Source of the DNA: Oscillospiraceae bacterium
GTDB lineage: Bacteria; Bacillota; Clostridia; Oscillospirales; Ruminococcaceae
Direction of reading: 5' to 3'
Assembly (NCBI GenBank): GCA_017432285.1
Contig: JAFRJM010000016.1
Coordinates: forward strand, 40,443-104,442
DNA: 64,000 nt
Part shown: positions 1 to 64,000 of the stretch, piece after piece
Layout: each line of letters starts with the position of its first letter
How positions within the stretch are numbered: the stretch's first letter is position 1
The notes under the pieces: generated by a model
Told to the model about the DNA's origin: nothing
The model's input: only the letters and a program-made list of their open reading frames with translations
Database searches by the model: none
Translations under genes and position numbers: made by a program

Positions 1-57
1 ATGTGTTTTACAGCAAATATGTCTGTCGTTCACAATTTATTCAAAAACGATTGATTT

Positions 58-86
58 TTGACCTTAACAATGGTATATTGTATCAT
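58..86 (+). promoter_or_regulatory. Probable promoter for the 5-oxoproline operon
   Basis: TTGACC at 58-63 and TATCAT at 81-86 are separated by 17 bases, a sigma-A-like arrangement. A small GCGC inverted repeat follows before the first gene. It would drive the small membrane protein and probably the transporter and peptidase genes downstream, since no terminator lies between them. It is a sequence match only. Confidence 0.4.
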
Positions 87-123
87 ATCTTTTTAGCGCA
101 TTAAAGCGCAGAAAGGGTATTTG

Positions 124-540
124 ATGGCACAAAAGAAGCAGGTGCTTCCTGTTTACGACTTTGATAAGCCTATCAGGATCACCAGATTCCGTTCAGGTGG
201 GCTGGATATACTGTTTTATTCCGCACTGCTTGGGATCATAACTACAGTGATGATGTTCATCCTGTTCTGGAGAGAAGGACACTTCGTCTTTGAGTTTACT
301 CTCGGAAGGACACTTATCTGCCTTCCTTTGGCTATGATAGCATTGATCCTTATCCAGATGCTCCGGGAGATACGCACGTTCACAACAGCATTGCTCAAGA
401 AAAGCACATGGTCCATTGAAGAGCTGATGGAACTTACAGGAAAAGATCGGAAAGAAACAGAGAGGATAATATCAAGAGTCCTTGAAGTGAGCTTCGTCGT
501 CGAGATGTCCTGCATCAAGAATGCGGACGAATTAGGTTAA
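124..540 (+). CDS. Small two-helix membrane protein with winged-helix-like C-terminus
   Basis: I do not recognise this 138-residue protein. Two hydrophobic segments lie at about residues 27-49 and 61-81. A charged cytoplasmic tail follows, whose final 40 residues (STWSIEELMELTGKDRKETE...) look like a helix-turn-helix. ATG at 124 is preferred over the TTG directly before it because the AAAGGG ribosome site is about 8 bases upstream. It sits 47 bases before the 5-oxoproline transporter genes with no terminator between, so it is probably cotranscribed and may be a regulator or accessory of that operon. That role is inferred from position only. Confidence 0.6.
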   Translation: MAQKKQVLPVYDFDKPIRITRFRSGGLDILFYSALLGIITTVMMFILFWREGHFVFEFTLGRTLICLPLAMIALILIQMLREIRTFTTALLKKSTWSIEELMELTGKDRKETERIISRVLEVSFVVEMSCIKNADELG

Positions 541-587
541 TCAACGCAATTGTGCGCGGATTATATATTTTAAAAAGGAGTGAGAGA

Positions 588-1271
588 ATGGAAATCATTA
601 AACTCATCGGTGTTGTGATCGTTGTTGTTGGCTTCGCGCTTAAATTCGACACAATCGCAACCGTTGTCGTTGCCGGTATTGCCACTGGTCTGGTAGCCGG
701 AATGACTCCCATGGAGATTCTCACTACTCTGGGAACCTCCTTTGTCAGCCAGAGAACAGCGACATTGTTCGTCCTTACTCTGCCTGCAATTGGTATCTGC
801 GAGCGCTATGGCTTGAAAGAGAAAGCCATCGACTTCATTCGCAGTATCAAGAATGCAACGACTGGCCGTGTCATTATCATTTATGAATTGATCCGTACCT
901 TTGCTGCTGCATTCTCCGTCCGTCTTGGCGGCCACCCGCAGTTCGTCCGTCCTGTTGTCGTTCCGATGGCAGAAGGTGCTGCAGCTGCTAAATACGGTGA
1001 AATCACTGACGACGTTTCCGATATGATTCGCGGTGCATCTGCTGGTTCAGAAAACTATGGTAACTTCTTTGCACAGAACTGCTTCATGGGTGCCTCCGGA
1101 ACATTGCTGATCGTTTCTACATTGGTAGAGCAGGGATATGATGTCACTGCAGCCCAGATCGCAGCATGGTCCTGGCCGATCGCAATCATCTCTATCGTAG
1201 TCGGCGCAGTCCGCGCTTTCCTGCTTGACAAGAAGCTTGAGAAGCTCGCCGGAGAAAGGAGTGCAAAATGA
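588..1271 (+). CDS. 5-oxoproline transporter, DUF969 family subunit
   Basis: This is a polytopic membrane protein of 227 residues and the DUF969 half of a two-subunit transporter annotated for 5-oxoproline (pyroglutamate). It is recognised by family sequence (for example LGGHPQFVRP and the GSENYGNFFAQNCFMGASGTLL region), by its hydrophobic profile, and by its partner. The start at 588 has a clear AAGGAG site 8 bases upstream; an earlier in-frame start at 552 lacks one. Its stop overlaps the ATG of the DUF979 subunit by four bases, indicating translational coupling. With the downstream pyroglutamyl peptidase it forms a module for importing or recycling pyroglutamate and pyroglutamyl peptides. 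Confidence 0.85.
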   Translation: MEIIKLIGVVIVVVGFALKFDTIATVVVAGIATGLVAGMTPMEILTTLGTSFVSQRTATLFVLTLPAIGICERYGLKEKAIDFIRSIKNATTGRVIIIYELIRTFAAAFSVRLGGHPQFVRPVVVPMAEGAAAAKYGEITDDVSDMIRGASAGSENYGNFFAQNCFMGASGTLLIVSTLVEQGYDVTAAQIAAWSWPIAIISIVVGAVRAFLLDKKLEKLAGERSAK

Positions 1272-2209
1272 ACGCTGGACAAATTTTAGCTGAAGTTTTT
1301 TACACCCTTATCGGTATCGTCTTCATCCTTGTCGGCCTTAAGGCTCTTAAGGATCCCGGTGCTCAGAAGAAGGGCACAACTGCTGCTTTCTGGTTCCTGT
1401 TGGCTTTCACATTCATTTGTGGCAACTGGATCCCCAAGTGGCTCGTAGGCCTTGCAATCGTTGCTATGGCTGTTTTGACCGGAATTAAAGGCGTCGTACA
1501 GAGCGCAAGCGATGTACCGGATCCAAAAGTAGTCCGTGAGCGCGCCGACAAATTCGGTTACAAGATCTTCATCCCCGCTTTGAGCCTTGCTCTTTCCGCT
1601 GTTGTTCTTTCAACACTCGGATCCAAAGTACCGGCTCTCAGCTGGATCACAGCAAACAACTCCATCTGCCTTGCAGGTCTTATCGCACTTTGCGTAGTAC
1701 TTGCAATGACAAAAGCAGATCCCAAGTATGCAGTTGTTGACGGAACACGCCTTATGGACAACGTTGGTCCTACAGGTATCCTCCCGCAGCTCCTGTCTGC
1801 TCTTGGTTCTCTGTTCACCGCAGCTGGTGTTGGCACTGTTATTGCAAACGGCGTTGCTGCTGTTGTTCCTGAAGGAAACAAATTCATTGCCTGCTTGGTA
1901 TACTGTGTCGCAATGGCACTGTTCACCATCATCATGGGCAACGGCTTCGCAGCATTCTCCGTTATCACAGTTGGTATCGGTATTCCGTTCCTTATCATGC
2001 AGGGTGCAAACCCCATCGTTGTCGGTGCTCTTGGCTTGACAGCAGGATATTGCGGAACACTTTGCACACCAATGGCTGCAAACTTCAACATCATGCCTGC
2101 AGCTTTGCTGGAAGTTAAGAATAAATATGCGATCATCAAGAGCCAGGTGCCGGTTGCACTTTGCATGCTTGCGATCCATGTAGTTCTGATGTACCTGTTT
2201 GCATTCTAA
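1268..2209 (+). CDS. 5-oxoproline transporter, DUF979 family subunit
   Basis: This 313-residue integral membrane protein has about eight to ten hydrophobic segments and is the DUF979 partner of the preceding DUF969 protein. The family is recognised from the ordered pair and from glycine-rich membrane loops such as LMDNVGPTGILPQLLSALG and GNGFAAFSVIT. It overlaps the upstream gene by four bases (ATGA) and is followed after about 70 bases by pyroglutamyl peptidase. The substrate assignment to 5-oxoproline comes from the family annotation plus the peptidase neighbour, not from residues I can see. Confidence 0.85.
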   Translation: MNAGQILAEVFYTLIGIVFILVGLKALKDPGAQKKGTTAAFWFLLAFTFICGNWIPKWLVGLAIVAMAVLTGIKGVVQSASDVPDPKVVRERADKFGYKIFIPALSLALSAVVLSTLGSKVPALSWITANNSICLAGLIALCVVLAMTKADPKYAVVDGTRLMDNVGPTGILPQLLSALGSLFTAAGVGTVIANGVAAVVPEGNKFIACLVYCVAMALFTIIMGNGFAAFSVITVGIGIPFLIMQGANPIVVGALGLTAGYCGTLCTPMAANFNIMPAALLEVKNKYAIIKSQVPVALCMLAIHVVLMYLFAF

Positions 2210-2280
2210 TCTATTGACATTAGATACCGCGCGCGGAGTTACATCCGATGCGCGGTATTTGTCAAAAAAGGAGAAACCTT

Positions 2281-2922
2281 ATGAAAGTATTATTGACTGC
2301 TTTTGATCCATTCGGCGGCGAACCTGTCAACCCTGCACAGGAAGCTGTGGAAGCTGTTGCTGATTGCGTTGCTGGAGCAGAAGTTGTGAAATGCATCGTC
2401 CCGACTGTTTTCGGAAGATCCGTTGAAACTGTTTACGAAGCGATGAAACGTGAAAAACCGGATGTCACGTTCTGCATTGGCCAGGCAGGCGGCAGGATCG
2501 GCCTTACTCCGGAGCGCGTAGCTATCAACCTCAACGATGCGAGGATTCCGGATAATGACGGCCAACAGCCGCTGGACGAGGTTATTTTTGAAGATGGTAA
2601 AAACGCATACTTCACTTCTCTTCCGGTAAAGGCTATGGTTGAGAAGATCAAGGAGGCAGGAATTCCTGCAAGTGTTTCCTATACAGCAGGTACCTTTGTG
2701 TGCAACCATCTTATGTATGGTGTCCTGTACCATATCTCCAAAGAGTTCCCCGGAATGCGCGGCGGATTCATGCATGTTCCGTATCTGCATGAGCAGGTCC
2801 TTAAGAAACCCAACACCCCATCTCTTTCCAAGGATGACATCGTGAAGGGTATCGAGGCCGCGATCACAGCGATCGTAGAGAACACGAAGGATGCTGCAGT
2901 TCAGGGCGAAAATCTTGACTGA
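2281..2922 (+). CDS. pcp: Pyroglutamyl-peptidase I
   Basis: A cysteine peptidase of family C15 that removes N-terminal pyroglutamate from peptides in the cytoplasm. The length of 213 residues is normal. The catalytic triad is visible as Glu79 (in [17 protein letters not shown]), Cys141 ([11 protein letters not shown]) and His165 ([10 protein letters not shown]), and the N-terminus [19 protein letters not shown] is typical. ATG 2281 follows a perfect AAGGAGAAACCTT spacing; the longer frame from 2248 has no ribosome site. The gene ends the transporter operon at a strong terminator, so imported or released 5-oxoproline and its peptides can be processed together. Confidence 0.95.
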
Positions 2923-2942
2923 TATTTAAATTGTTAATAAAG

Positions 2943-2974
2943 AAGATGCTCAAGGATCAGATCCCTGAGCATCT
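2943..2974. terminator. Bidirectional intrinsic terminator between pcp and the DUF1015 gene
   Basis: A stem of about 15 base pairs (AAGATGCTCAAGGAT pairing with ATCCCTGAGCATCTT, with one wobble) is followed by a run of T on the plus strand, with A-rich sequence on the other side. It separates the convergent pcp and DUF1015 genes. Confidence 0.85.
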
Positions 2975-2983
2975 TTTTTTCTT

Positions 2984-4225
2984 TTAGATCTCGTGTATAA
3001 ACAAGCCGCTTCGAAGTTTTGGTTCAAACCAGGTAGATTTTGGAGGCATCACTTCACCTGAATCCGCTATATCCATGAGGTCATCGATACATGTAGGATA
3101 CATGGCAAATGCGATGGCGCCGTCGTAGCGATCCGCAGTCTCTTTAAGTGCAGAGATCCCTTTTATCCCGCCGACGAACTCGATACGTCTGTCTGTCCGA
3201 GGATCTTTTATCCCAAGGATAGGGGACAGGACCAGTTCCTGCAACATCGATACATCCAGCCTGTCTACCGTAGACTTCCTTTCATTCAGTACTTCTTCCT
3301 TAATAGTAATGCAGTACCATTTTGAACTCATATACATATGCGCTGAGCCCCTGGTTTGAGGTTCACACATTTCCCGAAGCGGAGTTACATCATAGTTTGC
3401 TTTCAGCTGATTCAGCAGATCCTCGTCAGAGAGATCGTTATGATCCAGAACGACCCTGTTGCAGGAAAGGATCTCCAGTTCGTCGCTGGGGAAAAGAACA
3501 GAAAGGAACCAGTTGAACTCTTCTTCACCTGTATATCCGGGGTTCTGTTTCCTCATCTCGACTGCTGTCCTTACGGCAGCAGCGCTTCTGTGATGCCCGT
3601 CTGCGATATAAGTGTATGGGACCTGCTCAAATAGTTCTGTTATCTGCCTGCATAACAGAGGATCAGAAACTTTCCACACAGTGTGACAGATCCCATAATC
3701 TGCAGTGAAATCAAAGAGCGGTGCATCTTCCTGTATCGCTGCAAAAAGCTTTTTCAATTCAGCAATCGGGCGGTATGTCAAAAAAATCGGACCGGTCTGT
3801 GCATGACAGGCATTTATGTGACGTACCCGGTCATCTTCCTTCTCAGTAACTGTATGCTCGTGCTGTTTGCATATCCCGTTGAGATAATCATCCACTGAAG
3901 AAAGCGCTACTAAACCGGTCTGAGAATGGCCGTTTCTGATAAGCCGGTAAAGATAGAACGCCCTGTCATTATCCTTTTCCAGTATTCCGCTGTTTTTCCA
4001 TTCGCTAAGGAGACTCGCAGCTTTGCTGTAGACCTCATCGGAATAAGGATTCGTTCCAACAGGGAACATGGTCTCGGGCCTGACTATCTTTATAAAACTT
4101 AGCGGATTCGCTGCTGTGATCTCTCTTGCTTCTTCTTCGGTGATGACATCATTGGGAAGCGAAGAAACTACAGCTGCGTTGCCTGGGGAGGGCGCGAGAG
4201 CATAGAAGGGGCGAATTTGAGCCAT
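2984..4225 (-). CDS. DUF1015 family protein of the serine operon
   Basis: A 413-residue cytoplasmic protein of the DUF1015 family, whose members often sit beside serA and serC. The family hallmark DGHHR is at residues 209-213, within YIADGHHRSAAAVR; the same motif occurs in ParB/sulfiredoxin-type nucleotide-binding folds. The C-terminus carries FVGGIKG and PKSTWFEPKLRSGLFIHEI, also typical. The gene starts immediately after the serA stop (TAA directly followed by ATG), with its AGGAGG site inside the end of serA, so it is the third gene of serC-serA-DUF1015. The biochemical role is not established. Position suggests a function in serine metabolism, perhaps as a kinase or regulator, but the sequence does not prove this. 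Confidence 0.85.
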   Translation of the reverse strand: MAQIRPFYALAPSPGNAAVVSSLPNDVITEEEAREITAANPLSFIKIVRPETMFPVGTNPYSDEVYSKAASLLSEWKNSGILEKDNDRAFYLYRLIRNGHSQTGLVALSSVDDYLNGICKQHEHTVTEKEDDRVRHINACHAQTGPIFLTYRPIAELKKLFAAIQEDAPLFDFTADYGICHTVWKVSDPLLCRQITELFEQVPYTYIADGHHRSAAAVRTAVEMRKQNPGYTGEEEFNWFLSVLFPSDELEILSCNRVVLDHNDLSDEDLLNQLKANYDVTPLREMCEPQTRGSAHMYMSSKWYCITIKEEVLNERKSTVDRLDVSMLQELVLSPILGIKDPRTDRRIEFVGGIKGISALKETADRYDGAIAFAMYPTCIDDLMDIADSGEVMPPKSTWFEPKLRSGLFIHEI

Positions 4226-5422
4226 TTAAAAGACCTCCTGGATTCTTTCTTTACCTTTAAGTACACGAACGCGCAGTACGCCGTTTATAGACTTGAGCTC
4301 CTTTACAGTATTTTCAGGAAGAGGATAAGACAAATCTATGATTGTATACGCATATTCACCTTTTGCTTTGTTTTGCAATGTTTCAATATTGTGGTTTAGA
4401 TCACCGAAAAATGTTGTGAACTGACGAAGCATATTCGGTATATTTCGGTGAAGAATGGCAACACGGGAAACTGTCTGGCATACTCCTGCATTTAAGTCAG
4501 GATAATTAACTGAATTGGTGATATTACCATTGTCAATATATTCCTGGAGCTGTCTTACCGCCATTACTGCACAGTTGTCCTCAGATTCTTCTGTGGATGC
4601 ACCTAGGTGAGGAAGGACAATGGTGTTGGGAAGATTTGCGACTACAGGAGTGGCAAAATCTGTCACATATCTTGACACTTTTCCGGAGATTATTGCATCA
4701 GAAAGGGCATCCTCATCTACAAGTGTGTCTCGTGCAAAATTCAGTACACGCACTCCATCCTTCATATGTGTGAAAGCAGTTTTATCGAGCATTCCTACAG
4801 TAGAAGAGGTGGCAGGCACATGTATCGTCACATAATCGCTGTTCTCGAACAATTCGGTCAATGAATCAGCAGGTTTTACATGACCAGAAAGTTTCCAGGC
4901 TGAGGAGACAGAAAGGAATGGGTCATAGCCGATGACTTTCATGCCAAGATCTAATGCCGAATTAGCTACAAGGACACCAATCGCCCCAAGGCCGATCACA
5001 CCAAGAGTTTTCCCCAGGATCTCATTTCCGGCAAATGCTTTTTTTGCTTTTTCAGCATCTTTAGAAATGTTGGGATCCTCTTTATTTTCTCTGATCCATT
5101 GAACGCCGCCAAGGATATCGCGTGAAGCCAGCATCAAGCCGGCAATGACCAATTCTTTAACACCGTTTGCATTGGCACCAGGCGTATTGAATACGACGAT
5201 TCCTTCTTCTGAACAACGATTAAGAGGAATATTATCTACTCCAGCCCCTGCACGTGCGATAGCACGGATATTTCCGGGAAAGTCCGTTTGTTTCAGATCT
5301 GCAGATCTTACAAGGAGCGCATCGGCCTCATCGATGGAAGAAACCAGACTGTAGTGTGAGGGCAATTCCTGAAGACCGACTTTGCTGATAGGATTACAGC
5401 AGTAGACTGTTCGTTTATCCAT
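4226..5422 (-). CDS. serA: D-3-phosphoglycerate dehydrogenase-like protein with ACT domain
   Basis: Expected to oxidise 3-phosphoglycerate to phosphohydroxypyruvate with NAD, the first step of serine synthesis. Residues 1-90 and 280-320 form the catalytic domain, about 90-280 the NAD domain (GLGAIG 144-149), and about 320-395 a C-terminal ACT-type regulatory domain. Of the 2-hydroxyacid dehydrogenase triad, Arg231 (NFARDTLVDEDAL) and His272 (VLPHLGAS) are present. The glutamate normally found in the DVFxxEP segment is absent: here the segment reads YVTDFATPVVANLP. Related clostridial enzymes have a similar YVTDFP form. The start overlaps the serC stop by one base (TGATG), so the two are coupled. 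Confidence 0.88.
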   Translation of the reverse strand: MDKRTVYCCNPISKVGLQELPSHYSLVSSIDEADALLVRSADLKQTDFPGNIRAIARAGAGVDNIPLNRCSEEGIVVFNTPGANANGVKELVIAGLMLASRDILGGVQWIRENKEDPNISKDAEKAKKAFAGNEILGKTLGVIGLGAIGVLVANSALDLGMKVIGYDPFLSVSSAWKLSGHVKPADSLTELFENSDYVTIHVPATSSTVGMLDKTAFTHMKDGVRVLNFARDTLVDEDALSDAIISGKVSRYVTDFATPVVANLPNTIVLPHLGASTEESEDNCAVMAVRQLQEYIDNGNITNSVNYPDLNAGVCQTVSRVAILHRNIPNMLRQFTTFFGDLNHNIETLQNKAKGEYAYTIIDLSYPLPENTVKELKSINGVLRVRVLKGKERIQEVF

Positions 5423-6510
5423 CAGGTGTTCTCCTCCTCAAACTTTTTCATGAACTCAACAAGATCTGCTACTCCCTGTAAAGGCATAGCATTGTAGATG
5501 CTTGCGCGCATACCTCCTACGGTACGATGGCCTTTGAGGTTTTTAAAACCTGCTTTAGAAGACTCAGAAACAAATCTGGCGTCTAGTTCTTTGTTTCCGG
5601 TAATAAATGTCACATTCATCAAAGATCTGTCTTTTTTACTGACGGTACCATGGAACAGTTTAGATGAATCCAAATAATCATAGAGGATAGAGGCTTTTTT
5701 GATGTTTCGTTCTTTCATTGCTTCCAGTCCGCCGATGGATTTCAGCCATTTAAATACTTTTCCGCATATGTAAATACCATAACAGGGAGGAGTATTATAC
5801 ATCGATCCGCTGTCAGCATGAGTTTTGAACCGTAACATAGTAGGAGTGCCTGGTAGCACATCCTCTGTGATCAGATCTTCCCTTATGATGGATATTACTA
5901 CTCCTGCAGGACCTATATTTTTCTGAACGCCACCGTAAACTATACCATACTTATTTACGTCCATAGGTTCAGACAAAAACATGGAAGACACATCTGCTAC
6001 AAGATCTTTTCCTTTGCAATTGGGAAGGGTTTTGATGGTAGTTCCGTAAATAGTATTGTTTTGACAGATATAAACGTAATCTGCGTTTTCAGTAATTGGA
6101 AGGTCGGACAGATCAGGGATATAAGAGTAATTCTTGTCCTTTGAACTGGCTATGACATTGACCTCGCCATATAATGAAGCTTCTTCGGCAGCTTTCTTAG
6201 CCCAATTGCCCGTAACTATGTAATCTGCAACTCTGTTTTTCATCAGATTCATAGGTATCATTGCGAACTGTTGGCTTGCCCCTCCCTGAAGGAAGAGTAC
6301 TTTATATTTTTCGGGTATGCCAAGGAGATCGCGCAGATCCCGTTCTGCTTCATCGATTATCTGCTGGAAATCAGAAGATCGATGGCTCATCTCCATTACA
6401 GACATACCGCATCCGCGGTAATTCAGCATCTCATCCGCAGCTTCCTTTAGCACTTCTTCAGGAAGAACAGCAGGACCGGCACTGAAGTTATAAACACGAT
6501 CCAAAGCCAT
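5422..6510 (-). CDS. serC: Phosphoserine aminotransferase
   Basis: A class V PLP-dependent aminotransferase converting 3-phosphohydroxypyruvate and glutamate to phosphoserine and 2-oxoglutarate. Its 362 residues match the family. The N-terminus RVYNFSAGPAVLPEEVL, the MSVMEMSHRS segment and the PLP lysine Lys197 in VYGGVQKNIGPAG are diagnostic. It is the first gene of a minus-strand operon with serA and DUF1015. No phosphoserine phosphatase gene is in the window. An extended -10 promoter lies about 50 bases upstream. Confidence 0.95.
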   Translation of the reverse strand: MALDRVYNFSAGPAVLPEEVLKEAADEMLNYRGCGMSVMEMSHRSSDFQQIIDEAERDLRDLLGIPEKYKVLFLQGGASQQFAMIPMNLMKNRVADYIVTGNWAKKAAEEASLYGEVNVIASSKDKNYSYIPDLSDLPITENADYVYICQNNTIYGTTIKTLPNCKGKDLVADVSSMFLSEPMDVNKYGIVYGGVQKNIGPAGVVISIIREDLITEDVLPGTPTMLRFKTHADSGSMYNTPPCYGIYICGKVFKWLKSIGGLEAMKERNIKKASILYDYLDSSKLFHGTVSKKDRSLMNVTFITGNKELDARFVSESSKAGFKNLKGHRTVGGMRASIYNAMPLQGVADLVEFMKKFEEENT

Positions 6511-6559
6511 TTTGCGCTTCTCCTTTCATAGTTCTCGTTATTGTTGCAGTATTGAAGGA

Positions 6560-6568
6560 ATTATATCA
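6560..6568 (-). promoter_or_regulatory. Extended -10 element of the serC promoter
   Basis: On the minus strand the sequence reads TGATATAAT, a perfect TGnTATAAT extended -10 box about 50 bases before the serC start. No good -35 box is visible, which extended -10 promoters tolerate. Confidence 0.5.
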
Positions 6569-6587
6569 CTTTAAATTGCTAAAAAGG

Positions 6588-6628
6588 AACTGAGATCCCG
6601 ATCACGGGATCTCAGTTCAAGTTTTTTT
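6588..6628 (-). terminator. Terminator of tyrS, active on both strands
   Basis: A near-perfect stem (AACTGAGATCCCG, loop ATCA, CGGGATCTCAGTT) is flanked by TTCCTTTTTAG on the minus strand and by a run of seven T on the plus strand. It ends tyrS and insulates the serC operon. Confidence 0.85.
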
Positions 6629-6652
6629 GTAGTGTTGTAGAAAAAATACTAC

Positions 6653-7867
6653 TTATTTCAGTATGGCTTTGTGGAATATTTTCTTGCCTTTCTTAATAAC
6701 AATGCCATCTTTAAGGTCATCAGCCGTAAAACATAGGTCAAATGATGTAACTTTTTCTCCATTGACAGATACACCGCCCTGTTGAATAAGACGACGTATC
6801 TCGCCTTTGCTAGCTCCAAGTCCACATGCAAGCATAAGGTCTATGATGTTAACGGTTTCATCAACAAGATCAATTTCCGTTGAAGGCATGTTTTCCGTAT
6901 CTCCAGCACCAGAGAACAGGCTGCGTGCAGATGCCTGCGCCTTATCTGCTTCTTCTTTTCCATGGACCAACTCTGTCAGTTCATGAGCCAAGATCTCTTT
7001 CTTCTCATTAATCCGGCTGTCGTCCCATTTTTCCATCTCCTCGATCTGTTCAACAGGAATAAACGTCAGCATACGAATGCATTTCATTACATCCGCGTCT
7101 CCAACGTTTCTCCAATACTGATAGAACTCATATGGGGTAGTCTTGTTGGGGTCGAGCCATACTGCGTTGCCAGCAGTCTTTCCCATCTTATGACCTTGAG
7201 AGTCTGTGAGAAGAGTGATCGTCATGGCATGAGCGTCTTTGCCGAGTTTCTTGCGAATGAGCTCGGTGCCTGCGAGCATGTTGCTCCACTGATCATCTCC
7301 GCCGAACTGCATGTTGCAGTCCTTCGTCTGGAAGAGGTAATAGAAGTCATATGCCTGCATGATCATGTAATTGAACTCAAAGAAACTAAGACCTCTCTCC
7401 ATTCTCTGTTTGTAGCAATCTGCACGGAGCATATTGTTGACCGAAAAGTGTGGGCCGACTTCACGGAGGAATTCGATATAGTTGAGATCAAGCAGCCAGT
7501 CCGCGTTATTGACCATCTGGGCTTTTCCCTCACCGAATTCGATGAAACGCTCCATTTGTTTGCGGAAACATTCCGCATTGTGATTGATGTCATCGATGGT
7601 AAGCATCTTGCGCATGTCGGTTCTTCCTGACGGGTCACCTATGAGAGTTGTTCCGCCGCCGATTAAGGCGATGGGACGGTTGCCGGCAGACTGCAGCCTT
7701 TTCATGAGCGTAAGCGCCATAAAGTGCCCTGCGGTAAGGCTGTCAGCAGTGCAGTCAAATCCAATATAGAAGGTAGCTTTTCCGTTGTTGACCATTTCTC
7801 GGATGAGCTCCTCGTTAGTGACCTGCGCGATAAGGCCGCGTGCCTTAAGTTCTTCGTAGATTTGCAT
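6653..7867 (-). CDS. tyrS: Tyrosyl-tRNA synthetase
   Basis: A class I aminoacyl-tRNA synthetase that charges tRNA-Tyr, 404 residues, the normal bacterial length. The Rossmann domain carries the HIGH-type site as LTAGHFM (residues 44-50). The tyrosine and ATP region includes QFGGDDQWSNM, the KMSKS-type loop is KMGKT (227-231), and an S4 RNA-binding domain ends the protein (about 340-404). ATG 7867 has an AGGAAAC site. Expression is controlled by the T-box leader directly upstream, whose specifier codon is UAC for tyrosine, an independent confirmation of the function. Confidence 0.97.
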   Translation of the reverse strand: MQIYEELKARGLIAQVTNEELIREMVNNGKATFYIGFDCTADSLTAGHFMALTLMKRLQSAGNRPIALIGGGTTLIGDPSGRTDMRKMLTIDDINHNAECFRKQMERFIEFGEGKAQMVNNADWLLDLNYIEFLREVGPHFSVNNMLRADCYKQRMERGLSFFEFNYMIMQAYDFYYLFQTKDCNMQFGGDDQWSNMLAGTELIRKKLGKDAHAMTITLLTDSQGHKMGKTAGNAVWLDPNKTTPYEFYQYWRNVGDADVMKCIRMLTFIPVEQIEEMEKWDDSRINEKKEILAHELTELVHGKEEADKAQASARSLFSGAGDTENMPSTEIDLVDETVNIIDLMLACGLGASKGEIRRLIQQGGVSVNGEKVTSFDLCFTADDLKDGIVIKKGKKIFHKAILK

Positions 7868-7887
7868 TTGTTTCCTCCAAATAATAA

Positions 7888-8148
7888 GTCCTCTGTCCCC
7901 AACACAGGGAACAGAGGACGATGTTTCTATCGTGGTACCACCTCTGGTTCAGACAGGACTCACATCCTGTCCCTTTGCGTGTGCAATTACACACTGGCGC
8001 TATATCGGGCGCGCCCGTCAGCCCCTACTTTGACGTTCAGGGAGCAGCTCCCGAGTGTATTCCGTTCCGATGTTCCGCATCCTTTCACCAGCCGGATGCT
8101 CTCTGAAGAAACCTGTCAGGACGTACTTGTCTCGTTCACAGCCTTATG
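7888..8148 (-). promoter_or_regulatory. Tyrosine T-box riboswitch (tyrS leader)
   Basis: On the minus strand the leader has all the parts of a T-box. Stem I carries the specifier UAC at 8057-8059 (context GGAATACACTCGG). The conserved T-box AGGTGGTACCACG lies in the antiterminator region near 7926-7940. A terminator stem (GTCCTCTG...CAGAGGAC, 7888-7919) is followed by TTATTATTT. Uncharged tRNA-Tyr would pair with the specifier and with the UGGU bulge, favouring the antiterminator and tyrS transcription. The 260-base leader fills the gap between the M18 peptidase gene and tyrS. Confidence 0.95.
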
Positions 8149-8152
8149 AAGA

Positions 8153-8181
8153 TTTATAGCATATAAGAAAGGGAAAAACAA
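8153..8181 (-). promoter_or_regulatory. Promoter of the tyrS T-box transcript
   Basis: On the minus strand TTGTTT (8176-8181) is followed after 17 bases by TATAAA (8153-8158), which is preceded by TGC to give an extended -10. Transcription would start just ahead of T-box stem I. It lies right behind the stop of the M18 peptidase gene. Confidence 0.6.
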
Positions 8182-8183
8182 GC

Positions 8184-9473
8184 CTACTCCACAAAATGAT
8201 ATCCGTTTTCATCTTTTATGAGTGCAGTAGAGAAATACTTTGTAAGCGCGCGTGCCATATACTCAGTATCTTCAGCGCCGGCTGTCTCGAAACATGAATG
8301 CATGGCTATTTGGGCGCATCCAATATCCACTGTTGGGATAGATACCTGTGTAGTGGCGATATGACCTAATGTGCTGCCACCACGGAGATCCGCACGGTTT
8401 GCATAGACCTGTACCGGCACATCTACCTGCTCACAGATGAGGCGTATAACAGCAGCAGATATTGCGTCTGAAGCATATGACTGTCTTGCATTGTATTTGA
8501 TCACGACACCCTTATTCATATATACGGAATTGTTGGGGTCGCGGTATTCTGGATGATTGGGGTGTACAGCGTGTGCATTGTCTGCAGATACCATAAAACT
8601 GTTGGCCATCTTGTGCATGCGCTCTTCTCCGCTGAGACCAAGATCTGCGCAGATCCTGTCAAGCAGGTCTATCAGAAATGTGGATGCGGCGCCTTGACGT
8701 GTCTCGCTCCCGACTTCTTCATTATCAAATAGACAGTATACAGGAATCGAAGCACTGTCTTCTGCATGGATGATGCCCTGTACTCCGGCAAAGGCACACT
8801 GCAGATCGTCAAGCCGAGGAGCGGAAACATAATTGCTCCATACCATACCTTTCTGGCAGTTATACATATACAGCTCAGTTGTGAGGATGTCGGTATCCTT
8901 GATGCCAAGCTTTTCCGCGATCCGTGCCCGAAGATCCGGAACACCATCTCCTCGCTCGCCTATCAACGGAAGCATATCGACGGCCATGTTGTAAGACGCT
9001 TTGTCGTTGGCTTCGCGGTTCATATGGATAGCTAGACTAGGTATTACTGCTACTGGCTCCGCCATGTCAACTAAACGCTCTGTGAAACCTTCCTTTGTTC
9101 GAATCAGTACCCTGCCGGCAACAGAAAGCGGACGGTCGAACCAAGGAGCCAGTAATGGGCTGCCGTATCTTTCAACAGAAAGGCGGACATAATGCTCATC
9201 GAACTGTTCTGCGTTCTCTTTCAGCTTCAGGAAGGGGCTGTCACTGTGTGCAGCCATTGCCATGAATCCTGTGAACTCACCTTTGGGCATACGCCATGCA
9301 AGCAATGAAGAGCTGTTGCGTGTAGTATAGTACTTTCCTCCGGGAACCAAAGTCCAGTTAGAGGATTCGTCCAGATAAGTAAAACCATTTTCGGACAACA
9401 GACGTGCAGTCGTCTCCGCAGCATGAAACATGGAAGGAGACTGCTCTATGTAAGTCAATAATTCTTGATTCAT
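8184..9473 (-). CDS. M18 family aminopeptidase
   Basis: A cytoplasmic dinuclear zinc aminopeptidase of family M18 (aspartyl-aminopeptidase type), 429 residues, as expected. Metal and catalytic positions are visible: His76 and Asp78 in AAHSDSP, the aspartate in SAPRLDDLQCAF, Glu252-Glu253 in FDNEEVGSETRQGA, Asp298 in VSADNAHAVHPNHP, and a late His in QIAMHSCFE. It removes N-terminal residues from peptides and fits with the pyroglutamyl peptidase in a peptide-scavenging lifestyle. It ends 3 bases before the tyrS promoter and starts about 30 bases after the MTA/SAH nucleosidase gene on the same strand, so these may form one operon with ychF. Confidence 0.9.
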   Translation of the reverse strand: MNQELLTYIEQSPSMFHAAETTARLLSENGFTYLDESSNWTLVPGGKYYTTRNSSSLLAWRMPKGEFTGFMAMAAHSDSPFLKLKENAEQFDEHYVRLSVERYGSPLLAPWFDRPLSVAGRVLIRTKEGFTERLVDMAEPVAVIPSLAIHMNREANDKASYNMAVDMLPLIGERGDGVPDLRARIAEKLGIKDTDILTTELYMYNCQKGMVWSNYVSAPRLDDLQCAFAGVQGIIHAEDSASIPVYCLFDNEEVGSETRQGAASTFLIDLLDRICADLGLSGEERMHKMANSFMVSADNAHAVHPNHPEYRDPNNSVYMNKGVVIKYNARQSYASDAISAAVIRLICEQVDVPVQVYANRADLRGGSTLGHIATTQVSIPTVDIGCAQIAMHSCFETAGAEDTEYMARALTKYFSTALIKDENGYHFVE

Positions 9474-9504
9474 AAATAAGACCTTTCAAAAAGGGTTTGG
9501 ATGA

Positions 9505-10176
9505 TTATAGTGCTTGTGCGAACCGTTTTATGAAGTTTGTGGAGGTATCAAGATACTCCGCAATAGTCAGTGTGTCATGGAACTGCTCTTCCGCTTCCTC
9601 ATCTGCGCTGTCTGAAATGATTTTTACAAGACAGAAGGGGATATCGTTTTTGGCAGCAATATGAGCTATAGCACATCCTTCCATCTCAACAGCGCTGCAG
9701 TTAGTGCGGGAAATGATATCTTGCTTTGTTTCAGAGTTTGAAATGAATTGATCACCTGTCGCGACTATGCCCTTTGTATATACAACACCCATATCAGAGA
9801 GGATTTTTTCTGCGATATCAGAGAGGCGTTTATCAGCCGGGAAGCTTGTAAGATTGGGATAGTCTTCTGCAACGAAGTCGATGGGGTACAGGTCATGATA
9901 AGTTGCTTCTGTCACAAGGACAGCACCGCCGATCGGGATATGGCATGCGCTACCCGCCAGTCCTATGTTCAAAACAGCATCCACATGCTGATCACTGATG
10001 AGCAGCTGTGTGCACGCTCCGGCGTTAGCTTTTCCGATTCCGCACAGTGCCAGAACGACTTCATTGTCACCGAGAGTCAGGCTGCACATCCTGCAGCCGC
10101 CTAGACAGAATTCTTTTCCATTAAGATTCAGAAGATCTATCTCTTTATCGAATGCTACCAACACACCTAGTTTCAA
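9505..10176 (-). CDS. mtnN: 5'-methylthioadenosine/S-adenosylhomocysteine nucleosidase
   Basis: Hydrolyses the N-glycosidic bond of MTA and SAH, recycling methionine and adenine. It belongs to the phosphorylase superfamily, with VLNIGLAGS in the first half, GDQFI, the substrate-binding VEMEGCAIAH and the catalytic Asp in ISDSAD. I place the start at the TTG at 10174-10176 (MKLGVLVAFDKEID). The AAGGAGG ribosome site lies 7 bases before it, inside the longer ATG frame that begins at 10197. With the TTG start the length is 223 residues and the gene no longer overlaps ychF. Divergent N-terminal sequence leaves some doubt about exact substrate preference. Confidence 0.85.
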   Translation of the reverse strand: MKLGVLVAFDKEIDLLNLNGKEFCLGGCRMCSLTLGDNEVVLALCGIGKANAGACTQLLISDQHVDAVLNIGLAGSACHIPIGGAVLVTEATYHDLYPIDFVAEDYPNLTSFPADKRLSDIAEKILSDMGVVYTKGIVATGDQFISNSETKQDIISRTNCSAVEMEGCAIAHIAAKNDIPFCLVKIISDSADEEAEEQFHDTLTIAEYLDTSTNFIKRFAQAL

Positions 10177-10189
10177 AGTTTGTTCCTCC

Positions 10190-11284
10190 TTAAACATTGA
10201 ATCGGAACAGAGTTACATCTCCGTCCTTCATTACGTACTCTTTGCCTTCGCTTCGGACAAGTCCCTTTTCCTTGCATACCTGCATACTTCCGAGTTCTTT
10301 TAACGTCTCAAACGGGACTATCTCAGCGCGAATGAAACCGCGCTCAAAATCGCTGTGTATCTTTCCAGCAGCCTGAGGCGCTTTTGTCCCTTTACGGATC
10401 GTCCATGCGCGGACTTCATCTGCACCTCCGGTGAGGAAACTGATAAGCCCGAGCAGAGAATAGCTTTCCTGAATTAGTTTTTCCAGGCCGCTCTCTTGGA
10501 TTCCTAGATCGGCCAGAAACTCCTTTTTCTCTTCAGGATCAAGAGAAGCAATCTCTTCCTCAGCTTTTGCGGATATGACAACAACGCCGCTGCCTTCTTT
10601 TTCCGCATATTCGCGGACTGTGCGGACATAATCGTTTTCGCCACCGTCCATCAGGTCATCTTCTGAGATGTTGGCTGCATATATGACGGGTTTTGCGGAC
10701 AGAAGCGGGATGTCATTGAAGATGGCCTGTTCCTTATCCGTAGCTATTTCGAAAGCTCTGGCATTGTTTCCGGCTTCCATGAATGAAGAGAGCCTTTTGA
10801 GAAAATCGAGCTCCGCAGCTAATGTCTTATCTCCCTTGAGGTTTTTGGAGGTCTTGTCTATTCTTCGCCCTAGGATCTCCAGATCCGAGAGAAGAAGTTC
10901 ATAGTCTATCGTCTCTATATCCCTGAGAGGGTCGACAGAACCTTCCACATGTATGATCTCCGTAGAGTCAAAACACCTGACAACATGTACGATAGCATCA
11001 CACTGGCGGATATTTTCAAGGAATTTGTTCCCAAGGCCTTCTCCTTTTGAAGCTCCTTTGACCAGACCTGCGATATCTACGAATTCTATGGTGGCTGGTG
11101 TGAACTTTTTCGGATGATAGTAATTCTCCAGCCAAGTAAGGCGATCATCAGGAACTGCTACAGTGCCTACATTGGGCTCTATAGTACAGAAAGGATAGTT
11201 TGCTGCCTGAACGCCGGCGTTTGTGATAGCGTTAAACAGTGTGCTTTTTCCAACATTAGGAAGGCCTACGATTCCTAATTTCAT
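10190..11284 (-). CDS. ychF: Redox-regulated ATPase/GTPase YchF (Obg family)
   Basis: A universally conserved translation-associated P-loop NTPase (OLA1/YchF), 364 residues, family-typical. The protein starts [17 protein letters not shown], with the P-loop at 7-14, has the G3 motif [10 protein letters not shown], the unusual NxxE-type G4 region (YAANISEDD) and a C-terminal TGS domain (ending [16 protein letters not shown]). ATG 11284 is chosen because AAGGAG lies 9 bases upstream; the longer frame to 11371 adds 29 residues without family similarity. It is followed by the nucleosidase gene on the same strand. Confidence 0.95.
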
Positions 11285-11401
11285 TAATATTTTCTCCTTA
11301 AACTTTGACATCGAATGTCCACAATACAGACTGTGTTTTTCTTTGCCGATTACCACTATTCTAGCATGCAATCCGCTTCACCTCAAACTGTTTAGAAGAA
11401 A

Positions 11402-11427
11402 GCCGCCGGAATAAAAATACCGGCGGC
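11402..11427 (-). terminator. Terminator of the tandem esterase genes
   Basis: An eight-pair GC-rich stem (GCCGCCGG with CCGGCGGC, 10-base loop) is followed on the minus strand by TTTCTTC. It lies just beyond the stop of the distal esterase gene. Confidence 0.75.
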
Positions 11428-11456
11428 AATGTTTGTTTGAGGTGTTTTTGAAACAG

Positions 11457-12278
11457 TTATTCCAGGCCTGCTTCTTTGCGGCATTCCTGGATGAATTCGA
11501 ACACTTTCGGGATGTAGATGTTCCAGCTGTTCCAGTCATGTATACCGTGTTCTTCGTACCAGTCGATATGAACACCTAAAGATTCTGCAAAGTGGTAGAA
11601 CTCCAGGTTTCCGTTTCTGGTGAAGTCTTCAAGGCCTACGCAAAACTCAAGTTTTGGAAGTTCAACACCGTTTCTAACATTCTTTTCCAATTGCCAGTAG
11701 ATGTCTTCTTCAGTCTTAAGAATGCCTGCGTGGTCATCTTCATGGCCATAGATATTCTCAAAGAAAGGATTGGATGTTGCCCTTCCTGTCCCAGCAGCAT
11801 AATTAGGAACGACTTCTACACCGGAAGAAATGGGTACACAAACGCTGTATCTTTCAGGATTCAGCATAGCAAATTTGAGAGCTCCTGCACCGCCCATAGA
11901 CATACCGGAGATGAAGTTGTCCTCTCTCTTTCTGGATACAGGGAAATGGGAGTAAATATATTCAGGCAGTTCTGTTTGGAAATAATCCCGCCAGTTTGGT
12001 CCGTGAGCCATGTTTGCATAACTGGACATCTGGGCGTCTGGCATCACGACCGCATAATTGTATTTGTCGGCAAGGACCTGCACTGTGGTGCAGTCATGCC
12101 AGTCAGCATAATTATCTGATCCGCCATGTAAGAGCCATAAAACAGGAAGCAGTTCTTTTGTGCCATACAGTTTTTCAAAATCGGTGTCCGGCGCATGGAT
12201 ACCAGTCGGGAGTATGATGCGGACCTGCGTTGCGAGTCCGATGGTCGAGGGGTTGAAACGCAATGTCATTACTGCCAT
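11457..12278 (-). CDS. Esterase family alpha/beta hydrolase (tributyrin esterase/FrmB-like)
   Basis: A 273-residue cytoplasmic serine hydrolase of the esterase D/FrmB/EstA type. The nucleophile Ser127 is in GMSMGG (125-130), the oxyanion region is WLLHGGSDNY (48-57), a likely acid is near Asp218 and the catalytic His247 is in HGIHDWNSW. There is no signal peptide. The gene starts one base after the stop of the paralogous esterase upstream, so the two form a duplicated pair in one operon. Likely substrates are short-chain acyl esters or acylated carbohydrates; S-formylglutathione hydrolysis is less likely in an anaerobe. Confidence 0.85.
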   Translation of the reverse strand: MAVMTLRFNPSTIGLATQVRIILPTGIHAPDTDFEKLYGTKELLPVLWLLHGGSDNYADWHDCTTVQVLADKYNYAVVMPDAQMSSYANMAHGPNWRDYFQTELPEYIYSHFPVSRKREDNFISGMSMGGAGALKFAMLNPERYSVCVPISSGVEVVPNYAAGTGRATSNPFFENIYGHEDDHAGILKTEEDIYWQLEKNVRNGVELPKLEFCVGLEDFTRNGNLEFYHFAESLGVHIDWYEEHGIHDWNSWNIYIPKVFEFIQECRKEAGLE

Positions 12279-12279
12279 A

Positions 12280-13053
12280 TCAGTTCACTCCTTTCGGAAT
12301 ATCGAGCCAGTCAAGGAAGGCTTCGACATAATGATCCCACATATCGAATGAATGCCCGCCTTCACCGTATAGATCTGTCATATCACAGCCGACGGCTTTG
12401 AATTTGGCGATCGCGCCGGTTACCTGTTTAACCCCGAAATCTTTATCGCCTACAACAGACCACAATCTCGGACATTTGCCTTCTTTTACAAGATTGGATG
12501 CCATCCAGATAAGATCGCCGTCTGTTTCTCTGATATGATCTGCGTTTCCAAACGCGTTCACAAATGTAGGGGTGAGTCCGACGCTTCCATCATTAGCTGT
12601 ATTAGACAGTATGCTGATGATGTCCAATGCGCCTCCAAAAGCTCCTGCGGCACAGTATTTATCAGGATTGTTGAGTGCAAGTTTATATGCTACATAACCT
12701 CCCATGGAAGCACCGCCCGTATAGTTTTCCTCTCTTTTTGTTGAGAGACACGGAAGCATATAATGCATCGCTGCAGGTAATTCCTTATTGACCATATTCC
12801 AGTAGTTGGATCCGTGAACCATGTTCTGACCGTGTCCGTTGGACATAGCCGGCATGATTACAGCAAGACCTCTGTTGTTTGCATAACGGTCAATAGATGT
12901 TAATCTGAGCCACTCTGTGCAGTCCTGATTTGCACCGTGGAACAGCCACAGAACGGGAAATGGTTCTTTTACCGGTTTGTCCGGCAGGGAAACTATGACT
13001 TCTTCATGGAACCCGAGTGCTCCGGATCTGAAGTCCATCTCAAGAAGAGCCAT
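12280..13053 (-). CDS. Esterase family alpha/beta hydrolase, paralogue of its neighbour
   Basis: A 257-residue cytoplasmic esterase similar throughout to the next gene. It has WLFHGANQDCTEW near residue 36, the nucleophile Ser116 in GASMGGY (114-120) and the catalytic histidine in GEGGHSFDMWDHY near residue 233. The pair share features such as the HGxNxxxY/F region after the oxyanion loop, indicating tandem duplication. It is the first gene of the minus-strand pair and is divergent from the carboxylesterase at 13206, with a 150-base shared intergenic region that carries a possible operator. Role: intracellular ester hydrolysis; the substrate is unknown. Confidence 0.85.
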   Translation of the reverse strand: MALLEMDFRSGALGFHEEVIVSLPDKPVKEPFPVLWLFHGANQDCTEWLRLTSIDRYANNRGLAVIMPAMSNGHGQNMVHGSNYWNMVNKELPAAMHYMLPCLSTKREENYTGGASMGGYVAYKLALNNPDKYCAAGAFGGALDIISILSNTANDGSVGLTPTFVNAFGNADHIRETDGDLIWMASNLVKEGKCPRLWSVVGDKDFGVKQVTGAIAKFKAVGCDMTDLYGEGGHSFDMWDHYVEAFLDWLDIPKGVN

Positions 13054-13152
13054 ATCATTGATCTCCTTTCACAAAAGAATAGGTCTAACACAAACTGTAG
13101 AGTCACAGAAAGACATTGTCAATATTTACATTTTTGAAGGCCGGGAATACAA

Positions 13153-13183
13153 TTTTCACATAGGAAACAGCTATGTTTTCACA
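13153..13183. promoter_or_regulatory. Possible operator between the divergent esterase genes
   Basis: ACATAG and CTATGT form a perfect 6-base inverted repeat with a 7-base spacer (13158-13176). It is flanked by two copies of TTTTCACA (13153-13160 and 13176-13183). The arrangement lies just upstream of the carboxylesterase start and suits a regulator controlling the divergent genes. The same stretch closely resembles the Escherichia coli lacZ leader and ribosome site (see findings). Confidence 0.35.
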
Positions 13184-13205
13184 AGAATCATTCTGGAGGT
13201 TATCA

Positions 13206-14786
13206 ATGTTCGTACGCGAAAAAGAACCGGTCGTTATGACTAAAGCAGGTAAGCTCAGAGGATCTTATATCGATGGAGTTTACCGTTTTCTAGGCGTTCA
13301 CTATGCTCAGGATACGTCAGGAGATAATAGATTTATGCCCCCAAGACCAGTAGAGCCGTGGGAAGGTGAGAAATTGGCCCAGGAGTACGTTGCAAAGTGC
13401 TGGCAGTATGATCTTCCCCGCGTTGAGGATGTGGAGATCACGAGCACCCCGATGTTCCGCCGTCAGCAGAAACTTATGGAGCGCAGCAGCGAGATGGGCG
13501 TAGGACGTCAGACTGAGGACTGTCTGGCATTGAATATCTGGACACAGGGTGTTGAAGATGGAAAGATGCGTCCCGTTATGGTGTGGTTCCATGGCGGCGG
13601 AGATTTCGCAGGCGCAGCGGAAGCAGACTGGCACGACGGATACAAGATGTCAAAAAAACAGGATGTGGTCATGGTGACTGTAGGGCACAGACTGGCTATG
13701 TTCGGTTATCTGGACCTGCGTGATTACGGTGAGAAATACAAGGATTCCGTCAACATGGGCCATCAGGATATGGTAGCTGCATTGCAGTGGGTCCATGATA
13801 ACATCGAAGCATTCGGCGGCGATCCAGGTAATGTTACGATCTTCGGACAGTCAGGCGGCGGCGGAAAAGTCTCTGCATTGATGGGCATGCCTGCTGCGAA
13901 AGGCCTTTTCCAGAAGGCTATAGTTCAGTCAGGCGGCTTCCAGGCAGAAGATCCCCAGAATGCCAAGGATATTACGAAAGAGTATCTGGAATATCTTGGA
14001 ATCAGCAAAGAAAATATAGATGATATTCAGAAGATACCTGCGGCGGATCTTATCAAGGCTATCCGTGAGATCAACAAGACCCGTACGCTCGGCACATATA
14101 TGATGAACTCATCTGTCGTTGACGGAAAACATATCGTATACAATCCTTATGACGGAGCGGAAGGATCAGAGTACAGCAAGGACATCATCATGATCAACGG
14201 CTACACCAAAGATGACGCCTGCTTGTACTCGCTCTTGGATCAGGCCATGCTGGATTACAAACGCGCGGACAGTGTCGGTGCGATCGCAAAATACGGCTAT
14301 ACCGATGAGCAGTCGGAGAAGATATTCGATATTTATCAGGAGATGCTGGGCGGAGATGCAAGTCCCTATGATGTCTTTACTGCTTTCATGAATGATCAGG
14401 TGCATCTCAAGCAGAATATTCTTCGCTATCGTGCCCGCTCGAAATTCGGAGCCGCACCGATGTACAACTATGTATTCGCATTTGAGGGACCTTATCCGGA
14501 GATGAAGGCTATCCACGGCGTGGACGTGCCTTTCTTCTTCGACAACGGCCAATATGCAACCGGAATTTGGACAGCAGACACATATGTTGATGCTATGAAT
14601 CTGTCAGAGAAGGCCGGCGCAGCGTGGGCGGCATTTGCCAGAACCGGAGATCCCAGTTGCCCGGGTATCGGAACATGGAAACCCTTTGACGAGGGAAATT
14701 ATTACACCATGGTGTTCGATGCAGAGTGCAAGCTGGTGAGCGATTACCGCGCTCCCGGACGCAGAGTCGCACTTGGCGAAGTGTAG
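13206..14786 (+). CDS. Type-B carboxylesterase/lipase family protein
   Basis: A 526-residue alpha/beta hydrolase of the carboxylesterase type B family. The oxyanion loop is WFHGGGD (127-133). The nucleophile Ser216 is in FGQSGGGGK, where most relatives have GESAGG, and the region HGVDVPFFF holds the catalytic His. It has no signal peptide, so it acts in the cytoplasm. ATG 13206 follows TGGAGG at good spacing. An in-frame ATG at 13173 also has an AGGAAACAGCT site and would add 11 residues. It is divergent from two other esterases, giving a three-gene esterase locus. Confidence 0.88.
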   Translation: MFVREKEPVVMTKAGKLRGSYIDGVYRFLGVHYAQDTSGDNRFMPPRPVEPWEGEKLAQEYVAKCWQYDLPRVEDVEITSTPMFRRQQKLMERSSEMGVGRQTEDCLALNIWTQGVEDGKMRPVMVWFHGGGDFAGAAEADWHDGYKMSKKQDVVMVTVGHRLAMFGYLDLRDYGEKYKDSVNMGHQDMVAALQWVHDNIEAFGGDPGNVTIFGQSGGGGKVSALMGMPAAKGLFQKAIVQSGGFQAEDPQNAKDITKEYLEYLGISKENIDDIQKIPAADLIKAIREINKTRTLGTYMMNSSVVDGKHIVYNPYDGAEGSEYSKDIIMINGYTKDDACLYSLLDQAMLDYKRADSVGAIAKYGYTDEQSEKIFDIYQEMLGGDASPYDVFTAFMNDQVHLKQNILRYRARSKFGAAPMYNYVFAFEGPYPEMKAIHGVDVPFFFDNGQYATGIWTADTYVDAMNLSEKAGAAWAAFARTGDPSCPGIGTWKPFDEGNYYTMVFDAECKLVSDYRAPGRRVALGEV

Positions 14787-14810
14787 GATCAAGCTATTTT
14801 ACAAAAACAG

Positions 14811-14837
14811 AACAGCCGCCTAACGGCGGCTGTTTTT
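14811..14837. terminator. Bidirectional terminator overlapping the end of the zinc-ribbon gene
   Basis: A ten-pair stem AACAGCCGCC/GGCGGCTGTT with a four-base loop is followed by T on the plus strand, with AAAAACAG on the left giving U-rich RNA on the other strand. The stop codon of the convergent minus-strand gene lies in the loop. Confidence 0.85.
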
Positions 14838-15089
14838 GTCGAATATACAGACTTTTTTGTTCTCATCTATTTCTTCACCGCAGTGGGGGCAGTATAATTC
14901 GGGACCTCTGAGATGACCTTTGCATTCGGGACATCGGTTAAAGATATTGTAAAGGATCCAGCCCAAAGCCATTATATAGATAAATACCATAGCAACCTTT
15001 ACCATCTCGAAGAAGGCAAAAACAAGGGCGAAGATAGCGCCTGCAGCGGTTATCGATAAAGATACGATTCTGACAGTCTTTAGAGTCAT
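14820..15089 (-). CDS. Small membrane protein with C-terminal zinc ribbon
   Basis: An 89-residue protein with two hydrophobic helices (about residues 7-26 and 30-49). A four-cysteine zinc ribbon follows: CPEC at about 53-56 and CPHC at about 67-70. The function is unknown; similar short zinc-ribbon membrane proteins are common and poorly studied. The last residues, DKNSRR, are encoded by the arm of the intrinsic terminator and the stop codon falls in its loop. That is unusual and suggests the 3' end was shaped by the terminator. It is transcribed towards the carboxylesterase and stands alone. Confidence 0.75.
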   Translation of the reverse strand: MTLKTVRIVSLSITAAGAIFALVFAFFEMVKVAMVFIYIMALGWILYNIFNRCPECKGHLRGPELYCPHCGEEIDENKKVCIFDKNSRR

Positions 15090-15188
15090 CGCTTTCGACC
15101 TCCCTATATCTGTAAGTGTTTCTATATTCTATATATCACATTTTTGGATTATGTGAGAAAAGTGTTTTCAAATAGTTCATTATTTGTA

Positions 15189-15197
15189 TGATACAAT
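15189..15197 (+). promoter_or_regulatory. Extended -10 of the two-component operon
   Basis: TGATACAAT, a good TGnTATAAT-like extended -10, lies 31 bases before the response regulator start. No clear -35 is present at 17 bases. Confidence 0.45.
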
Positions 15198-15227
15198 TAA
15201 AAAAATGGGCCATAAGGAGGATATATT

Positions 15228-15908
15228 ATGGCAAAGCCCAACATTATGGTAGTAGATGATGAGAAGAATATCTGCGAATTGATCCGCCTCTATCTGGAAA
15301 AAGAAGGATTCGCTGTAACTATAGCCAATAACGGATCTGATGCTATCGCCATGATACGTCAGAACCGTCCGGACCTCGTATTGCTTGATATCATGATGCC
15401 GGTAATAGACGGGTGGGAAGTCTGCCGCCAGGTCAGGGAATTCAGTCAGGTCCCGATCATTATGCTTACCGCAAAAGGCGAAACTTTTGATAAGGTAATG
15501 GGACTTGATCTCGGAGCAGATGATTACATCGTCAAACCGTTTGATACCAAGGAAGTCGTAGCCAGAGTCAAAGCCGTCCTTCGCAGGACTGCCACCGAAG
15601 AAGAAGAGGGCGAGGTTGTATACGACAAACTGGTTGTCAATATAGACCGCTATGAACTTAGGGTAGACGGTAAAGTCATAGATACTCCGCCAAAAGAGTT
15701 GGAACTGCTTTACCATTTGGCAAAGAATCCAAACAGAGTGTATACGAGAGATCAGCTTCTCGATGAGGTCTGGGGTTTCGAGTATTTCGGTGACAGCCGC
15801 ACTATCGATGTGCATGTAAAGAGGCTTCGTGAGAAACTAGAAGGGGTATCGGATCAGTGGAGCCTTAAAACGGTTTGGGGCGTAGGTTATAAATTCGAGG
15901 TGAAATAG
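15228..15908 (+). CDS. OmpR/PhoB-family response regulator
   Basis: A DNA-binding response regulator of 226 residues. The receiver domain (about 4-118) has the acidic pair Asp10-Asp11, the phosphoacceptor Asp54 (LVLLDIMMP), the switch threonine in IIMLTAKGE and Lys in YIVKPFD. A winged-helix OmpR-type effector domain follows (about 128-226, with TRDQLLDEVWGFEYFGDSRTIDVHVKRLREKL). AAGGAGG lies 9 bases before the ATG. The sensor kinase follows after three bases. The regulon is unknown; the nearest targets would be the operon itself or the riboswitch-controlled ATPase downstream. Confidence 0.93.
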   Translation: MAKPNIMVVDDEKNICELIRLYLEKEGFAVTIANNGSDAIAMIRQNRPDLVLLDIMMPVIDGWEVCRQVREFSQVPIIMLTAKGETFDKVMGLDLGADDYIVKPFDTKEVVARVKAVLRRTATEEEEGEVVYDKLVVNIDRYELRVDGKVIDTPPKELELLYHLAKNPNRVYTRDQLLDEVWGFEYFGDSRTIDVHVKRLREKLEGVSDQWSLKTVWGVGYKFEVK

Positions 15909-15911
15909 TTC

Positions 15912-17465
15912 TTGCGGGACGGTCTGTTCAAACAGTATTTTTTGATTTTTATGGTAACGCTGCTCACGTGTACAGCGCTGCTTGGTCTTGCTCTGCTTGC
16001 TTTTACGGGAGTCAACTATTCATCCCAGAAGCAGCAGATGCTTGCCGGAATCGTTGAGAATGCTATAGCACTGACAGAAAAGTCATGGTCTTCGAACGGA
16101 CTTACCGGATCGCTGGTTTCTTCATTAGGCGCACGTCCCAGTGATGCTTCAGATACATGCATATATGTGACTGATGTCTCTGGAAAGATACTGGAATGTT
16201 CCGAAGACGAATGCCACCATGGCGAGAGAGCACCTGAACACGCTGTAGACCAGATACGTAAGGATGGATCCTATTTTTCTGCGAGTTATTTTTCAGGTCT
16301 GTTCAGGAACAACGGAGACTATGTATATGGCGCAGCTATCAGGCGCAACGATATTATAGCCGGGTATCTGTTTGCGACTACGCCAGTCGGGCCTTTGTTC
16401 TCATATCTTTATGAGACATTGTTCAGCTATCTGTTTTCTGCTGGTGTTATGATGCTCGGTGCATTCGTGGTCATTTATACGACTACATTGCGTCTTACTG
16501 CTCCTTTGCAGGAGATGAGCAAAGCAGCCGAAAGTTTTGGACGTGGTGATTTCTCCGCCAGGATCAATGTCACCGGAAACGATGAGATCGCTGTTTTGGC
16601 GGATTCCTTCAATAAAATGGCAGAATCTCTGGACGAGTTTGAACAAAACCGCAGATCATTTGTAGCTAACGTTTCTCATGACCTGAGGACCCCTATGACA
16701 ACGATAGGAGGATATATCGACGGAATACTGGACGGTACGATCCCCAAAGAGGATGAAAGGCGTTATCTTGAGATAGTTTCCGAAGAGGTCAAGCGGCTCT
16801 CACGTCTTACATCATCGTTGATTTCCGCCATGCGCGTGGAGGAACAGAAACAGGATGTCAATCTTGTGTCTGTTGATGCATGGGATCTTATACTCAACAT
16901 TATGTTCAATCTCGAGGGAAGGATCGAGGAAAAGAAACTTTATGTTCCGGACTTTGAGACTGAAGAACTGTATGTCAGCGCAGACAAAGATATGCTGCAT
17001 CAGGTGGTCTACAACCTCATTGATAACGCAGTGAAGTATACGCCGGTAGGCGGTGAACTGCTTGTTACTGCTAAGAAAGACGGGAAATATGCTCTTATCT
17101 CTGTTCAGAACAGCGGAAATGGTATATCGCCTGAAGAACAGCCGTTTATTTTCGAAAGATTCTATAAGACTGACAAGTCAAGAGGTCTTGATAAATCCGG
17201 AACCGGGCTGGGACTGTATATCGTAAAGATGCTCACAACGGGTATGGGAGGGGACGTCTCTGTAGAAAGTGACGGTGAAAGCTACACAAAGTTTACTGTA
17301 CGGCTTTTGCAGGCATCAGCTCCTGTGGAGAAGGTGCAGAAAGAGAAGAGCCACAGAGAGAAACCCAGTAAAGAAAGCAAAAACAAAGAAAATACTATTT
17401 CTTTCTGGATCCCATGGAACAGAGTGAAGGAAGCAAAAGAACAAAAAGAGCAAAATGATGCATAA
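15912..17465 (+). CDS. Membrane sensor histidine kinase
   Basis: A 517-residue kinase paired with the upstream regulator. It starts at TTG 15912 with GAGGTG about 9 bases upstream, inside the end of the regulator gene. TM1 is at about 11-33, an extracellular sensor loop at about 34-165 and TM2 at about 170-192. HAMP runs to about 245. The dimerisation domain has the phosphoacceptor His256 (SHDLRTP). The ATPase domain shows NLIDNAVKYT, FERFYKTDKSR and GTGLGLYIVK. A lysine- and glutamate-rich tail of about 60 residues follows the catalytic domain and is unusual. The sensor loop contains two cysteines and two histidines (SEDECHHGE), a possible metal or redox site; that is inference. Confidence 0.9.
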   Translation: MRDGLFKQYFLIFMVTLLTCTALLGLALLAFTGVNYSSQKQQMLAGIVENAIALTEKSWSSNGLTGSLVSSLGARPSDASDTCIYVTDVSGKILECSEDECHHGERAPEHAVDQIRKDGSYFSASYFSGLFRNNGDYVYGAAIRRNDIIAGYLFATTPVGPLFSYLYETLFSYLFSAGVMMLGAFVVIYTTTLRLTAPLQEMSKAAESFGRGDFSARINVTGNDEIAVLADSFNKMAESLDEFEQNRRSFVANVSHDLRTPMTTIGGYIDGILDGTIPKEDERRYLEIVSEEVKRLSRLTSSLISAMRVEEQKQDVNLVSVDAWDLILNIMFNLEGRIEEKKLYVPDFETEELYVSADKDMLHQVVYNLIDNAVKYTPVGGELLVTAKKDGKYALISVQNSGNGISPEEQPFIFERFYKTDKSRGLDKSGTGLGLYIVKMLTTGMGGDVSVESDGESYTKFTVRLLQASAPVEKVQKEKSHREKPSKESKNKENTISFWIPWNRVKEAKEQKEQNDA

Positions 17466-17481
17466 TTGCAGCATTGCGTTC

Positions 17482-17510
17482 TTGACTGAAAAAGTCCTAT
17501 GTGTTAGCAT
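17482..17510 (+). promoter_or_regulatory. Promoter of the manganese riboswitch transcript
   Basis: TTGACT (17482-17487), 17 bases, TAGCAT (17505-17510) with TGT before it as an extended -10. The predicted start is about ten bases before the riboswitch aptamer. Confidence 0.6.
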
Positions 17511-17521
17511 TTAGACGCGAA

Positions 17522-17613
17522 ACAAAGGGGAGTAGCTAAACACAATTTTGTGGTTTCGGTTTCGTCAAGCCGACGATTTTCGTCCGGGCCGAAAGAGATA
17601 GCAAGACTTTTGT
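17522..17613 (+). promoter_or_regulatory. yybP-ykoY manganese riboswitch aptamer
   Basis: The aptamer shows the family's conserved elements in order: ACAAAGGGGAGTAGC at the 5' side, a variable hairpin, the CGTCAAGCCG junction element, the GGGCCGAAAG region, and GCAAGACTTTTGT closing helix P1 with ACAAAGG. This class senses Mn2+, and the classic regulated genes include Mn/Ca-type P-type ATPases such as Lactococcus YoaB, exactly the gene downstream. In the family, Mn2+ binding frees the downstream gene for expression. Identification is by eye against the known consensus and is strong. Confidence 0.9.
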
Positions 17614-17641
17614 CGTATATGTACGGCAGAAGTCTGTTTTT
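17605..17641 (+). terminator. Riboswitch-controlled terminator
   Basis: AGACTT (17605-17610) pairs with AAGTCT before a run of seven T (17635-17641). The 5' arm of this stem is also the 3' strand of aptamer helix P1 (AGACTTTTGT). Ligand-stabilised P1 and the terminator are therefore mutually exclusive, which is the transcriptional ON logic expected for a manganese exporter. Confidence 0.8.
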
Positions 17642-17668
17642 TTATTTGATGTTTTGGAGGGATGCGTT

Positions 17669-20278
17669 TTGGAATGGTTCGTCAAAAAACCTGATGAAGT
17701 ACTTAAGGACCTTGATACTGATGTTGCCAGAGGTCTTAGCAACGGTCAGGTTTCAGAAAGAAAACAGCGATACGGTGAGAATGCTCTGGCGGCAAAGCCC
17801 GGAAAGACGTTGCTGCAGAGATTCATTGCTCAATTTGCGGATATTCTGATAATTATTCTGCTTTTATCTGCTGCTGTATCTTTCGCTATTGCTCTCATGG
17901 ATCCGGATGGAGAGGGATTCTTTGAACCGATCCTTATATTAGTTATTGTCATTATTAACGCCTGCGTAGGTGTTTATCAGGAGAGCAAGGCGGAGAAAGC
18001 TCTCGATGCTCTTAAAAAAATGGCTTCACCGCATGCGCGGGTGATCCGTGACGGCGAAGAACAGATGGTCGAGACAAAGGAACTTGTTCCGGGAGACATC
18101 GTCCGTCTGGAAGCAGGTGACTTTGTCCCTGCAGATTCAAGGCTGCTTCGTGCGACAAACCTTAAAGTAGATGAATCTGCACTCACCGGAGAATCTCTGC
18201 CTGTAGAGAAGGACGCTTCTGCTGATATAGCAGAAGGGGCACCTCTGGGCGACCGTATCAATATGGTATACAGCGGGTGTTCAGTAAGCTACGGCACCGG
18301 ACTTGCTGTTGTTACCGCTACAGGAATGAATACCGAGATGGGCAAGATAGCTTCTTTGCTCAATGAAGAGACTGAGGAGGAAACTCCCCTGCAGCAGAAG
18401 CTGGCTCAGTTGGGGAAGATCCTTGGATATATATGCCTGGCGGCATGTGCAATTGTTTTCGTCGTCGGTCTGATGGATGGAATGGCACCGCTGGAGATTT
18501 TCATGGTCGCGGTGTCACTGGCAGTATCTGCTATCCCTGAAGGACTTCCTGCCATCGTTACGATCGTCCTTTCCATAGGCGTTCAGAGGATGGTCGATCA
18601 TAATGCTATCATCCGCAGTCTTCCTGCTGTTGAGACTTTGGGCAGTTCATCTGTTATCTGTTCAGATAAGACAGGCACTCTGACTCAAAACAGGATGACA
18701 CTTACTAAGGCATGGGTGAACGGGACTGCTGAACCTGAGGTCATTACTGCAGATAACAGCGATGAAGTTAAGAGACTGCTGCTTTGCGGTGCTCTGTGCT
18801 GTGACGGATCCGTGGTCTTCCTTGAAGATGGAGAGAAGCATATAGGCGATCCTACAGAAACCAGTATCGTGCTTGCTGCTCACCGCAACGGAATGCCTAA
18901 GGATGAGATCAACAGGCTGCATCCTCGTGTTGCTGAGCTGCCGTTTGACTCTGACCGCAAGATGATGACTACGGTAAATATGTTTGATGGCAAGCCGGTA
19001 GCTATCGTTAAAGGTGCATTTGATAAGATAGCAGAGCTCTGTGTGACCGGCGATATCGATATGGGAGCCAGAATAAACCGTGAGATGGGTGAAGCTGCTT
19101 TGCGCGTTATCACGGTAGCATATAAAGAATTAGACAGTGTTCCTGAGAAGCCTACTTCAAAAGAGCTTGAATCAGGATTGACTCTCCTGGGATTGGTCGG
19201 AATGATAGATCCTCCGAGAGAAGAAGTAAAAGATGCTGTTGCTCTGTGCAGACAGGCAGGGATCAAACCGGTGATGATCACGGGTGACCATGTCGTCACG
19301 GCATCTGCAATTGCAAAAGAGATCGGTATCCTTGAAGAGGGTGACGAATCTGTTACCGGACTGCAGGTCGATGCTATGTCCGATGAAGAACTGCTTGAGA
19401 GAGTGCGCCATATCGCAGTCTATGCCAGGGTTACGCCGGAGAATAAGATCCGGATAGTAAAAGCCTGGCAGAAACTCGGTGAGGTAGCTGCTATGACAGG
19501 CGACGGTGTCAATGATGCTCCAGCCTTGAAAGCTGCAGATATCGGCTGCGCGATGGGTATCACAGGTACTGATGTTGCCAAAGGTGCTGCTGACATGACG
19601 CTTACTGACGACAACTTTGCTACTATTGTTGAGGCAGTAAGGCAGGGAAGAGGAATATTCGACAATATCCGAAAGGTCGTAGGGTACCTTATAGGCACAA
19701 ATATCGGCGAGATTTTGGTCGTGTTCTTTGCAATGATCCTTTGGAGAGTGGCACCGCTTCTTTCAATGCAGCTTCTGTGGCTTAACCTCCTCACAGACAG
19801 CCTTCCGGCTATTGCCCTTGGAATGGAGCCTGTAGATGAAGACGTTATGACAAGAAAGCCTAAGGCAAGATCAGAAGGTATCTTTGCCGGTGGGTTTGGG
19901 CTAAGAGTCGGTCTTCAGGGATTGTATTTCGGAGCTGTTTCCCTGTTCGGATTCTGGCTCGGCAAACATGCAACTGGAACGGATATTGGCGGACAGACAT
20001 TGTGCTTCATGGTTATGGCTACAGCGGAGATAGTACAGAGCTTCAATATGAGATCACATCATTCGCTTTTCCATGAAAATCCGTTTGCGAATAAGATGCT
20101 TGACCTGGCTGCAGTACTGTCATTTGCTCTTACAGCAGTCGTCTTGTTTACTCCTCTCAGAACGCTGTTTGAGATGACCGTGCTGCCAACAGAGTACTAT
20201 CTGTATGGCCTTGGACTGGCTTTGCTTTCGATTCCGCTTATGGAAGCTGGAAAGGCTCTGGGACTGGAAAAAGAATAG
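17669..20278 (+). CDS. Cation-transporting P-type ATPase (P2A, probable Mn2+/Ca2+ exporter)
   Basis: An 869-residue P2-type ATPase exporting divalent cations. It has an N-terminal cation ATPase domain, the actuator motif TGES, TM4 AIPEGLPA, phosphorylated Asp333 in CSDKTGTLT, the nucleotide-domain KGAFD, the hinge TGDGVNDAPAL and the TM6 motif NLLTDSLPAIALG. PEGL in TM4 and N..TD in TM6 are as in PMR1/SERCA-type pumps. The TTG at 17669 is preferred because GGAGGG lies 7 bases before it; an earlier in-frame TTG at 17654 overlaps that site. Control by a manganese riboswitch argues that Mn2+ detoxification is the main role, with Ca2+ possible. A terminator follows at 20312. Confidence 0.92.
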   Translation: MEWFVKKPDEVLKDLDTDVARGLSNGQVSERKQRYGENALAAKPGKTLLQRFIAQFADILIIILLLSAAVSFAIALMDPDGEGFFEPILILVIVIINACVGVYQESKAEKALDALKKMASPHARVIRDGEEQMVETKELVPGDIVRLEAGDFVPADSRLLRATNLKVDESALTGESLPVEKDASADIAEGAPLGDRINMVYSGCSVSYGTGLAVVTATGMNTEMGKIASLLNEETEEETPLQQKLAQLGKILGYICLAACAIVFVVGLMDGMAPLEIFMVAVSLAVSAIPEGLPAIVTIVLSIGVQRMVDHNAIIRSLPAVETLGSSSVICSDKTGTLTQNRMTLTKAWVNGTAEPEVITADNSDEVKRLLLCGALCCDGSVVFLEDGEKHIGDPTETSIVLAAHRNGMPKDEINRLHPRVAELPFDSDRKMMTTVNMFDGKPVAIVKGAFDKIAELCVTGDIDMGARINREMGEAALRVITVAYKELDSVPEKPTSKELESGLTLLGLVGMIDPPREEVKDAVALCRQAGIKPVMITGDHVVTASAIAKEIGILEEGDESVTGLQVDAMSDEELLERVRHIAVYARVTPENKIRIVKAWQKLGEVAAMTGDGVNDAPALKAADIGCAMGITGTDVAKGAADMTLTDDNFATIVEAVRQGRGIFDNIRKVVGYLIGTNIGEILVVFFAMILWRVAPLLSMQLLWLNLLTDSLPAIALGMEPVDEDVMTRKPKARSEGIFAGGFGLRVGLQGLYFGAVSLFGFWLGKHATGTDIGGQTLCFMVMATAEIVQSFNMRSHHSLFHENPFANKMLDLAAVLSFALTAVVLFTPLRTLFEMTVLPTEYYLYGLGLALLSIPLMEAGKALGLEKE

Positions 20279-20311
20279 TGTGGATTTGCTTTCCTATATC
20301 AGTTTGAATAT

Positions 20312-20344
20312 AATGAAGTGTACTTTAAAGTGCACTTCATTTTT
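20312..20344 (+). terminator. Terminator of the P-type ATPase gene
   Basis: AATGAAGTGTAC and GTGCACTTCATT form a stem of about 12 pairs followed by TTTTGC. It is only about 20 bases ahead of the rpe start. Confidence 0.7.
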
Positions 20345-20362
20345 GCAAGGGAGGGAACGCAA

Positions 20363-21034
20363 ATGAGTCTGATCTGTCCGTCTGTTTTGTCTGCAGATTT
20401 TTCCAAGCTAGGCGCAGAAGTGGAAGATGTTCTCAACGGAGGAGCGGACTGGATCCATTACGATGTAATGGACGGACGTTTTGTCCCCAATATCTCCATA
20501 GGCATTCCTGTGCTGAAAAGCCTCTCAAAGGCAGTAAAAGCTTTTTATGATGTGCATCTTATGATAGAGGAGCCTCACCGCTATATTGCCGGTTTTGCCA
20601 AAGCGGGAGCGGACATGATATCTTTTCATGTTGAAGCCGAGGAGGATTGCTCAGGTACATTGGACCTTATTCACTCTTATGGCATAAAAGCCGGTATTGT
20701 AGTAAAGCCCAATACTCCTGCAGAAGAAGTGTTCCCGTACCTGGACAAGACTGACATGGTCCTTGTTATGACAGTGGAACCGGGGTTCGGCGGACAGAAG
20801 TACATGGCCGACATGTGCCCAAAGATCCGCGCTATACGCGATGAGGCGAAACGAATCGGAAAAGAAGATCTTCTGATCGAAGTGGACGGAGGGATTGCAT
20901 CAGACACGGTAGGATTTACCGCCGCAGCCGGAGCGAACGTGTTTGTCGCAGGAAGTTCTGTTTTTGGAAAGAAAGACCGTGCAGCGGCTATTGAGAGCAT
21001 TCGCAATGCCGCTGATGCTGCACTGGTTCAGTGA
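20363..21034 (+). CDS. rpe: Ribulose-phosphate 3-epimerase
   Basis: Interconverts ribulose 5-phosphate and xylulose 5-phosphate in the pentose phosphate pathway. A TIM barrel of 223 residues, the usual size. Motifs are ICPSVLSADFSKL, the metal-binding DVMDGRFVPN and DVHLMIEEP, VEPGFGGQK and the phosphate-binding VDGGI. ATG 20363 has GGGAGG 7 bases upstream; the frame open from 20318 passes through the terminator and is not used. Its stop overlaps the GTG start option of the RnfD-like gene, so rpe may be the promoter-proximal gene of the Rnf-like operon. The metabolic link is not obvious. Confidence 0.95.
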   Translation: MSLICPSVLSADFSKLGAEVEDVLNGGADWIHYDVMDGRFVPNISIGIPVLKSLSKAVKAFYDVHLMIEEPHRYIAGFAKAGADMISFHVEAEEDCSGTLDLIHSYGIKAGIVVKPNTPAEEVFPYLDKTDMVLVMTVEPGFGGQKYMADMCPKIRAIRDEAKRIGKEDLLIEVDGGIASDTVGFTAAAGANVFVAGSSVFGKKDRAAAIESIRNAADAALVQ

Positions 21035-21993
21035 GTTATATGAAGGAAACAACAGTAAGAAAAACTACATTGCACCCAAGTTTCAGACCATTCAGAGACT
21101 ACCTGGTCACTATGGTGCCGTTGGTTCTGCTCGCGACCTATGTGTATGGGTTGCGTGTTGTTGTTATGCTCGCGATTGCAACTGCCACATCCTCGCTCTG
21201 TGACCTTCTGGTAGCTGCACTGAGGGGAAGACATATCCGTCTTTCAGATATCTCCAGTTTTTGCTTTGCATGGACTGTAACGCTTATGCTGCCGGTCTCA
21301 GTTTCATACAGCGTGGTCATTTTTGCAGTATGTGCTACGCTGCTTCTTGGGAAACATCCTTTTGGAGGTTTTGGAAACTATCCGCTGCATCCTGCAGCAT
21401 TTGGTTTTGCTTTGACTGCAATAAGCTTTTCTGATCAGGTGTTTATGTATCCTCTCAAACCTGCAAGGCTTGGACTTGGATGGAAATTGGATATAGCTTT
21501 GTACCAGTCTCCTGCAGGTATCCTGCATGATGGCGGTGTTCCTCTGGTGGACAGAACAGATCTTATTCTGGGAAATTTCACCGGAGCGGTCGGAGGAACC
21601 TTCTGCCTGATCATTTTTGCGTGTTTGTTCCTTCTGATAATGCACAGAGCTGTGTGCTGGCAGATACCTGTATTTTATCTGGCTACCTGCGCAGCTTGGG
21701 CATTTTTCCTTCCTAGGATCCCTGCTGCAAAGGAAGATTCAGTTTTGTTTGAGATGTTCTGCTGCGGTATCCCGTATGCAGCGTCTTACCTTGTTGCAGA
21801 AGTTACTTTGATTCCCCAAAAACCGGTTGCAAGATGTCTGTATGGCATTGTCGCCGGGGTTTTGACCATGCTTATCTCTACATACGGCATATATGAAATA
21901 GGCGCTCCATTTGCAGTCTTGCTGGCTACTCCTATCGGATACTGGCTTGACCGCCTTCTTTCCAAGCGCAGAGAGGAGGTAAAGAATGGCTAG
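21031..21993 (+). CDS. RnfD/NqrB-like membrane protein lacking the flavin-attachment threonine
   Basis: A 320-residue polytopic membrane protein of the RnfD/NqrB family. Family marks include the N-terminal HPSFRPFRDYL, KHPFGGFGNYPLHPAA (like FGGxGxNxFNPA) and GNFTGAVGGT (like GNxxGSLGET). RnfD normally carries FMN linked to the threonine of an S-G-A-T motif. The matching segment here is S-P-A-G at residues 160-163, so threonine appears replaced by glycine. GTG 21031 overlaps the rpe stop and ATG 21040 is an alternative; neither has a strong ribosome site. It is first of an Rnf-like D-E-A trio, each overlapping the next. No B, C or G gene is nearby. Confidence 0.75.
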   Translation: MSYMKETTVRKTTLHPSFRPFRDYLVTMVPLVLLATYVYGLRVVVMLAIATATSSLCDLLVAALRGRHIRLSDISSFCFAWTVTLMLPVSVSYSVVIFAVCATLLLGKHPFGGFGNYPLHPAAFGFALTAISFSDQVFMYPLKPARLGLGWKLDIALYQSPAGILHDGGVPLVDRTDLILGNFTGAVGGTFCLIIFACLFLLIMHRAVCWQIPVFYLATCAAWAFFLPRIPAAKEDSVLFEMFCCGIPYAASYLVAEVTLIPQKPVARCLYGIVAGVLTMLISTYGIYEIGAPFAVLLATPIGYWLDRLLSKRREEVKNG

Positions 21994-22651
21994 AGCTAAC
22001 AGAAAAGTGCGCGCCAAAGGCCGTTTGGCCAGGAACGCCAGGGAGACCCAAGCAACAGATTACTTCTTCTTTAACAATGCTGTTCTGGTTCAGGGGTATG
22101 CCATGGCGCCGCTGATAAGCGGAGCAATTAACCTTCGCTCAGCAACAATACTTGCCTTGGCAGGTATCATTCTGATCATTCCTATCGGCGTTCTCGGTGA
22201 GGTTCTTACAGGTGTTCTTAATAAGCATCTCAGGTTAGGTATCTGTGTATTTGTCACATCTATCCTTATCATTCCGGAAATGGTCGTGCTTTACAGAGTA
22301 TTTGGGGGAGATGCAATAATCATCGGACTTTATCTGCCTTTGTTGTTTGTGGAACGGATAATCACGTTCAGAGCAACTGATGAAGTCAGGGAAGGCTTCC
22401 TCCGTTCACTCAACAGAAGTTTAAGTCTTGCTTTAGGCTATGCTCTTGTTATGCTGGCCTGCGGTGCCTTGAGAGAGGTGCTGGGAGCGGGCACTTTATG
22501 GGGGACCTCATTATCTATGAAACCTTTGTGGCCGGCGGCGAGTACTGCTCCTGCGGGTCTGATCATAGTTGCTTTGTTTGCCGCATTTTGGAATCTTATA
22601 TGCAGATTCTTTAGGAGAATGCTCTTTACAGAGGAGGATCTCAATGATTGA
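21986..22651 (+). CDS. RnfE-like (Rnf-Nqr family) membrane protein lacking cluster cysteines
   Basis: A 221-residue Rnf-Nqr family membrane protein. NNAVLVQGYAMAP (30-42) corresponds to the family NNPVLVQLLGLCP, and LREVLGAGTLWG (162-173) to IREILGxGT. In functional RnfE/NqrD one cysteine in each of two half-helices helps hold an intramembrane [2Fe-2S] cluster. Here these positions read Ala41 and Arg124 (PLLFVERIITF instead of PLIVVNCAILG). A basic N-terminal extension of about 20 residues (RANRKVRAKGRLARNARE) precedes the membrane part. GAGGAGG precedes the ATG. It overlaps the RnfD-like gene by 8 bases and the next gene by 8 bases. Confidence 0.72.
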   Translation: MARANRKVRAKGRLARNARETQATDYFFFNNAVLVQGYAMAPLISGAINLRSATILALAGIILIIPIGVLGEVLTGVLNKHLRLGICVFVTSILIIPEMVVLYRVFGGDAIIIGLYLPLLFVERIITFRATDEVREGFLRSLNRSLSLALGYALVMLACGALREVLGAGTLWGTSLSMKPLWPAASTAPAGLIIVALFAAFWNLICRFFRRMLFTEEDLND

Positions 22652-23294
22652 CGGACTGTTTGAAGGAATTATGGAATTTGCCGTTATCGCTTTCGGTGCG
22701 GCCACTCTTCAGAATCTGCTTCTCACCCGTATGCTGGGAGGAGATCACGTTCCAAGACAGAGCTCTCTGGTAGCGGAGCGGGTTTTCTGCATATCGCAGG
22801 CGATCTGCACTTTCCTGAGCTCTATCGGATTCTGGCTTGTACATAATTATCTTCTTCCTCAGGTGTCTCTGCTGGAGAGGTTCGGGATTTCTCCTTATTA
22901 TGCCAGAGCATATCTGTGGCCGTTCTGCGCATCACTTGTCTGTGTTTTGATCTACTTTGTTCTTTACAGCCTGGCGCAGGAAATACTTAAATCTGACTTG
23001 TCCAAACGTGTTCGCAGACAGTTGCCGTATGCTTGTTTCAACAGCTTTGTGTGCGCTGTGCTTTTCCGCGCAGCAGCTAATGATTACGACTTGGCCAGAA
23101 TGCTGGCTTTTGCGGTAGGAAGCGCTATTGGCTATTATCTTGCAGACCTTCTGATATGGGAGGGGAAGCAGAAGATGGAGAAAGCGGATATCCCTGAGGC
23201 TTTCAGGGGAATGCCTGCTGTTCTTTTATATATAGCTGGCCTTGTTATGGCGTTCTATGCGCTGGCGGGCAGGGGAGTTGTCACACTTCTTTGA
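22644..23294 (+). CDS. RnfA-like (Rnf-Nqr family) membrane protein lacking cluster cysteines
   Basis: A 216-residue membrane protein with about six helices, matching the RnfA/NqrE half of the family less closely. QNLLLTRMLGGDH (23-35) aligns with NNFVLSRFLGLCP, with Asp34 where the first cluster cysteine should be. LPYACFNSFVCAV (127-139) aligns with LPLITTNCAVLG, with Ser134 where the second should be. Cys131 and Cys137 are near but off-register. ATG 22644 follows GAGGAGG, and the first eight bases lie inside the RnfE-like gene. A longer frame from 22569 has no ribosome site. With its partner it would form the pseudo-symmetric A/E core of an Rnf-type complex without redox centres. Confidence 0.62.
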   Translation: MIDGLFEGIMEFAVIAFGAATLQNLLLTRMLGGDHVPRQSSLVAERVFCISQAICTFLSSIGFWLVHNYLLPQVSLLERFGISPYYARAYLWPFCASLVCVLIYFVLYSLAQEILKSDLSKRVRRQLPYACFNSFVCAVLFRAAANDYDLARMLAFAVGSAIGYYLADLLIWEGKQKMEKADIPEAFRGMPAVLLYIAGLVMAFYALAGRGVVTLL

Positions 23295-23315
23295 AAACAG
23301 CATGAAAGGTTTTTC

Positions 23316-24140
23316 ATGACATTTTACACTGAAAAAGGGAGCCCTTCATTTAATCGTGCCAGGGAAGCAGCTTGCTTAAGTCTGGAGAAGACTTTAGTCG
23401 AGATGCATGGTGAGGCTAATGTCACAGAACTGATGTTCAGGGACAGGTGGTTTGATAACATGCGCGGAACCGGTGATGTGCTGGCAGACGGATGGTATTC
23501 GCCTCCTCCGAAAGGTGCGGCGGTACTGACAAACGACAGAGTCAATTTCGATTCTTTGCGCAACCCGTATAACTGGTCAGATGATACTGAGATAGATTGG
23601 AACGGGGTTCTTTATGCGTACGCATCTCCAATTGACAGGGAAAGCGGATATATCGGGGATATTTCGGTCACGCTGTATTTTGGAAGAGATAATAAGATAA
23701 TCGATCATGTGAAGAGATGCCATGAGGCAACTATGGCGGTGTTCGAGAGGCTGGGGGAAGCTGTGACAGCTGGTGAGCTGTTTCGTATCTCTCAGAGCAT
23801 CTTTGAGCAGTATCATCTCAAAAGCACTGTTATCAGCCGTACTGATGATATGCCGATCAACCTTGGACACACATTTCCCTTTTTGACTGATGTGCAGCAG
23901 AAAGAAACATTGTCGGAAGGGGACAAACTGATTGTCAGCAGATCCAGGAAGTTCCTGAATGCTGGTGCGCAGTGGGGTTTTGAAGATGGCCTGCAGTTTA
24001 CTGTTGAGCCGCAGCTTGTATCTGTTGATGATCCTTCCTTGCCAAAGATCACTCAGCACTATGTAGTTCAGGAAAAGAATGGCAATTTTACAGTATGCAA
24101 TGATATAGACAGGCTGCTTGAGAAGTATTCGTTAATATAG
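23316..24140 (+). CDS. M24-like (pita-bread fold) metallopeptidase-related protein
   Basis: A 274-residue protein resembling family M24 peptidases. The five-ligand pattern is partly visible: GDISVTLYFG (second Asp), LGHTFPF (His), FTVEPQL (Glu) and ITQHYVVQEKNG (last Glu). The first metal Asp, normally in a hydrophobic strand before GYxxD, seems missing (VLYAYASPIDRESGYIGD). It may be an altered or inactive enzyme. AAAGG lies 7 bases before the ATG. It follows the Rnf-like trio after 21 bases and ends at a strong terminator, so it is probably the last gene of that operon. I cannot assign a substrate. Confidence 0.6.
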   Translation: MTFYTEKGSPSFNRAREAACLSLEKTLVEMHGEANVTELMFRDRWFDNMRGTGDVLADGWYSPPPKGAAVLTNDRVNFDSLRNPYNWSDDTEIDWNGVLYAYASPIDRESGYIGDISVTLYFGRDNKIIDHVKRCHEATMAVFERLGEAVTAGELFRISQSIFEQYHLKSTVISRTDDMPINLGHTFPFLTDVQQKETLSEGDKLIVSRSRKFLNAGAQWGFEDGLQFTVEPQLVSVDDPSLPKITQHYVVQEKNGNFTVCNDIDRLLEKYSLI

Positions 24141-24145
24141 GATCG

Positions 24146-24174
24146 TGGCACTTGTATCTGCAAGTGCCATTTTT
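24146..24174 (+). terminator. Terminator of the Rnf-like operon
   Basis: A perfect nine-pair stem TGGCACTTG/CAAGTGCCA with a six-base loop, followed by TTTTT, directly after the M24-like gene. Confidence 0.88.
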
Positions 24175-24228
24175 GCGAGAAGTAGCGCAAAAGCTAGATT
24201 AAATAATGAGATTTATAGAGCATAATTG

Positions 24229-24237
24229 TGGTACAAT
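24229..24237 (+). promoter_or_regulatory. Extended -10 upstream of the coiled-coil gene
   Basis: TGGTACAAT, a TGn plus TACAAT extended -10, lies 44 bases before the coiled-coil gene start. No convincing -35 is visible. Confidence 0.45.
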
Positions 24238-24281
24238 AAACTGTAATATGTCGATAATCTGTATTTGAGGTATTAGATAGG

Positions 24282-27200
24282 ATGGCATCCGATTATTTTG
24301 ACAGTTCAATTGAATTTCCGGAGCTTGACATACTGACCGGGCTACCAGTTGGGACGAAACCTTCAGCGGGTTCTTCCGATGGTTCCGGTTTCGGCAGTGA
24401 GGATTGGCAGAAGCAGTTCCTTGAGGACGGCGCTAAAGCGCTTGACTCAGGTGTTTTTGTGAACCCGATGGATATCGCGACTCAGGAAGAGAACAAAAAA
24501 CTCCGCAAGCAGCTTGAAGATCTGCGTGCGGAATCTGAGCGTGCTCAGGCGGAGTTCCGTGAGCAGCAGGACAAATATGTTGAAGTCCTCCGTCAGCTCA
24601 ATGAGAAGAACCAGGCGGATCTTGAGGAACAGAGAGTACAGCACGAAAGACAGATGGCCGAACTGACCAGTCATTTTGAAGCTCTCCAGACCGCATCCAG
24701 GAATGCCGGAGAGAAAGAGTCTGAGATGCGTTCTCAGCTTGACCAGATCCGTGCAGAGAAAGAGCTTATCCAGAGGCAGACAGAAGAGCTGAAGCGTGAG
24801 TTGGACGATCAGCGCAGGCTGGCGGATGATGAGCGCAGAAAAGCTGCTGAAGAAAAGGACAGAATCCTCGCAGAAGCGAAAGAGATGACTGAAAAGATGG
24901 CAGGCGAGTCGTCTGCCAAAGAAGAAGAGATCCGTAACGCGTTCCAACTGGAGAAACAGGGACTTCTTGATGAGATCGAAGGCTTGAAAGCAAAAGCGGC
25001 AGAAGACGCTGATTCTCAAAGATCATATTATGAGAACAAGATCCAGGAAGAGATAGGCCTCAAAGATGCTGAGATGGCTGCAAAACTGGCAGAAGCTGAT
25101 GAAGACAAGCGGATGATTCAAGAGAAGGCAGATCAGGATCAGGCGGTTTTACGGGAGCGCGCTTCTAACAGGATCAACGAGATAATAGCGGAAAACCAGA
25201 AACTTCAGGATGAAAGTGCAGCTCTTGCACAGAGTCTTGAAGAAAGCAACAAGAATTACGAACAGCTTGCTGCTGAACTCAACGAGACCAGATCCAAACT
25301 GGAGTACTCTGAAAGTGAGCAGGCTAAACGTGAGATAGAAGCTGCAAGGACAAGGCTTGCGGAGGAAGCTTCCAGCAGAGATCAGAAGATCGAGGAAGCT
25401 AAAGAGATAATCCAGAAACAGTGGAGCAAGATTCAGGACGACAGAGCTCTGATCGAGGCGGAGAAGGAAGTTCTTTCCAAAGAACGCGCAGATGCCGAGG
25501 AAGAGAAACGCAGAGCAGTATCCTGGCAACAGAGCACTTTAACTGAGCGTATCAGACTTCAGGATGCTCAGAAGAAACTGGCATCTGATCAGGAGGAAAT
25601 GGATGCGCTCCGTTCAGATCTGGAGAATCTCAGAGCAGCGATGGATGAGGAAAAATCCAGATTTGCTGAAGAGAAAGAAGCTTATGCGAGGCAGGTTGCG
25701 GATGAAACTGCTGAACGTCAGCGTCAGTTAACTGCTGCACGTGATTTCCTTGAGGAACAGCGCAGAGAATCTGAAGAGGAACGAGCGAACGTTTTGATGG
25801 AACGTCTCACCTTTGAGAAAGAAAGAGATGATGCCAGCAAGCAGCTGCAGACAGAGAGAGATGAGTTTGAAGGCAGAAAACGCCGTTTCTTCGAAGAACT
25901 CAGCAAGCTTGTTGATTGGGAAGGGTTTAAAACAGATTCCTTCAACAAAACTGAGGCGACAGGAGATAATACAGACATATCTGCAGAAGAACCATCTGAA
26001 GAAGTAACAAAAGAAGAAGTCCCTCTGTCGGAGATCCAGGATGTTCCGGAAGAAGAGACTGCTTCGTTGAACGATTTTTTTCAAGATGATCCGGTAGAGA
26101 ATGTATTTGAAGATGAGCAATTGCCATCACAGGACCGGATTATTGATGAATCACCTGAAGTAGATGATAAATCTGTGATGGCTAGTCCTTTTGCGGATCT
26201 TTTCAATGAACCTTCTTTGACAGAATCACTTTTCAGTAGTAACCAACAGGTCACTGAGCAGGAAGATAACGCTTCAGTTGATGTGTCGGAGGTTGCTGAA
26301 GAAACATTAGAAGCTGTTGCCTCTGATGAAAATGAAGGTGAAGATACTATCTCTGAAGAAGTGACAGCCGGTGAGGACAATGCTGGGCCTGCAGAAGAGC
26401 AAGAGCCTGACGAGCTTGCTATCGCTGAGCAACAGGATGAGTCCGTAAATGAAACTGAAGAGGTAACAGGTGTCGCTGAAGATACAAAAGAAGAGGAAAG
26501 CGATATTGAGTTTTCTTTTGAGCCGTTATCAGATGAACAGTTTACAGTGATTGATGATCTGCCGTTCGAAGAGAACGCAGATATTCCTACAGCCATCGAG
26601 GAAGAGAAAGCCTTGCCTGAACTGAACGATGAGCAGGACGTGGAAACTAACGAGGCCGAAACAGATGATATAGCCTCTTTGGAGGATCTGACATCTACTC
26701 TGGCATTTGAAATAGAGCAGAAAGTGTCTGAGCTGATGGATACTGTATCACAGTCTGAGGCAAAAGAGCCTGTTCTGAAAGAGCATACGAAAGAGAACCT
26801 TTTTGATACTCTTGCTGAGGTTGGAATCGCTTCTGAGAACAGACTGACTGATACGAATGAGAATGATATCAGTTTCGATCTGTCTCCCGTAGAAACAGAG
26901 ACGAAAGATAATACTGAAGCAAATGATTCTTTTAAGTATACGCCCCTCATAGTACCTGAGGTCACAGAGGATGAGGAGCAGGATGACGAAGCGTTTGATT
27001 TTGATGCTGTAACTGATGCGCTCAACATCGCGATGCTTGAAAAAGATGATTATACCTATACCGAGAATAACATTCTGCCGGATGGAGACAGTTATCTCAT
27101 AGCTGAAGGAATTACTTCGAAATACTATGTGAACACCAGTTCATATTCTTATCCTGTATTCCGCGAAGCGAACTTTATCTGTCCTGAAGGCAGCTGCACT

Positions 27201-27995
27201 GCGGTGGTAAGCGATGTTCCTTTCTGCAGCTATGCTCTGCTGAGAGCCATCGCCTCTCCTGAAGAACTTGCTGAAGGACAGGTTTATGTAGGCGGTCATA
27301 AGATCGACCCGTCAGACTATCTGTATATTGGATCAGACAGATTGATTTCACGGCACTCAAGTGTTCTTGAATGGCTTGTGGACAACGCCAGCGGAAAAGC
27401 AAAAGAGGCAGAGAAGAAATATAATGATCTTCTTTCAGATATCGGTATTTCAAAATGGGCTAAATCAAGCCTGAGTTCACTGTCCTATTCCAGAAGGATC
27501 CTTGTCCTTCTGCTTTCCAGTGCAGCGCACAAAGCCAAGATGATCCTTATAAATGATCCGCATTTTGCTGTGGAACCAAAGGATGAGATGATTGCAAGAA
27601 GGATTTTCCAACAGCTGCATGACAGCGGAAAGACAGTTATGATCTCAACCCCTGATCTGAATACCATCCAGTCTATCGCAAGCAGGATTGTGCTGCTGAA
27701 AAACAGCATGCTCCAGTATAACGGTTCATTTAAACAGTTTATGGAACAGTACGGCGGTACGGCAGTTTCCTTCCCCAAAGAATATATGGATGAAGTAAAA
27801 GTGGCTGCTGACTCTGATCCGAGGTTTTCTCTCATAGAAACTGATGATGAATGTATCCTGGAACTTCAGAAAGGATATACCGGAAGCACGGGTGACGCTA
27901 TAAGATTAGCGGAAGAGGCAGGTGTACCTACTGAGCAGATTCGCAATACAGAGAAGACATTTTCAGATGCGTGCAGGGAGGCGCTTGACACATGA
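24282..27995 (+). CDS. Giant coiled-coil protein with degenerate ABC ATPase-like domain
   Basis: A 1237-residue protein I do not recognise as a known family. Residues 1-55 are low in complexity (Gly/Ser). About 60-550 is a continuous Glu/Gln/Arg/Lys coiled coil. About 555-915 is strongly acidic and probably disordered. About 920-1155 resembles an ABC nucleotide-binding domain with every active motif changed. The Walker A site reads VSDVPFCSYALLRAI with no lysine. The signature region is SLSYSRRILVLLLSSA instead of LSGGQ. Walker B is MILINDP instead of LLLLDEP, and the switch histidine is Pro in MISTPDLNTIQSIASRIVLL. No membrane helix or signal peptide is seen. It overlaps the membrane protein downstream by four bases, so the two probably act together. 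Confidence 0.75.
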   Translation: MASDYFDSSIEFPELDILTGLPVGTKPSAGSSDGSGFGSEDWQKQFLEDGAKALDSGVFVNPMDIATQEENKKLRKQLEDLRAESERAQAEFREQQDKYVEVLRQLNEKNQADLEEQRVQHERQMAELTSHFEALQTASRNAGEKESEMRSQLDQIRAEKELIQRQTEELKRELDDQRRLADDERRKAAEEKDRILAEAKEMTEKMAGESSAKEEEIRNAFQLEKQGLLDEIEGLKAKAAEDADSQRSYYENKIQEEIGLKDAEMAAKLAEADEDKRMIQEKADQDQAVLRERASNRINEIIAENQKLQDESAALAQSLEESNKNYEQLAAELNETRSKLEYSESEQAKREIEAARTRLAEEASSRDQKIEEAKEIIQKQWSKIQDDRALIEAEKEVLSKERADAEEEKRRAVSWQQSTLTERIRLQDAQKKLASDQEEMDALRSDLENLRAAMDEEKSRFAEEKEAYARQVADETAERQRQLTAARDFLEEQRRESEEERANVLMERLTFEKERDDASKQLQTERDEFEGRKRRFFEELSKLVDWEGFKTDSFNKTEATGDNTDISAEEPSEEVTKEEVPLSEIQDVPEEETASLNDFFQDDPVENVFEDEQLPSQDRIIDESPEVDDKSVMASPFADLFNEPSLTESLFSSNQQVTEQEDNASVDVSEVAEETLEAVASDENEGEDTISEEVTAGEDNAGPAEEQEPDELAIAEQQDESVNETEEVTGVAEDTKEEESDIEFSFEPLSDEQFTVIDDLPFEENADIPTAIEEEKALPELNDEQDVETNEAETDDIASLEDLTSTLAFEIEQKVSELMDTVSQSEAKEPVLKEHTKENLFDTLAEVGIASENRLTDTNENDISFDLSPVETETKDNTEANDSFKYTPLIVPEVTEDEEQDDEAFDFDAVTDALNIAMLEKDDYTYTENNILPDGDSYLIAEGITSKYYVNTSSYSYPVFREANFICPEGSCTAVVSDVPFCSYALLRAIASPEELAEGQVYVGGHKIDPSDYLYIGSDRLISRHSSVLEWLVDNASGKAKEAEKKYNDLLSDIGISKWAKSSLSSLSYSRRILVLLLSSAAHKAKMILINDPHFAVEPKDEMIARRIFQQLHDSGKTVMISTPDLNTIQSIASRIVLLKNSMLQYNGSFKQFMEQYGGTAVSFPKEYMDEVKVAADSDPRFSLIETDDECILELQKGYTGSTGDAIRLAEEAGVPTEQIRNTEKTFSDACREALDT

Positions 27996-28882
27996 GTTAT
28001 TCAGGATCTCCATTCATACATGCATATGACAGATTTGTCAGAGCCGGTCATGCCAAGTTCATAAACCGGATGATAGCAGCTATTATTTTTTCCATGGTAA
28101 CTTTAGTTATCACTCAGGGAATAACACTGACGGTACCTGAGTATTCCCGTTTTATTCCTGATTTCTGGACTAATGGTCTTCTTGGTTCTGCATATGTTTA
28201 TACACTGCTGACAAGTTACTGTCTGTTCTTCTGGAGGATAGTTGAGACAAAGCTGTTCTCATATGCGGATATCGAGTCCGGAAAATGGAATTATGCCAAA
28301 AACTGCGGTGCAGACATAAAGCCGCTGCTTTGGGCAAAGTATTTCAGCCAGATCATTCCGTCACTATTCTGCTATCTGCTTGGCGCTGCTATTACCCTGG
28401 TAAGTGTATATTTTATTTTCCAGGATGATTCAGCATTGGTCATTAGCATCGCATGTGTTGGTGTAGGTGCGCTGTCGCTTGCAGGGCTTCTGTTTATTGA
28501 GAGCATATTTGCCGCACTTGGTATCCGGAAATTCCTCCTCAGCGTTTTGGTGTTCCTGACAGCGTTTGGTATATTTGCCGCATGGAATCATTTCGGGTTC
28601 CTCAGATTCAACTACGAACTTGCTATTCGTCAGGCGATCCAGGAGATCTACCGGTTTGATATGCCGCTGCTTCCTGCCGCTGTTGCTGCACTTTTATTGC
28701 TCTCGGTGATCATATGTACTACAGTCCCGGCAAAGAGAATAGTGAACTACAATATCGAGAAGATGGACAGCACTACTTTTGATAGGCTGCAGGTAGAAAG
28801 CGGTATTGAGATATTCGAAAAAAACGGAGAGAACTTCGACCTGGTTTATACAGCTGAACCTTCCGGAAAGAAAAAGAAATAA
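27992..28882 (+). CDS. Six-helix membrane protein, ABC-2 permease-like
   Basis: A 296-residue integral membrane protein with six hydrophobic segments near residues 22-44, 55-77, 105-132, 142-168, 176-197 and 222-243. It has a short cytoplasmic N-terminus and a charged C-terminal tail of about 50 residues. Size and topology resemble ABC-2 type permease subunits, but I see no family signature. It is translationally coupled (ATGA overlap) to the coiled-coil pseudo-ABC protein and ends at a strong terminator, so the two genes form a closed operon. A likely model is a membrane anchor for the coiled-coil protein at the envelope rather than an active pump. Confidence 0.7.
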   Translation: MSYSGSPFIHAYDRFVRAGHAKFINRMIAAIIFSMVTLVITQGITLTVPEYSRFIPDFWTNGLLGSAYVYTLLTSYCLFFWRIVETKLFSYADIESGKWNYAKNCGADIKPLLWAKYFSQIIPSLFCYLLGAAITLVSVYFIFQDDSALVISIACVGVGALSLAGLLFIESIFAALGIRKFLLSVLVFLTAFGIFAAWNHFGFLRFNYELAIRQAIQEIYRFDMPLLPAAVAALLLLSVIICTTVPAKRIVNYNIEKMDSTTFDRLQVESGIEIFEKNGENFDLVYTAEPSGKKKK

Positions 28883-28901
28883 CATAGAACATAATGTATT
28901 A

Positions 28902-28935
28902 AAAACTGCTCTCATGAACGGGAGCAGTTTTTTGC
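28902..28935 (+). terminator. Terminator of the coiled-coil/membrane operon
   Basis: AAAACTGCTC pairs with GGGAGCAGTTTT (one mismatch tolerated) around an 8-base loop, followed by TTTTTTGC. Confidence 0.85.
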
Positions 28936-28987
28936 ATATTTTCGGCTGAAAACGAAAGCAGATTTGAGTCGTGCGGCTTGGCTTGCC

Positions 28988-29038
28988 TTTACTTCCTTTA
29001 TAGCAGGGTGTAAAATAACTATAACTGTGTAATACACA
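28988..29038 (+). promoter_or_regulatory. Possible promoter and operator of the PFOR gene
   Basis: TTTACT (28988-28993), 17 bases, TAAAAT (29011-29016) is a plausible promoter. Ten bases further on lies a perfect palindrome, TGTGT-AAT-ACACA (29026-29038), well placed as a repressor site at the transcription start. It is not a standard Rex box. Confidence 0.35.
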
Positions 29039-29075
29039 ATTAAAGAAATAAGATTCTAATTTACGGGAGGATTCT

Positions 29076-32618
<3,543 letters not shown>

Positions 32619-32638
32619 TTGGTAAGTCTGCTTACATC

Positions 32639-32667
32639 AAAGCACCCGGTTCGTCCGGGTGCTTTTT
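32639..32667 (+). terminator. Terminator of the PFOR gene
   Basis: A nine-pair stem AGCACCCGG/CCGGGTGCT, loop TTCGT, followed by TTTTTC. Confidence 0.9.
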
Positions 32668-32734
32668 CTGCACTTGACATTGACTGTCATCGCGGCGGTG
32701 ATAATATTTAGATATTGACTGCATGGAGGAACGC

Positions 32735-33682
32735 ATGGTGCCGAAGTTCGACTTGATATGTACCGGAATGGCTCTGGTGGACTCAATAATAAAGGGGTTC
32801 GATCCTGATCCTATATCTGCGTCCGGGTATAGGGCTGATTCAGGTTCTCTGAATGTTGGCGGGGAGGCAGTGAATGAATCCATAGCTGCGTCCAAACTGA
32901 GTATGCATGCAGGCATACTGTGCGCTCTCGGCAACGACGGAGCCGGAGATCTTGTTGAGAACGAACTGAGGAAGAACGGCGTTGACATTTCTCTGCTTGT
33001 AAGGCCTGAAGGACATCAGACTCCGGTAACGACGATGTTCGTGCGTGACGACGGGGGAAGACAGTCGATAACTAACAGAGCTCATACAGCAAATTTCCAT
33101 CCTGAGCGTTATACCTCATGTTTTCACGACACACGGGCATTGATACTTGGCTCGCTGTTCCGGGCACCGTTTGATGATCCCGAGATCATTTTCGATGTTG
33201 TGAAAGATGCTAAAGAGGCAGGAGTGCTGGTGGTAGCGGACACAAAACTGCCAAATTTCCGATTCCTGACCCTGGATGATATCAGGGACTCCCTTCCGAT
33301 GATAGATTACATCACCCCAAATGAAGATGAGGCAAGACACTTTACCGGCAAAGAGAATCCGGAAGAGATGGCTGATATGTTACTTGGATACGGTGTGAGA
33401 AACGTGATCATAAAGATGGGCGGTAAAGGATGCCTATATAGGAACAGCGGGGAATCTGTGATGCTCCCGGCATTTGAAATCGATGCAGCAGATGCTACGG
33501 GGGCGGGAGACAATTTTGTCGCAGGGTTCGTTTCAGAACTTATAAGAGGGAGTGCAGTGATTGATGCGTTGAAGTTCGCCAATGCATGCGGTGCTATCTG
33601 CACGACTGCTGTTGGAGCAAACACTGCTTTGAAAAGCAGGGAGCAGGTGATCAGATTCATTGATGAGTATGGGAATGAGTAG
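32735..33682 (+). CDS. PfkB-family sugar kinase
   Basis: A 315-residue ribokinase/PfkB-type kinase phosphorylating a sugar or nucleoside with ATP. The first signature is GGEAVNESIAASKL, where most have GGAPxNVAxxLxRLG. The second, with the catalytic base, is DATGAGDNFVAGF. AGGAGG... lies before ATG 32735; the ATG at 32723 overlaps that site. It is followed after 68 bases by a BtpA/SgcQ-family protein with no terminator between. The pairing suggests a catabolic step on an unusual sugar phosphate or nucleoside. The substrate cannot be read from the sequence. Confidence 0.88.
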   Translation: MVPKFDLICTGMALVDSIIKGFDPDPISASGYRADSGSLNVGGEAVNESIAASKLSMHAGILCALGNDGAGDLVENELRKNGVDISLLVRPEGHQTPVTTMFVRDDGGRQSITNRAHTANFHPERYTSCFHDTRALILGSLFRAPFDDPEIIFDVVKDAKEAGVLVVADTKLPNFRFLTLDDIRDSLPMIDYITPNEDEARHFTGKENPEEMADMLLGYGVRNVIIKMGGKGCLYRNSGESVMLPAFEIDAADATGAGDNFVAGFVSELIRGSAVIDALKFANACGAICTTAVGANTALKSREQVIRFIDEYGNE

Positions 33683-33750
33683 CAGGTATTCGTTGCACTC
33701 TTTGAGAGATAAAAGCTAAAATGTAATTGACAAATATTTTGGAGGAAAAC

Positions 33751-34536
33751 ATGGCTTACAGAGATATTTTCAAGAAAAAAGCAGTGATAGGAATGGTTCA
33801 TCTTATGCCGTTGCCCGGTTCACCTGGATATGGCGGAAGTATAGAACAGATCATAGACGCTGCATTCCAGGACATGCGCGCTCTCGAAGATGGCGGAGCA
33901 GACTCATTTATCATAGAGAACTTTGGTGATGTTCCGTACGCAACAGAAAATGAGCCGATAACCATGGCTGCGATGTCTTCTGTGGCAGGGCTTATCGCAA
34001 GAGAGACTAAGCTACCATTTGGGATCAATGTACAGTTCAACTGTACGGACTGGGAATGGGCAATGAGCTATGTTACCGGAGCTGCTTTCATCCGTGTTGA
34101 AGCCTTCGTTGAGACCCGTATCGGGATCCATGGTGTTACTGAAGCTAAAGCACCGTCTCTGATGCGCCTTAAGAAAATGTATCCTTCTGATACTATGATC
34201 TTTGCTGATATCAACACTAAACACACTTTTGCCGTATGTGATCAGCCGCTGGATTTTTCGATCACTGAAGCTGAGGAATCTGGTGCAGATGCTTTGATAG
34301 TAACTGGGCTTCTGACCGGAAAGAGTCCGACACTGGATGATGTCAAGGAGTTTAAAGCTCTTGCCGGAGAGATGCCTGTGCTGCTCGGAAGCGGTGTCAA
34401 GGCTTCCAACATAAAAGACTTCTTCCAGGTCGCTGACGGAGCGATCATAGGCAGTTCTATCAAAGTAAACGGTGATGTTAATGACCGCATAGATCCGGAG
34501 AGACTGAAACAATTGATGGAAGCAGTCAAAGAATAA
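33751..34536 (+). CDS. BtpA/SgcQ family protein
   Basis: A 261-residue TIM-barrel protein of the BtpA/SgcQ family. Family marks are the start VIGMVHLMPLPGSPGYGGS, DSFIIENFGDVPY, INVQFNCTDWEWAMS, ADINTKHTFAVCD and the phosphate-binding end PVLLGSGVKASNIKDFFQVADGAIIGS. BtpA was linked to photosystem I stability in cyanobacteria, but most bacterial members are in carbohydrate gene clusters and their reaction is not well defined. ATG 33751 follows TTGGAGG. Coupled to the PfkB kinase, it probably acts on the phosphorylated product as a lyase or isomerase, which is inference. Confidence 0.85.
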   Translation: MAYRDIFKKKAVIGMVHLMPLPGSPGYGGSIEQIIDAAFQDMRALEDGGADSFIIENFGDVPYATENEPITMAAMSSVAGLIARETKLPFGINVQFNCTDWEWAMSYVTGAAFIRVEAFVETRIGIHGVTEAKAPSLMRLKKMYPSDTMIFADINTKHTFAVCDQPLDFSITEAEESGADALIVTGLLTGKSPTLDDVKEFKALAGEMPVLLGSGVKASNIKDFFQVADGAIIGSSIKVNGDVNDRIDPERLKQLMEAVKE

Positions 34537-34559
34537 TAAACGTTTTTGTGAAAATTAAA

Positions 34560-34587
34560 ACAGCCATACCTATATAGGTATGGCTGT
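34560..34587. terminator. Bidirectional terminator between btpA-like and deformylase-fusion genes
   Basis: A perfect stem ACAGCCATACC/GGTATGGCTGT with a six-base loop. The minus strand continues TTTTAATTTT, the better U-tract, so it mainly serves the fusion gene. Confidence 0.8.
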
Positions 34588-34602
34588 GTCTATTATTTGC
34601 TG

Positions 34603-35622
34603 CTACATCATAATTAAGATGCTATCTAAACTGGAAGAATCGGGAACGGACTTCATTTGCTCAGGAGATAAGCCACTGATGATAATAGTCTTGCATAGCA
34701 GAGACCATTTTTTTATTTCTTCGACAATATCATCCTCATCTAAAGATTGGAAATACTCTGAGGAGAATACTGTATCAAAACGGTATGAATCAGGTATCTC
34801 ATCAGCAAGATAATACTTTACTGAAGCATTATTGCACTCACTGATCCGGATATCCATATCAAGCATATCGCTATCAGTTTGCAGACATGTTACGTTATAG
34901 CCCATTTGGCTCAGAACTATCGATGCTGTAGATGGACCGTCTCCGAGCTCAAGGACAGAACCGCCGCAAGAGGTGTTATCAGCAACTCTTTCAATCAGTT
35001 TTGCGGATCGCTCCGTATCCTGAGAGATAAAAGCACGGTAGTCTGTGTAATCATTAAATAGGCCACTGTATCGCTGAGGTGCGGAGACAGAAGAATCATT
35101 TTTAGAGGTCTTTTCAGGAACAAAGAGATCTTTTTCTTTATTCGGCAGCCGCTCAAACAGAAGAAGTCCATGAAGGTGATCGATCTCGTGCTGAATCACA
35201 CAGGAACGGTCTCCCTTAAACTCTTCCTGATGCAACAAACCGTACTCGTCATAGTACTCAATGATCACATCATCATTGTAATGGACCATAGCACGGTATT
35301 CAAAAAGACTGAAGCAGCCAATACGGAACAGTCTTTGCTGTCCCAGCTCTTCAATTACAGCGGGATTGATCATAACATAGAGTTTTTCTGTGGTCTGAAC
35401 TACTGAGATAGCAAGGTCGACTCCTATCTGTGTTGCAGACAGACCGCTGATGCCGCGTTTGTTGCCGTTTTTGCTGATAAAATCTTCCAAAGTATCAGTG
35501 AGGTCGCGTATACAAGCCTGTACCTCTTCGGATCTAAAGTCAGATACACGGCGAGTTTCCTCCTGCAGAACAGGGGGATTGTTATCTGCTCCTAAGGTAT
35601 ACGTTAGTATGGAACGGATCAT
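34603..35622 (-). CDS. Peptide deformylase fused to a methyltransferase-like domain
   Basis: A 339-residue two-domain protein. Residues 1-165 are a peptide deformylase with modified but largely complete motifs: SGLSATQIG (Gln65), IGCFS (metal Cys103, replacing EGCLS) and HEIDH (His145, Glu146, His149). After a linker, residues about 195-320 look like a class I SAM-dependent methyltransferase: motif I SVLELGDGPSTASIVL (222-237), an acidic motif II near Asp250, then RFDTVFSSEYFQSL and a strand KTIIISGL. The motif I third glycine is Pro-Ser here. Removal of the formyl group from nascent proteins is the expected N-terminal activity. The gene is divergent from nfnA and has its own terminator. Confidence 0.8.
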   Translation of the reverse strand: MIRSILTYTLGADNNPPVLQEETRRVSDFRSEEVQACIRDLTDTLEDFISKNGNKRGISGLSATQIGVDLAISVVQTTEKLYVMINPAVIEELGQQRLFRIGCFSLFEYRAMVHYNDDVIIEYYDEYGLLHQEEFKGDRSCVIQHEIDHLHGLLLFERLPNKEKDLFVPEKTSKNDSSVSAPQRYSGLFNDYTDYRAFISQDTERSAKLIERVADNTSCGGSVLELGDGPSTASIVLSQMGYNVTCLQTDSDMLDMDIRISECNNASVKYYLADEIPDSYRFDTVFSSEYFQSLDEDDIVEEIKKWSLLCKTIIISGLSPEQMKSVPDSSSLDSILIMM

Positions 35623-35754
35623 TGCGGCACCTCATGTTTTTGTTGCTTAAATTATAGATTTTCAGACAGCGTGTAGCAAGCAACAGCATAGGCAAATGAT
35701 GTATAATAAGAGTTAATCTTTATAAGAAGAAATCTTCTGCTGGAGGAGAATGAC

Positions 35755-36609
35755 ATGTATAGGATAGCTTCGAAGAAGAGTCTGAATCCCACTGTGACAC
35801 AGATGGAGATAGAAGCTCCTCTCGTAGCAAAAAAGGCAAGACCCGGGCAGTTCATCATCCTGAGAGTAAACGATGACAGTGAGAGGATCCCTCTTACCGT
35901 TGCAGGCACTGATGCTGGAAAAGGAACTGTCAAGATAATCTTTCAGGTAGTTGGAGCAACAACGGAAAAGCTCAACCATAAGATGGAAGGGGAGTATATA
36001 CAGGACTTTGTAGGTCCCCTGGGTACTGCAACTCAAACTGATGGAATAAAGAAAGTATGTATAATCGGCGGCGGTGTTGGATGCGCGATCGCTATGCCGC
36101 TTGCACAGGAATTCCACAGGATAGGAACTGAAGTAACGAGTATTATCGGCTTCAGGAACAAAGATCTGCTGATCCTTGAAGAAGAGTTTAAAGAATGTTC
36201 TGATGAACTTATAGTCATGACAGATGACGGTTCTTACAGCAGAAAAGGGAATGTCACTGTACCTCTCAATGAGATGCTTGAAGAAGGCAGACAGTTCGAT
36301 ATGATCATGGCAATCGGACCGCTCATCATGATGAAATTTGTCGTGGCTACAGCCAGACCGTTTGGAGTACCTGTTACAGTTTCAATGAATCCTATCATGA
36401 TAGACGGGACTGGAATGTGCGGGTGCTGCCGGCTGAGCCTGAATCAGGATGGTAAGAGGATCACTAAATTTGCCTGTGTGGATGGTCCGGACTTCAACGG
36501 ATATGAAGTGGATTTTGACGAAGCGATGACCAGAGGAAGAATGTACACTGTTTTCGAAAGAAAAGCATACGAAGAAACTTGCAATCTTTTCAAGGCAAAG
36601 GAGACTTAA
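35755..36609 (+). CDS. nfnA: NADH-dependent ferredoxin:NADP+ oxidoreductase, NfnA-type subunit
   Basis: A 284-residue FAD- and [2Fe-2S]-containing subunit (sulfide dehydrogenase/PyrK-like fold). The FAD domain begins MYRIASKKSLNPT, with PGQFIILRV and RIPLTVAGTD. The NAD domain has CIIGGGVGCAIAMPLA. The iron-sulfur cysteines are in DGTGMCGCCRLS and KFACVDGPDF. It is followed one base later by the NfnB-type subunit. Together they bifurcate electrons, reducing two NADP+ with one NADH and reduced ferredoxin. A TATAAT box at 35702-35707 probably belongs to its promoter, though no -35 is clear. Confidence 0.9.
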   Translation: MYRIASKKSLNPTVTQMEIEAPLVAKKARPGQFIILRVNDDSERIPLTVAGTDAGKGTVKIIFQVVGATTEKLNHKMEGEYIQDFVGPLGTATQTDGIKKVCIIGGGVGCAIAMPLAQEFHRIGTEVTSIIGFRNKDLLILEEEFKECSDELIVMTDDGSYSRKGNVTVPLNEMLEEGRQFDMIMAIGPLIMMKFVVATARPFGVPVTVSMNPIMIDGTGMCGCCRLSLNQDGKRITKFACVDGPDFNGYEVDFDEAMTRGRMYTVFERKAYEETCNLFKAKET

Positions 36610-36610
36610 T

Positions 36611-38017
36611 ATGGCAATACAGCAGAAAAAGCATGGAATGCCAAGCCAGCTCCCGGAAGAAAGAACTAACAATTTTCAGGAAGTAGCTTTAGGGTACTCA
36701 GAAGAGATTGCTTTGGAAGAAGCTCAACGCTGTCTGAACTGCAAAAATCGCCCGTGTGTTCAGGGATGTCCCGTGAACATTCAGATTCCTGATTTTATCG
36801 CAAAAATAAGAGAAAGGGATTATGAAGGCGCTTATGAGATAATATCCAGGTCATCTTCACTGCCCGCGGTGTGCGGGCGTGTATGTCCACAGGAATCGCA
36901 GTGTGAGGGTAAGTGTACTATGGGCATCAAATTTGAGCCTGTAGGAATAGGACGACTGGAGCGGTTCGTAGCAGACAGACATAATGAGTGTTCGGAAACT
37001 GAACCTGAGATTCCTGAATTCAATGGGCACAGAGTAGCAATTATCGGATCGGGTCCCTCGGGACTGACATGTGCCGGAGATCTGGCCAAGAAGGGATATA
37101 AAGTCACTGTTTTTGAAGCGCTCCATATAGCAGGAGGCGTGCTGGTCTATGGGATCCCCGAGTTTCGTCTTCCGAAGTCGATCGTTGCTAAAGAAATAGA
37201 TATTTTAAAGAGTCTCGGAGTAGATATAGAGACTAATGTGGTCATCGGAAAAACACTGACTATAGATGAACTGTTTGAAATGGGATATGAAGCGGCGTTC
37301 ATCGGGTCAGGTGCAGGGCTTCCAAACTTCATGGGGATCCCCGGAGAGAATCTTAATGGTGTATATTCTGCAAATGAATTTCTCACCAGGATCAATCTGA
37401 TGAAGGCATATCAGAAAGATGCAGATACTCCGATCATGAAGGGCGGAAAGGTCGCTGTAGTTGGCGGCGGCAATGTCGCTATGGATGCGGCACGAACAGC
37501 ACTGAGGCTTGGAGCGGAGAAAGTATACATCGTTTACCGCAGGTCCATGACTGAGCTTCCTGCAAGAAAAGAAGAAGTGGAGCATGCTCAGGAAGAAGGA
37601 ATAGAATTCAGGCTTCTCTGTAACCCAATAGAGATACTGGGGTATAAGAACGAAGAAGACCCAAGAGATCCCAAGAATGGATTTGTTTCGGGGATCCGCT
37701 GTATCAGGATGGAACTTGGTGAGCCGGATGAAAGAGGACGCAGAAGACCTGTTGAAATAGAAGGCAGTGAGTTTGAGCTTGAAGTTACAGCCGTTATCAT
37801 GGCGATCGGAACATCACCCAATCCATTGATAGAAAACACAACAGAAGGCCTTGAAGTCAATAGAAAGGGCGGCATAATCGTGAATGAGGACGGCCTCACA
37901 TCACGTAAGGCAGTGTTTGCAGGGGGAGATGCAGTGACCGGATCTGCGACAGTTATCTCTGCTATGGGGGCTGGTAAGTTAGCAGCAAAATCAATAGATG
38001 ATTATTTAACCAAATGA
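36611..38017 (+). CDS. nfnB: NfnB-type subunit (glutamate synthase small-subunit family)
   Basis: A 468-residue flavoprotein of the GltD/NfnB family, often annotated as homotetrameric glutamate synthase. The N-terminal part has eight cysteines for two [4Fe-4S] clusters (CLNCKNRPCVQGCP and CGRVCPQESQCEGKC). The FAD fold is GSGPSGLTCAG and the NADP fold VVGGGNVAMDAAR, with a terminal GGDAVTGSATVISAMGAGK. Because it directly follows an NfnA-type gene, ferredoxin-linked transhydrogenation is more likely than glutamate synthesis. No large GltB-type subunit is present. Reduced ferredoxin can come from PFOR encoded 3 kb upstream. Confidence 0.9.
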   Translation: MAIQQKKHGMPSQLPEERTNNFQEVALGYSEEIALEEAQRCLNCKNRPCVQGCPVNIQIPDFIAKIRERDYEGAYEIISRSSSLPAVCGRVCPQESQCEGKCTMGIKFEPVGIGRLERFVADRHNECSETEPEIPEFNGHRVAIIGSGPSGLTCAGDLAKKGYKVTVFEALHIAGGVLVYGIPEFRLPKSIVAKEIDILKSLGVDIETNVVIGKTLTIDELFEMGYEAAFIGSGAGLPNFMGIPGENLNGVYSANEFLTRINLMKAYQKDADTPIMKGGKVAVVGGGNVAMDAARTALRLGAEKVYIVYRRSMTELPARKEEVEHAQEEGIEFRLLCNPIEILGYKNEEDPRDPKNGFVSGIRCIRMELGEPDERGRRRPVEIEGSEFELEVTAVIMAIGTSPNPLIENTTEGLEVNRKGGIIVNEDGLTSRKAVFAGGDAVTGSATVISAMGAGKLAAKSIDDYLTK

Positions 38018-38056
38018 TAGATGGAGGGAATCGCAGTATCTGCGATAAAAAGACAA

Positions 38057-39322
38057 ATGAGAGTAGTCGTAGTTGGAAGCGGAGGAAGAGAGCACACTAT
38101 CATAAAGAAGATCCGTGAGAATCCGGAAGTGACAGAAGTGTTTGCTTTGCCAGGAAATGGCGGTATAGCAATGGATGCGATCTGCGTTGATATCGGAGCT
38201 AAGGATATCGAAGGGATCGTGAATTTCGCGGTGGAGAACAGACCGGATTATGTCATCGTAGCTCCTGACGATCCGCTGGTGCTAGGATGTGTTGATGCGC
38301 TTGAGAAAAAAGGGTTCCGCTGTTTCGGACCGCGTGCCAATGCCGCAATTATCGAGGGAAGCAAAGTGTTCTCTAAGAACCTCATGAAGAAATACGGCAT
38401 CCCAACAGCTGCATACGAGACGTTTGATGATGCTGACAAAGCACTTGAATATCTTAAAACAGCTCCGATTCCTACTGTAGTCAAAGCAGACGGATTGGCT
38501 TTGGGAAAAGGCGTTATAATTGCCATGACCAGGGAAGAAGCATATGCAGCGGTCAAGGAGATCATGCTTGACAAAGCTTTCGGCGCCAGCGGAAACCAGA
38601 TAGTCATCGAGGAGTTCATGGAAGGCCCTGAAATAACTGTTCTTTCATTTACGGATGGGAAAACTGTTGTACCGATGGTCTCATCAATGGACCATAAAAG
38701 GGCAGGAGACAACGATACCGGTCTTAATACAGGCGGTATGGGCACAATAGCTCCGAATCCGTATTACACAAAAGAGATAGCGGAAGAATGCATGGAGAAG
38801 ATCTTCCGTCCTACGATCGATGCTCTTAATAAAGAAAGCAGGACTTTCAAGGGATGTCTGTATTTCGGACTGATGCTGACAAAGGACGGGCCCAAAGTCG
38901 TTGAGTACAACTCCAGGTTCGGAGATCCTGAGACACAGGTCGTTTTGCCTCTTCTGGAAAGCGATCTCCTGACGATCATGCAGGCAACTACAGACGGAAC
39001 ACTTGCTGAAACTGAAGTGAAGTTCAGGGATGCAAATGCCTGCTGCGTCATAATGGCATCCGAAGGATACCCCGTTTCATATGAGAAGGGGTTCCCTCTG
39101 CTTATTGAAGATGAGGTAAAAGACAGGGTGTTTGTCGCAGGGGCTAAGATACAGGACGGCGTTCTTGTGACGAACGGCGGCCGCGTGGTTGGATGTTCTG
39201 GTGTGGGGGAGACACTGCCTGAAGCTATCAGGAACGCATATGCTGTGGTGGATAAGGTTCATTTTAAAAATGAATATTATCGCCACGATATTGGTGCACG
39301 TGCGCTCAAGGCGTATAAATAA
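38057..39322 (+). CDS. purD: Phosphoribosylamine-glycine ligase
   Basis: GAR synthetase, joining phosphoribosylamine and glycine with ATP in purine synthesis. The ATP-grasp protein has 421 residues from ATG 38057. Motifs are VVGSGGREHTII at the start, GPRANAAIIEGSKVFSK, VKADGLALGKGV, NTGGMGT and VEYNSRFGDPETQ. The start is uncertain. ATG 38057 gives the family N-terminus but has a weak ribosome site, while ATG 38021, 3 bases after the nfnB stop, would add 12 residues. The gene sits alone from other pur genes, in an apparent operon with nfnAB. Confidence 0.92.
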   Translation: MRVVVVGSGGREHTIIKKIRENPEVTEVFALPGNGGIAMDAICVDIGAKDIEGIVNFAVENRPDYVIVAPDDPLVLGCVDALEKKGFRCFGPRANAAIIEGSKVFSKNLMKKYGIPTAAYETFDDADKALEYLKTAPIPTVVKADGLALGKGVIIAMTREEAYAAVKEIMLDKAFGASGNQIVIEEFMEGPEITVLSFTDGKTVVPMVSSMDHKRAGDNDTGLNTGGMGTIAPNPYYTKEIAEECMEKIFRPTIDALNKESRTFKGCLYFGLMLTKDGPKVVEYNSRFGDPETQVVLPLLESDLLTIMQATTDGTLAETEVKFRDANACCVIMASEGYPVSYEKGFPLLIEDEVKDRVFVAGAKIQDGVLVTNGGRVVGCSGVGETLPEAIRNAYAVVDKVHFKNEYYRHDIGARALKAYK

Positions 39323-39331
39323 AAAAACGTT

Positions 39332-39357
39332 AGAGGCATCCTTTGCAGGATGCCTCT
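39332..39357 (+). terminator. Hairpin after purD
   Basis: A perfect ten-pair stem AGAGGCATCC/GGATGCCTCT with loop TTTGCA. The following T-tract is poor (ATACAGTC), so termination may be partial and the nucleoside hydrolase gene may be partly read through. Confidence 0.6.
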
Positions 39358-39388
39358 ATACAGTCATATTAACAAAAAAGAGGGAACT

Positions 39389-40366
39389 ATGAAAAAAGTA
39401 ATTCTGGACTGCGATCCTGGACATGATGATGCTTTTGCAATAATGCTTGCTGCTCAGCATCTTGATCTGCTCGGGGTAACTACTGTAGGAGGAAACGGGT
39501 ATCTGCCAAAAGTCACCAGAAATGCTCTGGTCGTGCTAGAGCAAGTCGGAAGGACGGACATACCTGTGTATCCGGGGCATGCAGGACCTTCCACTCATGA
39601 ATTGGTCACAGCCCCTAATGTCCATGGGGAAAGCGGACTGGACGGTCCGGTGGTCACTGAACCGGTGCGCAAGCCTGAGACAAAGCATGCCGTGGATTTT
39701 ATCGTCGAAACAGTAATGAATACTGACGATGTCACACTTATCGCGACAGGACCGCTCACAAATATTGCTGCTGCGCTGAACAGAGAGCCAAGGATCGCTG
39801 AGAAAGCGGCAGGATTATACATAATGGGCGGAGGCGCCTATGCAGGGAACTGGACACCTGCAGCAGAGTTCAATATCTGGGTAGATGCCGAGGCAGCATA
39901 TAAAGTGTTCCACAGCGGGATAGACCTTCATATGGTGGGAGTAAATCTCACACGGCAATGTCCTGTAGACACGGAGTTTATTGAAGGTCTGCGCAGCATA
40001 GGTGCTCATGCTGCGACATTTAGTGCTGAACTGTGTGATTTCTTCTCTCATGGTGGAGATGCTCACCTTCACGATGCGTGTGCTGTTGCTTGGGTGATAG
40101 ATCCGACTTTAATTGAGTCAGCATATCTGCACGTGGATATAGAATTGACAGGAACTCTGACCAGAGGAATGACAGTAACGGACCTTCGTTTCCTGCAGAC
40201 TGCGAAAAGAGATGTGGATATCGACTTGTCATCGACTGCAAGATGGGATGATCCTCCTGTAGGGAGTCCTTTCCGCGGGCAGGCTCCCAACACACATGTG
40301 GCTATGCGTCTGGATTACGGACGTTTCGTTGATCTTGTCAGGACAACGATGAGAAACTACAGATAA
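39389..40366 (+). CDS. Inosine-uridine-preferring nucleoside hydrolase family protein
   Basis: A 325-residue hydrolase that splits ribonucleosides into base and ribose. The calcium-binding N-terminal signature is complete: DCDPGHDDAFAIMLA (residues 5-19). Later motifs are TTVGGNGYLPKVTRNAL, ATGPLTNIA, MGGGAYAGNWTPAAEFNIWVDAEAA and a late HDACAVAWV. AGAGGG lies before ATG 39389; the ATG at 39350 is inside the upstream hairpin. It is cytoplasmic, with no signal peptide. It fits nucleoside salvage next to purD and may feed ribose to the PfkB kinase upstream, though that link is inference. Confidence 0.93.
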   Translation: MKKVILDCDPGHDDAFAIMLAAQHLDLLGVTTVGGNGYLPKVTRNALVVLEQVGRTDIPVYPGHAGPSTHELVTAPNVHGESGLDGPVVTEPVRKPETKHAVDFIVETVMNTDDVTLIATGPLTNIAAALNREPRIAEKAAGLYIMGGGAYAGNWTPAAEFNIWVDAEAAYKVFHSGIDLHMVGVNLTRQCPVDTEFIEGLRSIGAHAATFSAELCDFFSHGGDAHLHDACAVAWVIDPTLIESAYLHVDIELTGTLTRGMTVTDLRFLQTAKRDVDIDLSSTARWDDPPVGSPFRGQAPNTHVAMRLDYGRFVDLVRTTMRNYR

Positions 40367-40426
40367 TATCGGGTATAATGTTATCAGAACGATTTAAGAT
40401 ATATGCGATTCAGAAGGAGAGGAAAG

Positions 40427-41614
40427 ATGATCTACAATGATTTTAATGGACTGAAACTGTCTCGCCTTGGATTCGGATGCATGCGTTTCGCTCTGGATCC
40501 TGCGACCGGCGAGATAGATCAGGACAAGGTCAATGCAATGTTTGAGCTTGCATACAACAGCGGCGTAAACTACTACGATACCGCATATCCTTATCTTGAC
40601 GGGAAATCCGAGAATGCAATGGCTGAAGCACTCAGCAGGTATCCGAGAGACAGTTACTACATAGCGGACAAGTTTCCCGGGCATTCGCTCCCGGGACCGA
40701 TAGACAATATTGCGCTGTTCAACATCTCTCTGGAAAGATGCAGGACAGACTATTTTGATTTCTATCTGCTTCACAATGTCACTGAGTGGTCGGTAAAGAT
40801 CTATGAAAGTGAAGAATATCATATTATTCCTGATGTCCTGAAAATGAAGGAAGAAGGAAAGATCAGACACCTTGGTTTCTCGTTCCATGGAGGCCCGGAC
40901 CTTCTCGATGAGCTCCTCACAAAATACGAGGGAGTATTCGAGTTCGTTCAGATTCAGTGCAACTATCTTGACTGGACACTGCAGGATGCAAAAAGAAAAT
41001 ATGACATCATCACCAAGCACGGCCTCGGAGTATGGGTCATGGAGCCATGCAGGGGAGGCAAACTGGCTAACCTGCCGGAAGAGTTCTCCAACAGACTGAA
41101 GGAGTTTAATCCGGATGCAAGTGATGCCTCATATGCTTTCCGTTTTCTGCAGGGTCTGCCGAATATCAGGATGATCCTTTCCGGAATGAACGAAGTGTTC
41201 CAGGTTGAAGATAACCTCAACACTTTCAAGGAATATGTGCCGTTGACTGATGCTGAAAGAGATACATTGTTTGAGATAGCGGAAGGAATGAAGAGAGGTG
41301 TTCCGTGTACAGGATGCCGGTATTGCTGTGCAGGATGTCCCATGGAACTCAATATCCCGTATCTGCTTGAGTGCTATAACGATTATAAATTCAGCACTTC
41401 TCTGACAGCCTCAATGCGCATAGATGGACTGGATCCTGATAAGAGACCTTCAAATTGCATTGGATGCGGTCAATGCGCGCATGCGTGCCCACAGGGAATA
41501 GACGTCCCTGCTGCTCTCGCTGAACTCAGCGACCTGTACGCTAATGGACCGACATGGGCTCAGGCAGCAAAAGGCAGGCATGAATCAATAAAGAAAGACT
41601 TGGGTATGGAATAG
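40427..41614 (+). CDS. Aldo/keto reductase fused to a two-[4Fe-4S] ferredoxin domain
   Basis: A 395-residue protein. Residues 1-275 form an aldo/keto reductase barrel (LSRLGFGCMR, YYDTAYPYLDGKSE with the catalytic Tyr, HNVTEWSVK, RHLGFSFHG). Its C-terminus has two ferredoxin-like cysteine sets (CTGCRYCCAGCP and CIGCGQCAHACPQGIDVP). This fusion type is common in clostridia. It probably takes electrons from ferredoxin or passes them to it while reducing a carbonyl compound. AAGGAGAGG lies before ATG 40427, and a TATAAT at 40374 may be its -10. It is a single gene ending at a bidirectional terminator. Confidence 0.9.
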   Translation: MIYNDFNGLKLSRLGFGCMRFALDPATGEIDQDKVNAMFELAYNSGVNYYDTAYPYLDGKSENAMAEALSRYPRDSYYIADKFPGHSLPGPIDNIALFNISLERCRTDYFDFYLLHNVTEWSVKIYESEEYHIIPDVLKMKEEGKIRHLGFSFHGGPDLLDELLTKYEGVFEFVQIQCNYLDWTLQDAKRKYDIITKHGLGVWVMEPCRGGKLANLPEEFSNRLKEFNPDASDASYAFRFLQGLPNIRMILSGMNEVFQVEDNLNTFKEYVPLTDAERDTLFEIAEGMKRGVPCTGCRYCCAGCPMELNIPYLLECYNDYKFSTSLTASMRIDGLDPDKRPSNCIGCGQCAHACPQGIDVPAALAELSDLYANGPTWAQAAKGRHESIKKDLGME

Positions 41615-41637
41615 ACGTAGAACTTATAACAGAAAAA

Positions 41638-41671
41638 CAGAGCCTCGTGAAATCACTTTCACAAGGCTCTG
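41638..41671. terminator. Bidirectional terminator after the aldo/keto reductase
   Basis: CAGAGCCT(C)GTGAAA pairs with TTTCAC(A)AGGCTCTG around TCAC. The minus strand continues TTTTTCTG and the plus strand TTTATAT. It separates convergent genes. Confidence 0.85.
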
Positions 41672-41686
41672 TTTATATGCAGTTTA

Positions 41687-43615
41687 TTATTTTGTATCTT
41701 CCGGAAGTAAGGAATCACGGTATATTCCCAGAGCTCTCACGGTCTCTCTGGACTCCTGCGTCAGCATTTCATAGGACGGAATGATTCCGTCAACATTGTC
41801 ACAGAGCCAGTCCATCTGTACCAGCTCAATCGGAGAAAGATCTCTGCTTCCATCATTCCTCATTGTTTCGGCTTGGTCGATGATCTTTGTCTGGAAAGGA
41901 GATATTGTCTTGTCTGCGATTCCTTTAGCTAGTATCTTGCCTAAAGTCAGGACACCGTCCGGCAAAGAGTCGCTGAGGCGGATCTTTATGGCGCCGCTGT
42001 CCATGCCCCACCAGTAGTTGATAGCTTTGGTATCCGGTTGGTTCTTCCAGCTTCCGTCTATTATGCTTTGGACTATTTTCTCATACATGATCCCCCAGTC
42101 CCAGTATGGCGTGGCGAGATTGACATATGAACCGTCCTTGATCAGATAAGTTCCTAGATCCAGATCGGACACAGAACAGCCGGGGCTGAAAGCTTCTCTG
42201 TTGGAGATGACATCTATGCCTTCCCGGAGCAGTGTTTCAGTAGGATTACCTGGAAGGCATGACCATACAAGGGATATCCTTGCTCTTGGGTTCGTCAGTC
42301 TTAAGCCCAAAGCGAAAGCGTTGATGCTCGCAAACGTGCCATAAATAGGATATCTGGCCACATAACCTATCCTGTCATTCTGGGCTACAGCTCCCGCGAT
42401 AGCTCCGGAAACATATTTTGCTTCATGTATGCGGCTGTAATACATGCGCACGCCTGAATAGGGAAGGAACAAGGCACAGTTCAGCACACGGACTTCCGGA
42501 TGCATCACCGAGGCTCGTCTGCATGCGTTTATCATAGAAACGGTCGTAGCGAAAATGACATCACAACCATCATCTATCGCTTGTTTTATGGTCTCGTCGT
42601 AGTTGCCGCTCTCGCAGTAATAGGAAGCAGTTGTAACTGATTCACCTAAACTGTTTTCCAGTGAGATGCGTCCCTCATTATGTGCTGCAGCCCATGGGCT
42701 TACAGCAGGGCGGTCAGCAAAGATAAAGCCGACATGCGGGTGAGGGTCTTTAACTGCGTGGATTATTTTAGTAATGATAGTCTTCTCTTTTTCTTCAGGC
42801 TGCGTACTTATAGATATCGTTTCTGTATCTTTATCAGATGAGTCATCGATCAGCAGAGCACTGATCCTTTTCTGAACGGTTTCTTTTGGAAGAGATGATA
42901 TGTCAGAAAACGGATAGAGTTCAAGCCAGCGCAGAAGGAGAGAGTCATTAGCTTTTATTTCAGAACCTTTCTTCTGGGGTATCGATTTTCTGAAGACTGT
43001 CAGTCCCGATAGGAATCTTCTTCTGTCTTCTTCTGTCCATTTATGTTCCTGATCATGCCACAGAAGAGTCTGAAGCTTGGCATAGTCATTAAGCTCGGGC
43101 AGCTCTATTTCATACAGATTGGAACGCTCGAAGAACCACAGAAATGCATAATAGCGCTGTATTTCTGGGTCATACGAGGCAACCGGGATGTATCTGGTCA
43201 CTACGGCAGGAACAGTTGGGGCTTCGAAACTAAGCAGCACACTGGCTCTTTTGTTGCCCTCAACGACATAAAATTTCCCAAGATACTCTATAACGGAAAT
43301 GGCATCTCTGATTCCTTCTTCAAGATGCGAATCGCAGAGGGAGATCCATTTGGCGGCGAATTCTGTATCCTGATCAAGGAGAGGCATAAAGTTTCCCGCG
43401 AGGGCAGCTGCTCTGGAAGCGGTTTTTGTTCCCACGATCCTGTTGGCGGGTATCTGCAGCACACCCAGATTTTTCTGACCAAAGATATCCGCTTCAGATA
43501 CGATGTCATCCAGAACGGCAGGATATGGATCTGTGCCTTCAGACACGGCGGCCTGGTAATACTTTTGCCCGAGTTTAAGGGCAGCCAAATATTGTGCGAC
43601 AGCTTCACTACGCAT
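41687..43615 (-). CDS. Cytosolic ParB-like domain fused to BMP-family ligand-binding domain
   Basis: A 642-residue protein with no signal peptide or lipobox. Residues about 80-160 resemble a ParB/sulfiredoxin-type domain (YLGKFYVVEGNKRASVL near residue 112). Residues about 295-580 resemble basic membrane protein/Med ligand-binding domains, usually extracellular lipoproteins for nucleosides (VGFIFADRP, CDVIFATTVSMINACRR, SGAIAGAVAQNDRIGYVA, then YWDWGIMYEK). The ligand-binding domain in the cytosol suggests a sensor or regulator, perhaps of nucleosides. It lies 87 bases after the pyrophosphatase gene on the same strand and may be cotranscribed. Similar long BMP proteins occur in clostridia, usually annotated only as substrate-binding proteins. 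Confidence 0.75.
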   Translation of the reverse strand: MRSEAVAQYLAALKLGQKYYQAAVSEGTDPYPAVLDDIVSEADIFGQKNLGVLQIPANRIVGTKTASRAAALAGNFMPLLDQDTEFAAKWISLCDSHLEEGIRDAISVIEYLGKFYVVEGNKRASVLLSFEAPTVPAVVTRYIPVASYDPEIQRYYAFLWFFERSNLYEIELPELNDYAKLQTLLWHDQEHKWTEEDRRRFLSGLTVFRKSIPQKKGSEIKANDSLLLRWLELYPFSDISSLPKETVQKRISALLIDDSSDKDTETISISTQPEEKEKTIITKIIHAVKDPHPHVGFIFADRPAVSPWAAAHNEGRISLENSLGESVTTASYYCESGNYDETIKQAIDDGCDVIFATTVSMINACRRASVMHPEVRVLNCALFLPYSGVRMYYSRIHEAKYVSGAIAGAVAQNDRIGYVARYPIYGTFASINAFALGLRLTNPRARISLVWSCLPGNPTETLLREGIDVISNREAFSPGCSVSDLDLGTYLIKDGSYVNLATPYWDWGIMYEKIVQSIIDGSWKNQPDTKAINYWWGMDSGAIKIRLSDSLPDGVLTLGKILAKGIADKTISPFQTKIIDQAETMRNDGSRDLSPIELVQMDWLCDNVDGIIPSYEMLTQESRETVRALGIYRDSLLPEDTK

Positions 43616-43702
43616 AAGATTTACCCTCCTTAAACAGTCTCAACAGTCAGATACAAAAACAACGTCACCAAAGCAACGCCGTTTTTGCAAATAAATAATG
43701 TG

Positions 43703-45322
43703 TTAGCCCCAAAGCAGAGCCAGAGCAGGAACTACCTGTTTCTTTCTGGACACTACCCGCTTCAGGAAGACATGGTTGTTCTCAACCTTGAAATCAGAGA
43801 AAGCTTGACGGATTATCTCTTCATCCCCAAGGAACAGAAGCTCAGTTCCTTCCTTTAGAACATCCGTGATCATCAGGAGTACCATGTCATATTCTTTGTT
43901 TGTCTTCATGGCCTGCATTACTTCGAAGAACTCGTCTTTTCTGGCAAGAAGAGCAGCAGAATCCATTGTCGTTATCTGGCTGATGCCAATGCGGTGATCC
44001 GCGATATGGAATTCCTTGAAGTCTGTCTTGAGCAGGGCTTCAGCTGTTTTGCCGGTTCCCTGTCCGGCGGAGAACACTTCCATTCCAAGCTCATCCAGAT
44101 CCAGACCTGCAATACGCGCCAGTCTTTCTGCAATCCTTCTGTCCTGAGGAGTGGCAGTGGGGGATTTGAACATAACAGTATCGCTTATTATTGCAGCAGC
44201 CATAAGACCGGCAAGATTGGAGCCGGGCATCAGTCCGTGTTCCTGGAACATCGTTGCAACGATAGTAGTCGTAGATCCGACCGGCTCATTGCGCATAAAG
44301 CACGGATATCCGGTCTGTACGTCTCCCAGTCTGTGGTGATCAATGATGCCTATGAGTTCGGCCTGGTCAAGACCGGGAACAGTCTGGCTGAGTTCGTTGT
44401 GGTCTACCAGAACGACACGTTTTCTGTTCGGGCGGAGCAGGTGATAACGGCTCAGTGTTCCGACAACATGCTCGTTTTCATCCAGGACCGGATAGCTGCG
44501 GAATCGGCTCTGCAGAACAGATTCTCTGACATCATCAAGATAGTCATTGAGATGGAATGAAACCAGATTGTTCTTTTCAGCAAGTCTTCCTACCGGGATC
44601 GACTGATAGAGCATGCGCGCAGCGCGGTAGGCATCGCACGGCGTAGCGATGATACATGTCTTTGACGATATGCCCCTGTATTTTTCCGGAAGATCGCTCT
44701 GGCAAAGGATAAGACAGTTGACTTCAGCATCCAGTGCAGTTTTGACAACATCTTCCTGTTGGCCGCAGATTATGATCGATTCTTTTTTTGCTGTGCTCAG
44801 CACATTGGTTATAGAAGGAAGGGCAATAATGACTTCTCCCGAGATGTTCTCGAATACATTTTCATCATTATTGATTATCCTGCCCTCAAGAGCGGATAGG
44901 AGATTGAACACTGGGACATCATCTACATAAGGGGACATGATGGAGTCCATATCACCTTCAGCTATCGTACCAGCAGTGATCATTCCGTAAAGCGTTCCGT
45001 CCTCATTTGTGATAGGTGAAGCGTGGTTCCCCTGCTCACCTTTGAGAACTGTCCATGCATGGCTTACTGGAACGCGTTTGCCCAGAAGAGGCGGCTGATC
45101 ATACTCTATATCCTTGACCTGTGTGCGAACGTTTGAAATGCGAAGCGGCGGATCGAACCCGAACCGCTTAAGCAAAAATGCGCTTTCATCGTTCAGGTGT
45201 CCCAGTCTTACCGGGACATATCCGTTATTTCCTAGAGCATTGCAAAGGCTTGCATATGCCATTGCAGATACAATAGAGTCTGTGTCCGGATTGCGGTGTC
45301 CACATACAAATGTTGTAACCAT
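43703..45322 (-). CDS. ppaC: Manganese-dependent inorganic pyrophosphatase with CBS-DRTGG insert
   Basis: A family II pyrophosphatase of 539 residues hydrolysing PPi to phosphate. The DHH domain shows GHRNPDTDSIVSA (8-20), then DHNELSQ and IDHHRLGD. A regulatory insert at about 65-290 holds two CBS domains flanking a DRTGG domain, the form regulated by adenine nucleotides and diadenosine polyphosphates. The C-terminal DHHA2 domain ends the protein (about 410-535). It requires Mn2+ or Co2+, an interesting partner for the manganese riboswitch elsewhere in the window. Its start has GAGGTTTGT upstream. Confidence 0.93.
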   Translation of the reverse strand: MVTTFVCGHRNPDTDSIVSAMAYASLCNALGNNGYVPVRLGHLNDESAFLLKRFGFDPPLRISNVRTQVKDIEYDQPPLLGKRVPVSHAWTVLKGEQGNHASPITNEDGTLYGMITAGTIAEGDMDSIMSPYVDDVPVFNLLSALEGRIINNDENVFENISGEVIIALPSITNVLSTAKKESIIICGQQEDVVKTALDAEVNCLILCQSDLPEKYRGISSKTCIIATPCDAYRAARMLYQSIPVGRLAEKNNLVSFHLNDYLDDVRESVLQSRFRSYPVLDENEHVVGTLSRYHLLRPNRKRVVLVDHNELSQTVPGLDQAELIGIIDHHRLGDVQTGYPCFMRNEPVGSTTTIVATMFQEHGLMPGSNLAGLMAAAIISDTVMFKSPTATPQDRRIAERLARIAGLDLDELGMEVFSAGQGTGKTAEALLKTDFKEFHIADHRIGISQITTMDSAALLARKDEFFEVMQAMKTNKEYDMVLLMITDVLKEGTELLFLGDEEIIRQAFSDFKVENNHVFLKRVVSRKKQVVPALALLWG

Positions 45323-45354
45323 ACAAACCTCTCAAAATAAATAGTCTAAAATGA

Positions 45355-45390
45355 AAATAGTTCTCGGGTGTATCTCGAGGACTATTTGGT
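45355..45390 (-). terminator. Terminator of cysE
   Basis: AATAGT(T)CTCGGG pairs with CTCGAGGACTATT (with wobble pairs) and is followed on the minus strand by TTTTCATTTTAG, just past the cysE stop. Confidence 0.65.
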
Positions 45391-45392
45391 GA

Positions 45393-46241
45393 TCATACGT
45401 CTTGGGTTCTATTCTTTGCGTTCTTTCTCTCTTTGGCGACATCTGCGATCACAGTCTCTCCTGCGGGAACAGAATGGGTCAACCAGACGTTACCGCCGAT
45501 GACGCAGTTGTCTCCTATGTTGGTGTTGCCGCCGAGGATCGTGGCTCCGGCATATATGACGACGTTGTTGCCTATATTAGGATGACGTTTTATGCCTTTT
45601 ACTAGCGTGCCGTCTTCTCCGACTTCGAAGCTCTTTGCACCTAAAGTGACGTGCTGATACAGTTTGACATGCTCCCCGATGACAGTAGTTTCACCGATTA
45701 CCACACCCGTGCCGTGGTCTATGAAGAACTTTCTGCCTATTGTCGCTCCGGGATGTATGTCGATTCCGGTTTCCCTGTGAGCGTATTCGGTCATCATACG
45801 TCCGATGAGCGGTATTTGCAGCAGGTAAAACTCATGAGCGATTCTGTATATGGTGATCGCAGTGAATGCGGGATATGTCAGAGCGACCTCGTCGGTGCTT
45901 TTTGCAGCTGGGTCTCCTTCATAAGCTGCCTGAATATCAGAGAGAAGGACCTCTTTGATCTCCGGAAGACGGTCAAGGATCCGGTCACAGTAATACTTGG
46001 CTTCATCTTCGGTCTCAGTGACAAAAGATAATGCAGCCAGGAGATATCTTGATACAGCATCTACGCTCTCTTCACCGGATGAGACAAGGGGATCCAGACG
46101 GTAATACCTCGGGAATAAAGCAGAAAAGAGAGAGTGGATCAGATTGTCCACTTGTTCTCTGAGACCGGTATATTGTTTCTTGCCGTCCGCATCCAGAGCA
46201 TCGAGTTTTTTCTGCAATTCTAAATAATGTTTATCTAGCAT
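45393..46241 (-). CDS. cysE: Serine O-acetyltransferase
   Basis: Transfers acetyl from acetyl-CoA to serine, the first step of cysteine synthesis. The 282-residue protein has an alpha-helical N-terminal domain and a C-terminal left-handed beta-helix of hexapeptide repeats. GIDIHPGATIGRKFFIDHGTGVVIGET holds the catalytic Asp-His, followed by YQHVTLGAK, HPNIGNNVVIYAGATILG and GDNCVIGGNVWLTHSV. It is the EpsC-like form common in Bacillota and anaerobes. It is divergent from L-serine dehydratase, so two serine-consuming genes share one intergenic region. Confidence 0.93.
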   Translation of the reverse strand: MLDKHYLELQKKLDALDADGKKQYTGLREQVDNLIHSLFSALFPRYYRLDPLVSSGEESVDAVSRYLLAALSFVTETEDEAKYYCDRILDRLPEIKEVLLSDIQAAYEGDPAAKSTDEVALTYPAFTAITIYRIAHEFYLLQIPLIGRMMTEYAHRETGIDIHPGATIGRKFFIDHGTGVVIGETTVIGEHVKLYQHVTLGAKSFEVGEDGTLVKGIKRHPNIGNNVVIYAGATILGGNTNIGDNCVIGGNVWLTHSVPAGETVIADVAKERKNAKNRTQDV

Positions 46242-46380
46242 AAATGAAGGACCTCAAAATACATATGATATATCACGCACATTATAGCATGAATGGATTT
46301 CTTTAGCATATCGTTTGACAGGACTATGTAATTAAGATGTTGAGGTATTTTAGTGTATAATTGTATTGGAGGGAAGAAAG

Positions 46381-47580
46381 ATGAAGAGCATTCGTGACAT
46401 CTATAAGATCGGAAGAGGGCCTTCGAGCTCTCATACTATGGGGCCTGTCAAGGCTGCTGAGATCTTTAAATCCCAATATCCTGACTCGGACTCATACGAG
46501 ATTACTTTATTCGGAAGTCTGGCGAAGACAGGAAAAGGCCATGGAACAGACAGCGCAATAATCAAATGCTTCAGACCTAAAGAGTGCATAGTTCTGTTTG
46601 ATACTGAGACCAAGGAATTGGCTCATGAGAACACGTTAGAGCTGCGTGCGTTTATAAATGGCGCTCAGACCGGATTTATGCGCGTGATGTCTGTGGGCGG
46701 CGGAGATATCATCATCGAAGGGCAGCCTCAGCAGAGGAAGCTGGAGATTTATGAGGAGAACACGTTTGAGGAGATACGTACCGTATGTAAGGAGAAAGGG
46801 TGGACCCTCTCAGATTACATATATGCCCATGAGCCGGTCCTTAACGATCACCTTCGTGAAGTTTGGAAAGTGATGCAGGGAGCTGCAAACCGAGGGATAG
46901 GGAAGACCGGTATTCTTCCGGGGGGACTCAACGTGGAAAGAAGGGCAAACGCTCTTTTCACAGGCGTCTACGACAAAGAGGATGCTGCGACTCATGAGAA
47001 CCGGCTGGTATGCGCCTATGCATTCGCGGTCAGCGAAATGAACGCCTCCAACGGTATAATTGCAACAGCTCCGACATGCGGCTCATGCGGCGTAGTTCCT
47101 GCGGTACTCATCTATTCACAGCAAAAAGAAGGTTATTCGGACGATGATATCTGCAGAGCTCTGGCTGTCGGAGGGCTTATTGGCAACCTTGTTAAAAGAA
47201 ATGCATCCATAAGCGGCGCGGAGTGCGGTTGCCAGGCAGAGATCGGGACAGCATGCTCAATGGCAGCGGCAGCGTTGGGTGAGTTGTATGGGATGACGAT
47301 CGATCAGATAGAATATGCTGCAGAGGTAGCTCTGGAGCATCACCTTGGCCTGACATGTGACCCGATCGCGGGTCTTGTGCAGATTCCATGTATTGAGAGG
47401 AACGCAGTTGCTGCAATGAGGGCGATCAATGCTGTGTCTCTTGCCAGATTCCTGTCCGGAAGCAGAAAGATCAGCTTCGATCTCGTGGTCGCAACAATGT
47501 ATGAGACCGGAAAACATATTCACATAGGATATCGCGAGACATCCGAGGGAGGCCTTGCAAAACTGTATCCTTCCAAATAA
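46381..47580 (+). CDS. sdaA: L-serine dehydratase (iron-sulfur, single chain)
   Basis: L-serine ammonia-lyase with a [4Fe-4S] cluster, giving pyruvate and ammonia. The 399-residue single chain combines beta domain (SIRDIYKIGRGPSSSHTMGP at the start) and alpha domain (APTCGSCGVVPAVL, SISGAECGCQAEIG and HHLGLTCDPIAGLVQIPCIERN), which hold the cluster cysteines. ATG 46381 has GGAGGGAAG upstream; the TTG at 46366 overlaps that site. A TATAAT at 46356-46361 is the likely -10. Pyruvate formed here can enter PFOR. Confidence 0.92.
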   Translation: MKSIRDIYKIGRGPSSSHTMGPVKAAEIFKSQYPDSDSYEITLFGSLAKTGKGHGTDSAIIKCFRPKECIVLFDTETKELAHENTLELRAFINGAQTGFMRVMSVGGGDIIIEGQPQQRKLEIYEENTFEEIRTVCKEKGWTLSDYIYAHEPVLNDHLREVWKVMQGAANRGIGKTGILPGGLNVERRANALFTGVYDKEDAATHENRLVCAYAFAVSEMNASNGIIATAPTCGSCGVVPAVLIYSQQKEGYSDDDICRALAVGGLIGNLVKRNASISGAECGCQAEIGTACSMAAAALGELYGMTIDQIEYAAEVALEHHLGLTCDPIAGLVQIPCIERNAVAAMRAINAVSLARFLSGSRKISFDLVVATMYETGKHIHIGYRETSEGGLAKLYPSK

Positions 47581-47584
47581 AAAA

Positions 47585-47615
47585 GTCCGCCTGTGTTCCA
47601 GGCGGATAAGTTTTT
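47585..47615. terminator. Bidirectional terminator between sdaA and the HPr gene
   Basis: TCCGCCTG/CAGGCGGA is a perfect eight-pair stem with a five-base loop. The plus strand continues TAAGTTTTT and the minus strand CTTTTTATTT. Confidence 0.85.
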
Positions 47616-47625
47616 AAAGAGATAC

Positions 47626-47940
47626 TTATTCTTGATTTTCAGTTTCTGCTTCAGGAACGATCACTTCTTCGCCGAAACCGGATTCTATCAGAGCGACAAG
47701 GAAATCAACTGCTGCTTCTTCATCGGGTCCTTCAGCGGCTAATTCTATGTTGCATCCGGGTCCGATACCTAGTGACAGTATCGAGATGATGTTTTTGGCA
47801 TTGACCGGCTCTTTGTCCGGAAGATCATGATTAGCGATCACTATCTGTGAAGTGAATCTCTTTGCTTCCCGCACGAAAGAAGATGCAGGTTTTGCATGAA
47901 GACCTGAAGGATTTACAACGACTGTTTTTCTGCAATACAT
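47626..47940 (-). CDS. HPr-family phosphocarrier lacking the regulatory Ser46
   Basis: A 104-residue HPr-like protein, a phosphocarrier of the sugar phosphotransferase system or a regulator derived from it. The phospho-histidine is in NPSGLHAKPASSF (His about 13), as in HPr. The site equivalent to Ser46, the target of HPr kinase, is Asn (AKNIISILSLG instead of LKSIMGVMSLG). The C-terminus has an acidic extension (EEVIVPEAETENQE). ATG 47940 follows AGGAGA; the longer frame to 47988 passes through that site. No other PTS gene is in the window. A role in carbon control through CcpA is therefore doubtful. Confidence 0.85.
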   Translation of the reverse strand: MYCRKTVVVNPSGLHAKPASSFVREAKRFTSQIVIANHDLPDKEPVNAKNIISILSLGIGPGCNIELAAEGPDEEAAVDFLVALIESGFGEEVIVPEAETENQE

Positions 47941-48078
47941 ATCATGTTCTCCTGTGCGGTAAGATCTGCAACGGATATCTTCTAACATAATTATTATACA
48001 TTGTTTGAACTCGTATCGCTATAATATTACTGTGAAAAGTAATGACATGGATGTGCTTTAGGATAGGGAAAAAACAGG

Positions 48079-48348
48079 ATGGTGAACTACACATATCTTT
48101 TGCTGTGCTCAGACGGAACGTATTACTGCGGTTGGACTACCGATCCGGAACGCAGGGTCGCAGCACATAATGACGGAAAAGGAGCCAAATACACGAAAGC
48201 GAGGCGGCCGGTAAGACTCGTCTATCTTGAGGAGAGCGACAGCAAAAGCACAGCAATGCGAAGAGAGGCGGAAATCAAGAAATTAAGCCATTCAGAAAAG
48301 GAAAAACTGTCAGCAGACTATTTGAAAAAGAAACATGAACTTAACTAA
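48079..48348 (+). CDS. GIY-YIG nuclease superfamily protein (YhbQ/UPF0213 type)
   Basis: An 89-residue single-domain GIY-YIG protein. The core is YTYLLLCSDGTYYCGWTTD (residues 4-22), with YCG in place of YIG. It is followed by the catalytic Arg in DPERRVAAHN, KYTKARRPVRLVYLEE and the metal Glu in AMRREAEIKKL. Stand-alone proteins of this type are widespread, with suspected roles in DNA repair or turnover. It is a single gene that ends directly at a terminator. Confidence 0.9.
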   Translation: MVNYTYLLLCSDGTYYCGWTTDPERRVAAHNDGKGAKYTKARRPVRLVYLEESDSKSTAMRREAEIKKLSHSEKEKLSADYLKKKHELN

Positions 48349-48384
48349 GATGCTGCTCTGATTCAGGGCAGCATCGAATTGTTT
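48349..48384 (+). terminator. Terminator of the GIY-YIG gene
   Basis: A twelve-pair stem GATGCTGCTCTG/CAGGGCAGCATC (one wobble), loop ATT, followed by GAATTGTTTT. The stem starts at the base after the stop codon. Confidence 0.8.
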
Positions 48385-48456
48385 TAAATAACTTTTTGCT
48401 GTGTTAAAATACCCATAATATGACATATCTCTTTTTTTGAAAAATGGGAGGGAAAA

Positions 48457-48930
48457 ATGACTAAACTACTGAAACTTCTGTGTGAAGATGCTCGTTTATC
48501 ACTGGAACAGCTGGCGGACATGACCGGTATGACCACAGAGGAAGTTGCATCTGAGATGCAGCGCATGGAGGACGACGGGACTATACTTGGATACAGGGCT
48601 GTCGTGGACTGGGATAAAGCAGACAGCGATATGGTTGAAAGCTATATAGATCTTAAGATCGCTCCGAAGAGGAATTTCGGATATGACGAGTTCGCAGAGC
48701 TTGTGTCTCAGATGCCTGAAGTGAAGAGCTGTTGTCTGATGAGCGGAGGTAGTGATATCTCATTGGTCGTCCAGGGAAAGGATTTCAAAGAGATCGCTCT
48801 GTTTGTCGGACGCAGACTTGCACCTATGGAATCTGTAATTTCCACAGCTACAAGATTCGTCCTGAAAACATATAAGAAACAGGGAAGGATCATAGCCGGA
48901 GAGAACAGGGACGAAAGAGAGACTTTCTGA
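48457..48930 (+). CDS. Lrp/AsnC-family transcriptional regulator
   Basis: A 157-residue amino-acid-responsive regulator. An N-terminal helix-turn-helix (about 1-50: LLCEDARLSLEQLADMTGMTTEEVASEMQRMEDDG, then ILGYRAVVDW) is joined to an AsnC ligand-binding domain (about 65-145). GGGAGGG lies 7 bases before the ATG. Its stop overlaps the aminotransferase start by one base (TGATG), so it probably regulates that gene and itself. The ligand is probably an amino acid used by the aminotransferase. Confidence 0.92.
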   Translation: MTKLLKLLCEDARLSLEQLADMTGMTTEEVASEMQRMEDDGTILGYRAVVDWDKADSDMVESYIDLKIAPKRNFGYDEFAELVSQMPEVKSCCLMSGGSDISLVVQGKDFKEIALFVGRRLAPMESVISTATRFVLKTYKKQGRIIAGENRDERETF

Positions 48931-50114
48931 TGGATTATGATAAATTGATGTCAAGGGAGCTCATGAGCATCCCTCCTTCGGGAATAAGAAAGTTCTTCAG
49001 TATCGCTGAGGAGATGAAGGATGTTATTTCTCTCGGCGTGGGAGAACCGGATTTCACGACTCCGTGGATCGTCAGGCGTGCAGGAATAGAGAGTCTTGAA
49101 AGAGGGAAGACATGGTATTCATCCAACGCCGGCTTTCAGGAACTAAGAATAGCTATCAGCGAATATCTGAAACGCAAATTCGATTTGACATATGACTACA
49201 AAACAGAGATGTTCGTTTCCGTTGGAGGATCAGAAGCGATCGACATGGCTATGAGAGCCGTTCTGAATCCCGGAGATGAAGTGCTTTTGCCCACTCCATG
49301 TTTTGTGTGTTATGAGCCTATAGCCAGAATGTGCGGCGCAACGGTTACTCCGATCGTTTTAAGAGAAGAAGATGATTTCAGCCTGACAGCTCAGCAGTTA
49401 AAGGATGCTATCTCGGAAAAGACGAAACTTCTGGTGCTTCCGTTCCCTAACAATCCAACAGGTGCGATCCTTGAAAGAAAAGCTCTTGAGGAGATCGCGG
49501 AAGTGCTGCGAGGAACAGACATCCTGGTTTTGTCTGATGAGATCTACGCTGAACTGACATACGGCGGAGAGAAGCATGTAGCTCCTGCTTCATTAAGTGA
49601 GGATATGTGGAACCGCACGATTACGATCAACGGGTTTTCGAAAGCCTTCGCAATGACAGGATGGCGCTTGGGATATGCTTGTGGTCCGGCTCCTCTTATA
49701 ACCCAAATGGTGAAAATGCACCAGTATGCGATAATGTGCGCTCCGTCAACTGCTCAGTATGCCGGCATGGTCGCAGTCAGGGACTGTGATGATGTGGTGG
49801 AAGAGATGCGCGATGAATATGATGCCAGAAGAAGACTTCTGGTCAGAGAATTCAACCGTATGGGCCTTCACTGCTTCGAACCTAAGGGAGCATTCTATAC
49901 ATTCCCAAGTATTAAATCCACTGGCCTTACTTCTGATGAGTTTTGCGAGAAGCTTCTTTACGAGAAGAAGATCGCTGTGATCCCTGGGAGCGCTTTCGGA
50001 CCGGGAGGCGAGGGACATATCCGTGTCTCATATAGCTATTCGCTGAACCACCTCAGAAGAGCTCTCGCAGGTATTGAAGCGTTTCTTAATGAGCGCAGCA
50101 CAGGAGCTGATTGA
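48930..50114 (+). CDS. Class I/II PLP-dependent aminotransferase
   Basis: A 394-residue fold-type I aminotransferase, related to aspartate/aromatic aminotransferases. Visible motifs are GVGEPDFTTPWIV, SNAGFQELR, LLPTPCFVCYEP, FPNNPTGAI (binding Asn), LSDEIYAELTYGG (Asp and Tyr), the PLP lysine in NGFSKAFAMTGWRLGY, and the substrate-carboxylate Arg in HIRVSYSYS. It is translationally coupled at both ends, to an Lrp-type regulator upstream and ispE downstream. The exact amino acid cannot be read from the sequence. Confidence 0.9.
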   Translation: MDYDKLMSRELMSIPPSGIRKFFSIAEEMKDVISLGVGEPDFTTPWIVRRAGIESLERGKTWYSSNAGFQELRIAISEYLKRKFDLTYDYKTEMFVSVGGSEAIDMAMRAVLNPGDEVLLPTPCFVCYEPIARMCGATVTPIVLREEDDFSLTAQQLKDAISEKTKLLVLPFPNNPTGAILERKALEEIAEVLRGTDILVLSDEIYAELTYGGEKHVAPASLSEDMWNRTITINGFSKAFAMTGWRLGYACGPAPLITQMVKMHQYAIMCAPSTAQYAGMVAVRDCDDVVEEMRDEYDARRRLLVREFNRMGLHCFEPKGAFYTFPSIKSTGLTSDEFCEKLLYEKKIAVIPGSAFGPGGEGHIRVSYSYSLNHLRRALAGIEAFLNERSTGAD

Positions 50115-50986
50115 TGGAGTCTGTCTCTTATAGGGCATATGCAAAACTGAATCTGTCTCTGGATGTTACCGGAAAGAGAGAGGATGGTTATCACCTGATG
50201 GATATGGTAAATGTATCCGTCTCTCTCTGTGACAGCATGATATTTACAAGGACTCCCGGAAGACCTTTTTCAATCTCATCTACCGTGAGGTTCCTTCCGA
50301 CCGGAGAGAAGAATCTGGTTTGGAAAGCAGCCAATGCACTTTTTGCTTCATGCGGAAAAGAGCTTCCGGAGATGCATATACACATTATCAAGAGGATACC
50401 TACTCAGGCTGGACTTGGAGGCGGAAGTGCTGATGCAGCCTGTGCTCTTATAGCCTTGAATAAAGAATATGAACTTGGAATGTCTGTGGACGATCTCTGC
50501 TCTTTGGCAGAGAAGATCGGCGCAGATGTTCCTTTTTGCGTTCGCGGAGGGTATGCAAGAGTGACCGGCATAGGGGAAGAAATAACTGCTTTTGAATCCC
50601 CTTCGAAGTATCATCTTGTCCTCGTAATGCCTAAACAGGGCAAGTCTACAAAGGCTGTTTTTGAAGCCATAGACAATGCTCCTATGCTTAACCATCCGGA
50701 TAATGATGCTGTCGTTTCCTGGCTCAAAAAAGGAAAACCAGACCAAGCGATGAAAAATGCGGAAAATGTGTTTGAGACATCGATCCCTGATGAGGAAACG
50801 GTAAAGCTTACGGCTTTTCTAAAAGAGTCTGGGGCCTACTATTCAGCTTTGACCGGAACCGGCGCTTGTGTCTTCGGAATGTTTAGCAAATACAGCGCTG
50901 CGATAAAATGCCGCGACCTGCTGCGCGATCAGGGGTACGGCTGCTGGACTGCTCTTCCTGTATCTGCGGGTGTCGAACAAATATAA
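50114..50986 (+). CDS. ispE: 4-diphosphocytidyl-2-C-methyl-D-erythritol kinase
   Basis: A GHMP kinase of the non-mevalonate isoprenoid pathway, phosphorylating CDP-ME at O2. The length of 290 residues is typical. Motifs are YAKLNLSLDVTGKREDGYHLMDMV, the ATP loop IPTQAGLGGGSADAACAL, ADVPFCVRGGYARVTGIGE and SALTGTGACVFG. ATG 50114 shares a base with the aminotransferase stop (TGATG) and AGGAG lies before it; the in-frame TTG just ahead is not needed. It shows that this organism makes isoprenoids by the MEP route. Confidence 0.95.
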   Translation: MESVSYRAYAKLNLSLDVTGKREDGYHLMDMVNVSVSLCDSMIFTRTPGRPFSISSTVRFLPTGEKNLVWKAANALFASCGKELPEMHIHIIKRIPTQAGLGGGSADAACALIALNKEYELGMSVDDLCSLAEKIGADVPFCVRGGYARVTGIGEEITAFESPSKYHLVLVMPKQGKSTKAVFEAIDNAPMLNHPDNDAVVSWLKKGKPDQAMKNAENVFETSIPDEETVKLTAFLKESGAYYSALTGTGACVFGMFSKYSAAIKCRDLLRDQGYGCWTALPVSAGVEQI

Positions 50987-51008
50987 TACATAATTCTGGA
51001 GACAAATA

Positions 51009-52103
51009 ATGACTGTCCGCAAAAACATCTCTGAACTTAAAGAACAGATCGCCCTGCACGGCAGAACGGTTTGGGACTCAGAGAATGGTGCGCTCTTTTT
51101 TAACTGGACATGTTCCGGATTCACTGTATCTTTCACAGGCAAAAGACTGCGAGCAAAGCTGTTTGCTGCCGGTGACAGCATTGTTCCCAATGACCTTTCT
51201 GTTTTCCTCCCAACGTTCTTGCCATGCTGCGGAACGGTTATTTCCAATGGATTGTCAAACCGGATACAGTGCATTGAGGGAGAGCAGTGGATAACACTTT
51301 GGGATGGCGCAGCTGTAGAGAAAAAAGAGATCAAACTGATCAAGCTTTCAGAAAACAATATGGGAAAGCTGGCAGTGCTTGAGCTGGAGACTGACGGTGA
51401 ATTTGAAACAATCGCCAGGACGGATAAGCGTGTTATGGAGTTTGTTGGTGATTCGATAACATGTGGCTTCGGCAACGAAGCAGAAGGAATCTATTCTCCG
51501 TTTCGTACAAGTGAGGAAAATGGCTGGGATTCATACGGAGCTATCACAGCCAGAAGATTAGGTTTTGAACCAAGTTTCATCTGCTCATCAGGTATATGCG
51601 CTGTAGGATCAGATAAGTATACAGTAGGTTCGGAGCCGATGGATGTTATCTATCCTTTTGCGGACTATCTGTTTGCTAAGACAAACGGTATTGTTCCTGC
51701 GAAATGGGACTTCAGAAACAATACACCGGATATCATAGTTATCAACCTGGGGACCAATGATGCGGATCAATTGCGCAGGTGCTCATGGTTTGACACGGAG
51801 TCGCTGAGAAAGGAATTCGGGGAAAGATATCTAGGGTTTGTAAAGAATATCCGTGAAAGAAACGGAGAGGACACGTTAATGTTCTGTGTCCTTGGACCTA
51901 TGGATTATCTTTTGTTCCCTGAAATAGAAGAAGCGGTCAGGATCATGAACGAAAGCGGCGACAATAACGTTTTTTCTTTTCGTTTTTCAGAAATTGACCC
52001 GGAAACCGAAGGTTATGGTTGCGAAGCACATCCTTCTGTTGCTACGCACAGGAGAATGGCTTCTGAACTTTCTGAATATATAAGATTTGTTTTAAAGAAT
52101 TAG
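51009..52103 (+). CDS. SGNH/GDSL hydrolase of carbohydrate esterase family 2 type
   Basis: A 364-residue protein with an N-terminal beta-sandwich (about 20-135) and a C-terminal SGNH hydrolase domain. The nucleophile is Ser149 in EFVGDSITCGFG, the Asn block is VINLGTNDAD, and the last block is CEAHPSVATHRRM, with Glu where most CE2 enzymes have DxHP. This two-domain build is that of CE2 acetyl esterases, which remove acetyl groups from polysaccharides or glycosides. There is no signal peptide, so imported oligosaccharides are the likely substrates. It lies 28 bases before the GH2 gene and is probably in its operon. Confidence 0.85.
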   Translation: MTVRKNISELKEQIALHGRTVWDSENGALFFNWTCSGFTVSFTGKRLRAKLFAAGDSIVPNDLSVFLPTFLPCCGTVISNGLSNRIQCIEGEQWITLWDGAAVEKKEIKLIKLSENNMGKLAVLELETDGEFETIARTDKRVMEFVGDSITCGFGNEAEGIYSPFRTSEENGWDSYGAITARRLGFEPSFICSSGICAVGSDKYTVGSEPMDVIYPFADYLFAKTNGIVPAKWDFRNNTPDIIVINLGTNDADQLRRCSWFDTESLRKEFGERYLGFVKNIRERNGEDTLMFCVLGPMDYLLFPEIEEAVRIMNESGDNNVFSFRFSEIDPETEGYGCEAHPSVATHRRMASELSEYIRFVLKN

Positions 52104-52131
52104 AAATGACACAGGTAATGGAGGGATCATT

Positions 52132-54357
52132 ATGCAGATCACTTATCCTTTTAACGACTGGTACTATAAAGACACTTTTTCTCCGGAAGACATTCAGACA
52201 ACAGGTCTGGATGGCTTCATTCCGGTCACTCTTCCACATACGAACCGGGAGATACCATACAACTATTTTGACGAGACATCCACTATGTTCGTCTCATGCT
52301 ATAGAAAAGTGTTCAGTATACCTGAAGATTGGGCTGCCAAGAGGGTGTTCCTGCATTTTGAAGCTGTTGCAAGCGTGGCAGATGTGTACCTGAACGGATT
52401 TCATCTTGGACAGCATAAGGGAGGATATACTGGATTTACATTTGAGCTGACGGAAGATTTGGTAATAGTTGGAGATAATGTGCTCACCGTTAAGGTGGAC
52501 TCTACAGAACGGGACGATGTGCCGCCTTTCGGGTACCTGATAGATTATCTCTGTTACGGAGGGATATATAGGGAAGTCGAACTTATAGTGTGCGATTCGG
52601 CTTACGTCACAGCAATGCATATCACTCCCCAGAATGTTCTCGAGGAAGAGAAAGCCCTTGAGATAAAACTGTGGACAGATTCTACTGTTGAGATAGCGGA
52701 TGCTCCGCTGACTGTCACGCTTTCAAAAGACGGAGAAGTCATCCGGACAGCCTCGTTCATAGCTGATATTCCTGAAGGGAAAGGAACTATACATATTGCT
52801 CTGGATGATCTGAGAGACATCAAACTGTGGTCTGTCGATGAACCGCAGCTTTATACAGTTAAAGTCGAACTGGACGATGTCGTCGTTGAGGAAAGATGCG
52901 GATTCAGGGAAGCAAAGTTTACTGTAAACGGATTCCATCTGAATGGTGAGAAGATAAAGCTGATGGGACTTAACCGGCATCAGTCTTACCCGTATGTCGG
53001 AAATGCCATGCCTAAGAGGGCACAGGAGCGTGACGCAGAGATTCTAAAAAAAGAGTTAGGTGTAAACATAGTTCGCACCAGCCACTATCCACAGTCAAGG
53101 CATTTCCTTAACCGATGTGATGAACTTGGCCTGTTGGTGTTCGAGGAGATCCCCGGATGGCAGTATATCGGAGATGAAGAGTGGAAGGATCTGGCAGTTC
53201 AGAATGTCGAAGACATGATAATGGAGGGATACAACCACCCGTCTATTATCCTGTGGGGCGTAAGGATCAACGAATCCGACAATGATTTCGCTTTCTACCA
53301 GCGGACAAATGAAAAAGCGCATGAAATAGATCCTACAAGGCCTACAGGAGGAGTCAAATATATCGAGAATGCGGATTTCCAGGAAGATGTATTCGTTATG
53401 AACGATTTTGATACAGGGAAATATGACCGCAGCCATCTCGATCAGAACCTTGCCACTGGTTTGGATCATGACGTTCCGTACCTCATCTCTGAATTCGCCG
53501 GTCTCTGGCATCCGTCAAAACGCTGGGATGATTCCAGTGAGAGAGTGGAACAGGCATTAAGGCATGCGTGGGGACACGATGAAGTAGCACTGGATGACAG
53601 ATGCTGCGGCGCGCTGGCATGGTGTGCGTTTGACTACAACACGCATTTCCAGTTCGGACCGGGAGACCGTATCTGCTACCATGGTGTCTATGATATGTTC
53701 AGGATACCGAAGCCGTGGGCCAGCGCAGTGTACGAAAGTCAGAAGGATCGTCACAAAGAACCTGTTCTCGTCCCGGCTACTATTTGGTCCAATGGGGACA
53801 ACGACAGGGGCGGGTTCCTTCCGATGTATATATTCTCCAACTGTGACTATGTGGAAGTATTCATCAACGGAAGGTTTGCGCGCAGACTGTATCCGTACCG
53901 CAGATGGTTTGCGGGTCTGAAGCATGCGCCTATGTATATGGACAGGATCCCGAAAGGGCTTTGGGATAAGTGGGACTGGATGGATTCGGAATTTGTGGGA
54001 TATGTTGACGGTGAGGCAGTGATCCGCAGGAGATTTGTCCGCAATCCTGTTCCAACTTCCCTGACTGTTAAGGCAGATGATACGGTGCTTCGTGCTCAGA
54101 ATAAAGAGGAGCCTTACGATGTAACCAGGATCATATTCCAGACAGTGGATCAGTACGGAAACAGCCTTGACTATCTGATGGATACCATTACGATATCTGT
54201 TGATGGCCCCGCTGAACTGATCGGCCCGCCAACAACTGTTATGCAGGGCGGGTGCATCGCAGCGTGGATAAGGACTACCGGAGAAAAGGGGACAGTGAAG
54301 GTGTGTGCCAAGACCTCAAGGCTGGAATCTGAAACTGTCGAAGTGCTTGTCGATTGA
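52132..54357 (+). CDS. Glycoside hydrolase family 2 protein
   Basis: A 741-residue GH2 enzyme (beta-galactosidase/beta-glucuronidase type). Domains in order are the sugar-binding jelly roll (about 1-165), an Ig-like domain (about 165-270), a TIM barrel (about 270-560) and C-terminal sandwiches. The acid/base is Glu381 in WGVRINESDND and the nucleophile Glu454 in YLISEFAGLWHP, as expected. GLNRHQSYPYVGNAMPKRAQERD and RTSHYPQSRHFLNRCDELG are typical GH2. It has no signal peptide and acts in the cytoplasm. Pairing with a CE2-type esterase suggests use of acetylated glycosides; galactoside or another linkage cannot be decided by eye. Confidence 0.92.
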   Translation: MQITYPFNDWYYKDTFSPEDIQTTGLDGFIPVTLPHTNREIPYNYFDETSTMFVSCYRKVFSIPEDWAAKRVFLHFEAVASVADVYLNGFHLGQHKGGYTGFTFELTEDLVIVGDNVLTVKVDSTERDDVPPFGYLIDYLCYGGIYREVELIVCDSAYVTAMHITPQNVLEEEKALEIKLWTDSTVEIADAPLTVTLSKDGEVIRTASFIADIPEGKGTIHIALDDLRDIKLWSVDEPQLYTVKVELDDVVVEERCGFREAKFTVNGFHLNGEKIKLMGLNRHQSYPYVGNAMPKRAQERDAEILKKELGVNIVRTSHYPQSRHFLNRCDELGLLVFEEIPGWQYIGDEEWKDLAVQNVEDMIMEGYNHPSIILWGVRINESDNDFAFYQRTNEKAHEIDPTRPTGGVKYIENADFQEDVFVMNDFDTGKYDRSHLDQNLATGLDHDVPYLISEFAGLWHPSKRWDDSSERVEQALRHAWGHDEVALDDRCCGALAWCAFDYNTHFQFGPGDRICYHGVYDMFRIPKPWASAVYESQKDRHKEPVLVPATIWSNGDNDRGGFLPMYIFSNCDYVEVFINGRFARRLYPYRRWFAGLKHAPMYMDRIPKGLWDKWDWMDSEFVGYVDGEAVIRRRFVRNPVPTSLTVKADDTVLRAQNKEEPYDVTRIIFQTVDQYGNSLDYLMDTITISVDGPAELIGPPTTVMQGGCIAAWIRTTGEKGTVKVCAKTSRLESETVEVLVD

Positions 54358-54368
54358 TTGTTTCAATG

Positions 54369-54407
54369 GCTGTACCGGATGCGTGGTATCCGGTGCAGCT
54401 GTTTTTT
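54369..54407 (+). terminator. Terminator of the esterase-GH2 operon
   Basis: A twelve-pair stem GCTGTACCGGAT/ATCCGGTGCAGC (one wobble), a seven-base loop, then TGTTTTTT. Confidence 0.9.
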
Positions 54408-54484
54408 GCATACTGTCCATATTTTTGGACTTCCCTACGTATATAATTAAAGAGAAGAAAAAGATAATTTAAGGTGCAAACATT

Positions 54485-57400
54485 ATGCTTACTTTGATCA
54501 AGGGAAGAAACGGAAGCGGAAAGACATCCTGGTGCCTCAATGAGATTGTTAAACGGGCGAAAGAAGGCAGGGAGTCTGTTTTGATCGTACGTGAGAATCT
54601 GGACTACACATTTGAAGTGGAACTCGTCAAGAGGCTTGAACCTGCAGAAAGAAGATACTGCGAAGTCACCAATATGAAAAAGCTTTGCAGAGATGTCATT
54701 CACAGGCAGGGAGGTTATGCCTGCCATTTTCTTGATGATCCAGAAAAAATCACGATACTTCGCAAAACAGTATTAAAGTGTTCTGATCAGCTGTCTTTTT
54801 ACAAAAAGAAAGGCAGGGATTCGTCATTTTATGAAATGCTGAGTCAGTTGTTCGATGAGCTCAGAAATGAAGCAGTGACTCCTGATGACCTTCGCAGGAT
54901 CGCGGAGTCATGCCGCAGCGATTTATCCAAACAGAAATTCATAGAGATCGCCTTGCTGCTGGAACAGTATGAAAAAGAACTGGAAGGTTCATATTTTGAC
55001 AATGCGAGTGAGGTCGATTATGCAGGTGAACTGCTTAAAAGATCGGATTTTCTCAAAGACAAAGAAGTGTATATCGATGGCTTCTTTGGATTTAATGCTG
55101 TAACAAGGAAACTGATCACACTTTTATCTGACTGCACAGCGCATACATATGTAACCGTTGAGTGTTCTGATGACAGGAGTGACAGAGACAACGCATTTGC
55201 AGCAACATACAAAGGCGCAGAGAGACTTAGCGAAACATATAAAGAAGGAACGGGGGTATATCCCCAGACAGAGGTTTTCCCGGCGGATGATCACACGAAA
55301 CCAGCCGGCCTTGTCAATGCGGAGTACTATTTTGGTACTGGAAGGTACAATTCTGACGGAAAAGACGGTTTGTTCCTGATAAAAGGCAGCAGCATATACG
55401 ATGAAGTTGAGATGTGTGCGGATGAGATCAAGCGCTTGACCCGTGAAGAGGGAGTCTTATACCGTGACATAGTGGTACTGCTGAGGGATCCATCAAGGTA
55501 TCAGGAAGCAATACTCAGGACATTCGACAGATTTGGTATCTCATACGTTTTTGATATTCCTGAAACGCTTGAATTCGCTCCGTGCACGACTTTTCTTCTT
55601 TCTGCTCTGGAAATGGCGAGAGGGATCCGGACAGACAGCCTTCTTCGTATGCTAAAAACAGGACTCTGTGATATTTCCGAAGAGGAAGAGTCTGTTCTGG
55701 AGAGCTATGTTTTTGTGCATGCCATTGAGGGAGAGGACTGGTTCAAACCGTTCAGCGAGAATCCTGAAGGGATGGGAAATGTTACTTCCGGTGCTGCAGA
55801 TCTTCTGAAACAGACAGAAGAAGTGAGGGAAAAGATTATACAGTGGCTGGATCCTTTCTTTTCAGCGTCCAGAAAAGCCGTAGGAGCGAGCCTTATACGA
55901 AATGCCTATGATCTGCTGGAGAGATGCGGAGGTCTTGAGCGCATGAGCGATATGGATGAGCCGGGAAGATGCGATGCTCAACTGTCTCTGGACATGATCG
56001 ACAGACTTTATCACCTCATCGGAGGGGATCCTCTTACGCGCGATGAAGTGAGCGATCTCCTTAAGGTCATAGCGAGATCCACAAAAGCACTTCAGATTCC
56101 GGAAAGAATAGATGCGGTCGTAGTAGGTGAAACAAACAGGCCGTCATTCCAAAGCCCGCAGAACGTGTTCGTGCTGGGCTTGAACGACGGCGTATTTCCA
56201 AGAGATGATTTTGAAGGTGTGCTTTTTACTCTTGAGGAAAGAGATCTGCTGTATGATAACAAGTTCTACGTTTCCGGAGCGTTCGATGAATGTGTAGACA
56301 TGGAGACCTATTATTTATATCATGCGTGCTCGATAGCTACCAGACGCCTTTATCTGTCCTATTCGGAAAAGGATCATCAGGGCAGTGCGATGTCTCTTTC
56401 GGCAGAAGTAGCCGCATTTGTTGAGAAACTTGGATTGAAACCGCTGGAGAAGAAAAAAGAATACGGTATTGTAAACGCTCTCACAGCTAAGATGCGATTT
56501 GCCGATGCGCTGTCACGCGACGATGACTATCTCGTATCTGCTTTGGAAAACAGCGCAGTAAAGACGGACTGCCTTGAATTCCGGGATACAATAAGCAGAC
56601 GTTCGCTGCGGATAAGGGACCGTGAATTGTCCAGAAATCTGGCCGGAGAAGAACAGCGTATCTCCTCAACCAAGATAGATGTTTTTGAAAACTGCCGATT
56701 CAGATTTTTTGCAAGATATCTGCTGAATATTCAGCCACTTCGCAAGGCTGAGCTTTCTCCGCTTGAGGCTGGGACTTTTGTCCACGATGTCATGGAACGT
56801 ATGATGAGGGAGCTCAACGGTGACCTTCTCAGTGTGGATGAGAACATGCTGAAGCTTGTGTGCTCCAGACTGTCAGATGAGTACATGGATAATTTGGTCC
56901 CTGTTGAAAACAGGACCAAAAGAATGCAGGCACTTTGTGATCAGATAAAAGCAGCTACATCAAGGCTTGCGATCCAGTTGAGGAAGGAACAGGAACAGAG
57001 CAAATTCCGTCCTGTCGATTTCGAATTGGCGATTGGTAAGAAAGGTGACATCGAAGGGACAAGATATGTTCTTGATGATGGAAGCACTGCAGTAGTTGAA
57101 GGAAAGATCGATCGCGTGGACCTATATAAAACAGACGGGTCGGGATACGTTCGCGTGGTAGATTACAAGACAGGCGAGAAGAAATTCGATCTCTCTGATG
57201 TCTGGCAGGGGCTCAACATCCAGATGCTTGTATACCTTTTTGCCCTCAAGAACCACGGAAAACCGCGCTATGGTGACGATCTGAAAGTAGCCGGCGTACT
57301 CTATATGCCCAGCGATCCGTCTCCTCAATCAGGAGAGGATAAAGCTTCAGGTATGTACACGATGAACGGACTTCTCCTAGATGATCCAAGAGTTTTGGAG

Positions 57401-57709
57401 GCCATGGAGGCGGACGGTGAAGGTATATTTATCCCAACAAAAGTAAATAAAGATGGCAGTTGGAAGAAAACCAGTCTGAGTTCTTTGGAGGAATTCGGCA
57501 AAATTGAGAAACGGATAGATGAGTTGATCATTGAGATGGCGAAGGCGATTCGTGAGGGAGATATGGATGCCGTTCCTGCAAGAAGAGGGACGGATTACGA
57601 TGCATGCAAGTATTGTGATTACAAGAGTCTGTGCGACTTTGAACGTATAGATAAAGTCAGGAAGATAGAGAAGTTGAACAAAACGATGATTTTCGGAGAG
57701 GAGGGCTGA
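54485..57709 (+). CDS. addB: ATP-dependent helicase/nuclease subunit B
   Basis: The AddB half of the AddAB double-strand-break repair complex, 1074 residues. The N-terminus has a P-loop-like LIKGRNGSGKTSW (4-16). The C-terminal nuclease domain has the RecB-type core VVDYKTGEKKFDLSDVWQGLNIQMLVYLF, with preceding VVEGKIDRVDLY. The four iron-sulfur cysteines are Cys737 (FENCRFRFFARY), Cys1041, Cys1044 and Cys1050 (CKYCDYKSLC). It is followed after 5 bases by addA, the usual order. It processes broken ends for recombination and takes the place of RecBCD in Bacillota. Confidence 0.95.
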   Translation: MLTLIKGRNGSGKTSWCLNEIVKRAKEGRESVLIVRENLDYTFEVELVKRLEPAERRYCEVTNMKKLCRDVIHRQGGYACHFLDDPEKITILRKTVLKCSDQLSFYKKKGRDSSFYEMLSQLFDELRNEAVTPDDLRRIAESCRSDLSKQKFIEIALLLEQYEKELEGSYFDNASEVDYAGELLKRSDFLKDKEVYIDGFFGFNAVTRKLITLLSDCTAHTYVTVECSDDRSDRDNAFAATYKGAERLSETYKEGTGVYPQTEVFPADDHTKPAGLVNAEYYFGTGRYNSDGKDGLFLIKGSSIYDEVEMCADEIKRLTREEGVLYRDIVVLLRDPSRYQEAILRTFDRFGISYVFDIPETLEFAPCTTFLLSALEMARGIRTDSLLRMLKTGLCDISEEEESVLESYVFVHAIEGEDWFKPFSENPEGMGNVTSGAADLLKQTEEVREKIIQWLDPFFSASRKAVGASLIRNAYDLLERCGGLERMSDMDEPGRCDAQLSLDMIDRLYHLIGGDPLTRDEVSDLLKVIARSTKALQIPERIDAVVVGETNRPSFQSPQNVFVLGLNDGVFPRDDFEGVLFTLEERDLLYDNKFYVSGAFDECVDMETYYLYHACSIATRRLYLSYSEKDHQGSAMSLSAEVAAFVEKLGLKPLEKKKEYGIVNALTAKMRFADALSRDDDYLVSALENSAVKTDCLEFRDTISRRSLRIRDRELSRNLAGEEQRISSTKIDVFENCRFRFFARYLLNIQPLRKAELSPLEAGTFVHDVMERMMRELNGDLLSVDENMLKLVCSRLSDEYMDNLVPVENRTKRMQALCDQIKAATSRLAIQLRKEQEQSKFRPVDFELAIGKKGDIEGTRYVLDDGSTAVVEGKIDRVDLYKTDGSGYVRVVDYKTGEKKFDLSDVWQGLNIQMLVYLFALKNHGKPRYGDDLKVAGVLYMPSDPSPQSGEDKASGMYTMNGLLLDDPRVLEAMEADGEGIFIPTKVNKDGSWKKTSLSSLEEFGKIEKRIDELIIEMAKAIREGDMDAVPARRGTDYDACKYCDYKSLCDFERIDKVRKIEKLNKTMIFGEEG

Positions 57710-57714
57710 GCTGT

Positions 57715-60700
57715 ATGGGCGTTAAATATACTCAGGAACAAAAAGATGCAATATACGGCAGAGGCGGATCCATCCTGGTCGGAGCTGCAGCAGGCAGCGG
57801 AAAGACCACTGTGCTTTCCGAACGCATCGTCAGCATGCTTGCTGATGAAAAAGAACCTTTGGATGCTTCAAGGATACTGGTCCTGACATTTTCAAGAGCA
57901 GCAGCATCTGATATGAAGCAAAAGATCAAGAAAAAGCTGAATGAAGCCGTTATAGCTGATCCTAGAAATACATATCTGAAGAAACAGCAGAAACTTCTCA
58001 AAAGAGCCCGGATAAGCACTGTGCACTCGTTCTGCGCGCAGATATTGAGGGAATACTTTTCCACTCTGGGGATCGCCCCTGATTTTTCCATTGCAGAAGA
58101 CGGATTCACAGAATCCATCAAACAGCGCGCACTTGAAAGAGCGATGGAAAAAAGCTATGAAGAGTTCCCGGACCGCATGAAGGACCTGATCAATAACTTC
58201 GGCAGGGCGAGAAGTGACCGAGAAGCAGCTGATGCTATCTTAAAGCTTTACGAATTCGAGCAGACGCTGGCATGGCCGGATAAGTGGGAAAAGACTGTTC
58301 TTGATGAGCTGGAGTCAGGCTTGAACGCTCAATTTACTGGTTGGGGAAAAGAGACATGGTCACAGACGCTGGAAACGCTTGAAGAGGCTATCAAGATAGG
58401 TGAGAGCAACGTGAGGTTTGCTTCAGAGATAGTACCTGACGCGGCAAAGTATCTGGATGATCTGGAGTATGAGGTAGACCGTGTCAGACTGCTGAGAGAA
58501 GCGGTTGAGTCATGGAATGTTCAGATGGTTTCATCGATCTTTTCCGAAAAAAAGAAATCTGTCTATTCACCGAAAGGAATGGACAGCGCTATCAAGGGAA
58601 TAATCGACTCCAGAAGAAAACGTATGAACAATATGGCTGTGAGCATAAGGGAGAAGACAATCTTCTCTTCTGCTGTGGATGAGATTAACGGACTTCAGAA
58701 GCAGCAGTACCCGCTGATCAAGACATTGTTCGAAGCAAAAGAGCTTTATTCTCAGGCCTTATCTGAACTTAAAGGGGAGCGGAACTTCTTCGAATACAAC
58801 GATCTGGAATCATTAACGCTTAGACTGCTGTATGACAAGGACGGAAACCGGAGCGAGACGGCAGAGGCAATATCCACATGCTATGACCAGATTTTTGTAG
58901 ATGAGTTCCAGGATACGAATGAGCGACAGAAAGCGATCTTTGATGCTATTTCCAGAAATGGGAACAACCTGTTTTATGTCGGAGATGTTAAACAGAGCAT
59001 ATACAGTTTCAGAAGGGCGGATCCCAACATTTTCCTGAAGGTAAGAGACGAGTACGAGCCTAATGGGAACGATTATCCGAGATATATCCCGCTGCAGCAC
59101 AATTTCCGCAGTTCCAGTCAGGTGATAGAGAGCGTAAACAGTATATTTGATCCTCTGATGTCGAAAAAATTCGGAGGAGTTGAATATGCTCGGGGTGACC
59201 GTCTCAAAAAAGATGACTCTTCAGTAAGCTGGGAATCCGGTGACCCGATCGGAATGGAGCTGGCTCTGGTATCCGGAGACCGTGAAGATGAAGCAAGATA
59301 TGTCGCCGGAAAAATAAAGCAGATGCTGGACAGCCAATATCCTGTCCAGGATGAAGATACAAAGGAAACCAGGCCATGCAGGCCGGAAGATTTCTGCATC
59401 TTATTAAGAGCTGCCAAGAACAACTATGAACGCTTTCAGAAAGCACTTGATAGCTGCAACATCCCATGTTCTTCACCGGGAAATGACAATTTCTTTGATG
59501 CATCTGAGATAAGAACAATGATCTCTCTTCTCAGGACAGTAGATAATCCTAGAAGAGATGTGGATGTAGCAGCAGTCCTCCTGTCACCGATCGGAGGATA
59601 TGATGTGGACGAATTGGTCAAACTTCGTCTGATAGATCGCAAGAAGAAACTGTGGCAACTGCTCCTTGAGAGACAGGATAGCAGAAACATAGAGTTCATC
59701 GATTTTATACGGGGACTAAGGAAGAAAGCCGCAAGTCTTTCTGTTGAGGAATTCGTCGGCGCAGCAATAACTGATTCTAATGCAGAGGTGCTTCTCACAG
59801 CACCGCCGGAATCAGAGCTGAGAAAGGAAAGACTGTTTGCGCTTATCGACTATGCGTCAACATTCATGCAGTTCGGCGGAAGGGATCTGAGGGACTTCCT
59901 GAGATACTGTGATGCAGCTGCTGAACGCGGCAAAGGTCCGGTAATGGGTGGAGGAGATTCTTACGGAGTAACAATAACCACGGTTCATAAAGCTAAAGGA
60001 CTGGAATGGCCTTTGGTCTTTGTTGTTGATCTGGGTCACAGATTCAACCTTACGGATTCATCTGCTTCAGGCGTTTTGTTTGATGCTGCTTGCGGTGTAG
60101 GGATGAAACTGCGTATGGAAAATGAGGATGGTGTATATACTGAGACCAGCCCGTCATTCCGCGCGATCTCGCAAAAAAAGACTGTGGATTCAAAATCCGA
60201 GGAGATGAGGATACTGTACGTAGCCCTCACAAGAGCGAAACAGAAAGTGTTCTTAAGCGCAGCGGTGAAAGATGAAAAAGAAGACTCAGCCATAGCGATG
60301 ATGGATAAGCGAAGAGATGATCTGGTGGATGGCAGGATTCTTCCGGGTATCGCTTCTGCTTCAATTGACTGGCTATCATGGATACTCATGAGTTTTTGCA
60401 GCAACGGATTTAAAGGTCCGCGTGAGGAAGGCATAGCAGAAGTCCGTGGCAGTATGAGTATGGCTTTCATGGATAAGGTCCCTGACAATGAAATGATCGA
60501 AAAAGAAGAAGCAGAATATGACACAAGGGAGACAGTAGAAGCAATCAATACCCGGATCTATTCCTGTTACCCGTATCCCGAGGCAACAGCGCTTCCTACA
60601 AAACTTTCTGTTACACAAATAGTTCACGGCCCCAATTTACGGAAAGTCATTTTGAGCAGGCCGTCGTTTGTGCGCGGAGGCCGTTTGTCCGCCACTGAGC

Positions 60701-61200
60701 AGGGGACTGCTGTACATAGGTTTATGGAAGTCTGCGATCTGAAATCAGCGGCAGAAGACCCGGTAAAGGAAATTGCGCGGCTGAAAGAAGGTAATTATCT
60801 GGATGCCGATGAAGCTGACAGTATCCGTGTTGAAGCAATATCTGCATTCTTCGAGAGCGATTTGGGACAGCGAGCTCTTTCATCGAATCAGGTGCTGAGA
60901 GAGTATGCTTTTTTGGACACCATCACAGCGGGAGAGTACAAAAAGGATCTGGTTTCTAGCCAGGATGAGCAGATACTTATTCAAGGTATCGCGGACTGTG
61001 TCCTTGTAGGAAGCGATTCAGCGGTTCTGATTGACTTCAAAACGGACCGTCTTAAAGAGTCTGCCGACTTTACTGAGCGATACAGCAAACAGTTATTTTA
61101 TTACAGGAACAGTTTGCAGAAAATATTGGATAAGCCAATTGATGAATGCTATTTATGGAGTTTCTACCTGGGGAAAGCTATACCTGTCATTTTCGACTAG
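57715..61200 (+). CDS. addA: ATP-dependent helicase/nuclease subunit A
   Basis: The AddA subunit, 1161 residues, a UvrD/Rep-family 3'-5' helicase with a C-terminal nuclease domain. The Walker A is VGAAAGSGKTTVLSERI (residues 22-38), followed by ILVLTFSRAAASDMKQKI, STVHSFCAQIL, VDEFQDTNERQ (Walker B), DVKQSIYSFRRADP, TTVHKAKGLEWPLVFV and ILYVALTRAKQ. The RecB-type nuclease motif is LIDFKTDR near the end. It pairs with AddB upstream. Chi recognition is expected in AddB. Confidence 0.96.
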   Translation: MGVKYTQEQKDAIYGRGGSILVGAAAGSGKTTVLSERIVSMLADEKEPLDASRILVLTFSRAAASDMKQKIKKKLNEAVIADPRNTYLKKQQKLLKRARISTVHSFCAQILREYFSTLGIAPDFSIAEDGFTESIKQRALERAMEKSYEEFPDRMKDLINNFGRARSDREAADAILKLYEFEQTLAWPDKWEKTVLDELESGLNAQFTGWGKETWSQTLETLEEAIKIGESNVRFASEIVPDAAKYLDDLEYEVDRVRLLREAVESWNVQMVSSIFSEKKKSVYSPKGMDSAIKGIIDSRRKRMNNMAVSIREKTIFSSAVDEINGLQKQQYPLIKTLFEAKELYSQALSELKGERNFFEYNDLESLTLRLLYDKDGNRSETAEAISTCYDQIFVDEFQDTNERQKAIFDAISRNGNNLFYVGDVKQSIYSFRRADPNIFLKVRDEYEPNGNDYPRYIPLQHNFRSSSQVIESVNSIFDPLMSKKFGGVEYARGDRLKKDDSSVSWESGDPIGMELALVSGDREDEARYVAGKIKQMLDSQYPVQDEDTKETRPCRPEDFCILLRAAKNNYERFQKALDSCNIPCSSPGNDNFFDASEIRTMISLLRTVDNPRRDVDVAAVLLSPIGGYDVDELVKLRLIDRKKKLWQLLLERQDSRNIEFIDFIRGLRKKAASLSVEEFVGAAITDSNAEVLLTAPPESELRKERLFALIDYASTFMQFGGRDLRDFLRYCDAAAERGKGPVMGGGDSYGVTITTVHKAKGLEWPLVFVVDLGHRFNLTDSSASGVLFDAACGVGMKLRMENEDGVYTETSPSFRAISQKKTVDSKSEEMRILYVALTRAKQKVFLSAAVKDEKEDSAIAMMDKRRDDLVDGRILPGIASASIDWLSWILMSFCSNGFKGPREEGIAEVRGSMSMAFMDKVPDNEMIEKEEAEYDTRETVEAINTRIYSCYPYPEATALPTKLSVTQIVHGPNLRKVILSRPSFVRGGRLSATEQGTAVHRFMEVCDLKSAAEDPVKEIARLKEGNYLDADEADSIRVEAISAFFESDLGQRALSSNQVLREYAFLDTITAGEYKKDLVSSQDEQILIQGIADCVLVGSDSAVLIDFKTDRLKESADFTERYSKQLFYYRNSLQKILDKPIDECYLWSFYLGKAIPVIFD

Positions 61201-61212
61201 CTGGGCTATAAT
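61184..61212 (+). promoter_or_regulatory. Promoter for the PHP-like membrane protein
   Basis: CTGTCA (61184-61189), 17 bases, TATAAT (61207-61212). The -35 lies in the last codons of addA. Transcription would start about 85 bases before the downstream gene. Confidence 0.5.
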
Positions 61213-61262
61213 GCCTGAAGTTGATTATTGCTCTTCAATAATGTAATATTAGTTGGTTAGTA

Positions 61263-61278
61263 TAACTCTTTAGAGTTA
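61263..61278. repeat. Inverted repeat upstream of the PHP-like gene
   Basis: TAACTC-TTTA-GAGTTA is a perfect six-base inverted repeat 24 bases before the start codon, in the predicted 5' leader. It could be an operator or a small RNA hairpin near the ribosome site. Confidence 0.35.
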
Positions 61279-61302
61279 AATAATATGAGAGGATAGATCT
61301 TT

Positions 61303-63462
61303 ATGGCTGAAGAAAAAACTACATTTCATAGAGATGAATCACTACAGGCAGATAAACCAGGTACTGAGAAGCCTATAGTCAAAAAAGAGAAAAAGAGCAA
61401 AAAGAAAAAGAACAAGGACTGGATTGCATTTCTTGTTCTGTTTATAGGATTGGCATGTGCTGTAGCTGCTTTGTTCTTTTCTGGGTTTTTTAACAGGTTC
61501 TTCGAGCAACCTGAGCAGGAGTATTACTACACATATGATGTAAATAACAGCGAGACACTGATGAAGTATCTCACTCATGGTTCTTTGAAGGCCGGTGATA
61601 CTCTTAATGCAACTGCACCTATCACCATTGATGTTGACAAAGAGTTTAACGGATTTGCGGAACTTCCGCTGGTGAACTGGACCGGTTCAAATGTAACGTT
61701 TGAGAACGGAACAGTGATTTTGCTCGGCGGAAACAGCAAAGAAGCTGACATGTCACCAATTTCATTCCGTAATACTGATGCATACATCGATGCGCCTAAT
61801 ACCGCACTGACATGGACAAATGTGAGCGACGAAAGCAAAGTTAATGTGGCAACGCTCAATGGTGTGGAGCACCTAAAAGATTTGCGTCTTGTTATGCCCG
61901 GTGCTGTTTTTGAAACTCCAGTCACGCTGCGAAATGTTGGAACAGGTGCTTTGACAGGAGTACCGGTGAAGCTTTCCAGCCCGAACTATATTTTTGTTGA
62001 CGGAGACACTTTGACTGTTGATATGGAAGCAGGTGCTTCTACTACAGTGAATGTCAAAGTAATAGCAACACAAGCGGGACGCGCAAAGATCACAGGAGTG
62101 GCATATGATAATGCCGGGAATCAGATCGTTGAGGCAGAAAGTGATTATCTTTCTATTGCTGGACCCGGATACTACGCCGGAGAACCACATGCAAACACAG
62201 AATTAAGCGGACATGGCAAGAGGGGGACTTTCTCTGAACTGGTTACGCAGTCTTATAAGAGCGGGTTCAGCTGGCTAGGGTATTATGAAGTCGAAGTCGA
62301 TCCAGAGGAGTATACAGAAGGACAAATAGATAGTCTAACGAGTTCTCATGGAGACTTTATAGTAATTCCTGGTGTTGAAACTGGTACAGAGCTTAAAGCC
62401 CATCACTTGGTAGCATTTAATACTGATGCCCATCCTCTTTCAGAATATGGAAAATGGATCGATGACCACGGATATTGGGTCATGCAGGATGCTGTTGATG
62501 AGTTTGTAGCAGATGGCGGTATCGTTGTGCTCCCTCACTTCTTTGGAGCCTACGATTTGACTGAATCGATCGCTATGTTCCGGTCACTGAGAGATGAGAC
62601 CGCGATGGAACTGTTCTATAACGATCTTGAGATCGATTCCATGAGCTACAGAGTAACAGTGAATGTTTGGAATAACGTTAATGTTCGTGGCCAGCAGAAA
62701 CTGTATGCGCTTGGGTCATCCTGGTATATTGATCCTGAGACAATCGGAAATAGATATACAAAAGGCTATATGACTTCATTGTCCGAACAGTCATTCTATG
62801 ATATGCTCACCAGCGGAAATTACTTTGTGACAAACGGACCTGAAGTCTACTTCACACTTGGCAGCGGACAAATGGGAGGAGATATCTCTGTTGCTGAAGG
62901 CGACAAAGCGTTGTGCAAAGTGGCAGTTTCTGATGATTGCCCGATCCAAACCATTACGGTACTTCGTTATGTCATTACCGGAGTTATGGATAATGAGATA
63001 AAAGACGAGGTCTGGTCGGTAGATCTGACAGGACAGAATGTTACAAGTTATCAGGGCACGGTTCTTTTGGATATGAAGACAGATGAAGACTGCTTCTACC
63101 GCGTTGAGGTTGTTACCGAAAAAGGCAACAGAGGAACGGATAGGGGACTCGCATTCAGCAACCCGATATGGACATATAGAGGTGACAAGACCGGTGACGC
63201 TATGTTCACAGAGATCACTCCTGCTGAAAATGCTGAAATCAAGATATCTGATGATGGAACATATTATGTTGTCGGTGAGAAGCTTAAGAGCTCTTCCATC
63301 AGTGTCACTGCTGATGAATCTTCGATGGTATTTGTTGACTATCACAAGGTGACAGGTAACAATTTCGCCAGCTACTATACTGTAAGGATCATTGCTGAAG
63401 ACGGAACAATTCATACAGAAAAGATTTATGCAATTGATACTTATACAGGAAAGAAGAAATAA
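61303..63462 (+). CDS. Membrane-anchored CehA/McbA-like PHP-fold protein
   Basis: A 719-residue single-pass protein. A lysine-rich cytoplasmic stretch (about 1-40) precedes one membrane helix (about 41-63), and the rest is outside the cell. A beta-rich region (about 95-285, including an Ig-like repeat with ASTTVNVKVIATQAGRAKITGVA) comes before a PHP-like domain (about 290-560). The PHP fold is suggested by GEPHANTELSGHGKRG, PGVETGTELKAHHLVAF and VVLPHFFGAYD, as in CehA/McbA-type metallohydrolases. The TDH motif expected after the first block is replaced by LGYYEVEV, so metal binding may be incomplete. A C-terminal beta domain follows. The substrate is unknown. It is monocistronic and lies between addA and tRNA-Arg. 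Confidence 0.65.
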   Translation: MAEEKTTFHRDESLQADKPGTEKPIVKKEKKSKKKKNKDWIAFLVLFIGLACAVAALFFSGFFNRFFEQPEQEYYYTYDVNNSETLMKYLTHGSLKAGDTLNATAPITIDVDKEFNGFAELPLVNWTGSNVTFENGTVILLGGNSKEADMSPISFRNTDAYIDAPNTALTWTNVSDESKVNVATLNGVEHLKDLRLVMPGAVFETPVTLRNVGTGALTGVPVKLSSPNYIFVDGDTLTVDMEAGASTTVNVKVIATQAGRAKITGVAYDNAGNQIVEAESDYLSIAGPGYYAGEPHANTELSGHGKRGTFSELVTQSYKSGFSWLGYYEVEVDPEEYTEGQIDSLTSSHGDFIVIPGVETGTELKAHHLVAFNTDAHPLSEYGKWIDDHGYWVMQDAVDEFVADGGIVVLPHFFGAYDLTESIAMFRSLRDETAMELFYNDLEIDSMSYRVTVNVWNNVNVRGQQKLYALGSSWYIDPETIGNRYTKGYMTSLSEQSFYDMLTSGNYFVTNGPEVYFTLGSGQMGGDISVAEGDKALCKVAVSDDCPIQTITVLRYVITGVMDNEIKDEVWSVDLTGQNVTSYQGTVLLDMKTDEDCFYRVEVVTEKGNRGTDRGLAFSNPIWTYRGDKTGDAMFTEITPAENAEIKISDDGTYYVVGEKLKSSSISVTADESSMVFVDYHKVTGNNFASYYTVRIIAEDGTIHTEKIYAIDTYTGKKK

Positions 63463-63479
63463 GGCTAGATAGTAACTGA

Positions 63480-63519
63480 ATGGATCATCTCATGGAATGA
63501 TTGAGATGATCCATTTGTG
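63480..63519 (+). terminator. Terminator of the PHP-like gene
   Basis: A perfect thirteen-pair stem (ATGGATCATCTCA/TGAGATGATCCAT) with a nine-base loop, followed by a weak TTGTGTTGTT tract. Confidence 0.75.
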
Positions 63520-63548
63520 TTGTTATAATCCATATTTTTCAAAAGTGC

Positions 63549-63578
63549 TTGACATAAAAAATGACAGGGTACTATAAT
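63549..63578 (+). promoter_or_regulatory. Promoter of tRNA-Arg
   Basis: Consensus TTGACA (63549-63554) and TATAAT (63573-63578) are separated by 18 bases. It is the best promoter in the window and lies 21 bases before the tRNA. Confidence 0.85.
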
Positions 63579-63599
63579 AGTCAGGCTGACAGAAGACAT

Positions 63600-63676
63600 G
63601 CGTCGTTAGCTCAGCTGGATAGAGCGTCTGGCTACGGACCAGAAGGTCAGGGATTCGAATTCTCTACGGCGCACCA
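63600..63676 (+). tRNA. tRNA-Arg (anticodon ACG)
   Basis: A complete cloverleaf. Acceptor GCGTCGT pairs with ACGGCGC. The D arm is GCTC...GAGC, the anticodon arm TCTGG/CCAGA with loop CTACGGA (anticodon ACG, read as ICG, for CGU/CGC/CGA), and the T arm AGGGA-TTCGAAT-TCTCT. The CCA end is encoded. It has its own promoter and terminator. As a tRNA gene followed by unassigned DNA it could be an integration site. Confidence 0.97.
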
Positions 63677-63703
63677 ACCGGAACCTAAAGGTTCCGGTTT
63701 TTT
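63676..63703 (+). terminator. Terminator of tRNA-Arg
   Basis: A perfect ten-pair stem AACCGGAACC/GGTTCCGGTT with loop TAAA, followed by TTTTC. It starts at the last base of the CCA end. Confidence 0.9.
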
Positions 63704-64000
63704 CTTGCGTTCAGTTTTTGACGTAACAGTATACAAAACTGCCAATTATATGGTAAAAATCACGATTCTTGTTATAGTGGATAAAGCAATCTTGTATAGG
63801 CTTTTTCAAAAGAAGATAATAAAAATGAAGAGAATTATTTTGTATTAATGCAAAAAGGAATAAGGAGGCATGATAAAAAGTAAAACAGAGGCAATGCGAG
63901 TCTTGAACACCTGATAAAATGCAAATAAGGGTGCAGTGAGACAGAGTAGGTTTTAGTCCGTCAATTCGTGTGGTCTGCGAGATCGAGAAGGAGAATGGAA
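63704..64000. other. Unassigned AT-rich stretch downstream of tRNA-Arg
   Basis: I find no supported gene in these 297 bases. A strong AAGGAGG is followed after one base by ATG 63870, which opens a 14-codon frame (MIKSKTEAMRVLNT) ending at 63914. This could be a leader peptide or chance. The minus strand is open in one frame through the end of the window without a recognisable family. The region may be the start of something that lies mostly outside the window. Confidence 0.4.

Follow-up and report, generated by a model that had tools for sequence, protein, structure and literature searches.

The locus described here raises the question of what the membrane subunits of an Rnf complex can do once the sites of their redox cofactors have changed. 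It lies in the window, the whole 64,000-nucleotide stretch of Oscillospiraceae DNA that was analyzed, where three overlapping genes in the order D-E-A, all on the plus strand, follow a gene that itself overlaps the start of D:

20318-21034, plus strand: rpe, ribulose-phosphate 3-epimerase (TIGR01163, 263.6 bits, over the cut-off)
21031-21993, plus strand: RnfD-like integral membrane protein, 320 aa (PF03116, 159.6 bits)
21986-22651, plus strand: RnfE-like integral membrane protein, 221 aa (PF02508, 56.4 bits)
22644-23294, plus strand: RnfA-like integral membrane protein, 216 aa (PF02508, 42.7 bits), with an ATG start codon at 22644

The first-pass annotation had described these genes as RnfD-, RnfE-, and RnfA-like, and both the coordinates and the Pfam matches agree with it, as D passes the cut-off of PF03116 and E and A that of PF02508. 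The E-values against the chains of the solved complex 7zc6 are 3.8e-14 for D, 3.5e-7 for E, and 2.1e-8 for A. With the NCBIfam models all three proteins remain below the cut-offs: D scores 110.5 bits with rnfD (TIGR01946; cut-off 207), and the best matches of E and A are rnfE (45.3 bits; cut-off 213.4) and rnfA (44.7 bits; cut-off 229.3). On this trio, the NQR models score lower than the rnf models.

Cofactor sites of the membrane subunits

To locate the ligand positions, the three proteins were aligned with solved Rnf chains and with 22 canonical Rnf loci from the same family. Related loci of the type found in the window, hereafter called stripped, provided 82 distinct trios (90 loci minus eight with identical sequences); the single PF02508 proteins of loci L071 and L072, which fall under the 100-bit limit, were left out of this count. 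The residues of interest in the window are the following:

21388-21390, plus strand: D His120, at the position of Asn124 of Clostridium tetanomorphum RnfD (riboflavin and proposed Na+ site)
21508-21510, plus strand: D Ser160, at the position of the FMN-linking threonine
21799-21801, plus strand: D Glu257, which aligns with the conserved Asp248 and is still acidic (riboflavin and proposed Na+ site)
22106-22108, plus strand: E Ala41, at the position of the first RnfE ligand cysteine
22352-22357, plus strand: E Glu123-Arg124, at the position of Asn-Cys, which holds the second RnfE ligand cysteine
22743-22748, plus strand: A Asp34-His35, at the position of Cys-Pro, which holds the first RnfA ligand cysteine
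23043-23045, plus strand: A Ser134, at the position of the second RnfA ligand cysteine

All four [2Fe-2S] ligand cysteines are present in 22/22 canonical loci, and three of them are gone in 82/82 stripped trios. The first RnfE ligand (C in 22/22 canonical loci) is cysteine in 0/82 stripped trios, 69 of which have alanine. At the second, where N and C are each found in 22/22 canonical loci, 82/82 stripped trios have no cysteine, and an acid replaces the preceding asparagine in 66/82. Similarly, the first RnfA ligand (C in 22/22) is cysteine in 0/82 stripped trios and serine in 72, the residue after it being arginine in 68/82. Only the second RnfA ligand, again C in 22/22 canonical loci, is still cysteine in some stripped trios (28/82). 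Counted per E/A pair (n = 81), 53 have no ligand cysteine, 28 have one, and none has two. The window trio has 0/4, and all four are missing in 7/7 complete trios of its genus; in one relative, G396, the first RnfE ligand is still a cysteine. The first-pass annotation had placed RnfE-like Ala41 and Arg124 and RnfA-like Asp34 and Ser134 at the ligand positions; the alignments to the solved chains and to the 22 loci lead to the same assignment, and neither Cys131 nor Cys137 of the RnfA-like protein aligns at a ligand position. The replacement residues at the old cluster sites are widely common among the trios: S-R in RnfA, and acid-P and A-P in RnfE.

The FMN-linking threonine of RnfD is T in 22/22 canonical loci and in 8/82 stripped trios. 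Its loss in the window had been recognized, but the reading of an SGAT motif turned into SPAG was out of register: the threonine before a conserved proline aligns with the first letter of SPAG, so the true change is T to S at Ser160. Flavinylation as a requirement was also considered and rejected, since searches of G170, G080, and G102 gave no ApbE and yet its gene is present in the window's genome (G000) and in G043. For PF04205 (FMN_bind), there was no match in G170, G080, G043, and G102, and a single weak one in G000, below the cut-off and on another contig.

At the riboflavin site of D, the Asn124 position is N in 36/36 canonical loci and in 17/17 stripped loci with RnfC; in stripped loci without RnfC, it is H in 46/69 and N in 21/69. 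The Asp248 position is acidic in 16/17 stripped loci with RnfC and in 68/69 without (84/86 scorable loci overall). Judging from these residues, D may still have a riboflavin site. Two RnfD residues named in the C. tetanomorphum structure paper, Asn90 and Glu185 (PMC9588780), are lost. The ion-translocating core, which had been thought to be kept, thus retains its Asp248 carboxylate but not these two residues.

Missing subunits, neighbors, and distribution

A model built from one RnfB of the family gave no match in the stripped loci scanned, and the same model matches every canonical locus except partial ones. Neither rnfB nor rnfC was matched adjoining the window trio, in which D abuts E, with no gene where rnfG sits in canonical clusters. 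In G396, D and E are separated by a gene for a CAP-domain protein, which is in the place of RnfG but is not RnfG. The absence of the soluble subunits proposed for this locus therefore holds beside the window trio as far as rnfB and rnfC are concerned; in the wider group, however, 17 relatives retain an RnfC-like protein. All eight [4Fe-4S] cysteines are found in 17/17 of these distinct proteins, whose FMN/NAD site keeps 0-2 of 9 residues, as compared with 9/9 in 36/36 canonical proteins.

Next to the position of the lost RnfE ligand, an acid is present in 65/69 loci without RnfC and in 0/17 with RnfC, and 63/69 loci without RnfC have both an acid and a base around the former cluster site. By parsimony, the gain of the acid is one change on the tree, so that 65/69 counts as one event rather than 65. 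The window locus has the RnfC-free form; it and its sister G170 retain an acid and a base at the old cluster site, with differing residues. Parsimony also indicates that RnfC was ancestral, in the order rpe-C-D-E-A-DUF4015, and was lost later. In the window's genome, just one RnfC match exceeds the cut-off; it is encoded on a different contig, next to genes with PF12225 and PF02219, and its GMGGAGFP stretch is intact. We take this locus to be the RnfC2-MetVF methylenetetrahydrofolate reductase, and its position among such genes ruled out this orphan RnfC as the missing partner of the trio.

Among the neighbors, the housekeeping gene rpe precedes D on the same strand, at a distance of no more than 3 kb, in 77/79 stripped loci with at least 2.5 kb in view. 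DUF4015 was ruled out as an obligatory partner, as the 600 bases that follow A do not contain it in 20/82 loci and it was not found in ten genomes (G000, G170, G080, G043, G133, G039, G017, G142, G102, and G151), five of which are incomplete: the window's own and others less than 90% complete. Neither of these two conserved neighbors points to a substrate. The M24-like gene, which the first-pass annotation had put forward as a possibly conserved neighbor, was rejected as a conserved partner: 20 regions contain no relative of it, and the closest relative, G475, is the one genome in which it was found. The contig of G480 stops immediately after A.

The D-E-A complex is conserved in Faecalibacterium-type bacteria and occurs in five further families of the order, a wider distribution than the first-pass annotation could show. 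The stripped loci form one clan (97 loci vs. 36 canonical; support 0.968). D is present in 8/9 members of the window's genus. The exception, G080 (90% complete), has no D, no PF02508 match, and only a weak A match; the complex is therefore not universal in the genus. No canonical Rnf was found in this genus, nor, when sought, a complete rnf operon in the window's genome, which is 54.6% complete. Of 25 further loci, the best-scoring ones in a search of the class, 24 retain the threonine and the complete set of cysteines; the remaining one, from the same order (G214), has lost two ligands; no stripped form from outside the order was among these 25.

Proposed function of the stripped complex

We read the complex as derived from Rnf and working without electron transfer across the membrane, with a transporter on the RnfA/E body as the leading candidate. 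Among the uses suggested by the first-pass annotation (transporter, channel, or scaffold), sequence would favor the transporter, and only indirectly. More specifically, and still tentatively, D-E-A may be a neofunctionalized, redox-stripped relative of Rnf that acts as a secondary transporter without redox. The D-E-A membrane body would still assemble, and the inverted RnfA/E pair would now have fixed charges at the former cluster spot: in the RnfC-free lineage, an acid beside the old RnfE ligand and, opposite, a base beside the old RnfA ligand. Such a pair could operate redox-free, moving a small solute or ion by ion-coupled symport or by exchange. In the Rnf of A. woodii, the inverted RnfA/E pair has been proposed to translocate Na+ by alternating access, with the cluster as the gate and Na+ bound beside it (PMC11889175).

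The loss of redox function stands as far as the RnfA/E ligands and RnfB are concerned, but is not total across the group. The redox-free reading has against it the conserved acid of the RnfD riboflavin site, for which a purely redox-free complex would have no use in electron transfer, the first RnfE cysteine of G396, and ApbE in the window's genome and G043. Since that acid, the RnfC [4Fe-4S] cysteines, and the G396 cysteine are kept, some members could still have part of a redox chain. It is conceivable, with slightly less confidence than the transporter itself, that a redox ion pump was converted into a redox-independent transporter in two steps, within one order, and that the product is common in Faecalibacterium-type gut bacteria. 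The membrane redox chain would have been lost first, with the RnfC clusters kept, and RnfC would have been lost afterward, with fixed charges replacing the cluster; both steps would still be visible among living relatives. We found no report of a cofactor-less Rnf among the open-licence PubMed Central papers listed in our searches.

A residual or rewired redox complex, in which D binds riboflavin non-covalently and serves as a redox sensor or one-sided electron carrier, is rather unlikely. In the relatives with RnfC, the two [4Fe-4S] clusters would then exchange electrons with this riboflavin, a hypothesis consistent with the acid at Asp248, with Asn124 in 17/17 such loci, and with the complete set of RnfC Fe-S cysteines; transfer from riboflavin to the RnfC [4Fe-4S] is also proposed in the C. 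tetanomorphum study (PMC9588780). However, RnfC-free loci, including the window, are without that electron partner and mostly have His for Asn124, and the RnfC of those loci that still have it is also without its FMN/NAD site. A membrane scaffold, chaperone, or regulatory module without transport is somewhat less probable again: a pseudo-enzyme scaffold, too, would lose its catalytic residues and keep those typical of the family, but the shared new residues at the old cluster sites would not obviously be needed by a mere scaffold.

A role as accessory or decoy subunits that associate with a canonical Rnf present in the cell and tune it is improbable. Canonical and divergent E/A pairs, judged by score, do occur together in 31/45 chosen genomes; however, four genomes (the window's own, G170, G043, and G102) yielded a divergent pair but no canonical one, and the eight genus members with D each gave a single D match, most of these genomes being incomplete. 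Least credible of all are remnants of a decaying rnf operon. Decay would begin with the loss of motifs and subunits, and in-frame stops are present in the E gene of G218 and the A gene of G037. Nevertheless, frames are open in nearly all matches listed, omega is 0.09-0.52 for D, E, and A in 11 pairs, with purifying and no relaxed selection, some residues are exclusive to the trios, and the trio is retained in G102, a reduced genome (1.0 Mb, 94% complete), as well as in G170 (79% complete). Purifying selection and the single clan of 97 loci thus bear out the earlier view that these are not pseudogenes.

The genes of the stripped complex are presumably annotated as Rnf subunits by homology, so that energy-conserving electron transport may be credited to them when the metabolism of Faecalibacterium and its relatives is modeled. 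Such entries would be wrong if the complex is redox-free, and it would then provide a natural test of whether the ion is carried by RnfA/E or by RnfD in Rnf and NQR, on which two structure papers disagree (PMC9588780, PMC11889175). Natural mutants with subunits but no cluster would reveal which parts serve what, and a primary pump would have been turned into another machine, with the intermediates still living.

Relation to known Rnf and NQR complexes

Rnf (RnfABCDGE; C. tetanomorphum 7zc6, 9eri, and 8ahx) has D, E, and A subunits homologous to those of the stripped complex, which in some relatives has an RnfC-like protein as well. Unlike Rnf, the stripped complex is without RnfB in the loci scanned, appears to have nothing at the place of RnfG, and has lost at least three of the four [2Fe-2S] ligands and, in most cases, the FMN threonine; RnfC is either missing or without its FMN/NAD site. 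RnfC2-MetVF, which contains the only above-cut-off RnfC of the window's genome, is encoded on a different contig, separate from the trio. The membrane subunits of Na+-NQR (NqrBDE), a complex in which NqrF is the electron-entry subunit, are also homologous to the trio.

Na+-NQR has been described as an rnf duplicate that lost RnfB (PMC4014512), a loss also seen in the stripped complex. NQR has the ligand cysteines and FMN, as described in two structure papers (PMC9588780, PMC11889175), whereas the window trio has lost the NqrD/NqrE cysteine and NqrB FMN-threonine positions. Finally, an Nqr/Rnf-like complex of two subunits, for which electron transfer has been proposed, comprises an RnfG/NqrC-like flavoprotein and an NqrB/RnfD homologue that has no flavinylation threonine, with an NAD-binding domain on the membrane subunit (PMC11334425). 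The threonine is missing there and mostly missing here; the stripped complex differs in that E and A are kept, and the flavoprotein and the NAD-binding domain are not seen.

Redox-site residues of the trio

Immediately downstream of rpe, which encodes ribulose-phosphate 3-epimerase, three mutually overlapping genes lie on the plus strand of the window:

21031-21993, + strand, RnfD-like gene (PF03116, 159.6 bits)
21986-22651, + strand, RnfE-like gene (PF02508, 56.4 bits)
22644-23294, + strand, RnfA-like gene (PF02508, 42.7 bits)

Their best NCBIfam matches, rnfD (110.5, cut-off 207), rnfE (45.3, cut-off 213) and rnfA (44.7, cut-off 229), all fall far under the cut-offs. Further along, neither a 1237 aa protein (24282-27995) nor the product of the overlapping 296 aa gene that comes next has a Pfam match at E 0.001.

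In the A. woodii complex, a [2Fe-2S] cluster is held by C25 and C113 of RnfA and C25 and C108 of RnfE, and FMN is carried on T156 of RnfD (PMC11889175). The corresponding ligands in C. tetanomorphum, between which a single iron was modelled, are RnfA Cys25/Cys113 and RnfE Cys26/Cys109, with FMN at RnfD Thr153 (PMC9588780). Alignment to solved chains and to canonical (ordinary Rnf) loci of the same family places Ala41 and Arg124 of the RnfE-like protein and Asp34 and Ser134 of the RnfA-like protein at the four ligand positions, exactly as the first-pass annotation had read them by eye; its reading of the FMN site as S-P-A-G (residues 160-163) was out of register, and it is Ser160 that aligns with the threonine. 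The residues preceding Ser160 do not match what we take to be the usual ApbE motif. Covalent attachment of FMN to serine is possible in a different protein family (PMC11334425).

Similar losses characterize the group of trios that lack most redox-site residues (hereafter, stripped). Among 82 distinct stripped trios, both RnfE ligand positions and the first RnfA one are devoid of cysteine (0/82 each), the second RnfA cysteine persists in 28 and the FMN threonine in 8, whereas each of these five residues is present in 22/22 canonical loci. Counted per E/A pair (n = 81), 53 have no ligand cysteine and 28 have one. The FMN position is variable (S 36, G 31, T 8, A 5, N 1, I 1).

Spread and probable origin of the stripped locus

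The RnfA-like query matched 179 of the 197 genomes of the family, a count to which canonical RnfA also contributes. In the 29 top-ranking loci from genomes other than the window's, D, E and A are always adjacent; aligned, these 29 lack a cysteine at both RnfE ligand positions and at the first RnfA position. When named genome contigs were scanned with nine aligned RnfE-like proteins, 58 loci were recovered, all 58 classified as stripped D-E-A, including those of Faecalibacterium prausnitzii, Gemmiger, Fournierella massiliensis, Anaerofilum, Ruthenibacterium, Pygmaiobacter, and Subdoligranulum. By score, 31 of 45 selected genomes carry a canonical E/A pair alongside a divergent one, five only the canonical, three only the divergent (G043, G102, and G170, the last counted with its A match from the RnfA-like search), two a single weak match, and four no E/A match; one of these four, G080, is a member of the window's genus.

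In the order, 20 regions were read, of which 14 are canonical and six, from families f5, f9, f15, and f24, are stripped; a seventh stripped locus occurs in genome G218 (f23), where a stop breaks the E gene. One of the six, the locus of genome G396 (L181:4480-8005), in which a CAP-domain gene separates D from E and A and the E-like protein retains only the first ligand cysteine, looks like an intermediate. Across the class, all four cysteines and the threonine are present in 24 of 25 further loci. The exception, G214, belongs to the same order: its C-D-E-A-B cluster (L235:5390-10850) has lost two of the four ligand cysteines and kept the threonine, and may show how such loss begins; rnf is intact in four relatives from its family. 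An unscanned gene also stands at the RnfG place of this cluster.

Upstream, 77 of the 79 stripped loci that show sufficient sequence have a same-strand rpe within 3 kb (the remaining two contain an rpe that falls outside these limits). Downstream, DUF4015 (PF13200) follows within 600 bases in 62 of 82. Two genomes from a different family of the order (loci L183 and L196) have a canonical C, D, E, A, B cluster in the same rpe-to-DUF4015 setting, and DUF4015 also follows rnfB in L185, L190, and L191, scoring 57-122 bits in these canonical loci against a model built in this analysis. Because canonical clusters share this setting, the stripped cluster looks like an rnf locus that has dropped B and G.

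Other rnf-related genes were encountered. Two ApbE-RnfC-RnfD clusters (L061:2995-6317 in G073; L062:6531-9862 in G031), with RnfE and RnfA not in view, are separate from the other rnf loci of their genomes. The PF02508 proteins at L071:8039-8641 (-, 41.6 bits) and L072:7499-8194 (+, 31.0 bits) are the sole such matches in genomes of 0.7 and 0.9 Mb; a gene resembling elongation factor P by eye lies nearby, and the 15-16 kb read around them hold no RnfD-like match. In the window's genome, contig C3 encodes a PF12225 domain followed by a fused RnfC (L059:10938-14550), with a second PF12225 protein and MTHFR coming after it, which we take to be probably an RnfC2-MetVF type reductase.

Two forms of the stripped complex

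The tree separates the stripped loci as a single clan from the canonical ones (97 vs. 36, support 0.968); having no outside root, it is neutral as to the side on which the change arose. An RnfC-like gene is found directly 5' of D in five of the first 21 regions (two of the five scanned) and in 17 of the 97 stripped loci of the tree, 11 loci being unscorable. In two loci, an antisense MecA-like gene (PF05389) separates rpe from the RnfC-like gene (L179:376-975 and L047:12669-13244, the latter having relatives in L040 and L046).

Loci with RnfC (n = 17) have N (15) or S (two) just before the second RnfE ligand; RnfC-free loci (n = 69) mostly have E (47) or D (18) there. RnfD Asn124 is retained in 17/17 of the former and is H in 46/69 of the latter. 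Both an acid and a base are present among six positions round the old cluster in 63/69 RnfC-free loci, the window having E123-R124 in RnfE and D34-H35 in RnfA. By parsimony, the presence of RnfC requires three changes on the tree and the acid requires one, so this is a single historical event rather than many.

All eight cysteines of the two [4Fe-4S] clusters are kept in 17/17 RnfC-like proteins from distinct stripped loci, a list that overlaps the 17 RnfC loci of the tree comparison (G102 appears in the first list and not in the second, G284 the reverse). Only 0-2 remain of nine residues fully kept in 36/36 canonical RnfC, which, from NuoF-type motifs, we take to be the FMN/NAD site; in most of these proteins, IVDE-DG-PL or something close to it replaces the GMGGAxFP stretch.

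Retention, proposed ion path, and precedent

Omega is close between D, E, and A (0.09-0.52) and rpe (0.07-0.50) in 11 pairs; between the window and genome G475, dN stays at 0.18-0.20 in all three trio genes, and the respective dS values are 1.6, 3.1, and saturated. D gives a single match in each of 8/9 genomes of the genus, with a query that finds solved RnfD chains and that canonical RnfD in these genomes might escape, and 7/7 complete trios of the genus lack all four cysteines. In G102 (1.0 Mb, 94% complete), C-D-E lie on one contig and A lies next to rpe on another, and no canonical pair, ApbE or FMN_bind was matched. As the window's genome is only 54.6% complete, absences there carry little weight. 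No canonical Rnf was found in it, and it holds an ApbE gene with an adjoining, opposite-strand FMN_bind match under cut-off (G000:C2:35668-37079), perhaps another flavinylated system.

In the model proposed for A. woodii, Na+ is moved by RnfA/E rather than by RnfD: the pair switches between inward and outward states and binds Na+ next to the cluster once this is reduced (PMC11889175). The C. tetanomorphum authors favor an RnfD channel (PMC9588780). The stripped complex has lost RnfD Asn90 and Glu185 (one N in 86) but keeps an acid at RnfD Asp248 (84/86) and, in RnfA, the Asn preceding the second ligand (85/86). Fixed charges at the site of the former reducible cluster could allow switching without electron flow; given the retained riboflavin-site acid, D may still have a redox role.

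Our searches of open-licence literature listed no report of this stripped complex, and a term search of one review (PMC12174285) gave no occurrence of Faecalibacterium, Ruminococc-, truncated or variant. An RnfD-like subunit without the threonine is described in a two-subunit redox system (PMC11334425). The nearest precedent is NQR, which has been derived from a duplicated rnf after loss of RnfB (PMC4014512).
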